Source: Dialister sp. CAG:486 (lineage in GTDB: Bacteria; Bacillota; Negativicutes; Veillonellales; Dialisteraceae). From it: a stretch of 40,604 bases of DNA. The stretch covers positions 1-40,604 of the forward strand of contig FR879610.1 of the NCBI GenBank assembly GCA_000434475.1. Reading direction: 5' to 3'. Every line of letters begins with the position of its first letter. Positions within the stretch are counted from its first letter, which is position 1. The position numbers and the translations under genes are program-made. Of this stretch, positions 1 through 40,604 are shown piece by piece. The notes below the pieces were generated by a model. The model worked only from the letters and a program-made list of their open reading frames with translations. It was not told the origin of the DNA and did not search any database.

Positions 1-87
1 TGCAGGATGTACAGGTATTTAAGGCTTTGCAAAGGGGGATGACAGCGAGACTGTATAGTCCCGGAAAAGGATGCTTTTCGTGCATAT

Positions 88-116
88 TTGACCGGAAGTC
101 AATTCCATGCTATAAT
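88..116 (+). promoter_or_regulatory. Sigma-70-type promoter of the secreted-protein gene
   Basis: TTGACC at 88-93 and TATAAT at 111-116 are separated by 17 bases, a near-consensus vegetative promoter 49 bases before the start codon at 165. Bases 1-87 hold no gene I can support. An open frame running from base 3 to about 137 could be the tail of an upstream gene, but nothing in it is recognisable. Confidence 0.75.
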
Positions 117-164
117 AATACCATCTTCAAAACAGGATGACTGTTATGGAAAGGATGATAGATA

Positions 165-722
165 ATGAAAAAATGGAAATATGCACTGATGACCGCTGCG
201 ACGGCTTTGTTGATCCCTACTTTTGCGAGCCGTGCAGAGATGCCGCCAATCGGGATGCCGAGTCCTCTGGTGGAATACAAGACGTACCATGCGCTCGCAG
301 AAGCCACGGACAGCCGTCCTCTCTTCCTTCCGAAAGGAACGCTGCTTGCCGGTAAGTGCCATCTGACGGATTATATCGCCATCGGCGGCAAGCTCTCGGA
401 TATCCGTTATCGGATGGATGATGGCAGCACGCTCTCTGTCCGCACGGCAAGGTTGGTGGGAGAAGAGGCAGGAAAAAATATCAGCGGAGTCTATACCGGT
501 CGCTGGAAATCGCGCATGATCGGTGCGATGGAGGTCATGACAGCGAAGACGATGGATGGCTCACTCGCTGCGTTCTGGACGGAAGGGGAGTATGCGTTCT
601 CTGTTGTCGGAAGCAAGATGAGTGATGACGTCTTCGATGCGCTCCTTTCCGATGTTTTCGTGGATATGTCAGAGCATTTCTATGGGGAAGCGGCAAATCC
701 GCTCGCAAGAAAAACATTCTGA
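165..722 (+). CDS. Small secreted protein, function unknown (DUF4367-like tail)
   Basis: The product is 185 aa. The first 24 residues look like a Sec signal peptide: a Lys-rich start, a hydrophobic stretch (about 8-20) and an Ala-rich cleavage region ending near SRAE. The mature part is a small globular domain with no membrane segment. The C-terminal half (about 108-165), with a GxYTGRW turn followed by a segment like W-x-E-G-x-Y-x-F-S-V-V-G and an amphipathic helix, resembles the DUF4367 fold seen in anti-sigma and lipoprotein-like proteins. That resemblance is a pattern judgement and is weak. The start is chosen for the purine-rich GGAAAGGATGA just upstream and the strong promoter at 88-116. 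It appears monocistronic, and its position next to a signalling-gene remnant gives no clear role. Confidence 0.75.
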   Translation: MKKWKYALMTAATALLIPTFASRAEMPPIGMPSPLVEYKTYHALAEATDSRPLFLPKGTLLAGKCHLTDYIAIGGKLSDIRYRMDDGSTLSVRTARLVGEEAGKNISGVYTGRWKSRMIGAMEVMTAKTMDGSLAAFWTEGEYAFSVVGSKMSDDVFDALLSDVFVDMSEHFYGEAANPLARKTF

Positions 723-828
723 GGGAAGGAAGATCCCTTATCGAAGCGAGCTTCTCGAAGGTCAGGATGAAAGTTCTGGCCTTTTTGCGTGGGAAAAAAG
801 AAGACTGGGAGATGACAGCGGCTGCTTT

Positions 829-958
829 TTGGTCATTGATGGCGAATGCCTTCGATGAAGATGCGAAAAAATGCATCGAAGCCGGTATGAACGCTCACCT
901 GACGAAACCGATAGAGATCGATCATGTCATCGAGGTTCTGGGACAAGACTGCCGATGA
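829..958 (+). pseudogene. Remnant of a response-regulator receiver domain
   Basis: One frame encodes ANAFDEDAKKCIEAGMNAHL followed by TKPIEIDHVIEVLG and a stop at 956-958. This matches the end of CheY-like receiver domains, where the family reads xAMTANAFxED...GMNxHLxKPI, including the conserved Lys-Pro after beta-5. The phospho-acceptor Asp half and any upstream kinase or output domain are missing. The frame continues upstream only as unrelated sequence. It is probably the 3' stub of a deleted hybrid histidine kinase or response regulator. A terminator follows directly, as expected for a true gene end. Confidence 0.6.
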
Positions 959-987
959 AAAAGCTCCGCCGAAAGGCGAGGCTTTTT
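958..987 (+). terminator. Rho-independent terminator after the receiver remnant
   Basis: AAAAAGCTCCGCC (958-970), GAAA tetraloop, GGCGAGGCTTTTT (975-987). A GC-rich stem runs into a T tract. It sits just after the stop of the receiver-domain remnant. Confidence 0.8.
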
Positions 988-1004
988 GGTTTGCCTTATC
1001 GCCT

Positions 1005-1626
1005 GTTTGAGATGCTTTTTCCCTTCATTTTCCTGCATGGAACGGCCTGCATGAAACAGCGTTTTTTCGGGGCGCAGGGAGCAGAGGGTTTCTCATTGCC
1101 CGCTCCTCTCACATCCTTTCTTGACCGCGAACGAAAAAGATTTCTCGCTTTCGCTCGAAATGACGAATGCGGGGAAGCGGCATTTTCGTATCGAAAGCCA
1201 TCTTCATGTGGAGCTCGTGAAGTGGCATTCTCCCTCCTTCCCATGGAAGGAGGTGCCCCGAAGGGGCGGAGGTTGGCATCGCAGAGGACTGAAAAGTCGT
1301 GCGGGGGGAGCATTGTCTCGTATCGTCATCCCGAGCGCAGCCGAGGGATCTTTTTCGTTTGCCATTTTCTGTTTCATGCGTGAATCAGTTTGCATGAAAC
1401 ACCGTTCTTCCGGGGCGCAGGGAGTACGGTGTTTCCCGCTTGTCGTTCCTCTCACATCCTTTGCCTTGCCGCGAACGAAAAAGATTTCTCGCTTTCGCTC
1501 GAAATGACGAATGCGGGGAAGTGGCATTCTAGTATCGAAAGACATCTGTATGAGGAGTCTGTGAAGCGGTATTCTCCCTCCTTCCCTTGGAAGGAGGTGC
1601 CCCGAAGGGGCGGGGGTTGGCATCGA
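1005..1626. repeat. Composite intergenic repeat, almost two units of 344 bp
   Basis: This 770-base gene-free stretch between 959 and 1730 is built of recurring palindromic modules. Module R1 (GATTTCTCGCTTTCGCTCG and on, 1139-1172 and 1483-1516) recurs 344 bases apart. Module R3 (a hairpin around CCTTCC..GGAAGG plus GCCCCGAAGGGGC, 1224-1281 and 1568-1626) also recurs 344 bases apart. Module R2 (CATCCCGAGCGCAGCCGAGG, 1321-1360) lies between them. GAAACACCGT and ACGGTGTTTC form a further inverted pair in the unit. The same modules, in the same order, follow uvrB at 3838-4230. No coding sequence is supported here. Confidence 0.85.
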
Positions 1627-1681
1627 GCGGGATGAAAGTCATGGGAGAGGAGCGTTTTCCCTAGTCACCCCTTCCCATCTA

Positions 1682-1690
1682 TGCTATAAT
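1682..1690 (+). promoter_or_regulatory. Extended -10 promoter of uvrB
   Basis: TGCTATAAT (TG at 1682-1683, TATAAT at 1685-1690) is a full extended -10 element, 40 bases before the uvrB start. The -35 region (TAGTCA at 1662-1667) is weak, which extended -10 promoters tolerate. No LexA-type operator is visible near it. Confidence 0.65.
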
Positions 1691-1730
1691 ACATAGATAA
1701 ATATCGATAAAAGAAAATGGAGGCGAGGGT

Positions 1731-3836
<2,106 letters not shown>

Positions 3837-3837
3837 G

Positions 3838-4230
3838 CGACGAATGCGGGGGAGCGGCATTCTCCCTCCTTCCCTTGGAAGGAGGTGCCCCGAAGGGGCG
3901 GGGGTTGGCATCGCAGAGGGATGAAAGGCGTGCGGGAGAGCGGTATTCTCGTATTGTCATCCCGAGCGCAGCCGAGGGATCTTTTTCGTTTGCCGTGTTC
4001 CTTTTCCTGCGTGGAACGGTTTACATGAAACACCGTGATCCAGATTTTCCGGGAGCAGGGTGTTTCCCATTGCCCGCTCCTCTCACAGCCTTTGCCTTCC
4101 CGCGAAGGAAAAAGATTTCTCGCTTTCGCTCGAAATGACGAATGTGTGGAAGCGGTATTCTCGTATCGAAAGCCTTCTTCATGGGTAGTCTGTGAGGCGG
4201 CATTCTCTCTCCTTCCCTTGGAAGGGGCGG
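3838..4230. repeat. Composite intergenic repeat, downstream copy
   Basis: Between the uvrB stop and uvrA, modules R3 (3856-3914), R2 (3952-3994) and R1 (4114-4147) and the start of a second R3 (4199-4230) recur. The spacings match the 1224-1626 copy within one base: R3 to R2 96 versus 97, R3 to R1 258 versus 259, R3 to R3 343 versus 344. The 465-base gap between genes holds this and the uvrA leader, nothing coding. Confidence 0.85.
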
Positions 4231-4301
4231 ATGGAGAGTGTACACGATACCCTGCATCGTCATTTTACATTTCCCTATCAACCAATTTCGAAAGGACATC
4301 C

Positions 4302-7142
4302 ATGGAAAAAGGAATCATCATAAAAGGCGCGCGTCAGAACAATCTGAAGAATATTGATCTGACGCTGCCGCGAAATAAACTCATCGTTTTCACCGGGCTG
4401 TCCGGCTCGGGGAAATCGTCGCTGGCTTTTGATACCATCTATGCGGAAGGACAGCGAAAATATGTCGAGTCCCTGTCTGCCTATGCGCGGCAGTTCTTAG
4501 GGCAGATGAATAAGCCGGACGTGGATAAGATCGCAGGTCTCTCGCCGGCGATCTCCATCGATCAGAAATCCACCAGCCATAACCCGCGCTCGACGGTCGG
4601 TACAGTGACGGAGATCCATGACTACCTTCGTATGCTCTATGCACATGCGAGCCGTGCCTTCTGTCCGCACTGCGGCAAGCCGATCCGGCGGCAGACGGTG
4701 GATCAGATCGTCGATGCGCTCCTTGCCCTTCCGGAACGGACGAAGCTCATGCTCCTTGGGCCGGTTGCTGTCGCGAAGAAGGGGACGCACAAAAAGCTCT
4801 TGGAAGAGCTCCGCAAGGAGGGGTATGTCCGGGTCCGCGTGGATGGGGATGTCCTCTCCCTATCCGATGACATCGAGCTTGCGAAAAACAAGAAGCATAC
4901 CATCGAAGTAGTGGTGGACCGCATCATCGTGAAGGACGGCATCGTGCGCCGCCTGACAGACTCGGTGGAGGCTGCGCTGAAGCTGGGGGACGGGATGATG
5001 GTGGGAAGCATCATCGGCGGGAAAGATATGGTCTTTTCCACGCACTTCTCCTGCCCGGACTGCGGGATTTCCCTGCCAAAGCCGGAGCCGCGCATTTTCT
5101 CCTTCAATAATCCCTTCGGCGCCTGCCCCGCCTGCATGGGCCTCGGCGCTTCACTGGAGGCGGATTTCCATCGCATCCTGCCGGATCACACGATGCCCTT
5201 CCGTCTGGGCGCGATCCAGCCATTTCCTTATAATAAGGAAACATGGCTCTACAAGCTGCTCGATGCCTTCCTGAGATCCTATGGCCTCACCATGGATGCA
5301 TGCTATGATGACCTGCCGGATCAGGCGAAGGTGGAGTTTGAAAACGGCGGTACAGCGCTTCTCTCCTTCCAGTACACCAGCCCCGAAGGCATCACAAAGA
5401 CCTATGAGCGTCCCTTCGAAGGTATCGTCCCGATGACGAAGCGGCGCTATGAAGAGGCGTGGACAGAGAAGATGAAGGAAACGCTCTCGAACTACCTCAT
5501 CGAAAAGCCATGTCCCGTCTGCCATGGGGCGCGCCTGAAGCCCGAGAGCCTCGCTTTCCGCGTGGGCGGAAAGAATATTGCAGAGATCTCCTCTATGGCT
5601 GTCATCGACCTTCTGGACTTCATGGACCATGTCACGCTTTCCGAGAAGGAAAAGATCATCGCAGACCAGATCCTGCGCGAGGTGAAGAGCCGTCTCTCCT
5701 TCCTCGTGAATGTCGGGCTCGACTACCTGACACTCTCCCGCGGAGCTTCGACGCTCTCCGGCGGCGAAGCCCAGCGCATTCGTCTGGCGACGCAGATCGG
5801 CTCCGGTCTCGTCGGTGTCCTCTACATCCTGGATGAACCGTCCATCGGTCTGCATCAGCGTGACAATGACAAGCTCCTTGCGACACTGAAGGGCATGCGG
5901 GATCTGGGAAATACGCTCATCGTCGTCGAGCATGATGAGGATACCATCCGCACCGCAGACTGGGTCGTGGATATCGGTCCCGGTGCAGGGGAAAATGGCG
6001 GCTCCGTCGTCGCGGAGGGTACGCCTGAGGACGTGATGAAGGTGAAGGACTCCATCACGGGACAGTACCTGCGCGGTGAGAAATACATCCCGCTGCCGGA
6101 AAAGAGGAGAAAAGGAAACGGACTCTCGCTCACCATCCATGGCGCTCACGAACATAATCTGAAGCACATCGACGTGACCATCCCGCTCGGTGCCTTCACC
6201 GTCGTCACCGGGGAGTCCGGCTCGGGCAAGAGTACGCTCGTGAATGAGATCCTCTATCAGGGACTGTCGAATATCAAGAACCATACATCCTACCGTGCCG
6301 GGGCTTTTGACTTCATGGACGGCGCAGAGTATGTGGACAAGATCATCGATATCGACCAGCAGCCGATCGGGCGTACGCCGCGCTCGAATCCGGCCACCTA
6401 TACCGGCGTTTTCAATGACATCCGCGAGCTTTTCAGCCAGACCTCCGAAGCCAAGATGCGCGGCTACAAACCGGGGCGTTTCAGCTTCAATATGAAAGGC
6501 GGACGCTGTGAAGCCTGCCACGGTGACGGCATCATCAAGATCGAGATGCAGTTCCTCTCAGACGTTTACGTCCCCTGTGAAGTCTGCCACGGCGCCAGGT
6601 ACAACCGAGAGACGCTCGAAGTCCGCTACAAGGGCAAGAACATCTCCGATGTGCTGAGTATGACCATCGATGAAGCCGTGCCTTTCTTTGAAAACCACGA
6701 CAAGATCCTGCGGAAATTGAAGACCCTGCAGGAGGTCGGCCTCGGCTACATCCATCTGGGACAGCCGGCCACCACTATGTCCGGCGGCGAAGCCCAGCGA
6801 GTGAAACTGGCGACCGAGCTCATGCGCCGCGGCACCGGAGATACCCTATACATCCTCGATGAACCGACCACCGGCCTTCACAGCGAAGACATCCGAAAGC
6901 TTTTGATCGTCCTCGAAAAGCTGGTGGATCAGGGAAATACTGTCGTCGTCATCGAGCACAATCTTGATGTCGTCAAGACCGCCGACTACATCATCGACCT
7001 CGGCCCCGAAGGCGGCGACAAGGGCGGCGAGATCGTAGCCACCGGCACGCCGGAAGAAGTCGCGAAAGTGGAAGCGTCCTACACCGGGCAGTACCTCGGG
7101 CCAGTGATAGAACGGACGAAAAAGTTTATGGGGCTAAAGTGA
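4302..7142 (+). CDS. uvrA: Excinuclease ABC subunit A
   Basis: The product is 946 aa, the family's usual length. UvrA is the damage-sensing ABC-type ATPase that dimerises and delivers UvrB to lesions. It has two ABC modules: Walker [10 protein letters not shown] from residue 32 with signature [12 protein letters not shown], and Walker [10 protein letters not shown] from residue 637 with signature [12 protein letters not shown]. Zinc-finger cysteine pairs are present (CPHC, CPDC with CPAC, CPVC, CEAC with CEVC). The open frame extends 89 codons upstream into repeat sequence. I chose ATG 4302 because AAAGGA precedes it and the protein then begins with the canonical [16 protein letters not shown]. 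It is the middle gene of the uvrB-uvrA-uvrC group. Confidence 0.98.
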
Positions 7143-7240
7143 CTAGGGGCTAGTGGCTGGGGATTAGGGACTAGGGATTAGACTAGGAGACTAGAAGACA
7201 TCAGCCCCCGTATCGTCATTTCGAGCGAAGCGAGAAATCT
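7141..7240. repeat. CTAGGG-word repeat joined to palindromic module R1
   Basis: Starting at the uvrA stop codon, degenerate repeats of GACTAGGGATTAG run to about 7204 and end in AGACATCAG. A reversed copy of module R1 (TCGTCATTTCGAGCGAAGCG, 7209-7239) follows directly. The same join occurs after mraZ at 10366-10432. The 507-base gap between uvrA and uvrC holds only this and the TGAACC repeat. Confidence 0.8.
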
Positions 7241-7446
7241 TTCTTGCAGACCGATAAACGAAGAATGCGAGAAAGGAGAAATACGCAGTACCGAGGCGTC
7301 ATTTCCGTATCAGTGCCTATGTGATACTGACCGCAGTGCAAGAAAGAATCATCGGAAGCGCTTTCGATGACGAGACGATACGGGAAAGGGATACCCCCAA
7401 AAGTTTGAAAGCAGAAAATAACCATCTTCCCTTTATAGGAATCCTC

Positions 7447-7616
7447 ATAGGTTAAACAGGTTCAAAAGGTTCACAGGTTTTTCATCTTTCGTGAATATCA
7501 TATATTCTAAAACTCCGCGGCGCTTCCCTATGATGATGCGCCGCACCACCCCCGTTGAACCCGCTGAACCTGTTGAACCTGTTTAACCCTCTGAACCCTC
7601 TGAACCCTCTGAACCC
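7447..7616. repeat. GGTTCA/TGAACC inverted word repeat
   Basis: The left part has GGTTAAACAGGTTCAAAAGG (from about 7451) and the right part has CCTGTTGAACCTGTTTAACC, its near-perfect reverse complement. The right part continues as tandem CTCTGAACC copies to about 7616. Between the arms lies a small hairpin GCGGCGC...GCGCCGC. A relative lies at 12229-12375 after ftsL. It could fold in RNA but has no proper T tract. Confidence 0.75.
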
Positions 7617-7649
7617 CTAATCCCTTATTCTTTTTCTCAGGAGTCTTTT

Positions 7650-9512
7650 ATGATCGATGTCAATGAAAAAATCAAAGCCAAGGTAGAAGCCCTTCCTGAT
7701 TCGCCCGGGGTGTACCGTTGGAAAGACAAAGACGGGCGGATCATCTACGTCGGCAAGGCGAAGAACCTGAAGAACCGTGTCCGCTCCTATGTACGAGAGG
7801 ATAAGAACCGTTCCCCGAAAGTCGCTGCGATGATCCGTCACGCGGACGATCTCGACATCACGATGACCGGGACGGAGATGGAGGCGCTGATCCTGGAGTG
7901 CAATCTCATCAAAGAACTGCACCCGAAGTACAATATCTCCCTGCGTGATGACAAGTCCTACCCCTATGTGAAGATCACGGTGAATGATGAATGGCCGCGC
8001 ATCTTCGTCACGAGGAACATCCGCCGCGATGATGGGGCGAAGTATTTCGGCCCCTTCACCGACGTGGGAAGCCTACGTCAGACGCTGTCCCTCCTTCGTC
8101 ACTACTATCCCATCCGCACCTGCCGCTCCATGAAGGTATCACGTCCCTGTCTGCAGTACCACATGCACCTATGCAGTGCGCCCTGCGGCGGCCACGTCGA
8201 TCACATTGACTATGACCGTGATGTGAAGACCATCTGCGACCTGCTCGAAGGGAAGAGCACCTCGCTGGAAAAGGAGCTCACGCAGCAGATGATGGAGGCG
8301 TCGGAAGCGATGGATTTCGAAAAAGCCGCCAAGCTGCGCGACCATATCCGCGCCATCCAGAGCGTGCAGCAGCGCCAGCACATCGTATCTGCGGAAGGGG
8401 ACTTCGACGTGCTCGGCATGGCACGCGACGGCAGTCACACCGGACTGGAGATCTTCTATATTCGTTATGGCCGTATGGTGGGGAAGGAAAATTTCAGTAT
8501 CCCCGAAAGTGCATCCGAGACGGATGAGGAGATCATCACTACCTTCCTTCGCGATTTCTATGGAGGAAATCCGACATCCGTCCCGAAAGAGATCATCCTG
8601 CCGCTCCTGCCGGAAGAGTCCGGTCTCCTCTCTCTCTGGCTGACGAAGCTTCGCGGAAGCGAAGTGAAGCTCATCCGCCCCGAGCGCGGCTTCAGGCGCC
8701 GCCTGAAAGACATGGCGATGGCAAATGCAGCGAAGTATCTCTCCGACAAGAAGCTGCAGTGGGAGTATCAGGACGCCCGCGAGCAGGGCGCCGTGCAGAA
8801 GCTGAAAGAGCTGCTCTCTCTGCCGCGCCTTCCCGAGCGCATGGAATGCTTCGATATTTCTCACAACCAGGGCGCAGAGACCACCGGCTCCATGGCTGTC
8901 TTCGAGCATGGCCGTCCGGCAAAGAGTGAATACCGGAAATTCAAACTGCAGACCACGCAGGGGCATGCGGACGATTTCAAATCCATGGCAGAAGTCATGA
9001 GCCGTCGCTATGGGAAGGAAAAGGACTGGCCCGAGCCCGACCTCATCGTCCTTGATGGCGGTCTTGGGCAGATGCATGCGGCCATTCCCGTGATCCGCAA
9101 GGCCGGTTGCAACGCACCCGTCATCGGGCTCGCCAAGCGTATCGAAGAGATCTACGTAGAAGGCAGCGACATCCCGATCGTCCTCGATCACCATGAGCCC
9201 GCTCTCCAACTTCTCCAGTTCATACGCGACGAAGCCCACCGCTTTGTCATCACCTATCACCGGAAATGGACGAACAAAAGAAATACGGAGTCCGTCCTTG
9301 ACCACATCGAAGGCATCGGCCCAAACCGCAGGAACGCTCTCTGGCATGCCTTCCGCTCGCTCGATGAAATGAAAAAAGCGAGCGAAGAGGAGCTCGCTAA
9401 GGTAGCGGGCATGAATCAGCGTGCCGCGCACAATGTCTATCGGTTCTTCCATATGAGAAAAGACGAGAAACAGCTCGTCCTGCAGGGGATGGACGTGGAA
9501 AAGGAAGGCTGA
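7650..9512 (+). CDS. uvrC: Excinuclease ABC subunit C
   Basis: The product is 620 aa, the normal length. UvrC is the dual nuclease that cuts 3' and 5' of the lesion in the UvrB-DNA complex. It has an N-terminal GIY-YIG nuclease domain (GVY at 20-22, YVGKAKNLKNR from 33), a UvrB-binding UVR motif (about 208-240, with MDFEKAAKLRDHI), an RNase H-like nuclease domain (FDISHNQG, VLDGGLGQ) and a C-terminal helix-hairpin-helix (IEGIGPNRRNAL). CAGGAG lies 6-11 bases before the ATG. A strong terminator follows at 9538, closing the excision-repair block. Confidence 0.98.
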   Translation: MIDVNEKIKAKVEALPDSPGVYRWKDKDGRIIYVGKAKNLKNRVRSYVREDKNRSPKVAAMIRHADDLDITMTGTEMEALILECNLIKELHPKYNISLRDDKSYPYVKITVNDEWPRIFVTRNIRRDDGAKYFGPFTDVGSLRQTLSLLRHYYPIRTCRSMKVSRPCLQYHMHLCSAPCGGHVDHIDYDRDVKTICDLLEGKSTSLEKELTQQMMEASEAMDFEKAAKLRDHIRAIQSVQQRQHIVSAEGDFDVLGMARDGSHTGLEIFYIRYGRMVGKENFSIPESASETDEEIITTFLRDFYGGNPTSVPKEIILPLLPEESGLLSLWLTKLRGSEVKLIRPERGFRRRLKDMAMANAAKYLSDKKLQWEYQDAREQGAVQKLKELLSLPRLPERMECFDISHNQGAETTGSMAVFEHGRPAKSEYRKFKLQTTQGHADDFKSMAEVMSRRYGKEKDWPEPDLIVLDGGLGQMHAAIPVIRKAGCNAPVIGLAKRIEEIYVEGSDIPIVLDHHEPALQLLQFIRDEAHRFVITYHRKWTNKRNTESVLDHIEGIGPNRRNALWHAFRSLDEMKKASEEELAKVAGMNQRAAHNVYRFFHMRKDEKQLVLQGMDVEKEG

Positions 9513-9537
9513 TGATACGGGGAAGGTGAAGAGCAAT

Positions 9538-9588
9538 AAAAAAGGAGCTGTGAAGAAATGAGGATTCATTTCTTCACAGCTCCTTTTT
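9538..9588 (+). terminator. Strong rho-independent terminator after uvrC
   Basis: A 23-base arm (9538-9560, AAAAAGGAGCTGTGAAGAAA..) pairs essentially perfectly with 9566-9588, which ends CAGCTCCTTTTT. A run on both sides makes it likely to work in both directions. Confidence 0.9.
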
Positions 9589-9668
9589 GTTTCATACCTA
9601 TCCCAACTTTTGGATACAGGTAAACAATGCTGTGGAAGCCGAAATTATTTTAAGCATTTGGATAGAAA

Positions 9669-9690
9669 GATCCCCGAGTGGGGATTTTTT
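9669..9690 (+). terminator. Short terminator-like hairpin with no gene before it
   Basis: GATCCCC, GAGT loop, GGGGATTTTTT. It lies in the 372-base gap between uvrC and mraZ, about 80 bases after the uvrC terminator. No gene lies between them. It could end a small RNA from 9590 onwards, or be a backup stop protecting the mraZ promoter; I see no clear promoter for a small RNA. Confidence 0.55.
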
Positions 9691-9825
9691 ATTTTGCCTG
9701 TTTTTCGAAAAACGGAAGAAATCATAGCGGGGAGTGGTTTGATTTCGAAAAGGAGGTGCTGAAAACATCGATAAAATCAATGCATGGGCAGCAGATGGGG
9801 AAATGATGGGTTTGAAAAATTTTCG

Positions 9826-9880
9826 TTGTCACAGGGTGGGGGATTGTGGTAGAATGTGGGTAAATGTGGAGGAGGTGGAA
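9826..9880 (+). promoter_or_regulatory. mraZ promoter with four MraZ-type operator boxes
   Basis: TTGTCA (9826-9831) and TAGAAT (9850-9855) are 18 bases apart, with a TG extension at 9847-9848. Overlapping them are TGGGG, TGGTA, TGGGT and TGGAG starting at 9837, 9847, 9857 and 9867, exactly 10 bases apart. MraZ is known to bind direct TGGGN repeats separated by 5 bases upstream of its own gene, so this is a probable autoregulatory operator for the whole cell-wall cluster. Confidence 0.8.
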
Positions 9881-9884
9881 GGAT

Positions 9885-10354
9885 ATGTTTATGAATGAAT
9901 ATTCTCATACCATAGACGCCAAGGGGCGCATGATCCTTCCAGCGAAATTCAGGGAAGAGCTGGGAAGTCGTTTTGTGCTGGCTCCAAGTCTGGATACCTG
10001 CCTCAATATTTATCCGAAAGAGCGCTGGGATGCCTTGATCGCCCGGCTGCAGAAGCTGCCCTTCACGAACCGCAATGTCCGCAAGATCATGCGTCATCTG
10101 ATCGGCCGTGGGACGGAGATGGAGTGCGACCGCCAGGGGCGTATCCCGGTTCCTGCCAGTGCGACCGCCAGGGGCGTATCCTGATTCCTGCCCACCTTCG
10201 TGAATTTGCAAAGCTGAAGAAGGAAGCCTGCATCGTGGGGACGGGACCCATCATCGAGATTTGGGATCCGGAGCTCCTGCGTCAGGACGAAGAGGGCGAG
10301 GATATCGCAGAGATCGCGGATGCTCTCGACCTTCCGCTGAATTTTGATCTGTGA
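9885..10354 (+). pseudogene. mraZ: Division/cell wall cluster regulator MraZ, frameshifted
   Basis: MraZ is a DNA-binding AbrB-fold ring protein that represses the dcw cluster. The start MFMNEYSHTIDAKGRMILPA is classic for the family. An imperfect 35-bp tandem duplication (10123-10157, 10158-10192) shifts the frame. As written, translation ends at 10184 after 99 aa, and the second half (RILIPAHLREFAKLKK...IIEIWDPE) lies in another frame up to 10354. Deleting one copy restores a 144-aa protein, the normal length, with both MraZ half-domains. The second copy encodes the family-like QGRILIPA; the first encodes QGRIPVPA. This may be a true frameshift, but a strain-mixing assembly error is at least as likely. 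The operator at 9837-9871 suggests the gene is, or recently was, functional. Confidence 0.9.
10123..10192. repeat. 35-bp imperfect tandem duplication inside mraZ
   Basis: Units 10123-10157 and 10158-10192 match at 33 of 35 positions. The differences (CCCGG versus CCTGA) lie in the last third of the unit. The unit length is not a multiple of 3, so it breaks mraZ. Confidence 0.95.
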
Positions 10355-10365
10355 GGTTTGGGAGT

Positions 10366-10432
10366 GACTAGGGATTAGGAGACTGGTAGACATCAGATTT
10401 CCGTATCGTCATTTCAAGCGAAGCGAGAAATC
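10366..10432. repeat. CTAGGG-word repeat joined to module R1, second copy
   Basis: GACTAGGGATTAGGAGACTG and AGACATCAG are followed by a module R1 copy (TCATTTCAAGCGAAGCGAG, ending 10432). This is the same arrangement found directly after uvrA. Confidence 0.8.
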
Positions 10433-10524
10433 TTTGTCCTTTGCGGCGAGGGACTCACGCTTTCTCCATCTGTCTTTCATACCGCCTTGCCCTATTCGAG
10501 CAGAGCTTTCATCCCCCATCAAGG

Positions 10525-10767
10525 TAATGCTATTAAGTTAAGGAAATCGTTAGCTACGTAACGTCTTGCTTCCCCCTTCGGGGGAAGTGCCGAAGGCAAT
10601 GGGGGCATGCCAGCGGTATAGCATGCTATGTTGAATAGTCCGATGCTATCGATATTCCAACACTTTCATGCAATACCGCTACGTAGCCCCCTCAGCCCTT
10701 CGGGCAGCTCCCCCGATGGGGCGCCAAGAACGTTCTTCCGCTTAACTTAATAGCGTTAATAGCGTTA
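10525..10767. mobile_element. 243-bp MITE-like element with flanking direct repeats
   Basis: The left end TAATGCTATTAAGTTAAG and the right end (CTTAACTTAATAGCGTTA, with an extra ATAGCGTTA) are inverted repeats. CCCATCAAGG flanks the element on both sides (10515-10524 and 10768-10777), as a 10-bp target-site duplication would. Inside are paired segments (AGCGGTAT with ATACCGCT) and hairpins such as CCCCCTTCGGGGG. There is no open frame and no transposase, so movement would need a transposase in trans. It fills most of the mraZ-rsmH gap. Confidence 0.75.
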
Positions 10768-10827
10768 CCCATCAAGGGACGGCACGACCCACGGGCTCAC
10801 TTTTCACCTTTTTTCGAGGACTTATTT

Positions 10828-11760
10828 ATGGAATTTCAACACACCACCGTGCTTCTGCACGAAATGATCGACCGGATCTTGACGGATCCACATGGCATTT
10901 ATGTCGACTGCACCTTGGGGGGCGGCGGACATTCTTTCGCTATGGCGGAGAAGCTCGCTCCGGATGCGCTTCTGATCGGCGTCGATCAGGATGAAGAAGC
11001 GATCGAGGCGGCTTCTCGCCGTCTTTCCGGCTGTGCCTGCCGGCATCTCTTTGTGCGGGATAATTTTTCTCACATCCATGATATCCTGACCTCGCTTGAG
11101 ATCGACAAGGTCGATGGCTTCATCTTCGATCTGGGGGTGTCATCCCATCAGCTCGATGATGGCAGCCGTGGCTTCTCTTATATGAATAACGGGAAGCTCG
11201 ATATGCGCATGGATCAGAGGAATCCGCGCACGGCGTATGAGATCGTGAATACATATGAAGAGGAAGAGCTTGCGCGCATCATCTGGGAGTATGGGGAAGA
11301 GCGATGGGCGAAGCGGATCGCGCAGTTTATCTGTGAATTCCGCGAGAAGAAGCCCATCGAAACGACGGATGATCTGGTCTCGGTCATCAAGGCGGCCATT
11401 CCGGCGCATGCCAGAAGAAATGGCCCGCATCCGGCGAAGCGCACGTTTCAGGCGATCCGTATCGAGGTAAATAACGAGCTGGGGATCCTGAAGGACACAA
11501 TGGAAGCCTGCGTTTCCCACCTGAAAGTGGGGGGACGCGTCGGCGTCATCACGTTCCAGTCACTGGAAGACCGCATTATCAAGAAGGCTTTCAAGGAAAT
11601 GGAAAGGGACTGCATCTGCCCGCCGGAGCTGCCTATCTGTGTGTGCCACCACCATCGTCTGGTGAAGTCCATCGGCAAGGCGCAAAAGCCGAGTGCGAAA
11701 GAGATCGAGGAGAATCCGCGTGCGAGAAGTGCGGTCCTGCGTGTTGTAGAAAGAGTGTAG
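10828..11760 (+). CDS. rsmH: 16S rRNA (cytosine1402-N4)-methyltransferase
   Basis: The product is 310 aa, standard length. RsmH (MraW) methylates N4 of C1402 in the 16S rRNA decoding centre using S-adenosylmethionine. The SAM-binding loop GGGGHS is at 31-36 and GVDQDEEA follows. FDLGVSSHQLDDGSRGFSY and HPAKRTFQAIRIEVN are family signatures, as is the Cys-rich C-terminal CICPPELPICVCHH stretch. GAGGA at 10816-10820 precedes the ATG. It is the second gene of the dcw cluster, here separated from mraZ by a 243-bp MITE-like element. Confidence 0.98.
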   Translation: MEFQHTTVLLHEMIDRILTDPHGIYVDCTLGGGGHSFAMAEKLAPDALLIGVDQDEEAIEAASRRLSGCACRHLFVRDNFSHIHDILTSLEIDKVDGFIFDLGVSSHQLDDGSRGFSYMNNGKLDMRMDQRNPRTAYEIVNTYEEEELARIIWEYGEERWAKRIAQFICEFREKKPIETTDDLVSVIKAAIPAHARRNGPHPAKRTFQAIRIEVNNELGILKDTMEACVSHLKVGGRVGVITFQSLEDRIIKKAFKEMERDCICPPELPICVCHHHRLVKSIGKAQKPSAKEIEENPRARSAVLRVVERV

Positions 11761-11834
11761 GGAGCGACCGGGGATCTGGCCCTGTTTCCTTCAGCCTGAG
11801 ATATAGAGTCTGAAAAAGATGGGAGAGATATCGT

Positions 11835-12221
11835 ATGGTACAGGAAGTGCAAGTCATGGATTACATGCCGTCGATGCCGGGAAGCGTCACCGCGTCTCGC
11901 CGGATCGAGCGCGAGAGGTCTGACTCTTCCTATTTTTTCCATGACATCATTCTGGGGACGCTGATGATCCTTTTTCCCGTGATGCTGCTGGTTTTCCTGA
12001 GTGGGATCAATATTCAGGAGGAATACAGAATGCAGCGTATCCGCAGCGAGGTCATGACGATGGCGAAGGAGAATGCGGTGGATAAGCTCGAGGTGTCCCG
12101 TCTGGAGGCACCGGTACGCATCCAGCAGATCGCGGAACAGAAGCTCAAGATGAGCCTGCCTGTTCGTGCGGTCTATGGCAGTGCGGATCCCGCCAAACCG
12201 CACCCGAACAAAGGGAGATAG
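11835..12221 (+). CDS. ftsL: FtsL/DivIC-like divisome protein
   Basis: The product is 128 aa. It is a bitopic membrane protein: a cytoplasmic N-terminus of about 37 residues, one transmembrane helix (about 38-59, IILGTLMILFPVMLLVFLSG) and a short periplasmic helix. The LEAPVRIQQIAEQKLKMSLP segment matches the FtsL/DivIC end motif, where family members carry xxPxRIExxAxxxLGM. FtsL recruits and activates the FtsWI septal synthase. The call rests on position (directly after rsmH), topology and this motif, since FtsL sequences diverge widely. The usual next gene, ftsI/spoVD, is absent; a repeat and a hairpin follow. Confidence 0.85.
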   Translation: MVQEVQVMDYMPSMPGSVTASRRIERERSDSSYFFHDIILGTLMILFPVMLLVFLSGINIQEEYRMQRIRSEVMTMAKENAVDKLEVSRLEAPVRIQQIAEQKLKMSLPVRAVYGSADPAKPHPNKGR

Positions 12222-12228
12222 AGAAATG

Positions 12229-12375
12229 GGTTCGGAAGGTTCTGAGGGTTCAAAAGGTTCAGCGGGTTTCCCATTTTGGGCAATGGTGTTTCCTTAACAT
12301 ACGACGTTTTTCTCCGCTCAGGATGACGAAATGCGCCGCACCACACTTGTCAAACCTGTTGAACCTTTCTTACCA
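12229..12375. repeat. GGTTCA/TGAACC word repeat, second copy
   Basis: GGTTCGGAAGGTTCTGAGGG with further GGTTCA words is followed, about 100 bases on, by GCGCCGCACCAC and CCTGTTGAACCTTTC. The words and order match 7447-7616. It starts a few bases after the ftsL stop, inside the 419-base ftsL-murE gap. Confidence 0.7.
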
Positions 12376-12424
12376 TGAATCAGTGGGGTTAAAAAATAAG
12401 CAGATAGAAGTGAACTACACAAGA

Positions 12425-12465
12425 AAGGGGCTGTGAAAATGGAATTTCATCTTTCACAGCCCCTT
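12425..12465 (+). terminator. Hairpin after ftsL, without a T tract
   Basis: AAGGGGCTGTGAAAATG and CATCTTTCACAGCCCCTT pair with one bulge. GGGGCTGTGAA is close to the stem of the uvrC terminator (GGAGCTGTGAA), so it may be a decayed terminator. The lack of Ts after the stem lowers confidence. Confidence 0.5.
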
Positions 12466-12529
12466 GTGCTTGCCATAGATTTAAGCTAATATAATGAGTG
12501 GCATTCGAGCGTCATCTCTGCTGGAGGTG

Positions 12530-12615
12530 ATGGCGCATGCCGTGATGATTTCAAAAGCACGACTCATAGAAGACAGGAAGCGCGGATGACATCCGGAGGG
12601 GTGTCTATGCTTCCT
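12530..12615 (+). promoter_or_regulatory. Possible leader of murE: short ORF overlapping a hairpin
   Basis: GGAGGTG directly precedes an ATG at 12530 that opens a 19-codon frame (MAHAVMISKARLIEDRKRG, stop 12587-12589). The end of the frame overlaps a hairpin: AGGAAGC (12575-12581) pairs with GCTTCCT (12609-12615), and GACATCC/GGGTGTC pair inside. No T tract follows, so this is not a terminator. A TATAAT lies at 12490-12495 without a well-spaced -35. The coding and regulatory roles are both speculative. Confidence 0.3.
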
Positions 12616-12640
12616 AAATAAAAAACCAGAGGTGACTGTT

Positions 12641-14158
12641 TTGAAAAAATTAGCAGAATTACTGAAAACAACGCCGATCCTGCGCACGGAAGGCGCTACA
12701 GATATTGAGATCTTGGATGTGACAGCGGACTCGCGTCAGGTGAAAGAGGGGAGCCTTTTCCTTTGCCTCGAGGGGGCGCATGTGGATGGACACAAATTCG
12801 TGGACTCTGCCGTGAAGCTGGGGGCGAAAGCCATCGTGGCTTCCAAAGAGGTGAAGGCAGCGGAAGGGGTCACTGTCGTCTATGTGGCAGATACCAGAAA
12901 AGCGATGGAAGATATGGTACCGTTTTTCTTTGACTATCCGTCGCGCAAGATGCGCATGATCGCACTTACGGGGACGAATGGCAAGACCACCACGACCCAT
13001 GTCGTGAGCCATATCCTTGAGCAGGCAGGCTACAAGACCGGTGTCATCGGCACCATCCATGCCCTGATCGGGGATAAGGAGCTGCCGACGCACAATACCA
13101 CGCCGGATGTCATCGATTTGGAGCGTCTGCTCTGGCAGATGGCAGAAGAAAAGGTTACCCATGTGTGCATGGAGGTTTCTTCCCATTCGCTCGTTATGGG
13201 GCGCGTCGAAGGCGTGGAATTTGATAATGCCGTCTTCACGAATCTCACGGAAGATCATCTGGACTACCATAAGACGATGGACAACTATGCAAAAGCCAAG
13301 GCCATCCTTTTTGAGAAGGTGTCTTCGGCGGGACAGACGAAGGGCAATAAGGCAGCGTGGGTGAATGTGGATGACCCGTATGCCCATGTGATGATGGACG
13401 CTGTCGATCAGAAGGTGGCGGATCTTCACACCTACAGCATGAGCGACAAGACGGCGGATCTGTATGCCTTTGACAGCCGGTTCACCGGCAAGTCTTCCGC
13501 CTTCAAAGTGACCTATGAAGGGAAGACCTACCAGTTCGAGACGAGACTGGCAGGCCGTTTCAATATCTATAACACACTGGGTGCGATCGGCGCGGCGCTT
13601 TCTGAAGGAATTTCCATGGAAACCATTGCAGCTGCTATGAAGACATTCCATAGTGTGCCGGGGCGTTTCGAGCTGATCGATGAGGGCCAGTCCTTCACCG
13701 TCGTGGTCGACTACGCACATACCCCGGATGGTCTTGAGAAGATCCTGACGACCGCACAGGAGATCACGAAGGGCCGCATTCTGGTCGTTTTCGGCTGCGG
13801 CGGCGACCGTGATAAGATGAAGCGTCCGATCATGGGCCGTATTGCTGCCCGCTATGCGGATGTAGCGATCGTGACCAGTGACAATCCTCGCACGGAAGAC
13901 CCGGAGACCATTGTGAAAGAAGTGGCAGCCGGCGTCGAAGAAGTGAAGGCGGAGAAGCCGTCCCTCCAGGTGGAAGTGGTGGTCGACAGAAGAAGCGCCA
14001 TCCAGAAGGCGATCTCCCTCGCCAAAGGAGACGATATTGTCCTCATCGCCGGCAAGGGTCATGAAGACTACCAGATCTTGAAAGACAAGACCATTCATTT
14101 CGACGATAGGGAAGAAGCGAGGAAAGCGCTGAAGGAGTCAGGTGCGGCTCGCTTTTGA
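12641..14158 (+). CDS. murE: UDP-MurNAc-tripeptide synthetase (meso-DAP adding)
   Basis: The product is 505 aa from TTG 12641. MurE adds the third stem-peptide residue to UDP-MurNAc-L-Ala-D-Glu in the cytoplasm, using ATP. It has the N-terminal UDP-binding domain (TADSRQVKEGSLFLCLEG), P-loop GTNGKTTT (111-118), HNTTPD for substrate, and ligase C-domain motifs (VVVDYAHTPDGLEK, FGCGGDRD, GKGHEDYQ). DNPR at 414-417 is the specificity motif of meso-diaminopimelate enzymes. I prefer TTG 12641 to GTG 12632 because AGAGGT at 12628-12633 is correctly spaced for TTG and overlaps the GTG. It starts a tight run with murF and mraY. Confidence 0.97.
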   Translation: MKKLAELLKTTPILRTEGATDIEILDVTADSRQVKEGSLFLCLEGAHVDGHKFVDSAVKLGAKAIVASKEVKAAEGVTVVYVADTRKAMEDMVPFFFDYPSRKMRMIALTGTNGKTTTTHVVSHILEQAGYKTGVIGTIHALIGDKELPTHNTTPDVIDLERLLWQMAEEKVTHVCMEVSSHSLVMGRVEGVEFDNAVFTNLTEDHLDYHKTMDNYAKAKAILFEKVSSAGQTKGNKAAWVNVDDPYAHVMMDAVDQKVADLHTYSMSDKTADLYAFDSRFTGKSSAFKVTYEGKTYQFETRLAGRFNIYNTLGAIGAALSEGISMETIAAAMKTFHSVPGRFELIDEGQSFTVVVDYAHTPDGLEKILTTAQEITKGRILVVFGCGGDRDKMKRPIMGRIAARYADVAIVTSDNPRTEDPETIVKEVAAGVEEVKAEKPSLQVEVVVDRRSAIQKAISLAKGDDIVLIAGKGHEDYQILKDKTIHFDDREEARKALKESGAARF

Positions 14159-14183
14159 GGACACTACTGAAGGAGTGAAATTC

Positions 14184-15575
14184 ATGGCTTCATTTACGAT
14201 AGAAGAAATAGAAAGAGCCTGCGGCGCCAAGCTGCTCAAGCGAGGCAGGGAGCCGTCCATGGACGGGGTCAGTACCGATACCCGCACCATCGAGACGGGC
14301 AATCTGTTTCTGGCTCTTAAAGGAGAAAATTTTGACGGGCATGCCTTTCTGAAAAAGGCGTGCGAAGAAGGGGCTTCGGGAGTCATCCTTTCGGATGCTT
14401 CTTTTGCCGCAGAGGTACCTTCCGATGTATCAGCGTTTCTCGTGAAGGATACGAAGAAGGCACTGGAAGATCTCGCCCATTTTCACCGTATGCGTTTCCA
14501 TGTACCGGTGATCGGCATCACGGGCTCTAATGGAAAAACAACGACAAAAGACATGACGACGGCGCTCCTGTCGTCTCGTTTTCATGTCTGCGCGACACAG
14601 AAAAATTTCAATAATGAGATCGGCCTTTCTATGACACTCCTCTCTATGACGAAAGAGACGGAAGTCTGCGTCGTGGAAATGGGGATGCGTGGTTTTGGAC
14701 AGATCGCAGAGCTTTGTGCGATCGCCAGCCCGACTATCGGTATCGTGACCAATGTCGGCACATCGCATATCGGGATCCTGGGCAGTCAGGAAAATATCGC
14801 GAAAGCGAAGGCCGAGCTGATCGAAGCACTGCCGAAGGATGGCACGGCGATCCTGAATGGAGATGACCCCTTCGTCAAAGCGATGGGGGACAGCTTCGAG
14901 GGACGCGTGATCTCCTATGGCCTTGCGGGACGCTATACCGTTCGCGGTACAGATGCCCGTTATGAGGCTTCGCAAACCCAATTCATCTGTACGTCCTTTG
15001 ATGAAGCATTCCGCGTGAAGCTGCATCTTCTCGGCGTACACAATGTATACGATGCACTGGCCGCCATCGCGGCAGCCCGTGTCCTTGGCGTGGACAGCCG
15101 GAAAATTCAGAGAGCGTTTGCGGATTTCCATCCGATCGGTCAGCGGCAGGCACTGCTTACCATCGCGGGGATCTCCGTCATGGATGACTCGTACAATGCG
15201 AATCCGCTCTCCATGGAAATGGCATTCGGCTCGCTGAAGCAGATCCCCGCTTCGCATCACTACCTGGTGCTGGGCGATATGGGAGAGCTGGGCGAGATGG
15301 AAGAGGCGCTGCATCATGAGACGGGAAAGAAAGCCGCCGCCATGGGCTTTGACGGCCTCATCACGGTAGGACCACTCTCTATTCATCTGGCTTTGGGCGC
15401 CAAAGAGGGCGGCATGACGTCCGTTTTCTCTTATGACACTTGTGAAGAAGCGGCAGAGAAGCTGGCGGCTCTGGCGAAGGCCGGGGATGCTGTGCTGGTG
15501 AAGGGTTCGCACTATATGCATATGGAAAAAGTACCAATGCTCTTGAGGGGAGTTCTGACAAAGGATGGAAAGTAA
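14184..15575 (+). CDS. murF: UDP-MurNAc-tripeptide-D-Ala-D-Ala ligase
   Basis: The product is 463 aa. MurF attaches the D-Ala-D-Ala dipeptide made by Ddl (encoded downstream) and completes the cytoplasmic pentapeptide precursor. STDTRTIETGNLFLALKG is the N-terminal UDP-substrate domain, GSNGKTTTKD (from 114) the P-loop, NEIGLSMTLL and VVEMGMRGFGQI the central domain, and DDSYNANPLSMEMA the C-terminal domain. ATG 14184 is chosen because AAGGAG sits 10 bases upstream; an in-frame upstream extension into murE has no ribosome site. The stop overlaps the mraY start, so the two are translationally coupled. Confidence 0.97.
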   Translation: MASFTIEEIERACGAKLLKRGREPSMDGVSTDTRTIETGNLFLALKGENFDGHAFLKKACEEGASGVILSDASFAAEVPSDVSAFLVKDTKKALEDLAHFHRMRFHVPVIGITGSNGKTTTKDMTTALLSSRFHVCATQKNFNNEIGLSMTLLSMTKETEVCVVEMGMRGFGQIAELCAIASPTIGIVTNVGTSHIGILGSQENIAKAKAELIEALPKDGTAILNGDDPFVKAMGDSFEGRVISYGLAGRYTVRGTDARYEASQTQFICTSFDEAFRVKLHLLGVHNVYDALAAIAAARVLGVDSRKIQRAFADFHPIGQRQALLTIAGISVMDDSYNANPLSMEMAFGSLKQIPASHHYLVLGDMGELGEMEEALHHETGKKAAAMGFDGLITVGPLSIHLALGAKEGGMTSVFSYDTCEEAAEKLAALAKAGDAVLVKGSHYMHMEKVPMLLRGVLTKDGK

Positions 15576-16533
15576 TTATTTTATATACCTGCTGGAAGCA
15601 GCGGTCCTCACCGTCATCTGCGGATGGGTGGGCATTCCGCTTTTGAAGAAATTGAAGGCGCGCCAGTCGATCCGCACCGAAGGGCCGAAGTCTCATCGGG
15701 CCAAGAGCGGTACTCCGACCATGGGCGGGCTCTTCATGCTGACAGCGATGGTGCTGGTGGTGCTTTTCAACCGCCTCGTGGATCCATCGGTTCTCTGGCT
15801 TCTTTTCCTGACGCTGGGGCATGGGCTTTTAGGATTTCTTGACGATTTCATCAAAGCAGAAAAGAAAAGGAATCTGGGGCTGACGGCCAAGCAGAAAATG
15901 CTGGGGCAGCTGATCCTCGCCGTGCTCTTCTGCTGGGGCGTCGTAGATACCCTGCACCTGCCTTACTCGATCGCGATCCCATTCACGGACATGGATATTT
16001 CCATCGGACTTTTGTACTATCCCTTCGTCGTTCTTGTCATTGTGGGGGCATCGAATGCGGTGAACCTGACGGATGGGCTGGACGGGCTGGCTTCCGGCTG
16101 CTGCGTCATCGCGTTTACGGCCTATGCGGTCTTCTGCTATATGACAGGGTTTCATGACCTCGGTTATTTTATCATCATTCTGGCAGGGGCCTGCATTGGC
16201 TTCCTTTTCTTCAATTATCACCCGGCCAAGGTCTTCATGGGAGATACCGGCTCGCTTGCCCTCGGCGGAGCCATCGCCGGGATCTCGGTCATGACCCGGA
16301 CGGAGCTCTTGCTCGCCTTCCTCGGCCTTATTTTTGTGCTGGAAGCCTTATCTGTCATCATTCAGGTCATTTCTTTCAAAACAACGGGCAAGCGTGTCTT
16401 CAAGATGAGTCCGCTGCACCATCATTTCGAACTGTCCGGCTGGAGTGAAGTCCGTGTCGTCTGGTCCTTCTGGATCTTCGAAGGCTTCGCCGCCGCGGGC
16501 AGTCTGATGCTGGCGATCTATGCACTGCCATAA
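15565..16533 (+). CDS. mraY: Phospho-MurNAc-pentapeptide transferase
   Basis: The product is 322 aa with about ten transmembrane helices. MraY transfers phospho-MurNAc-pentapeptide to undecaprenyl phosphate on the inner face of the cytoplasmic membrane, making lipid I. Family motifs are SHRAKSGTPTMGG (43-55), the catalytic FLDDFIKAEKKRN, NAVNLTDGLDGLA, FNYHPAKVFMGDTGSLALGG and the C-terminal SPLHHHFELSGWSE. The start lies 8 bases before the end of murF, typical for this pair. The next gene, murD, follows after 114 bases without its own clear promoter. Confidence 0.98.
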   Translation: MESNYFIYLLEAAVLTVICGWVGIPLLKKLKARQSIRTEGPKSHRAKSGTPTMGGLFMLTAMVLVVLFNRLVDPSVLWLLFLTLGHGLLGFLDDFIKAEKKRNLGLTAKQKMLGQLILAVLFCWGVVDTLHLPYSIAIPFTDMDISIGLLYYPFVVLVIVGASNAVNLTDGLDGLASGCCVIAFTAYAVFCYMTGFHDLGYFIIILAGACIGFLFFNYHPAKVFMGDTGSLALGGAIAGISVMTRTELLLAFLGLIFVLEALSVIIQVISFKTTGKRVFKMSPLHHHFELSGWSEVRVVWSFWIFEGFAAAGSLMLAIYALP

Positions 16534-16647
16534 ATCGGCCGGCAGCAGAACGGGAGGCAGAGATCGGGGATGAAAGACGATGCTTTCCATTCGCATCCCT
16601 GCTCCCGCTGACTATCCATGTTTTTACCATTCATGGGAGGTATAGCT

Positions 16648-18041
16648 TTGAAACATGTACTTATTCTGGGCGCCGGTATCAGTGGCCTTGGCGCGGCTCA
16701 TGTACTTCTCCGTCATGGAACCCATGTCGTGATCTCTGATCTCAAGGATCAGATACAGAATAACAAAGAAAAAGAAGAGCTCATCGGGCTCGGGGCTGAG
16801 TTCTGCTTCGGCGCGCAGTCTGAGAGCCTTTTGGACGGGATGGATGCCGTCGTCGTTTCCCCTGTCATCCCGGCGGAAAATGTCGTGATCCAGGGTGCGA
16901 TGAAAAGGCACATCCCTGTTTTGAGTGAAGTCGAGCTCGCCTATCGCGTGACGAAGGCGCCGATCCTGGCCATCACGGGGACAAACGGGAAGACCACGAC
17001 CACGACGCTTCTTGGCAGCATGCTCTCCCACTCGGGAAGGCCCTTTGCTCTTGCGGGGAATCTGGGGATCTCCCTTTCCCGCGAAGCAGAGCTGGTGCCT
17101 GAGGACGGGCTGATCGCAGCGGAAGTTTCGAGCTTCCAGCTGGAATTCATCACCCGCTTCCGGCCGAAGGCGGCGGTCATCCTGAATATCACGCCCGACC
17201 ATCTGGAGCGGCATCACACCATGGAGGCCTATGTGGCAGCCAAGGCGCGGATCTTTGAAAATATGGACGAAACGAACTGCATCCTTCTGAATGCTGACGA
17301 TCCGTATACGCCGATGCTGAAAAAGCAGGCGGAAGCACACACCCATGTGTGCCTGCTCTCCACATCGCACGGGGTCGAGGAAGGCGCATGCCTTTCTGGT
17401 GACCGTCTCGTGCTGAAGAGACGGGGAGAAACCATTCCTCTCTGCACCGCAGGTGAGCTCTTGCTGAAGGGAAGGCAGAATATCGAGGATTGTCTGGCTG
17501 CCGCTTTCCTAGCGCATGAGGGCGGCGTCGACACGGCTGTCATCATAGAGGCACTGAAGACCTTTGCTGCTCTTCCACGGCTGTCATCATAGAGGCACTG
17601 AAGACCTTTTCTGCTCTTCCGAACCGCATCGAATTTGTTCGCAAGCTGGATGGCGTTTCCTACTACAATGATTCCAAGGCTACGAATACCGATGCAGCCA
17701 TCAAAGGCATGGAAGTCTTCGACAAGCCGGTCATCCTGATCGCCGGTGGTCATGATAAGGGCACGCCTCTTTCTGATTTCATGCAGACCGTGCGCTCTCA
17801 TACGAAAGAGCTCATCCTTTTGGGGGCGGCGGCTGAGCGCTTCGAGGAAGCGGCCAGAGAGGCGGGCGTCTCTTCGATCCACCGCGTATCCTCTATGAAA
17901 GAGGCCGTCCTCCTCGGACAGAAGCTTTCAAGACCGGGGGATGTCGTCATCCTTTCACCGGCCTGCTCTTCTTTCGATATGTATAAGAATATGGAAGAGC
18001 GCGGCATGGATTTTAAGAAAAACGTAAAGAGCCTTATGTAA
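16648..18041 (+). pseudogene. murD: UDP-MurNAc-L-alanine:D-glutamate ligase MurD, frameshifted
   Basis: MurD adds D-Glu to UDP-MurNAc-L-Ala. Present are the N-terminal Rossmann-like LILGAGISGLGAA, P-loop GTNGKTTTT (from 111), NITPDHLERHHTMEAYVAAK, and in the second part YYNDSKATNTDAAIKGME, LIAGGHDKGTPL and LSPACSSFDMYKNMEERG. A 44-bp tandem duplication (17533-17576, 17577-17620) breaks the frame: the first part ends at 17592 after 314 aa. Removing one copy gives 449 aa, the normal length. TTG 16648 is preferred because GGGAGG (16635-16640) is well spaced. MurD is essential, so this frameshift in a living cell would need a second copy or a reversible repeat. An assembly or strain-merging error is the simpler explanation. 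ftsW, often next, is absent. Confidence 0.9.
17533..17620. repeat. 44-bp imperfect tandem duplication inside murD
   Basis: Units 17533-17576 and 17577-17620 match at 43 of 44 positions (CTTTGCTG versus CTTTTCTG, Ala versus Ser). The unit length is not a multiple of 3, so murD is split. Confidence 0.95.
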
Positions 18042-18061
18042 ATGGGTGGGGGTCAGAAAAT

Positions 18062-18120
18062 ATGTCAGAAGCCAGACATCTGACATCTGATGTCTCCAAG
18101 GCTGATCCCTGATCCCTGTT
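18062..18120. repeat. Degenerate TCTGACATC word repeat between murD and murG
   Basis: AGACATC and GATGTCT form a short inverted pair around TGACATCT, followed by GATCCCTGATCCCTG. Similar words occur at 38028-38100. The 105-base murD-murG gap holds only this and the murG ribosome site. Confidence 0.5.
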
Positions 18121-18146
18121 TTCTCACTGATTATAACGGAGCATTC

Positions 18147-19253
18147 ATGAAACGGGTTATTTTATCTGGCGGCGGTACGGGGGGACATATTTACCCGGCC
18201 ATCACCATTGCTAAGGAAATAGCAAAACTGGAAGAAACAGAATTTCTTTTCGTGGGCACGCCGAATGGGATGGAGTCACGTATCATTCCGAAGGAAGGGT
18301 ATCGTTTCGCCTCGCTGCCGGCTTCGGGCCTGAAGCGGAAGCTGACGCTGGAAAATATCAGCATCCTGTGTCATGCGGCAGGGAGCCTCTTCAAGGCGCG
18401 CCGGATCCTGAAGGATTTCGCACCGGATGTAGTCATCGGGACGGGCGGCTATGTATGCGGGCCGATCCTGATGGCGGCAGCGCTGTCTCATATACCGACG
18501 CTGATCCAGGAGCAGAATGTGATCCCCGGGATCACGAATAAGATCCTTTCCCGTGTGGTCGATAAGATTGCGCTGGGCTATGAAGCAGCCGCTCCCCGTT
18601 TCCCGCATCCGGAGAAATGCATCTATACAGGAAATCCGATCCGTCCCGACATTATGGAAGCCAAGCGGGAGGCATCTCGCAGGGCGCTCGGGCTTTCGCC
18701 GGATACCTTCATGGTACTGGTCACCGGCGGCAGCCGCGGAGCGAGGACGATCAATACCGCCATGCTGGATGTGCATCGCCACTTCAAAGATACGAAGGAC
18801 CTGTGCCTTTACCATGTGACGGGTGAGCTGGAATATGACAAGATCACGAGTGCACTCGGCTGCGCGGAGGACGGACACTATGGCTCTGCGAGCCGCATCA
18901 TCCGCTATGAGTACCATATGCCGAATGCGCTTGCAGCCGCCGATCTCATCATCTGCCGCGCGGGAGCCATCAGTCTGGCGGAAGTCGCAGCAAGAGAGCT
19001 GCCGGCCATCCTGATCCCGTATCCCTATGCGGCAGAGGATCACCAGACATACAATGCCCGCGTCTTTTCCGAGGCGGGAGCGGCGAAAATGATTCTGGAT
19101 AAGGACGTCACAGGCGCCCGATTCATTGAAAATATCACAGCGCTTCGCGAGCATCCCGAAGATCTTCAGACGATGGAGAAGTCCATCGGCACTTTGAAAA
19201 AAGTGCATGCCGGAGAGGATATCGCAAGACTTGCACTGTCGCTCATTAAATAA
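18147..19253 (+). CDS. murG: Lipid II-forming GlcNAc transferase
   Basis: The product is 368 aa. MurG is a GT-B glycosyltransferase at the inner membrane face that transfers GlcNAc from UDP-GlcNAc to lipid I. GGGTGGH (8-14) is the first glycine-rich loop; VIGTGGYVCGP, LIQEQNVIPG and LVTGGSRGARTIN follow; the C-domain carries the donor site CRAGAISLAEVAARELPAIL and IPYPYAAEDHQTYNA. An in-frame extension to 18090 lies in repeat sequence, so I chose ATG 18147, which follows ACGGAGC. murC starts 12 bases after its end. Confidence 0.98.
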   Translation: MKRVILSGGGTGGHIYPAITIAKEIAKLEETEFLFVGTPNGMESRIIPKEGYRFASLPASGLKRKLTLENISILCHAAGSLFKARRILKDFAPDVVIGTGGYVCGPILMAAALSHIPTLIQEQNVIPGITNKILSRVVDKIALGYEAAAPRFPHPEKCIYTGNPIRPDIMEAKREASRRALGLSPDTFMVLVTGGSRGARTINTAMLDVHRHFKDTKDLCLYHVTGELEYDKITSALGCAEDGHYGSASRIIRYEYHMPNALAAADLIICRAGAISLAEVAARELPAILIPYPYAAEDHQTYNARVFSEAGAAKMILDKDVTGARFIENITALREHPEDLQTMEKSIGTLKKVHAGEDIARLALSLIK

Positions 19254-19265
19254 AGGAAGACGATT

Positions 19266-20660
19266 ATGGACCTCACGAAGTATCATTCATTCCATTTCAT
19301 AGGGATCGGCGGTATGGGCATGCGTGCGCTGGCCGTCATTCTGCTCGATAAGGGGGAGCGCATTTCCGGTTCCGATGTGGCAGACTCTCCCTTTCTGCGC
19401 GATTTCCGAAAAAAAGGCGCAGAGATCTATATCGGGCATGAAGCGTCTCATGTGAAGGGCGCAGACTGCGTCGTCATTTCTTCGGCGATCTCCGAAGAAA
19501 ATCCAGAGCTTCTGGAAGCGAGACGTCTTGGCATCCCCGTATTCCATCGCTCCGACGTGCTGGCGGCCATGTTCCACTGGGGCAAAGGCATCGCTGTCGC
19601 AGGCGCACATGGGAAATCCACGACCTCTGCCATGGTGGGACAGATCTTCTATGAAGCAGGCAAAGACCCGACGATCGTTCTCGGGGCGGCAGCCAGCTAT
19701 ATCGGAGGAAATTCCTGTCTGGGAAAGGGCGAGTATGTCATCGCGGAAGCGGACGAAAGCGACGGCTCTTTCCTGAAATTTTCCCCTTATATGACGGTGG
19801 TGACGAATATTGAGGATGACCATCTGGATCATTATGGCAGCGTCGAAAATATCCGCCGTGCATTCTCCGAATTTATCAGCCATATCTGCTATGAGGATGG
19901 CGTCGCCATCGTATGCACAGACAGCGAAGGCGTCTGTGCGATCCTGCCCGAGATCCATAAGGCCTGCATCACCTATGGCCTCAATGAAAAAGCAGACTAT
20001 CGGGCCGTGAACAAGCGATACGAAAAGAGACATCTGCTTTTCGATGTGGTGCATGAGGGAAAGACGCTCGGCACCATCGAGCTTCAGATCCCGGGGTCGC
20101 ATAATATCCGTGATGCGCTTGGCGCCGTGATCGCAGCGCTCTACTGCGGCATCCCGATGGAAACGATCGAGACGGCGCTGTCTCACTTCGTGGGAGTGAA
20201 GCGTCGCTTCGAGACGAAATCCAGAGAAAATGATCTCTGGGTGGTCGATGACTATGCACACCATCCGACAGAGATCAAAGCGACTCTGAAAGCAGCGAGA
20301 GAGACAGGCGATCACCGCATCATCTGCGCCTTCCAGCCGCACCGCTATTCCCGCACGCAGCTTCTGCAGCAGGAGTTTGCCGAAGCATTCGATGATGCAG
20401 ATGTACTCTTCTTCACCGATATCTATGCGGCGAGTGAGGCACCGATCGAAGGTGTCGACGGACATCTGATCCCCTCACTGGTCCATCAGCGTCTGCCGGA
20501 AAAGGAGATCCACTATGTGGATACGGTGGGAGGCATGTCTCAGGCGCTTTACGACTTTGTAAAGCCGGGAGATATGATCATCACCATGGGCGCCGGCAGT
20601 ATTTACCGCGCAGGGGAAGAGCTCATTCAGTTGGTGAAGGATAAAGGGTTGAAAAAGTGA
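19266..20660 (+). CDS. murC: UDP-N-acetylmuramate-L-alanine ligase
   Basis: The product is 464 aa. MurC adds the first residue (L-Ala) of the stem peptide to UDP-MurNAc. The N-terminal Rossmann motif is FIGIGGMGMRALA (11-23), the P-loop GAHGKSTT from 113, followed by EADESDGSFL, NIEDDHLDHYGS, and the C-domain DDYAHHPTEIKATL and FQPHRYSRT. AAAGGAAG lies just before the ATG. Its stop overlaps the GTG start of ddl by four bases (GTGA), showing translational coupling. murB, which follows murC in many bacteria, is not here. Confidence 0.98.
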   Translation: MDLTKYHSFHFIGIGGMGMRALAVILLDKGERISGSDVADSPFLRDFRKKGAEIYIGHEASHVKGADCVVISSAISEENPELLEARRLGIPVFHRSDVLAAMFHWGKGIAVAGAHGKSTTSAMVGQIFYEAGKDPTIVLGAAASYIGGNSCLGKGEYVIAEADESDGSFLKFSPYMTVVTNIEDDHLDHYGSVENIRRAFSEFISHICYEDGVAIVCTDSEGVCAILPEIHKACITYGLNEKADYRAVNKRYEKRHLLFDVVHEGKTLGTIELQIPGSHNIRDALGAVIAALYCGIPMETIETALSHFVGVKRRFETKSRENDLWVVDDYAHHPTEIKATLKAARETGDHRIICAFQPHRYSRTQLLQQEFAEAFDDADVLFFTDIYAASEAPIEGVDGHLIPSLVHQRLPEKEIHYVDTVGGMSQALYDFVKPGDMIITMGAGSIYRAGEELIQLVKDKGLKK

Positions 20661-21592
20661 TTACTAAAGAGAGCAGAATCGTGGTCCTCATGGGAGGACC
20701 CTCCAGAGAGGCGGAAGTCTCCAGAAATACAGGGAAGGCCATTTTAGAAGCCCTGACCTCCATTGGTTATCAGGCCATTCCTATGGAGTATGACCCGTAC
20801 CATGTGGTAGAACAGCTGAAAGAAGCGAAGGCAGATGCTGTATTCATCGCGCTGCATGGCAAGTACGGGGAGGATGGCACCATCCAGAGCGTACTCGAGC
20901 TCGCCCGCATCCCGTACACGGGCTCCGGTGTGACCTCGAGTGCCATCACCATGGATAAGATCATGAGCAGCCATTTCTTCAAGCAGGCGGGTCTCCCCAT
21001 GGCCTTCTCCAAGGCTTACTATCTGAAGGATGGGAAGGAGAATATAGAAGAGGACATTCGTAAGAGCTTTACCCTTCCTGTCGTCCTCAAGCCCGCCTGT
21101 GAAGGCTCGACCATCGGTATCGAGATCGTAAAGGAAGAAAAAGATCTGAAAGAGGCGATCGACCGTGTCTTCTCGGTAGAACCAAGGATCCTGGCAGAGG
21201 CTTTCCTTTCCGGAGACGAATTCACCGTTTCCGTGCTGGACGGCAAAGCACTGCCGGTCATTCAGATCTGTCCGCATTCGGGGTCTTATGATTACCACTC
21301 CAAGTACACCAAGGGCGCGACAGACTATCTCGTCCCGGCTCCGATCCCGGAGGCGCTTGCGGAAGAGATGAGCCGTCTCGCAGAGACCGGCTATCGTATG
21401 GCGGAATGTGATGGTGCGTGCCGCTTCGACTTCAAGACGGATCGCGACGGCCGTCCGCATCTTCTGGAAGCCAATTCCATTCCGGGCATGACGGCGACGA
21501 GCCTCGTCCCGAAGGCCGCCGCAGCGGCGGGGATCTCATTCCCCGAGCTCTGTGAAAAAATTCTCCTCGAAGCGGGTCTGGATAAGGTGTGA
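20657..21592 (+). CDS. ddl: D-alanine-D-alanine ligase
   Basis: The product is 311 aa, the shorter DdlB-type length. Ddl is an ATP-grasp enzyme joining two D-Ala for MurF. Motifs include MGGPSREAEVSRNTG near the start, ALHGKYGEDGTIQ, the ATP-binding LPVVLKPACEGSTIGIE, and EANSIPGMTATSLVPKAAAA, where acid and Asn residues bind magnesium and the Ser-Leu-Val-Pro loop closes the site. It begins with GTG overlapping the murC stop. The murC-ddl-ftsQ order resembles that of many Proteobacteria rather than the murB-containing order of Bacillus. Confidence 0.97.
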   Translation: MITKESRIVVLMGGPSREAEVSRNTGKAILEALTSIGYQAIPMEYDPYHVVEQLKEAKADAVFIALHGKYGEDGTIQSVLELARIPYTGSGVTSSAITMDKIMSSHFFKQAGLPMAFSKAYYLKDGKENIEEDIRKSFTLPVVLKPACEGSTIGIEIVKEEKDLKEAIDRVFSVEPRILAEAFLSGDEFTVSVLDGKALPVIQICPHSGSYDYHSKYTKGATDYLVPAPIPEALAEEMSRLAETGYRMAECDGACRFDFKTDRDGRPHLLEANSIPGMTATSLVPKAAAAAGISFPELCEKILLEAGLDKV

Positions 21593-21657
21593 TTTCAGTG
21601 ACCGGGGACGACACGTCCCACGGATGTCCCCCCTTAAAACGCAAACCTTACACCTAA

Positions 21658-21816
21658 GGAAACACTGATTCAATCGTTGTCAGATTTCATTCTTGGATTT
21701 TTATACAGAGCAAGGAATCATCTGACGCGAATAGCGAGCTATTTAAGGAGGATGATGACGAAGCTATGTATAAAAAACCATATGAAATTCGACTCTGCGA
21801 TTTAATCCGCGTTTCC
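21658..21816. mobile_element. 159-bp near-palindromic MITE-like element, copy 1
   Basis: It begins GGAAACACTGATTCAATCG and ends with an imperfect reverse complement of that (CGATTTAATCCGCGTTTCC). The inner segments TTTTTATACAGAGC and GCTATGTATAAAA also pair, so about 55 bases at each end can form one long hairpin around a conserved centre (CTGACGCGAATAGCGAGCTA). Copy 2, of identical length, is at 40439-40597. Flanks contain AAACCTTACAC on the left and AAACCTTATAC on the right, a possible worn target duplication. It fills the ddl-ftsQ gap, and there is no open frame in it. Confidence 0.8.
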
Positions 21817-21848
21817 GTAAAACCTTATACAAACAGGATTTGATTCTT

Positions 21849-22715
21849 ATGGATAATTTTAAAAGCTTCAATGATTTCCGGCGCGAGCTGCATGAAGGAA
21901 AGATCCCCGAGCAGAAGCCGCGGGAAGAGACGGAAGTGACACCGGAAGATCCTTCGCGAGACATAGAGGCGAAGGAGGCAACGAGGGTATCGCGCAAAAA
22001 GAAAAGGAAAGGATTCCGTATCAGGCAGTCCATCCTGCTTGCAGGCGGCGGACTTCTCCTTGCGGCACTTGGCATATTTCTTTTGCCGCTGCCCTTAGGC
22101 TATATCCATCTCACCGGCACGAAGGCGCTCACGATGGAGGATATTCTTTTCGAAGGGCAGATCCGCCAGCCGGTCAATGTGCTGCAGATCAGCGCCTCCG
22201 GTCTGGCAGAGCGTCTTTCTCATGACATTCGCGTGGCTCATGTCGAGGTGAGCCGTGGATTTCCCTTCGTTCTCGAAGTACACATCGAAGACAGAGAGCC
22301 GCTGGCCATCATGCAGGCGGAGTACAGCTACGTCGTGCTGGATAAAGAGGGCATGGTGATCGACTCCGTGCAGTCGATCCGGAAGGGCGACGTCGCGATG
22401 ATCACAGGCAAACGCATGGAAAACCTGCTCCTCGGAGATACCGTGTCGCAGGAAGACCTGGACAAAGCACTCGCTTTTCTCAATGCACTCTCTCCGGAAG
22501 GGCAGCGGTTCTTTTCGGAGATCAATATCGGAAATCCGGAAAACATACGCGCTTATACCAGAGATGGCATCACTGTCCGACTTGGCAGCGGAAGTGACAT
22601 GGAAGCGCAGGCCAAACTGGCCGAGAATATGGTAGGGGATGTGAAGGCGCGCGGCCTTTCCGTGGAATATGTGGACGCCAATCTCTCCTCTCCCTTTATA
22701 AAATTGAAAAAATAG
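21849..22715 (+). CDS. ftsQ: Cell division protein FtsQ/DivIB
   Basis: The product is 288 aa. FtsQ/DivIB is a bitopic divisome scaffold. The cytoplasmic N-terminus (about 60 residues, highly charged, ending KKKRKGFRIR) is followed by one transmembrane helix (about 61-82) and a periplasmic POTRA-like domain. Its start, IHLTGTKALTMEDIL, matches the POTRA consensus of strand then helix. HDIRVAHVEVSRGFPFVLEVHIEDREPLAIM is the typical FtsQ beta domain, and VVLDKEGMVID follows. ATG 21849 is preferred over an upstream TTG. Its position between ddl and ftsZ supports the call. ftsA, expected next, is absent. Confidence 0.93.
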   Translation: MDNFKSFNDFRRELHEGKIPEQKPREETEVTPEDPSRDIEAKEATRVSRKKKRKGFRIRQSILLAGGGLLLAALGIFLLPLPLGYIHLTGTKALTMEDILFEGQIRQPVNVLQISASGLAERLSHDIRVAHVEVSRGFPFVLEVHIEDREPLAIMQAEYSYVVLDKEGMVIDSVQSIRKGDVAMITGKRMENLLLGDTVSQEDLDKALAFLNALSPEGQRFFSEINIGNPENIRAYTRDGITVRLGSGSDMEAQAKLAENMVGDVKARGLSVEYVDANLSSPFIKLKK

Positions 22716-22778
22716 AGATTTTAACCGGGAAAATTGCAAATTGTCTCATTCTACCGGTGGCGAACTTGTGGAAAGTAT

Positions 22779-22792
22779 TGTACAATGGTACA
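22779..22792. promoter_or_regulatory. Small palindrome upstream of ftsZ
   Basis: TGTACAATGGTACA has perfect 5-base inverted arms around AATG, in the 174-base ftsQ-ftsZ gap. A TACAAT within it could be a -10 element but has no convincing -35. Nearby, TAATCAGCGTTTCC at 22836-22849 matches the right end of the 159-bp element (13 of 14), likely a worn remnant. Confidence 0.3.
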
Positions 22793-22889
22793 TATGATTA
22801 GCAGAAATGTAATATAGGTGGATAACATCCTGAGTTAATCAGCGTTTCCTTACATACATGACGCAAAATATCCTGAAGGAGGAGCGAAC

Positions 22890-23927
22890 ATGGAACAGTC
22901 TGAAATGGCAAACATTAAAGTAATTGGTGTAGGTGGCGGCGGAAATAATGCAGTCAACCGCATGATCGATGCCCAGGTCAAAGGGGTCGAATTTATTGCA
23001 GTCAATACCGAAACCCAGGTTTTGAATAAATCCGAAGCAGATAACAAGATTCAGATCGGTGAAAAGCGGACCAAGGGTCTCGGCGCCGGTGCAAAACCGG
23101 AAGTCGGTGAAGAGGCAGCCGAAGAATCCAAGGAAGATCTCTCCAAAGCACTGGCGGGCGCAGACATGGTCTTTGTCACTGCCGGCATGGGCGGCGGTAC
23201 AGGTACAGGTGCGGCTCCGGTAGTTGCACAGTGCGCCAGAGAGCTGGGTGCGCTCACCATCGCTGTCGTGACGAAACCATTCACATTCGAAGGCAAGGTC
23301 AGAGCAAGAAATGCCCAGGAAGGGGTCGAACGTCTGAAGAACAGCGTCGATGCCATCCTTGTCGTACCGAATGACAAGCTGCTGCAGGTCATGGATAAGA
23401 AAGCATCTCTGAAAGATGCCTTCAAGACTGCGGATGATGTACTCCGTCAGGGCATCCAGGGCATTTCCGACCTGATCACCGTACCGGGCATCATCAACTT
23501 GGACTTTGCAGACGTTCGGACCATCATGAGTGACCAGGGCGAAGCGCTCATGGGCATCGGCATCGGCACCGGCGACAACCGTGCGAGCGACGCCGCTTCC
23601 ATGGCTATCAACAGCCCGCTTCTCGAACGCAGCATCGATGGCGCGAAAGGCATCATCATCAATATCACCGGCAATGAAGACCTGGGACTCTTTGAGATCA
23701 ACGAAGCATCCCAGATCATCACCGAAGCCGCCGATCCGGATGCCAATATCATCTGGGGTACTTCTGTCGATGATACCCTCGATAACGATACCGTCAGGAT
23801 CACTGTCATTGCGACCGGCTTCGGCGAAAAGAAAAAAGCACAGGCTCCGGCGCAGGCAGGAAACAGATTCAGCAATGCTGTCCGCCCGAGCACGGGAATT
23901 GCGGTTCCGGAATTCCTCAGAAAATAA
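22890..23927 (+). CDS. ftsZ: Cell division GTPase FtsZ
   Basis: The product is 345 aa, on the short side for the family. FtsZ polymerises into the Z-ring. Nucleotide-binding motifs are [13 protein letters not shown] (13-25) and the tubulin signature [12 protein letters not shown] (99-110); [11 protein letters not shown] and the GxAxGEN-like region are also present. After the GTPase core only about 35 residues remain, so the disordered linker is very short. The C-terminal peptide [10 protein letters not shown] is well kept; in other bacteria this peptide binds FtsA, SepF or ZipA. GAAGGAGGAGC gives a strong ribosome site. A terminator at 24068 ends the cluster. Confidence 0.98.
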
Positions 23928-24067
23928 GGGAAAATACGCCGACTGACTGCTCTCATGGATGACTCTCTTTCTGATGTGACACCATATGGAGAGAGAGGGA
24001 GGATGCGGACCATGATCGCATCCGTATTCTCCTGACCGGAGACAGACCGGCTCTTTCTACCTGTCTG

Positions 24068-24099
24068 AAAAGCCACACCGCATATGCAGTGTGGCTTTT
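24068..24099 (+). terminator. Rho-independent terminator after ftsZ
   Basis: AAAAGCCACAC (24068-24078), a ten-base loop containing GCATATGC, then GTGTGGCTTTT (24089-24099). The 214-base ftsZ-nrdR gap also has a hairpin GGATGCG...CGCATCC near 24002. Confidence 0.85.
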
Positions 24100-24141
24100 A
24101 TTGATTTTGCTTTTTGTTAACTCTAAGAAGGAGAATTCGAT

Positions 24142-24636
24142 ATGAAATGCCCATTCTGTAAAAGCAGAGATACGAAAGTGACAGACTCCAGAGATACGGA
24201 TGAAGGCGCAGCCATTCGCCGCCGCCGTCAGTGCCTCTCTTGCGGACGCCGTTTCACGACGTATGAGACCGTAGAAAAACTGCCGCTTCGTGTCATCAAG
24301 AAGAATGGCAAGCGTGAGCTTTTCGATAGATCCAAGATCCGTAACGGTATCACCAGAGCCTGTGAAAAGACGAATGTATCCTCTGCCCAGATCGAAGAGA
24401 TCATCGATCTGGTGGAACATACGATCCGCAACGATCCGAAGCGTGAGCTTCCGACCACGGAGATCGGCAACATCGTGATGGATGCGCTCTGCAAGCTCGA
24501 TCAGGTCGCATATGTCCGTTTTGCTTCCGTATATCGCGAATTCAAGGATATCAATACATTCATGCAAGAGCTTCAGAATCTGATGACCAATCAGCAGCCT
24601 TCGTCTAAGGCCGCTCAGGGTGAGGAAAAGAAATGA
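24142..24636 (+). CDS. nrdR: Transcriptional repressor NrdR
   Basis: The product is 164 aa, normal length. NrdR represses ribonucleotide reductase genes in response to bound dATP/ATP. The N-terminal zinc ribbon has Cys3, Cys6, Cys31 and Cys34 (CPFC...CLSC), then [10 protein letters not shown]. The ATP-cone spans about 46-136, starting [14 protein letters not shown] and ending [26 protein letters not shown] precedes the ATG. The last four bases overlap the gmhA start (ATGA), coupling it to the heptose genes. The ribonucleotide reductase genes themselves are not in the window. Confidence 0.97.
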
Positions 24637-25202
24637 GAGCACTCATAGAAAAATGCTTCGATGACCATCAGAAAGCACTGGAAAAGAGCCGCGCTCTCTA
24701 TCCTGTCATCGAAGATATGGCGAAGATCTGCGAAAAAGCCCTGCGCTCCGGTCACAAGATCCTCATCTGCGGCAATGGAGGCAGCGCTGCAGACGCGCAG
24801 CACATCGCTGCGGAATTTGTCGGGCGATTTCATAACGAGCGCCGCTCTCTTCCTGCCATCGCTCTCACGACAGATACCTCGATCCTGACCGCCGTCGGGA
24901 ATGACTACAGCTTTGACCGCGTTTTTTCCCGTCAGGTCGAAGGACTCGGAGATCCGGGGGACGTCCTCTGGGGGATCTCTACCAGCGGAAACAGTCCGGA
25001 CGTACTCGAAGCGCTGAAAATAGCGAGAGAAAAAGGGCTGACGACCATTGGCTCGACCGGGAAGACCGGCGGAGCCATGGTACTCTGGTGCGATGCCTCT
25101 TTGGTGGTGCCCGACGATGTCACCGCCCGCATTCAGGAGATCCACATGCTCGCGGCGCATATCATCTGCCAGATCATCGATGAGATGGACTGGACGAAAT
25201 GA
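24633..25202 (+). CDS. gmhA: Sedoheptulose-7-phosphate isomerase
   Basis: The product is 189 aa. GmhA converts sedoheptulose 7-phosphate to D-glycero-D-manno-heptose 7-phosphate, the first step toward ADP-heptose for lipopolysaccharide inner core. It is a SIS-domain protein: [22 protein letters not shown] (about 45-66) is the phosphosugar loop and helix, followed by [15 protein letters not shown] and [15 protein letters not shown]; the C-terminal [17 protein letters not shown] carries a metal-ligand His and helix. It overlaps nrdR and gmhB by a few bases. With gmhB it shows that the cell makes heptose, typically a diderm trait. hldE/rfaE is not in the window. Confidence 0.95.
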
Positions 25203-25726
25203 TGGACACCAGAAGAAAAGCGGTCTTTTTTGACCGCGACGGCGTTCTCAATGAAGATGATGGCTATGTGCATCAGATGAGGAAGCTGCGCTGGGTGAAA
25301 GGCGCAAGGGAGATCGTAGCCGAGCTCACCAAGGCCGGCTTTCTTCTCTTTGTCGTGACGAACCAGAGCGGTGTGGCACGCGGCTATTTCACCGAAGAAA
25401 CGGTTCGGCAGCTCCATCGGGAAATGAATGAAGAATTTCAAAAATGGGGCGGGCATATCACAGAGTTTTTCTACTGTCCGCACCTTCCCGGTGCGCCCCT
25501 TCCCGCGTATGATCAGGTATGCAGCTGCCGCAAGCCGGCGCCGGGGATGATCCTTCGTGCGCTTGATGCATACGGCATAGACAAAGACCGGGCGGTCCTT
25601 TTCGGGGATGGAAAACGCGATGTTGAAGCCGCAGAGAATGCGGGCATCCGCGGATTCCTTTTCCCGGGCGGCGATATAGAAGCATTCGTGCGGGAGAAGC
25701 TGGCAGGACATTTCACCATCGGATGA
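25199..25726 (+). CDS. gmhB: Heptose 1,7-bisphosphate phosphatase (HAD family)
   Basis: The product is 175 aa. GmhB removes the C7 phosphate of D-glycero-D-manno-heptose 1,7-bisphosphate in ADP-heptose synthesis. The HAD nucleophile motif is [11 protein letters not shown] (Asp12 and Asp14), followed by [12 protein letters not shown] (motif II) and [14 protein letters not shown] (motif IV). The zinc loop typical of GmhB is visible as CPHLPGAP followed by [10 protein letters not shown]. The start overlaps the gmhA stop; a second ATG at 25202 is possible. The kinase HldE that makes its substrate must lie elsewhere. Confidence 0.92.
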
Positions 25727-25896
25727 GCCACTGACCAGGAAAGAGATCTGTCAGGCTTCAAGGGTTTAGGGGGAGTTTGCGATAGTACGCCCTCCTTCCC
25801 AATGAACCTCATTGCACCTATAGAACCTCTCAACCTATGCACGCACAGCTTTTATGGATAGTATCGCCGATAGGGCATGATGCTTTGGAGGACAGG

Positions 25897-26688
25897 ATGA
25901 TCGAAGAAATAAGGAGCCGCAGCAACCAGTGGATCAAAAAAGCACTGCAGCTGAAGCAGAGAAAATACCGGCAGGCCTATGGCATGTTCCTGATGGAAGG
26001 TCTTCGCAGCGTCGAGGATGCTCTCCGTCAGGGCATGAAAGCATGTACCTGTTTTTTCACAGAAAACCAGCTGGAGAATGAACGCTTCAAGGCACTCATG
26101 AAAGAGGGAGAAGCACTTTCCTGGCGCTTTCTCAAGCTCGATGAGGGACTCATGAAGCTCATCTCCGGCACACAGCACGGACAGGGCATCATGCTCTTGG
26201 CTTCTAAGAAAAAAAGAGACATTGAAGAACTGATGCACCCGCTCGAGGGATACTACGTATTACTGGATGCGGTGCAGGATCCCGGCAATATGGGGACGAT
26301 CCTTCGAAGTGCGGCGGCAGCCGGCGTCAAGGCAGTCCTTCTTACGAAAGGATGTACCGATCCCTTTGCGGAAAAAGCGGTGCGAAGCTCCATGGGGAGC
26401 ATCCTGCGCGTTCCTGTGTATGAAGATCTGACAGTGGATCAGATCTCCCTGATCCGAGAAAAGAGCGGTCTTGCGCTCTACGGGACAGCCCTTTCGCATG
26501 CCGTCCCCTACAAAACGGTGGGAGAGATCCGGAAAGGGATCTTCGTTTTTGGCAATGAAGGAAACGGCATTCGCGAGGAGCTCCTCGCGATGACCGACAT
26601 GAATTTATATATTCCGCTCGCGGGCACGGTCGAGTCACTCAATGTCTCCGTGGCTGCTGCGGTGATTTTATTTCAATTTATAGAATAG
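25897..26688 (+). CDS. TrmH/SpoU-family RNA 2'-O-methyltransferase
   Basis: The product is 263 aa. The N-terminal 30S-L30e-like substrate-binding domain (RSRSNQWIKKALQLKQRKYR..FLMEGLRSVEDAL) is followed by the SPOUT knotted methyltransferase domain: LDAVQDPGNMGTILRSAAAAG (motif 1), VFGNEGNGIREEL (motif 2) and YIPLAGTVESLNVSVAAAV (motif 3). Such proteins methylate a ribose in rRNA or tRNA; the exact target cannot be read here. GGAGGAC supports ATG 25897; an in-frame extension to 25837 lies in intergenic repeat words. The 170 bases before it hold degenerate AACCTC words, nothing coding. Confidence 0.93.
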   Translation: MIEEIRSRSNQWIKKALQLKQRKYRQAYGMFLMEGLRSVEDALRQGMKACTCFFTENQLENERFKALMKEGEALSWRFLKLDEGLMKLISGTQHGQGIMLLASKKKRDIEELMHPLEGYYVLLDAVQDPGNMGTILRSAAAAGVKAVLLTKGCTDPFAEKAVRSSMGSILRVPVYEDLTVDQISLIREKSGLALYGTALSHAVPYKTVGEIRKGIFVFGNEGNGIREELLAMTDMNLYIPLAGTVESLNVSVAAAVILFQFIE

Positions 26689-26751
26689 GGAAACGGGCGG
26701 GGAGCAGGCTGTCTGTGACACGCCCCATACCTTTCTGTCATACGGTTCATT

Positions 26752-27210
26752 ATGAAAAAAGGAAAAGAAGAATTTTACCTGGTGGATCTGAAGGTACTTC
26801 CGGAAGCCATCAAGAAAACGATCAAAGTGAAAGAGCTGCTGAATGACGGGATCTGCGGATCCATCAATGAAGCTGTCAAAAAAGTCGATATGAGCCGCAG
26901 TGCTTATTATAAATATAAAGATCATGTAGCGTCAGCCCAGAGCCGGGCGCTCAGGATCGCCATGCTGTCCACAGTCATGACGGAGGAGTATCCTCACTTT
27001 GCCCGCCTCATGCGACGCGTCATGAAAGGAAATTTCGAGATCCTTTCCATGAACCGCAGCCGGACGGGGGAGAAGCTCGTCTCTGTCACCATGACTTTGC
27101 AGATAGAAGATGCATCGGAACCGTTATCAGTTCTGGAAGATGCAGTCAAGTCCATGAAAGGAATTCAGTCCGTTGTTCTTCAGGAAGCCATGCTGAAAGC
27201 AGGAGAATAG
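26752..27210 (+). CDS. ACT domain-containing protein, UPF0735 (PheB-like)
   Basis: The product is 152 aa. The N-terminal part (about 1-65) contains a helix-turn-helix-like segment, NEAVKKVDMSRSAYYKYKDHV, typical of UPF0735. The C-terminal ACT domain (about 72-145) likely binds an amino acid. The family is often encoded beside hom and thrB or pheA in Firmicutes, and here hom follows after 117 bases. A regulatory role in aspartate-family or aromatic amino-acid synthesis is therefore inferred, but no activity is established. It is sometimes named PheB. Confidence 0.9.
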   Translation: MKKGKEEFYLVDLKVLPEAIKKTIKVKELLNDGICGSINEAVKKVDMSRSAYYKYKDHVASAQSRALRIAMLSTVMTEEYPHFARLMRRVMKGNFEILSMNRSRTGEKLVSVTMTLQIEDASEPLSVLEDAVKSMKGIQSVVLQEAMLKAGE

Positions 27211-27236
27211 GGAAGATAGCTGGCAGATAGTGACTG

Positions 27237-27272
27237 GGATCGCGGTTTGTGCTCTCTCGCAAAACGCGATCC
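27237..27272. promoter_or_regulatory. Perfect palindromic hairpin before hom
   Basis: GGATCGCG (27237-27244) pairs with CGCGATCC (27265-27272), and the inner segments GTTTG and CGCAAA extend the stem. No T tract follows. It could be an operator or an RNA structure between the ACT gene and hom. Confidence 0.4.
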
Positions 27273-27327
27273 GTGAGATGCCCTCATTCCCCGCTTTTCA
27301 ATGCATCCTTGATCAGGAGGAGATTTT

Positions 27328-28629
27328 ATGAAAACAATCAATATTGCACTCCTTGGCTTCGGCACCGTCGGAAGCGGCGTCGCTGAAACCATCAAAAGAA
27401 ACAGCCAGATGATGGCAGAACAGCTGGGCTGTCAGTTGAAAATCACCTATGTACTGGTGCGTCATCCGGACAAGTACAAAAATGTACCTCTCTTGGAAGG
27501 TGTCCATCTGACATCCTCTTTTGAAGAGATCATGGCCGACCCCGATATCGGCATCGTAGTCGAAGTCATGGGAGGCATCCATCCGGCCAAGGAGTATATC
27601 TTTGAGGCACTCAATCACAAAATGAGCGTCGTCAGTGCCAATAAGGATGTCGTGGCGCTCTTTGGACCGGAGATCATGCATACCGCGATGGAGAATCATG
27701 TGAATTTCTCCTGCGAAGCCAGTGTCGGTGGCGGTATCCCGATCCTTCGTCCGCTGCACGATTCCCTGGCGGCGAATGAGATCGAAAGCATCGTAGGCAT
27801 CGTGAACGGGACGACGAATTTCATTCTTTCCAGTATGGACGAAGAAGGCGTCAGCTACTCGGATGCTCTTCGCGTGGCGCAGAAGAAGGGCTTTGCAGAA
27901 GCCGACCCGACCAATGACGTCTGCGGCTACGACGCAGCTAGAAAGCTCGCGATCCTCGCCTCCATCGGCTTCCGTGCGAACGTCACTTTTGATGACGTAC
28001 TTGTCGAAGGCATCGAGAAGATTTCCCAGAAGGATGTACAGTATGCAAGTGAGATGGGTTATGCCATCAAGCTGCTCGCTGTCGGTACCCGGCAGGACAA
28101 TGGCATCGCGCTCAATGTCTATCCGGCCTTCGTACCGCGTACCCATCCGCTCGCTTCCGTCAAGGGCTCCTACAATGCGATCTATGTCACCGGCAACATC
28201 GTCGATGACGTCATGTTCTACGGACGCGGCGCCGGTTCGCTCCCGACGGCCAGTGCGGTCATGGCAGATGTGATCTCCACCGCGAAACACATCATGAATG
28301 GCTCCACAGGCACCGGCATGATGCTGACGGAAACCAAGCGCATCCCATTCTACTCTTCCCTGAAGCTGAAGAACTCCTACTACTTCCGCTTGATCGTCGA
28401 CGATGTGACGGGCGTCCTCTCCCAGATCGCTTCTGCTTATGCCGACCATGACATCAGCATCAAGGAAGTCGTGCAGAAGAGCCGCTTCGAGGACGCAGCT
28501 GAACTGATGATCATCACGCAGGATACGCCTCGCGAAAATATCATTCAAGTCGAAAAAGCCCTGCAGGTCCTGCCCTGCATGCGCCAGGTCGCGAACATTG
28601 TGAGGGTCATGAATGATGACAGAGAATAA
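27328..28629 (+). CDS. hom: Homoserine dehydrogenase
   Basis: The product is 433 aa, the usual monofunctional length with a C-terminal ACT domain. It reduces aspartate semialdehyde to homoserine, the branch point to threonine and methionine. The nucleotide-binding motif is LLGFGTVGSGVAE (9-21); SANKDVVA, CEASVGGGIPILRPL, GIVNGTTNFILS and EADPTNDVCGYDAARKLAIL are family signatures. The ACT domain (about 350-425, LIVDDVTGVLSQIASAYADH) suggests feedback by threonine. CAGGAGGAG is an excellent ribosome site. It overlaps thrB by 17 bases. Confidence 0.98.
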   Translation: MKTINIALLGFGTVGSGVAETIKRNSQMMAEQLGCQLKITYVLVRHPDKYKNVPLLEGVHLTSSFEEIMADPDIGIVVEVMGGIHPAKEYIFEALNHKMSVVSANKDVVALFGPEIMHTAMENHVNFSCEASVGGGIPILRPLHDSLAANEIESIVGIVNGTTNFILSSMDEEGVSYSDALRVAQKKGFAEADPTNDVCGYDAARKLAILASIGFRANVTFDDVLVEGIEKISQKDVQYASEMGYAIKLLAVGTRQDNGIALNVYPAFVPRTHPLASVKGSYNAIYVTGNIVDDVMFYGRGAGSLPTASAVMADVISTAKHIMNGSTGTGMMLTETKRIPFYSSLKLKNSYYFRLIVDDVTGVLSQIASAYADHDISIKEVVQKSRFEDAAELMIITQDTPRENIIQVEKALQVLPCMRQVANIVRVMNDDRE

Positions 28630-29539
28630 GACATACATCGTCCGTGTACCGGCCACCACGGCGAATATCGGAAGCGGCTTCGACACTCTCGGCATGTCAC
28701 TCGGCCTTTATAATGTCGTCCAGTTCGTCCCCGAGGAAGGACGAGAGCTTAAAGATACCGTGATCCGCGCAGAAGGGGAAGGCGCAGACCAGATCCCTTC
28801 CGGAATGGATAACATGATCATTCAGGCGATGGCGGAAACGGCCCAAAAGGCAGGGAAAAAGATCCCCGGCGGCAGCATGTACCTCATCAACCGCATCCCC
28901 TTTGCCAGAGGCCTCGGCAGCAGCTCGGCGGCACTTGCTTCCGGCGTATTCCTTGCGAACCTGCTGATGGGTGAGCCCTTCGACAGGAAAGAGATCCTGA
29001 ATATCACCGCGGAGATGGAAGGGCATCCTGACAATGCAGCGCCTGCGATCTTAGGCGGCTTCTGCATGGCACTTCTGAAGGATGGCCATGTCACGGCGGA
29101 AAGCATCGATATCCCGTCCCACTGGAAAGCAGTCGTCACGATCCCGGACTTCGAGCTTCACACGGAAAAAGCCAGAGCCGTGCTTCCGAAGACATACAGC
29201 AGAAGTGATGCTGTGCATAATATCGGTGCCGTTTCCTTCCTGATGGCTGCCTTCATGTATCAGAAACCCGAGTATTTGAAATTTGGCCTTGACGACTGCA
29301 TCCATGTCCCGTATCGTCTAGATCTCATCCCAGGCTCCCGTCAGGTCATTGCAAATGCCATGTATTCCGGCGCCTACGGAGCGACCATCAGCGGCTCCGG
29401 CCCGACCATCATCGCCTTCGCCCCGGCGGAGAAAGCGCACATGGTCGGTGAAGCCATGGTCGACGAATTCCGCTCCGCCAAGATGACGGCGCGCTACCTC
29501 GTGCTCGACTTCGATCAGAATGGCATCATGGCCGTGTAA
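28613..29539 (+). CDS. thrB: Homoserine kinase
   Basis: The product is 308 aa. ThrB phosphorylates homoserine for threonine synthesis. It is a GHMP kinase: VPATTANIGSGFDTLGMSL near the N-terminus, the ATP loop PFARGLGSSSAALASG (about 97-112) and the C-terminal GAYGATISGSGPTIIAF. The start overlaps the hom coding end, so the two are coupled; ATG 28616 is an alternative. thrC is not adjacent. A strong terminator follows at 29591. Confidence 0.97.
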   Translation: MMTENKTYIVRVPATTANIGSGFDTLGMSLGLYNVVQFVPEEGRELKDTVIRAEGEGADQIPSGMDNMIIQAMAETAQKAGKKIPGGSMYLINRIPFARGLGSSSAALASGVFLANLLMGEPFDRKEILNITAEMEGHPDNAAPAILGGFCMALLKDGHVTAESIDIPSHWKAVVTIPDFELHTEKARAVLPKTYSRSDAVHNIGAVSFLMAAFMYQKPEYLKFGLDDCIHVPYRLDLIPGSRQVIANAMYSGAYGATISGSGPTIIAFAPAEKAHMVGEAMVDEFRSAKMTARYLVLDFDQNGIMAV

Positions 29540-29590
29540 TGACATAAAAGACGCAAAAAATATAAAGCGCCTCGTTTCCCTTGAATCCAC

Positions 29591-29627
29591 AAAAAGATCT
29601 CCATGCGATTTGCATGGAGGTCTTTTT
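29591..29627 (+). terminator. Rho-independent terminator after thrB
   Basis: AAAAAGATCTCCATGC, GATTT loop, GCATGGAGGTCTTTTT. Its core, CTCCATGC..GCATGGAG, recurs in the terminator at 37933-37964, so similar hairpins lie at both edges of the accessory block. Confidence 0.9.
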
Positions 29628-29700
29628 GCTTGAAAGGTTTTGTTAGTTCTGAACTGCAGCGGTTGGCTGCATGTTTATCATTAGATAATTACAGCGAATG

Positions 29701-29709
29701 TGATACAAT
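29701..29709 (+). promoter_or_regulatory. Extended -10 promoter of the LysR gene
   Basis: TGATACAAT is an extended -10 element 44 bases before the ATG at 29754. The -35 region is weak. It is the first promoter signal of the accessory block. Confidence 0.5.
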
Positions 29710-29753
29710 TGATTAAAATGAATCTCATCCTTTATAAGAAGCGGAGGAAACTT

Positions 29754-30644
29754 ATGGATTTGCGATATTTACAAACCTTTAAGGAGATCGTACGTGAGGG
29801 GAGTTTTTCTGGTGCAGCTAGAAAGTTATCTTATACCCAATCGACAATTACCTTTCATATGGATCAGCTTGAAAAGGAGCTGGATACCATGCTCTTTGAA
29901 AAAGTGGGACGGCGCATGGTGCTGACAAAGGCGGGAGAAGAGTTTATTCCTTATGTAGAAGAAGTTTTATCTGCACTGGATAAGATGAAAAATTTTCAGT
30001 CCGACTTGGCAGAGTGTAAAGGAACGCTTCGACTGGGAGCACCGGAATCGCTATTATGCTTTCGCTTTCCGCAGATTTTGAAGGTTTTCCATCAGCGAGC
30101 TCCTAGAGTTCATCTGTACTTACGCTCTATGAATAGTCGAAATGTGCAGGAGGCATTAAAAGATGACCAGATCGATATAGGGGCCTTCTACTTGAATGAA
30201 CAGGATGTGGATGACAGCTTGGTGTGGGAGAAGGGAGGGACCTATCCACTGGTTCTCTTTGGTTCACCTCGGATAAAACGAACGTATAGCGATTTTGTTA
30301 CACCTCATCAAGATTTTCCCCTGTTATCTGCCATTGTACAGCCAATGCCGGGTTCTCTGGGACGAAAATTTAATGCTTATTTGGAGGAGAAAGATATTCA
30401 TTTAGGAAATATGATTGAAATCCGCAGTACCCAGACGATTATCAATTTGGCAAAGAATGATGTGGGGATTTGTTATTTGCCTAGATTTGTGGTGGAGAAG
30501 GAGCTTCAAACAGGGGAACTGGTGGAACTGGAAACGGATATGAAGGCAGCTCCCATTTCTTCCGCTTATGGGTATCGGAAAAATAAATGGATCAGCCCAG
30601 CGATCAAATTGTTTCTGGATATATTGAAGGGACATTGTCTTTGA
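29754..30644 (+). CDS. LysR-family transcriptional regulator
   Basis: The product is 296 aa. The N-terminal winged helix-turn-helix (about 1-60: MDLRYLQTFKEIVREGSFSG, AARKLSYTQSTITFHMDQLE) is followed by a linker helix and a periplasmic-binding-like effector domain (about 87-290, starting GTLRLGAPESLL). GCGGAGG supports ATG 29754 rather than the upstream in-frame ATG at 29700. It lies upstream of, and in the same direction as, the nitrogenase-like gene, which has its own leader. It probably controls the uptake block; its effector could be the imported ligand or a metal-linked metabolite. Base composition is AT-richer than in the flanking core genes. Confidence 0.93.
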   Translation: MDLRYLQTFKEIVREGSFSGAARKLSYTQSTITFHMDQLEKELDTMLFEKVGRRMVLTKAGEEFIPYVEEVLSALDKMKNFQSDLAECKGTLRLGAPESLLCFRFPQILKVFHQRAPRVHLYLRSMNSRNVQEALKDDQIDIGAFYLNEQDVDDSLVWEKGGTYPLVLFGSPRIKRTYSDFVTPHQDFPLLSAIVQPMPGSLGRKFNAYLEEKDIHLGNMIEIRSTQTIINLAKNDVGICYLPRFVVEKELQTGELVELETDMKAAPISSAYGYRKNKWISPAIKLFLDILKGHCL

Positions 30645-30766
30645 TTGGATGTAAGATGGCTCCGATTACAATGATGCAAGATCAATCTTTAACCATTATT
30701 CAATTTTTCTGAATTAATTCTTTCAATTCTTCAATTTGATAGAACGAAATATTTTCATTAAAATAG

Positions 30767-30799
30767 TATAAGTGATATGTGGGCGATATATGGGATAAT
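30767..30799 (+). promoter_or_regulatory. Promoter region of the nitrogenase-like gene with shared GGGCGAT box
   Basis: TATAAG (30767-30772) lacks a good -35, which suggests activator dependence. Around the expected start site are GGGCGAT (30781-30787) and GGGATAAT (30792-30799). The same pair, GGGCGAT then AGATAAT, lies at the same place downstream of the TonB-receptor -10 box (35484-35508). A half-site-like CTTCAATTTGATAGAA lies just upstream (about 30730). Confidence 0.4.
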
Positions 30800-30836
30800 T
30801 AAAGCAGAAAAATAAAATGAACGGAGAGGAGTTACT

Positions 30837-32378
30837 TTGAAGACGATTCAAGCTGAAAAACGCTCTAAAGCAGAAATTGCCATGACGAGATTTTGGAAGC
30901 GTAAAGATGTCATGGTGGTAGCGGCAGGTTCCATTCCCTGTATTCGGGAGTTATATATCTTAGCGAAAGAAATGGGGACTTTGCATCAATTTCGTTATGT
31001 CAGTTTGACAAATTCGGATTATATTCTGGGTAGTGCGGAAGATATGATCCGAGAAGCCTTAAGAAAGGCCGCTCTTGTGCCCGGTGTTCAGGTGGTAGTT
31101 TTTTACTTGTCTTGCCTGGATATTTTAGTACGGCTGGATTTCCATCATTTGGAAGAAAACTTATATAAGGAAACGGGGGTGCTTGTAAAATGCTTTTACC
31201 GGGGACCTTTGGGGAAAGAAGAAAAAGAACGCCTGGATGCGGATACCTTTTTGCGTACTTTTCCTAAAGAAGCCGGTACAATCATTCAATTATCAGACCA
31301 ACTACCGCCACCTGTATCTGATGGAGCCGGAATTTCTGATTGGATGCGGCGTCATGGATGGGCGAATGTACTGGTTACACCAGCAGGGTGTCGCAGCTGC
31401 ATGAGTGATTGTGATATGACAGAAGACCAGAAGCACGTGTACTATCCGACTGTTGTGACCCGTGATTTCGTCTTTGGCATGGAAGATACGACGAAAAAAC
31501 AGACAGATGCTTTGTTGAAGCAAACAAAGCTTTCCGGAGTTTCCCTCATTGGCACGGCCGTACCATCATTTATAGGCATGGATGGCGAGAGTGTGGTAGA
31601 TAGTCTTTGCGAGAAAGACTACCAGGCGGTGTATTGGGAAGCGGATGGATTTCATGATGCTCTCTATGGGGTCAGTCAGGCGGAATTGCAGCAGGTCAGA
31701 TGTAAGGCGAATTGGCTTTTAAAAGAGAAGAAGAAAGTGGTGCAGATTTTGGGGTACAGTCCGCTTTTAGCGGGTCATATGACAGACCTCGAAGAGGGAC
31801 TTTCTTTCTTGCGCCAACTGGGATATGAAGTGATTTTTGACGGACAACAGGCGGCAAGAAACGTTCCTGCCCTGAATTGGGTTGTATCTACCGCTGGGAT
31901 TGCTGCCGCAAGGTGGATGCAGGAAAGGTTACAAACCCCCAGTATCATATCTCGCCCATTGGGAGATCATGCCTGGTCCACATGGAAGAAGCAGGTGCAG
32001 GAACTTTTGCGGGACGGAAAAGGCGAACGGAAATTACAGATTCATCGGATGGACATTCCTAAAAAGTATGAGGAGCATATCCTTTTTATAGGAGAACCGG
32101 TGCAGATTATGGGAGCTGCTCATGCACTTTGGCACGAAGGCTATGCCCAGATTCGATTGTCTTCCTTGGCTTGGTCGAAAGAATCGGAAAAGCTCATCCG
32201 AAGTGCTCCTGGCGGAGATACTTTCCATATTTTGCGAAATATGTCTGATTTAGTAAAAGAACGAGATTGGGCAGATGTTGTCTATTGTGATCCGTGGTTA
32301 TTTCCTTTCTTTAGTGGAAAGAAAACTGTCTCTATGCCTTGGGGGTTGATTTCAGGAAGGACAGGGCTTAGTCGTTAG
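30837..32378 (+). CDS. Nitrogenase component 1-like oxidoreductase, role unknown
   Basis: The product is 513 aa, with no signal peptide, so cytoplasmic. The first 125 residues follow the pattern of the NifD/NifK/BchN/CfbD superfamily: a glycine loop with Cys35 (AAGSIPCIREL, like the GPVGC segment), DYILGSAEDMIREAL (61-75, like the family's DIVFGGEEKLxxAI), and FYLSCLDILVRLDF (89-102, Cys93) followed by a YRGPLG turn. A second Rossmann-like half has VVQILGYSPLLAG and LRQLGYEVIFDG. The N-terminal P-cluster cysteine segment seems to be missing. CRSCMSDC (Cys185, Cys188, Cys192) is an extra cluster-like motif. It lies 68 bases before a FecB-type gene. A reductive or scaffold role on an imported tetrapyrrole or metal chelate is inferred. 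No NifH-like partner is present. Confidence 0.7.
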   Translation: MKTIQAEKRSKAEIAMTRFWKRKDVMVVAAGSIPCIRELYILAKEMGTLHQFRYVSLTNSDYILGSAEDMIREALRKAALVPGVQVVVFYLSCLDILVRLDFHHLEENLYKETGVLVKCFYRGPLGKEEKERLDADTFLRTFPKEAGTIIQLSDQLPPPVSDGAGISDWMRRHGWANVLVTPAGCRSCMSDCDMTEDQKHVYYPTVVTRDFVFGMEDTTKKQTDALLKQTKLSGVSLIGTAVPSFIGMDGESVVDSLCEKDYQAVYWEADGFHDALYGVSQAELQQVRCKANWLLKEKKKVVQILGYSPLLAGHMTDLEEGLSFLRQLGYEVIFDGQQAARNVPALNWVVSTAGIAAARWMQERLQTPSIISRPLGDHAWSTWKKQVQELLRDGKGERKLQIHRMDIPKKYEEHILFIGEPVQIMGAAHALWHEGYAQIRLSSLAWSKESEKLIRSAPGGDTFHILRNMSDLVKERDWADVVYCDPWLFPFFSGKKTVSMPWGLISGRTGLSR

Positions 32379-32446
32379 TGGCTTTCAAATGAAGGGTTTT
32401 CTGAGTTGTTGGCTTATTTTTCTATATGAGTTAAAGGAGAATATCG

Positions 32447-33547
32447 ATGAAATACATACAGAAAGCTATACTTTTTGCTGCTTTAGCAGGAGCGATTGCT
32501 GTTTTTGGAGGGTGTGGAAGTACGGAGAATCAGCAGCCTGTGGCACCGGCAAAGACGGTCACCATTACGGATGTGACAGGGAGACAGGTGGAAATGCCAG
32601 CGGTGAAGAAAATGGCTGTTGTACCGCTTCCATGGGCTTCCGTGGTATATGCCCTGGATGGCAATGCCGATCGATTGGGCGCCGTTCATCCAGGGGCTAT
32701 GTCAGCTTATAAAGGACACTTCCTGGAAAAAATGGACAGTCACTTTGGTCAACTGGATGCCAAAATGATTGGACAGGATTTTTCTATCCATGCGGAAAGT
32801 TTAGCGAATGCAGGCATCGACAGCGCTGTGCTTTGGTCTTATCAAGAAAAAGATGCCGATAAGCTGAAACAAATCGGGATTCCTACTGTCATGATCAATA
32901 ATGACAGTGTAGATACCTTGAAAAAGAGCTTCCTCATTGTTGGGCAGATGCTTGGAAAAGAGGATCGGGCAAAACAGCTCAATGCTTACTATGATCATGC
33001 GTATAGTGAAATCACAGCTCACAAAGCAGAGGTAGAAAAAGCAGATAAACCAACGATCCTGTTTTTGAAAAACAGCAAGCTGCGTCTCCAAGGCAATAAT
33101 AATTTTATTCACGAAGCCATTCAAATTGGCGGTGGTGCCAATCCATTTGAGCAGGAAGCAAACTCAGACAGCAACAAAGATATTTCAATGGAAGAAGTGT
33201 ATCGCATCAATCCGGATATTATTCTTCTGAGTAATTTTGATACCTTTATTCCGGACGATTTATATGAAAATAGAATTCCTGGACAGGATTGGAGTACCGT
33301 GAAGGCAGTTCAGAATCACCACGTATATAAAGTACCGATGGGTATATACCGCTGGGATGCACCAGGGGTAGAGACACCGCTCATGATGAAATGGTTGGCC
33401 ACCCTCTTACAACCTGAAATTTTCAAAAATATTGATGTGAGAAGAGATACCAAGGCTTTTTATAAAGATTTCATGCATTATGATTTGTCTGATGAAGATC
33501 TGTCTATGATCTTTGCGGATAAAGAGAATCAAAATAGCCGCTGGTGA
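32447..33547 (+). CDS. ABC importer substrate-binding lipoprotein (FecB/BtuF type)
   Basis: The product is 366 aa. The signal peptide ends in a lipobox, AVFGGC with Cys23, so it is a membrane-anchored lipoprotein. The mature part is a periplasmic-binding fold of the iron-siderophore, heme or cobalamin class (PF01497-type): TVTITDVTGRQVEMP at the start, IGIPTVMINNDSVDTLKKSF in the middle, and MEEVYRINPDIILLSNFD with W..VKAVQNHHVYKVP in the C-lobe. AAAGGAG precedes the ATG. Permease and ATPase genes follow directly. The ligand cannot be read from sequence; the TonB receptor downstream suggests an iron chelate or tetrapyrrole. Confidence 0.92.
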   Translation: MKYIQKAILFAALAGAIAVFGGCGSTENQQPVAPAKTVTITDVTGRQVEMPAVKKMAVVPLPWASVVYALDGNADRLGAVHPGAMSAYKGHFLEKMDSHFGQLDAKMIGQDFSIHAESLANAGIDSAVLWSYQEKDADKLKQIGIPTVMINNDSVDTLKKSFLIVGQMLGKEDRAKQLNAYYDHAYSEITAHKAEVEKADKPTILFLKNSKLRLQGNNNFIHEAIQIGGGANPFEQEANSDSNKDISMEEVYRINPDIILLSNFDTFIPDDLYENRIPGQDWSTVKAVQNHHVYKVPMGIYRWDAPGVETPLMMKWLATLLQPEIFKNIDVRRDTKAFYKDFMHYDLSDEDLSMIFADKENQNSRW

Positions 33548-33572
33548 ATGATATGTGTTTGAAGGAGATCTT

Positions 33573-34595
33573 ATGAATACTATCACGGAGAGGAAATTTC
33601 ATTTTCTCATGATGCTGCTGATTTTTGCGTTATTGATGATGGCGGTGTGCAGTATCAGTCTAGGGAGATATTATATTTCACCTGTTCATGTGGTGAAAAT
33701 TATCCTGGCTCCTCTGTATCCCATGGTACAGGATTGGTCGAATCAAGCCAGCAGCGTTATTTATACACTCCGTCTCCCCCGGGCTTTAGCTGCTATGATG
33801 ATTGGAGCCGCTTTGTCTTTATCCGGGGCATCTTACCAGAGCGTATTTAAAAATCCTCTAGTGGCACCAGATATGCTGGGAGTGTCATCCGGTGCTTGTG
33901 TAGGCGCTTCCTTGTGCATTCTTCTTGGATTCTCTCAGGCAGGAGTCCAGGGAGGGGCTTTTGCCGGTGGTCTTCTGGCTGTTTTCCTGGCGGTGTCGAT
34001 TCCACGCATCATAGGGAAAAATTCTATTGTTATGCTGGTGCTTTCCGGCATTATTGTGAGTGGCCTCACGGGTTCTCTTTTGGGAATTATAAAGTACCTG
34101 GCAGATAGCGATACCCAATTGCCTGCTATTACATATTGGCAGCTGGGGTCACTTGTTTCTGTGGTTTGGACGAATTTGCTATCTAGCGGAGTGCCTATCT
34201 TACTTTGCATGATTTTCATGATGCTCATTCGCTGGCGGATGAATATTCTGACACTATCCGAAGAAGAAAATCATATGTTAGGGAAACACAACGGATTCCT
34301 CAGGTATGCAGTGATTCTTTGCGCTACCATTCTGACAGCCTGCTCCGTTTGTATCACCGGGACCATTGGCTGGGTAGGATTGGTCATTCCTCACTTTTCT
34401 CGCATGATGGTAGGACCGGATAATCGCAAGTTATTACCCATTGCCATGGTACTTGGCGCCTTATTTCTTCTTTTTATTGATACTTTATCCAGAGCAGCAC
34501 TGGAAGCAGAAATTCCGCTCAGTATTTTGACAGGCCTGGTAGGTGCGCCTTTCTATTTCTATTTATTGGTACGGCAGAGGATGAAGTTATCATGA
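33573..34595 (+). CDS. ABC importer permease, FecCD family
   Basis: The product is 340 aa with about ten hydrophobic segments. FecCD signatures include YTLRLPRALAAMMIGAALSL, SGASYQSVFKNPLVAPDMLG (about 86-105), and near the C-terminus GTIGWVGLVIPHFSRMMVGP and LLPIAMVLGALFLLFIDTLS. GAAGGAGATC supports ATG 33573 over the GTG at 33555. As one permease gene is present, the transporter would be a homodimer, as in BtuC. The ATPase gene overlaps its stop by four bases. Confidence 0.95.
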   Translation: MNTITERKFHFLMMLLIFALLMMAVCSISLGRYYISPVHVVKIILAPLYPMVQDWSNQASSVIYTLRLPRALAAMMIGAALSLSGASYQSVFKNPLVAPDMLGVSSGACVGASLCILLGFSQAGVQGGAFAGGLLAVFLAVSIPRIIGKNSIVMLVLSGIIVSGLTGSLLGIIKYLADSDTQLPAITYWQLGSLVSVVWTNLLSSGVPILLCMIFMMLIRWRMNILTLSEEENHMLGKHNGFLRYAVILCATILTACSVCITGTIGWVGLVIPHFSRMMVGPDNRKLLPIAMVLGALFLLFIDTLSRAALEAEIPLSILTGLVGAPFYFYLLVRQRMKLS

Positions 34596-35374
34596 AACTG
34601 GAAGTGAAGAATTTGTCCTTTGGGTATCAGAAAGGACAGCATTTATGGGAAAATGTTTCTTTTACGGTAAAGAAAGGAGAAATATTTTCCATTCTAGGGG
34701 CCAATGGAGCGGGCAAGTCCACTTTGCTTCGGAGCATCATTGGATTCCTGCATCCTGAGACAGGCAGTGTATTCTTTGAAGATGATGAAGGGAATCGATA
34801 TGATGCCTTCGAGGCAGGGAGTGATTTTACCAGCCATATCGGTTATGTACCCCAGATGCAGGATAATGCCTACTCTTTCGCTCTAAAAGATTATGTGCTT
34901 TTGGGGTGTGCCCCTCATTTGGGCTTATTCCAATCTCCTTCTAAAGAATATGAAGACAGAGCAGACACTGTTATGGCAGAGATGGGGATTTATGATAGAA
35001 GGGATCAACCTTTCAATACGCTCTCCGGCGGGCAGCAACGGCAGGCAGTCATTGCGCGTGCCATTCTGCAGCAGCCAGATATGATTGTCATGGATGAACC
35101 TACGAATCATCTCGACTATGGGAATCAATACCGGGGCATACAAATGATAGAAAAATTAGCAGACAGAGGCATAGCGGTGATTCTCACCACCCATATGCCT
35201 GACCATGCCCTGTATCTGGGAGATCATACGGGACTTCTCATTCATCATCAACTTCTTTGTGGTAAAACAAAAGAAGTGATCAATGAAATGCATCTCTCTG
35301 ACATGTATAAGATCCCTGTAAAAATGGTTTATGTCAAAGAAGCCAAACGGGTGATTTGTTTCCCTGCTATTTAA
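34592..35374 (+). CDS. ABC importer ATP-binding protein (FecE/BtuD type)
   Basis: The product is 260 aa. It powers the FecCD-type permease from the cytoplasmic side. Walker A GANGAGKST (36-44), Q-loop YVPQMQ (about 85-90), signature LSGGQQRQ (144-151), Walker B MIVMDEP (164-170) with D-loop NHLD, and switch His in TTHMPDHA are all intact. The start overlaps the permease stop (ATGA). A perfect terminator follows at 35376, so the nitrogenase-like gene and the three transporter genes probably make one transcript. Confidence 0.95.
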   Translation: MKLEVKNLSFGYQKGQHLWENVSFTVKKGEIFSILGANGAGKSTLLRSIIGFLHPETGSVFFEDDEGNRYDAFEAGSDFTSHIGYVPQMQDNAYSFALKDYVLLGCAPHLGLFQSPSKEYEDRADTVMAEMGIYDRRDQPFNTLSGGQQRQAVIARAILQQPDMIVMDEPTNHLDYGNQYRGIQMIEKLADRGIAVILTTHMPDHALYLGDHTGLLIHHQLLCGKTKEVINEMHLSDMYKIPVKMVYVKEAKRVICFPAI

Positions 35375-35375
35375 T

Positions 35376-35409
35376 AAAAGCAGTAGACCACGAGAGGTCT
35401 ACTGCTTTT
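35376..35409 (+). terminator. Rho-independent terminator after the ABC operon
   Basis: AAAAGCAGTAGACC, ACGAGA loop, GGTCTACTGCTTTT: 14 perfect pairs ending in a T tract, just after the ATPase stop codon. Confidence 0.92.
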
Positions 35410-35471
35410 TGATGGGTTAACAAATCAGAAGATCCGTTATGAGTACGGTTATTCTGTTTCTATTCGTAAAC

Positions 35472-35508
35472 TATAATAAAGTCGGGCGATGTCCTGTAGT
35501 GAGATAAT
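35472..35508 (+). promoter_or_regulatory. Promoter region of the TonB-receptor gene with shared GGGCGAT box
   Basis: TATAAT (35472-35477) has only a weak -35 (TTATTC at 35449-35454). GGGCGAT (35484-35490) and AGATAAT (35502-35508) follow, matching the arrangement before the nitrogenase-like gene. The two transcripts of the block may thus share a regulator. Confidence 0.45.
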
Positions 35509-35510
35509 AC

Positions 35511-35555
35511 TTTTACAAATTTGAATCATTCATTCAATAATTCAAATTTGTAAAA
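35511..35555. promoter_or_regulatory. Perfect 16-bp inverted repeat in the TonB-receptor leader
   Basis: TTTTACAAATTTGAAT (35511-35526) and ATTCAAATTTGTAAAA (35540-35555) are exact reverse complements around a 13-base loop. The site is AT-rich, lies between the likely -10 box and the start codon, and could be an operator or an RNA hairpin controlling receptor expression. Confidence 0.55.
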
Positions 35556-35636
35556 TCGTCAATAAAATAGTACATTATATTTAGTGAAGCGCTTTTTGTT
35601 TCAAACATTCTGTTAATTATCTGGGAGGAATCTAGG

Positions 35637-37802
35637 ATGACAGGGAAAAGAAAATTGGTTATGGCTTTGACGGCTGTATTGGCATTGACTGGGGGAATCA
35701 GTGGACAAGCCGCATTCAGCAATACATTGGACGAAGTCATTGTCACTGCAGAGAAAGATCAAGTGGAAGCGAAAGTATTGCCCAGTGGTTTCGAAAGAGA
35801 AGAAACCTCTTTCGGATTGACAGGGGAGCAGGACATTATGACAGTGCCCTATACGGCCCAGAGCATTTCAGCGAAATCCATCGAAATGATGGCTGCTCCT
35901 ACAGGACAAATCGGACAGGTGCTCACCAATGTACCCTCCATTCGCACCGGGACTTCGCTGATTAAGACCGATTTTTCCATGCGTGGCATGCTCGCGAATG
36001 GTTCTGCCATGTATTTGAATAATATTCCTAGTTTCTACACCATGTGCATTGGGCCAGTTACAAACACCATTGAACGGGCAGATGTATTGGTAGGACCTGC
36101 AGCGACGCTCTCTGGTTCTGTGCAATCCGATAATGGACCGGATGGTGGGCAGCCTGGGTCTGTGTACCTCTACACCAAACGGGCCGGTGAAGCAGATTTC
36201 AATCATGTGACCCTGTCTAACAGTGGCTATGGTGACTGGGGGGAACAGTTTGATATCAGCCGTACTAAACTGGGAAGTGATGGATCTTGGGGTGTCCGTG
36301 TATATGGCATGCATGATAAAGGCGGGATGTCTATTTCAGGAGCCAGAAGAGAGAAGAACAATATCTCTGTAGATGTGTCTCATGAAACGGAAAAAAGCAA
36401 AACCAATTTCTATGCGGGTTATGTGGATGAACGATTGAACGGCACAGAACGACGCTTCGCGATTTCCCGCAATTCTCGTTGGGTGCCTAAGGCTCCCGAT
36501 GCCAGCAAGAGTTATGATGATCCCAATGCCATGTACAGTGACTGGTATGGCTGGCAGACGACCCTAAACCACGAGCAGAAAATAAATGACAACTTGAGCT
36601 GGTTCCTCAATGCAGGAATGAATGATATGACCAATCGGCGTATGATTTATAAAAGCCAAATTACGATTGATGATATGGGAGATATTAAGAAAACAAAGAT
36701 CTGGTCTCAGTATTTTCTTTTGAAAAACAAATATGCGCAGGCTGGCTTGAAATGGAAGGTCCATACGGGTGCTGTAGAACATAACCTGGTATTCTCTGTG
36801 GATCGTTCTCATCGTATTATGTATAACAACAATACCCATATCGATGGGTTCAATGAACATGTATCCGGGAATATTTACACCGGTATTCATTTTAAGCCAT
36901 CCATTTATGATTTTGATAATGCGTATTCTCTGGGCAAAATGTTCATGTACCAGGAAATGGATACCAGCTTGAATTTCATGGATACCATGAAAGCCGGGAA
37001 ATGGTCCATTTTAGCGGCTGGTACTCGTCGTCATGGGAATTACAGAGGCAAGAAAGCGGCTAATAACATCAAAGACAACCAGTTCTCTCCGACTTTCGGT
37101 GTTTCTTATCAGCCAAATGAAAATCTGTCTTTCTATGGTGCCTATGCAAAATCTACTACGAGAGGCGTACCGGTTTCCGACCCAACGTATCAGAATAATG
37201 GCGAAATCCTGGATGCTGTGAAAGTGACACAGAAGGAAGTTGGCGTGAAATATAAATGGGATAAAATGTATGCTACTATTTCCTATTTTGATACCACACA
37301 GCCGCAGTATCTGGATGTGAAAAAGCAGGGGAAAACTTTCTATTTACTGGATGGTAAGAATCATTACAAAGGCATCGACTTCAATATCACAGGACAAATC
37401 GCTAAAAAATGGAATGTTTTTGGTGGCTTTGAATATTTGAATGCTAAAGTAGAAGGTGGTACTTATGATGGCTGCCATACGGATAGTTCTGCGAAATGGA
37501 GTGCTGTATTGGGAATGGAATATATGCCAAATGCGGACTGGAGCATTTCCGGTCGCATGAACTATGTGGGGAAAGGCATTATTAATAGAACCGATAAAAC
37601 AGAATTAGAAGTACCGTCATCTACCGTAGTGGATCTCTTTGCAAAATACAAAACCAGCTGGGGGGATGTGCCTGTGACTCTGTCTGCTGGCTGTTACAAT
37701 GTATTCAACCGCAGCTATTGGGCACTTCAGCCAGGTCAGGACAATAAACTTCTTCTTTCCTCGCCAAGATCTTTCATCTTGTCCGCTTCCTTTGATTTCT
37801 AA
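35637..37802 (+). CDS. TonB-dependent outer-membrane receptor (siderophore type)
   Basis: The product is 721 aa. A signal peptide (about 1-26) is followed by a TonB box DEVIVTA (32-38), a plug domain (about 55-185, with MTVPYTAQSISAKSIEMM, FSMRGM, IERADVLVGPAATLSGS and a PGSVYLYTKRA end), and a 22-strand-type barrel rich in alternating aromatic strands. It ends in Phe (SFILSASFDF), the outer-membrane assembly signal. It resembles the siderophore-receptor subgroup, but the ligand is unknown; a heme or other tetrapyrrole is possible. GGGAGGAATCTAGG precedes the ATG. It has its own leader but surely works with the FecBCD-type importer upstream. tonB/exbBD are not in the window. Confidence 0.95.
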   Translation: MTGKRKLVMALTAVLALTGGISGQAAFSNTLDEVIVTAEKDQVEAKVLPSGFEREETSFGLTGEQDIMTVPYTAQSISAKSIEMMAAPTGQIGQVLTNVPSIRTGTSLIKTDFSMRGMLANGSAMYLNNIPSFYTMCIGPVTNTIERADVLVGPAATLSGSVQSDNGPDGGQPGSVYLYTKRAGEADFNHVTLSNSGYGDWGEQFDISRTKLGSDGSWGVRVYGMHDKGGMSISGARREKNNISVDVSHETEKSKTNFYAGYVDERLNGTERRFAISRNSRWVPKAPDASKSYDDPNAMYSDWYGWQTTLNHEQKINDNLSWFLNAGMNDMTNRRMIYKSQITIDDMGDIKKTKIWSQYFLLKNKYAQAGLKWKVHTGAVEHNLVFSVDRSHRIMYNNNTHIDGFNEHVSGNIYTGIHFKPSIYDFDNAYSLGKMFMYQEMDTSLNFMDTMKAGKWSILAAGTRRHGNYRGKKAANNIKDNQFSPTFGVSYQPNENLSFYGAYAKSTTRGVPVSDPTYQNNGEILDAVKVTQKEVGVKYKWDKMYATISYFDTTQPQYLDVKKQGKTFYLLDGKNHYKGIDFNITGQIAKKWNVFGGFEYLNAKVEGGTYDGCHTDSSAKWSAVLGMEYMPNADWSISGRMNYVGKGIINRTDKTELEVPSSTVVDLFAKYKTSWGDVPVTLSAGCYNVFNRSYWALQPGQDNKLLLSSPRSFILSASFDF

Positions 37803-37932
37803 ATCAGATTCGGCTATTCAATCAATGTTTCCTTAAGCAGCAGATGTGAGTCCAGTTTTGTGCGCTAATATGGGAGACATGCTAGAAATCATGTATCATT
37901 AATGAATGAGAAACTGAGTCATATCCGCAAAG

Positions 37933-37964
37933 AAAAAACTCCATGCGAAGGCATGGAGTTTTTT
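37933..37964. terminator. Terminator after the TonB-receptor gene
   Basis: AAAAAACTCCATGC, GAAG loop, GCATGGAGTTTTTT, with A and T runs on both sides, so it can also end the minus-strand ilv transcript. The core hairpin matches that at 29591-29627. Confidence 0.9.
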
Positions 37965-38108
37965 GTGTGCGGATCCGTGTGAACAGGGAAGCCCCATGGG
38001 CAGGCCGAAAGGAGGATACGAACAAGTCAGAGATCAGATATCAGACGTTAGGCATCTGACACTTGACAACTGTCATTTGTCGCCTCATCCCTAGCCGCCA
38101 GACACTCA
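37965..38108. other. Intergenic stretch with degenerate CAGATATCAGACG words
   Basis: The 306-base gap between the receptor gene and ilvB holds a worn end of the 159-bp element (TTCAATCAATGTTTCC at 37817-37832), the terminator at 37933, and from about 38028 a run of related words (CAGAGATCAGATATCAGACG, GCATCTGACACTTGACAAC) like those between murD and murG. I see no gene. Confidence 0.5.
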
Positions 38109-39788
38109 TCACGAATCCTTTACATCGATGTCCTTTTCTCCGAGCCCCGGGACGAAGACGTCGATGCCTTTTCCGGCTGCGACCATAGGGACGACCATGT
38201 CTTTGGGCGGGATGGCTGTCTCGATGACGTAAGGCTGATCCATCTTCATGGCTTTTTCTACCGCGGAGACGAGCGCATCCGGCGTGGAGACATGTTCACC
38301 GGCAAGGCCGAAAGCGGCTGCATATTTCACGAAGTCTACATACGATGGAAGATTGCATGCCATGTAGCGTTCGTTATATCCGGTCTGCTGCAGCTGGCGG
38401 ATCATGCCGAGGCCGCTGTTGTTGAAAACGATAACGATCACCGGGATATGATAGGAGGCGAGGGTGAAGAGTTCGCTGCCTGTCATCTTGAATCCGCCGT
38501 CACCGGCTACGAGAAGAACGGTTTTTTCCGGTTTCGCCAGCTTTGCGCCCATAGCAGCCGGCAGTCCGAATCCCATGGTGCCAAGGCCGCCGGAGGTGAT
38601 GAGCTGGTGGGCGTACTCGACTTTGAGATGCTGCGCGGTGAACATCTGGTGCTGTCCGACGTCGGTGGCACAGAGATAGTCTTTCCCTTTGAGCAACGGA
38701 TTCAGCGCTTGAATGAAGAGGGGAGCCGTATTATCCCCGTAGTCTTCATCCATCGAAGGCCAGGTGAGGATCTTGTCCCACCATGCGGAAATGTCATGAG
38801 GAGAGGAGCCTCTTTCGAGCATATTGATGATGGTACGCATATCACCTGCGATATGAATGCGGCTGTCTATATTTTTATGAAATTCAGCGGGGTCGATATC
38901 GACATGGATGATGGTCTTGCCTTGGCTGTACGTTGCGCGGTCACCCGTTTCTCTGTCATTGAAACGGCTGCCTAGTGCAAGAATGACATCCGCTTCGGCG
39001 AGTGTGCGGTTCGCACGTTCATGTCCGTGAAGACCAGCCATGCCGAGGTACTGCTTGCGGTAGGAGCTGATACAGCCGAGTCCCATGAGGGTGCTCGCGC
39101 AGGGGAGATTCAGCTTTTCCGCGAGATGCACGGCTTCATACTGGGCGCCGGAAATGGCGACGCCGCCGCCTACGAACATGACTGGGCGTTTGGCTTTGCT
39201 GAGGGCATCAATGGCAAGATCGATACGCATGGGATCGGGGGCTTTCGGAGAGAGGGCCGGGAGCTTTCTTCCCTGATACTCGATCATGGCTTTCTGCACA
39301 TCATTCGGTACATCGATCAGTACAGGCCCCGGACGTCCGCTTCTGGCGATCTGGAAGGCAAGATGCATGGTCTGTTCCAGTTCTTCCGGCTTATTCACAA
39401 GGAAATTCTGCTTCGTGATCGGCATAGTGATGCCGCAGATGTCGACTTCCTGAAAGGCATCGTGGCCGATGGTGCTGCGCTTCACCTGTCCGGTGATGGC
39501 GACGACCGGGATCGAGTCGAGGAAAGCATTCGCAAGGCCGGTGACGAGGTTCGTCGCCCCGGGGCCGGAGGTCGCGCAGCAGACACCGACAGTACCGCTC
39601 GCTCTGGCATAGCCGTCGGCAGCGTGCGCTGCGCCCTGCTCATGCGCGGTCAGGATATGGCGGATCGATGTCTCATCACGCAGGGCATCGTAGAAGGGGA
39701 GGATAGCGCCGCCCGGATAACCGAAAATAGTGGAAACGCCTTCTGCCTCAAGGCATTTGACCATGACTTCTGCACCTGTCAATTTCAT
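38109..39788 (-). CDS. ilvB: Acetolactate synthase large subunit
   Basis: The product is 559 aa. This ThDP- and FAD-dependent enzyme makes acetolactate and acetohydroxybutyrate, the first common step of branched-chain amino-acid synthesis. The N-terminal domain has GYPGGAILPFYDAL and the catalytic Glu region AHEQGAAHAADGYARASG; the middle domain MFVGGGVAISGAQYEA; the C-terminal ThDP-magnesium motif is GDGGFKMTGSELFTLASYHI followed by FNNSGLGMIRQLQ. ATG 39788 is preferred because GGAGGTAA lies just upstream, inside the end of ilvN; the longer frame lacks a ribosome site. It follows ilvN with one base between stop and start, so the two are coupled. Confidence 0.97.
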   Translation of the reverse strand: MKLTGAEVMVKCLEAEGVSTIFGYPGGAILPFYDALRDETSIRHILTAHEQGAAHAADGYARASGTVGVCCATSGPGATNLVTGLANAFLDSIPVVAITGQVKRSTIGHDAFQEVDICGITMPITKQNFLVNKPEELEQTMHLAFQIARSGRPGPVLIDVPNDVQKAMIEYQGRKLPALSPKAPDPMRIDLAIDALSKAKRPVMFVGGGVAISGAQYEAVHLAEKLNLPCASTLMGLGCISSYRKQYLGMAGLHGHERANRTLAEADVILALGSRFNDRETGDRATYSQGKTIIHVDIDPAEFHKNIDSRIHIAGDMRTIINMLERGSSPHDISAWWDKILTWPSMDEDYGDNTAPLFIQALNPLLKGKDYLCATDVGQHQMFTAQHLKVEYAHQLITSGGLGTMGFGLPAAMGAKLAKPEKTVLLVAGDGGFKMTGSELFTLASYHIPVIVIVFNNSGLGMIRQLQQTGYNERYMACNLPSYVDFVKYAAAFGLAGEHVSTPDALVSAVEKAMKMDQPYVIETAIPPKDMVVPMVAAGKGIDVFVPGLGEKDIDVKDS

Positions 39789-39789
39789 C

Positions 39790-40329
39790 TCATTTACCTC
39801 CTGCAGGGTCATACTGCTCAGGCCATTCATAGCGAGAGCCATCTAAAATCAAAGCTTCATCACCGCGAGCCAGAGCGACGACGCCTGTCTGGACCATTTC
39901 GACGATGCCGTAACGGCGAAGGGCATTCACGAACGCATGGAGCTTGTCTTCGCTACCGGTATTCACGAATGTCATGCTGTCACCGGTGATGTCGATGGCA
40001 TGGGAGCGGAAAGCAGCGGCGAGCTGCAGGATCTCCATCCGCTTATCACCGGCGTGCACCTTGATGAGGAGCATGCTGCGAAGGGCGCTTGTTTCTTTTT
40101 TGAGGACTGTGATCTTCTCGACTTCGCTGATCTTTTCGACCTGGCGGGAGATCTGATCTACGGTGCGGTCATCCGCATCGACGGTGATCGTAAGGCGGGC
40201 ATAGCCCGGTTTTTCTGTGGTGCCGCTCATCAGACTGTCGATATTGTAGCCGCGGCGCGAGATCAGTCCGGTGATCTTGGAGAGCACACCCGGACGATTG
40301 TGTGCGATGATGGATAGTAATTGCTTCAT
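39790..40329 (-). CDS. ilvN: Acetolactate synthase regulatory small subunit
   Basis: The product is 179 aa. It activates the large subunit and confers valine feedback. The N-terminal ACT domain (about 1-75) starts MKQLLSIIAHNRPGVLSKIT and contains GLISRRGYNIDSL; the C-terminal domain has LLIKVHAGDKRMEILQLAAA and FRSHAIDITGDSMTF, typical of IlvN/IlvH. AAGGAG supports ATG 40329; an in-frame extension to 40398 has no support. ilvN precedes ilvB here, the reverse of the common ilvB-ilvN order. No T-box or clear peptide attenuator is visible in the 110 bases before it; an imperfect hairpin (GGCGCAT/ATACGCC) lies near 40391-40411. Confidence 0.96.
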   Translation of the reverse strand: MKQLLSIIAHNRPGVLSKITGLISRRGYNIDSLMSGTTEKPGYARLTITVDADDRTVDQISRQVEKISEVEKITVLKKETSALRSMLLIKVHAGDKRMEILQLAAAFRSHAIDITGDSMTFVNTGSEDKLHAFVNALRRYGIVEMVQTGVVALARGDEALILDGSRYEWPEQYDPAGGK

Positions 40330-40438
40330 GAGGGCTCCTTTTTGATATGAGGAATGAGTCGTGAAAGGTTCGAGATGTGCAGGGGAAAGGCGGCGCATAA
40401 AAAGATACGCCGTGTCATTTTACTTATGGGAAACTCAG

Positions 40439-40597
40439 GGAAACACTGATTCAATCGTTGTCAGATTTTACTCTTGAATTTTTATGCATAGCGAGGAATC
40501 ACCTGACGCGAATAGCGAGCTATTTAAGGAAGGCTATGACGAAGCTATGTATAAAAATTCTTGTAGAAGCTGACTCTGCGATTGAATCAGCGTTTCC
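40439..40597. mobile_element. 159-bp near-palindromic MITE-like element, copy 2
   Basis: It has the same length and ends as copy 1 (GGAAACACTGATTCAATCG ... CGATTGAATCAGCGTTTCC, one mismatch between arms). TTTTTATGCATAGC and GCTATGTATAAAAA pair inside, and the centre CTGACGCGAATAGCGAGCTA is shared. It lies upstream of ilvN on the minus strand. It has no open frame. Confidence 0.85.
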
Positions 40598-40604
40598 CCA
40601 GAGC

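What the first reader, a model, noticed from the sequence alone, without database searches (positions are those of the whole stretch)
29640..37965. Accessory uptake block built around a lone nitrogenase-like protein
A LysR regulator, a nitrogenase-component-1-like protein, a FecB/FecC/FecD-type importer and a TonB-dependent receptor lie in one direction, in AT-richer DNA than the flanks (counted by eye: 25/60 GC at 30421-30480 and 27/60 at 36961-37020, against 36/60 at 20101-20160 and 35/60 at 28441-28500; one block line, 30001-30060, had 32/60). Known nitrogenase-like enzymes outside nitrogen fixation reduce tetrapyrroles (BchNB/ChlNB, CfbCD). A cytoplasmic member cotranscribed with an iron-chelate or tetrapyrrole-type importer suggests reductive processing or metal release of the imported ligand. 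I know of no characterised system of this composition.
Basis: partly seen in the sequence, partly recalled or inferred. Interest (0 to 1): 0.85.

Follow-up and report, generated by a model that had tools for sequence, protein, structure and literature searches.

The report
One-chain nitrogenase relative with metal-chelate importer
A bacterium, probably one of the Negativicutes, carries a shrunken, single-chain relative of the nitrogen-fixing enzyme next to an importer for large metal-binding molecules; some relatives of this gene set are switched by a vitamin B12 sensor, which hints that it helps take in and process B12-like molecules rather than fix nitrogen.

Summary
The block is real and AT-rich (GC 0.434 against 0.539). 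The 513-aa protein 30837-32378 is a nitrogenase component-1 homologue with an architecture I found no description of: residues ~1-155 are an alpha subunit's first domain (best matches NifE, NifD, BchN), ~152-513 a whole beta subunit (best match BchB). Three predicted cluster cysteines (C35, C93, C185) are kept in 63, 64 and 64 of 64 aligned rows. In sister loci of Bacillota, NifH, alpha and beta stand with FecB/C/E; alpha there has three domains or, repeatedly, two. The fused clade keeps only the first, and the cognate NifH is missing from all 12 genomes found with the single chain. The importer is adjacent in 11 of 12 such loci. The window's importer belongs to another lineage than that of Selenomonas, whose single chains are the closest found in genomes; both importer lineages include operons directly behind cobalamin riboswitches, one encoding an intact single chain. 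Best reading: uptake of a corrinoid (or another metal chelate) with Fe-S-dependent reductive processing in the cell. Reduction, electron donor and ligand are inferred, and the window has no riboswitch. The pairing with ABC transporters was noted in 2012; the fused, NifH-less form and the B12 link I did not find in print.

The parts
29754..30644 (+). LysR-type regulator; a LysR gene of the same profile lies next to the block in 9 of the 12 single-chain genomes (in G123 on another contig, in G058 a weaker match further off, in G006 none)
   Evidence: PF00126/PF03466; neighbourhoods
30837..32378 (+). single-chain nitrogenase component-1-like protein (513 aa), TTG start
   Evidence: PF00148 E 1.1e-12; AlphaFold2 model pLDDT 93.1, pTM 0.93
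30837..31301 (+). residues 1-155: alpha-type domain 1
31290..32375 (+). residues 152-513: complete beta-type chain
30939..30941 (+). Cys35 codon, predicted cluster ligand (C in 63 of 64 rows)
31113..31115 (+). Cys93 codon, predicted cluster ligand (C in 64 of 64 rows)
31389..31391 (+). Cys185 codon, predicted cluster ligand (C in 64 of 64 rows)
32447..33547 (+). periplasmic binding protein, FecB/PF01497 (lipobox-like signal by eye)
   Evidence: its close relatives (E <= 1e-60) occur in 20 of 380 Negativicutes genomes
33555..34595 (+). FecCD-type permease (PF01032); best NCBIfam model BtuC, below its cut-off; ATG start possible at 33573
34592..35374 (+). ABC ATPase (FecE/BtuD-like)
35637..37802 (+). 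TonB-dependent receptor; nearest solved sequences BauA and FemA

Best explanation
The block is a dedicated uptake-and-processing system. A TonB receptor and a FecB/C/E importer bring in a large metal chelate, most likely a corrinoid (cobalamin-type cofactor or precursor). In the cytoplasm the nitrogenase-like protein binds it in the three-domain cleft of its beta part and passes low-potential electrons to it from a [4Fe-4S] cluster held between the alpha-type and beta-type first domains by C35, C93 and C185 (plus perhaps a non-cysteine ligand), so that the metal or its upper ligand is reduced before use. The protein descends from a NifH + alpha + beta enzyme of the same kind of importer operon; alpha was eroded to its cluster domain and fused to beta, and the operon's own NifH was lost. 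Electrons would come from ferredoxin/flavodoxin or from a NifH of another locus. Shown: architecture, cysteine conservation, relation to NifH-alpha-beta operons, importer linkage, absence of the cognate NifH from the 12 single-chain genomes found, riboswitch control in some relatives. Inferred: order of the evolutionary steps, cluster, ligand, reduction, donor.
For: Architecture. Descent: fused and split forms are one side of a branch (100/99), with beta subunits of NifH-alpha-beta operons on the other; alpha of 268-273 aa (two domains) in 10 of 20 hits. Linkage: FecB/C/E adjacent in 11 of 12 single-chain loci, in two gene orders besides the window's, and all three within the fetched stretch in 12 of 15 NifH-bearing loci from a Bacillota sample; FecB subfamily in 16 of 18 genomes with the system against 4 of the other 362. 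Corrinoid: a cobalamin riboswitch directly in front of the operon in G112 (intact single chain), G109, G305, G099, G464, G084, and probably G123 across a contig break; the window's importer is in one clade with that of G112 (100/100; FecB 61%, FecC 70%). Use: dN/dS 0.19-0.26 between Selenomonas copies. Precedent: FepBCD/BtuCDE-like transporters in an operon behind a cobalamin riboswitch in Dehalobacter, up 346-fold on corrinoid starvation (PMC4285132, passages).
Against: No riboswitch in the window (none at gathering score; none relevant up to E = 5) nor in front of the operon in the 8 Selenomonas loci, which have LysR instead; none in G006, G058, G041, G039, G093, and none at three importers of the same FecB subfamily without the nitrogenase-like gene (L125-L127). 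The receptor is nearest to BauA and FemA, siderophore receptors, and no B12-receptor model was listed for it up to E = 1. BtuC/BtuF models match far below their cut-offs. Two loci of a more distant branch (L090, L095) have a molybdenum/tungsten riboswitch, so the ligand may differ within the superfamily. In the G112/G109/G123 group, which has no NifH, 2 of 3 genes are damaged, as if function were fading there. No cluster, ligand or activity was measured.
Confidence: 0.4

Rival explanations
1. Ferric-siderophore or heme uptake with reductive iron release: the nitrogenase-like protein plays the part of a ferric-siderophore reductase.
For: Receptor closest to BauA and FemA and to TIGR01783 TonB-siderophor (204 bits, cut-off 223.5); binding protein nearest to PGF-type and IsdE models; no riboswitch in the window itself.
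Against: Cobalamin riboswitches on the operons of 6 relatives, 7 with the one across a contig break. Receptor family is a weak guide to ligand.
Confidence: 0.26
2. Metal import for cofactor assembly: the importer feeds a metal to a NifEN-like scaffold, as Dos Santos et al. 2012 suggested for such pairs.
For: NifE is the top (tied) match of the alpha domain; the pairing is noted in PMC3464626 section 12; Mo/W riboswitches near the operons of L090 and L095.
Against: No partner enzyme that would receive the cofactor was recognised in the block; the window protein lacks alpha domains 2-3, between which the cofactor sits in NifD (recalled).
Confidence: 0.14
3. Non-redox chaperone or storage protein: after losing NifH the protein only binds the imported ligand and hands it on; the cluster is structural.
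For: No cognate NifH in any of the 12 single-chain genomes, no NifH at all in 3; alpha eroded; damaged genes in the NifH-less group.
Against: Cluster cysteines kept in 63-64 of 64; the two split relatives inside the fused clade still have a NifH gene in the locus.
Confidence: 0.18

Closest known systems
Nitrogenase-like pairs with two alpha and one beta cysteine (Mlab_1040/1039, Dhaf_1539/1540) and nitrogenase-like/ABC-transporter loci (Dos Santos et al. 2012, PMC3464626)
   Same: same cysteine pattern by their description; co-location with ABC transporters in some (e.g. Methanocorpusculum labreanum); PF00148
   Different: theirs are separate alpha and beta subunits; here alpha is reduced to one domain, fused to beta, and no NifH is in the locus. 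Their proteins were not compared by sequence here
DPOR BchNB/BchL
   Same: fold; beta part closest to BchB; cluster between first domains of two chains (recalled)
   Different: no BchL, no separate BchN; one DPOR cluster ligand is an aspartate (PMC3464626), here the beta position is Cys185; TIGR01278 13.9 bits against cut-off 490
CfbCD (Ni-sirohydrochlorin reductase)
   Same: nitrogenase-like tetrapyrrole reduction is the model for the proposed chemistry
   Different: CfbD is a full single-type subunit working with CfbC (recalled); TIGR03282 16.1 bits against cut-off 268
Methylthio-alkane reductase MarHDK
   Different: full alpha and beta with P-cluster and cofactor; no Fec importer (recalled)
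BtuB/BtuFCD corrinoid uptake
   Same: receptor + binding protein + one permease + ATPase; BtuC is the best NCBIfam model for the permease; cobalamin riboswitch in relatives
   Different: below all Btu cut-offs listed; receptor siderophore-like; nitrogenase-like partner

Membership tests
PF00148 nitrogenase component 1 | profile match over the curated cut-off | tested here: met
   48 bits against 28.6
PF00148 nitrogenase component 1 | nitrogenase-type fold | tested here: met
Nitrogenase (NifDK) | separate full-length alpha and beta, with FeMo-co site in alpha | tested here: not met
   one chain; alpha domains 2-3 absent
DPOR (BchNB) | TIGR01278 equivalog score | tested here: not met
   13.9 bits against 490
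CfbD | TIGR03282 equivalog score | tested here: not met
   16.1 bits against 268
2+1-cysteine nitrogenase-like pairs of Dos Santos 2012 | two conserved alpha Cys, one conserved beta Cys | tested here: met
   C35, C93 and C185 against the paper's description
2+1-cysteine nitrogenase-like pairs of Dos Santos 2012 | separate alpha and beta subunits | tested here: not met
   one chain
2+1-cysteine nitrogenase-like pairs of Dos Santos 2012 | NifH gene in the locus | tested here: not met
   none in the window nor in the 12 single-chain loci; the profile's only hit there, in L047, is weak (E 2e-6) and its genome has no true NifH
2+1-cysteine nitrogenase-like pairs of Dos Santos 2012 | Fe-S cluster | not testable with these tools
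   needs spectroscopy
BtuFCD corrinoid importer | BtuC/BtuF equivalog cut-offs | tested here: not met
   BtuC 197 of 461 bits, BtuF 19 of 234 bits
BtuFCD corrinoid importer | transports corrinoid | not testable with these tools
   only indirect: riboswitch on related importers
TonB-dependent siderophore receptor (TIGR01783) | cut-off 223.5 bits | tested here: not met
   204 bits, narrowly below; 129-195 bits in 6 relatives

The most novel reading that the evidence does not exclude
A nitrogenase-superfamily corrinoid-processing enzyme, a new class of large-macrocycle substrate beside protochlorophyllide, chlorophyllide and Ni-sirohydrochlorin, reduced by evolution to one chain (alpha cluster domain + beta) that works without a Fe protein of its own.
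Probability: 0.26. Interest if true: 0.87.

Novelty: new variant of a known kind. Interest (0 to 1): 0.62.

Why it matters
It suggests how far the nitrogenase scaffold can be cut down: present-day forms range from NifH + three-domain alpha + beta, through two-domain alpha, to a single chain with only the cluster-binding domain of alpha. That gives a small target in which to ask what the minimum electron-transfer unit of the superfamily is and whether it can run without the ATP-driven Fe protein. The riboswitch link gives a concrete, testable substrate class for a branch of nitrogenase-like proteins whose function was called open in 2012, in Negativicutes that include oral Selenomonas.

Tried and rejected
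Identity of the organism: acetolactate synthase is at most 70% identical to any of 380 Negativicutes genomes (19 matched at E <= 1e-200), so the genus is not clear. Chance hits of the single query against solved structures (flagellar hook protein, chloroperoxidase) were discarded. A local RNA signal in the window: none credible; a motif search gave 2 hits with one mismatch, and 12 of 100 shuffles did as well. The riboswitch next to the Selenomonas flueggei locus (L002) faces away and serves a sodium:sulfate-type symporter, so I did not count it. Electron donors in the locus: a flavin-reductase-like protein (29.2 bits, cut-off 27) follows the block in L001, but the downstream neighbours tested in L004, L005 and L043 are not related to it, so it is not taken as part of the system. 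A 949-aa Fe-S/FAD protein beside the importer in L125 (run through Pfam and NCBIfam; a frame of the same size stands in L126) is not taken as a partner either. One script crashed and the next used a wrong seed sequence; both were replaced. NifH enrichment among single-chain genomes (9 of 12 against 179 of all 380) is weak and confounded, since genomes without the system have that NifH too. In print: full-text searches showed no title or abstract on the fused form or the cobalamin link; the library lacks most subscription journals, and I opened only four papers.

One search was made for this check.
Full report
OBSERVATION. Frames, strands and domain families are confirmed, the GC counts are exact and the AT-richness is strong and sharply bounded. 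No tRNA or RNA family at gathering score lies in the window. The composition gap is particular to this window: in the ten relatives measured the cluster has about the same GC as its flanks or a higher one (0.562-0.628 in nine loci, 0.427 in L047), so the block looks recently acquired here (inference).

ORIGIN. Of 380 Negativicutes genomes, 132 have some match to the family profile at E <= 0.001; 12 have the single chain (G001-G006, G058, G112, G123, G128, G134, G240), of which G123 has one internal stop and lies on a short contig. Two genomes (G041, G039) have a form split behind the second first domain (277 and 291 aa) plus a domain 2-3 protein (267 and 339 aa), with a NifH in the locus. G305, G099 and G093 have NifH + separate alpha (416-424 aa) + beta. 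In a sample of 398 Bacillota genomes 24 match at E <= 1e-20; the single chain appears in 3, all Negativicutes already known. I fetched 15 of the 24; the other 9 are those 3 and 6 more Negativicutes (G139, G140, G239, G338, G341, G345), of which G239 and G341 had been looked at. All 15 have a NifH and two nitrogenase-like chains or pieces of them: in L092 alpha falls below the profile threshold but aligns, and in L095 both chains are broken frames. FecB, FecC and FecE are all found in the stretch in 12 of 15; L095 lacks a FecB hit, L097 and L088 show only an ATPase. In a beta tree of 47 rows (26 fused, chosen from those held; G093's cut beta, L002, L004, L044 and L048 left out) all fused and split forms together are one side of a branch with 100/99 support; the split pair lies inside them next to G058 and G112. 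The root is drawn at the midpoint, so the direction of change is an inference. The free alpha of G464 has 273 aa, two domains, and this is not an assembly slip: of 20 homologues 10 have 268-273 aa and end at the same place, 9 have 402-444 aa, and one is a 154-aa piece. I read this as loss of alpha domains followed by fusion, although the two-domain alphas need not be direct ancestors.

NIFH. NifH (E <= 1e-40) is present in 179 of 380 Negativicutes genomes. With all candidates scored, 9 of the 12 single-chain genomes have exactly one true NifH; G006 (a 1.5-Mb MAG), G112 and G123 have none. Those nine all fall in one NifH clade (12 rows, 99/96), which also holds genes of G305, G099 and G041, and all nine lie beside another nitrogenase-like protein; the NifHs of the nearest alpha-beta loci and of the split forms form a different clade (8 rows from 6 loci, 100/99). 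The cognate NifH is therefore missing from all 12. The gene is still under constraint (dN/dS 0.19-0.26 in six Selenomonas pairs, three of them near saturation in dS, against 0.07-0.18 for the permease). Against a vigorous NifH-free function: in the G112/G123/G109 group, which has no true NifH, G123 carries a stop and G109 an apparent deletion that took FecE and the front of the gene.

IMPORTER LINK. FecB, FecC and FecE are adjacent in 11 of 12 single-chain loci (not in L006), and the TonB receptor in 7 of 12; gene order differs between the window, Selenomonas and G058/G112, which argues against mere inheritance of synteny. The FecB subfamily of the window (E <= 1e-60) occurs in 20 of 380 genomes; 16 of these are among the 18 genomes that I count as having the system (12 single-chain, G109, 2 split, 3 alpha-beta; more distant nitrogenase-like genes counted as without), against 4 of the other 362 (Fisher p 1e-22, uncorrected for relatedness). 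Of those 4, G084 keeps a 109-aa frame that matches the start of alpha, and three have the importer alone. The window's operon is mosaic: compared with the loci in genomes, its single chain, LysR and receptor are closest to Selenomonas (39, up to 49, and 61% identity) but FecB/C/E to G058, G112, G123, G041 and G039 (57-66%, 69-76% and 53-59%), and the importer tree places it with them at 100/100, away from Selenomonas (the program warns of a long branch, A_L090, near this group). The single chain is thus paired with two importer lineages.

LIGAND. A cobalamin riboswitch stands directly in front of the operon in G112 (single chain; 108.8 bits; 174 bases before FecB, with a terminator-like hairpin between), G109, G305, G099, G464 (51 bits, just before NifH) and G084, and on the G123 contig that carries the LysR gene and ends where FecB should follow. 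That is 7 of 21 genomes of the fused and nearest alpha-beta lineages scanned, the window included: 6 seen and 1 across a contig break; several are close relatives (G112/G109/G123; G305/G099/G084), so the independent cases are about three. The window, the 8 Selenomonas loci, G006, G058, G041, G039 and G093 have none in front of the operon, nor have the three importer-only loci L125-L127. Six of the seven genomes were counted for such riboswitches and have 6 to 31 each, so placement by chance is unlikely. Both importer lineages include such operons. Among the 14 more distant NifH-bearing loci scanned (L085-L098) none has one directly in front; L090 and L095 have one further upstream with other genes between, and a Mo/W riboswitch nearer the operon, in L090 ahead of a MoeA-like gene. 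So corrinoid is the best-supported ligand class for this lineage, by transfer from relatives; the siderophore-like receptor (BauA and FemA nearest) is the main contrary sign. That Fep/Btu-like ABC importers behind cobalamin riboswitches are taken to serve corrinoids is the account in PMC4285132 (passages).

MECHANISM. Proposed: receptor and importer deliver the ligand; the single chain holds a [4Fe-4S] cluster by C35, C93 and C185 between its two first domains and reduces ligand bound in the beta cleft; the product is used or its metal released. Only architecture, conservation, relationship and linkage are shown. The donor is open: ferredoxin or flavodoxin, or a non-cognate NifH where present.

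KNOWN AND NEW. Dos Santos et al. 2012 (PMC3464626; section 11 whole, section 12 part 1 of 2, other passages) described the 2+1 cysteine pattern, co-location of nitrogenase-like genes with ABC transporters, and a possible cobalamin-reduction role for another group. What I did not find in print (search listings) is the alpha-domain-1/beta single chain, the loss of its NifH, the two-domain alphas, and the cobalamin riboswitches. PMC9147875, PMC10418091 and PMC4285132 were seen in passages only.

Noticed in passing
L052, L057, L058, L061, L062: Nitrogenase-like operons combined with HypF in L057, L058 and L062 and with HypD and a HypE-like protein in L057 and L062 (L052 and L061 show frames of similar sizes, not run through Pfam); two NifH copies in L052, L061 and L062. 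An association of this kind was mentioned by Dos Santos et al. 2012; its role is unexplained.
   Followed up: partly
L090 4708-4840 and L095 7730-7862: Mo/W (Moco) riboswitch near a NifH-alpha-beta-Fec operon, in L090 with a MoeA-like gene behind it, suggesting that some of these importers carry molybdenum or tungsten species.
   Followed up: partly
L124 10218-10923: Cobalamin riboswitch followed by a 109-aa frame matching the start of alpha and then FecB-C-E: it looks like a decayed copy of the system with the importer kept.
   Followed up: yes
L054 7209-9825: Degraded locus in G109: an apparent deletion removed FecE and the front of the nitrogenase-like gene; the riboswitch remains.
   Followed up: yes
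L058 238-2700; open frames of 794-876 aa in G239, G238, G140, G271, G139: Long frames matching the family; the 820-aa frame in L058 matches both the alpha-type and the beta-type parts of the profile, which may be a full alpha-beta fusion, another architecture.
   Followed up: no
L001 17023-17613: Flavin-reductase-like protein just behind the block in Selenomonas noxia, a possible electron donor; a frame of the same length lies behind the block in L002 (15428-16018, not run through Pfam).
   Followed up: partly
L049 12027-13127, L050 6065-7165: A 366-aa protein (L049 copy without any Pfam family), by eye with a signal sequence and the look of an outer-membrane barrel, as first gene behind the cobalamin riboswitch in the NifH-alpha-beta-Fec operon; it may be the outer-membrane pore for the ligand.
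   Followed up: partly
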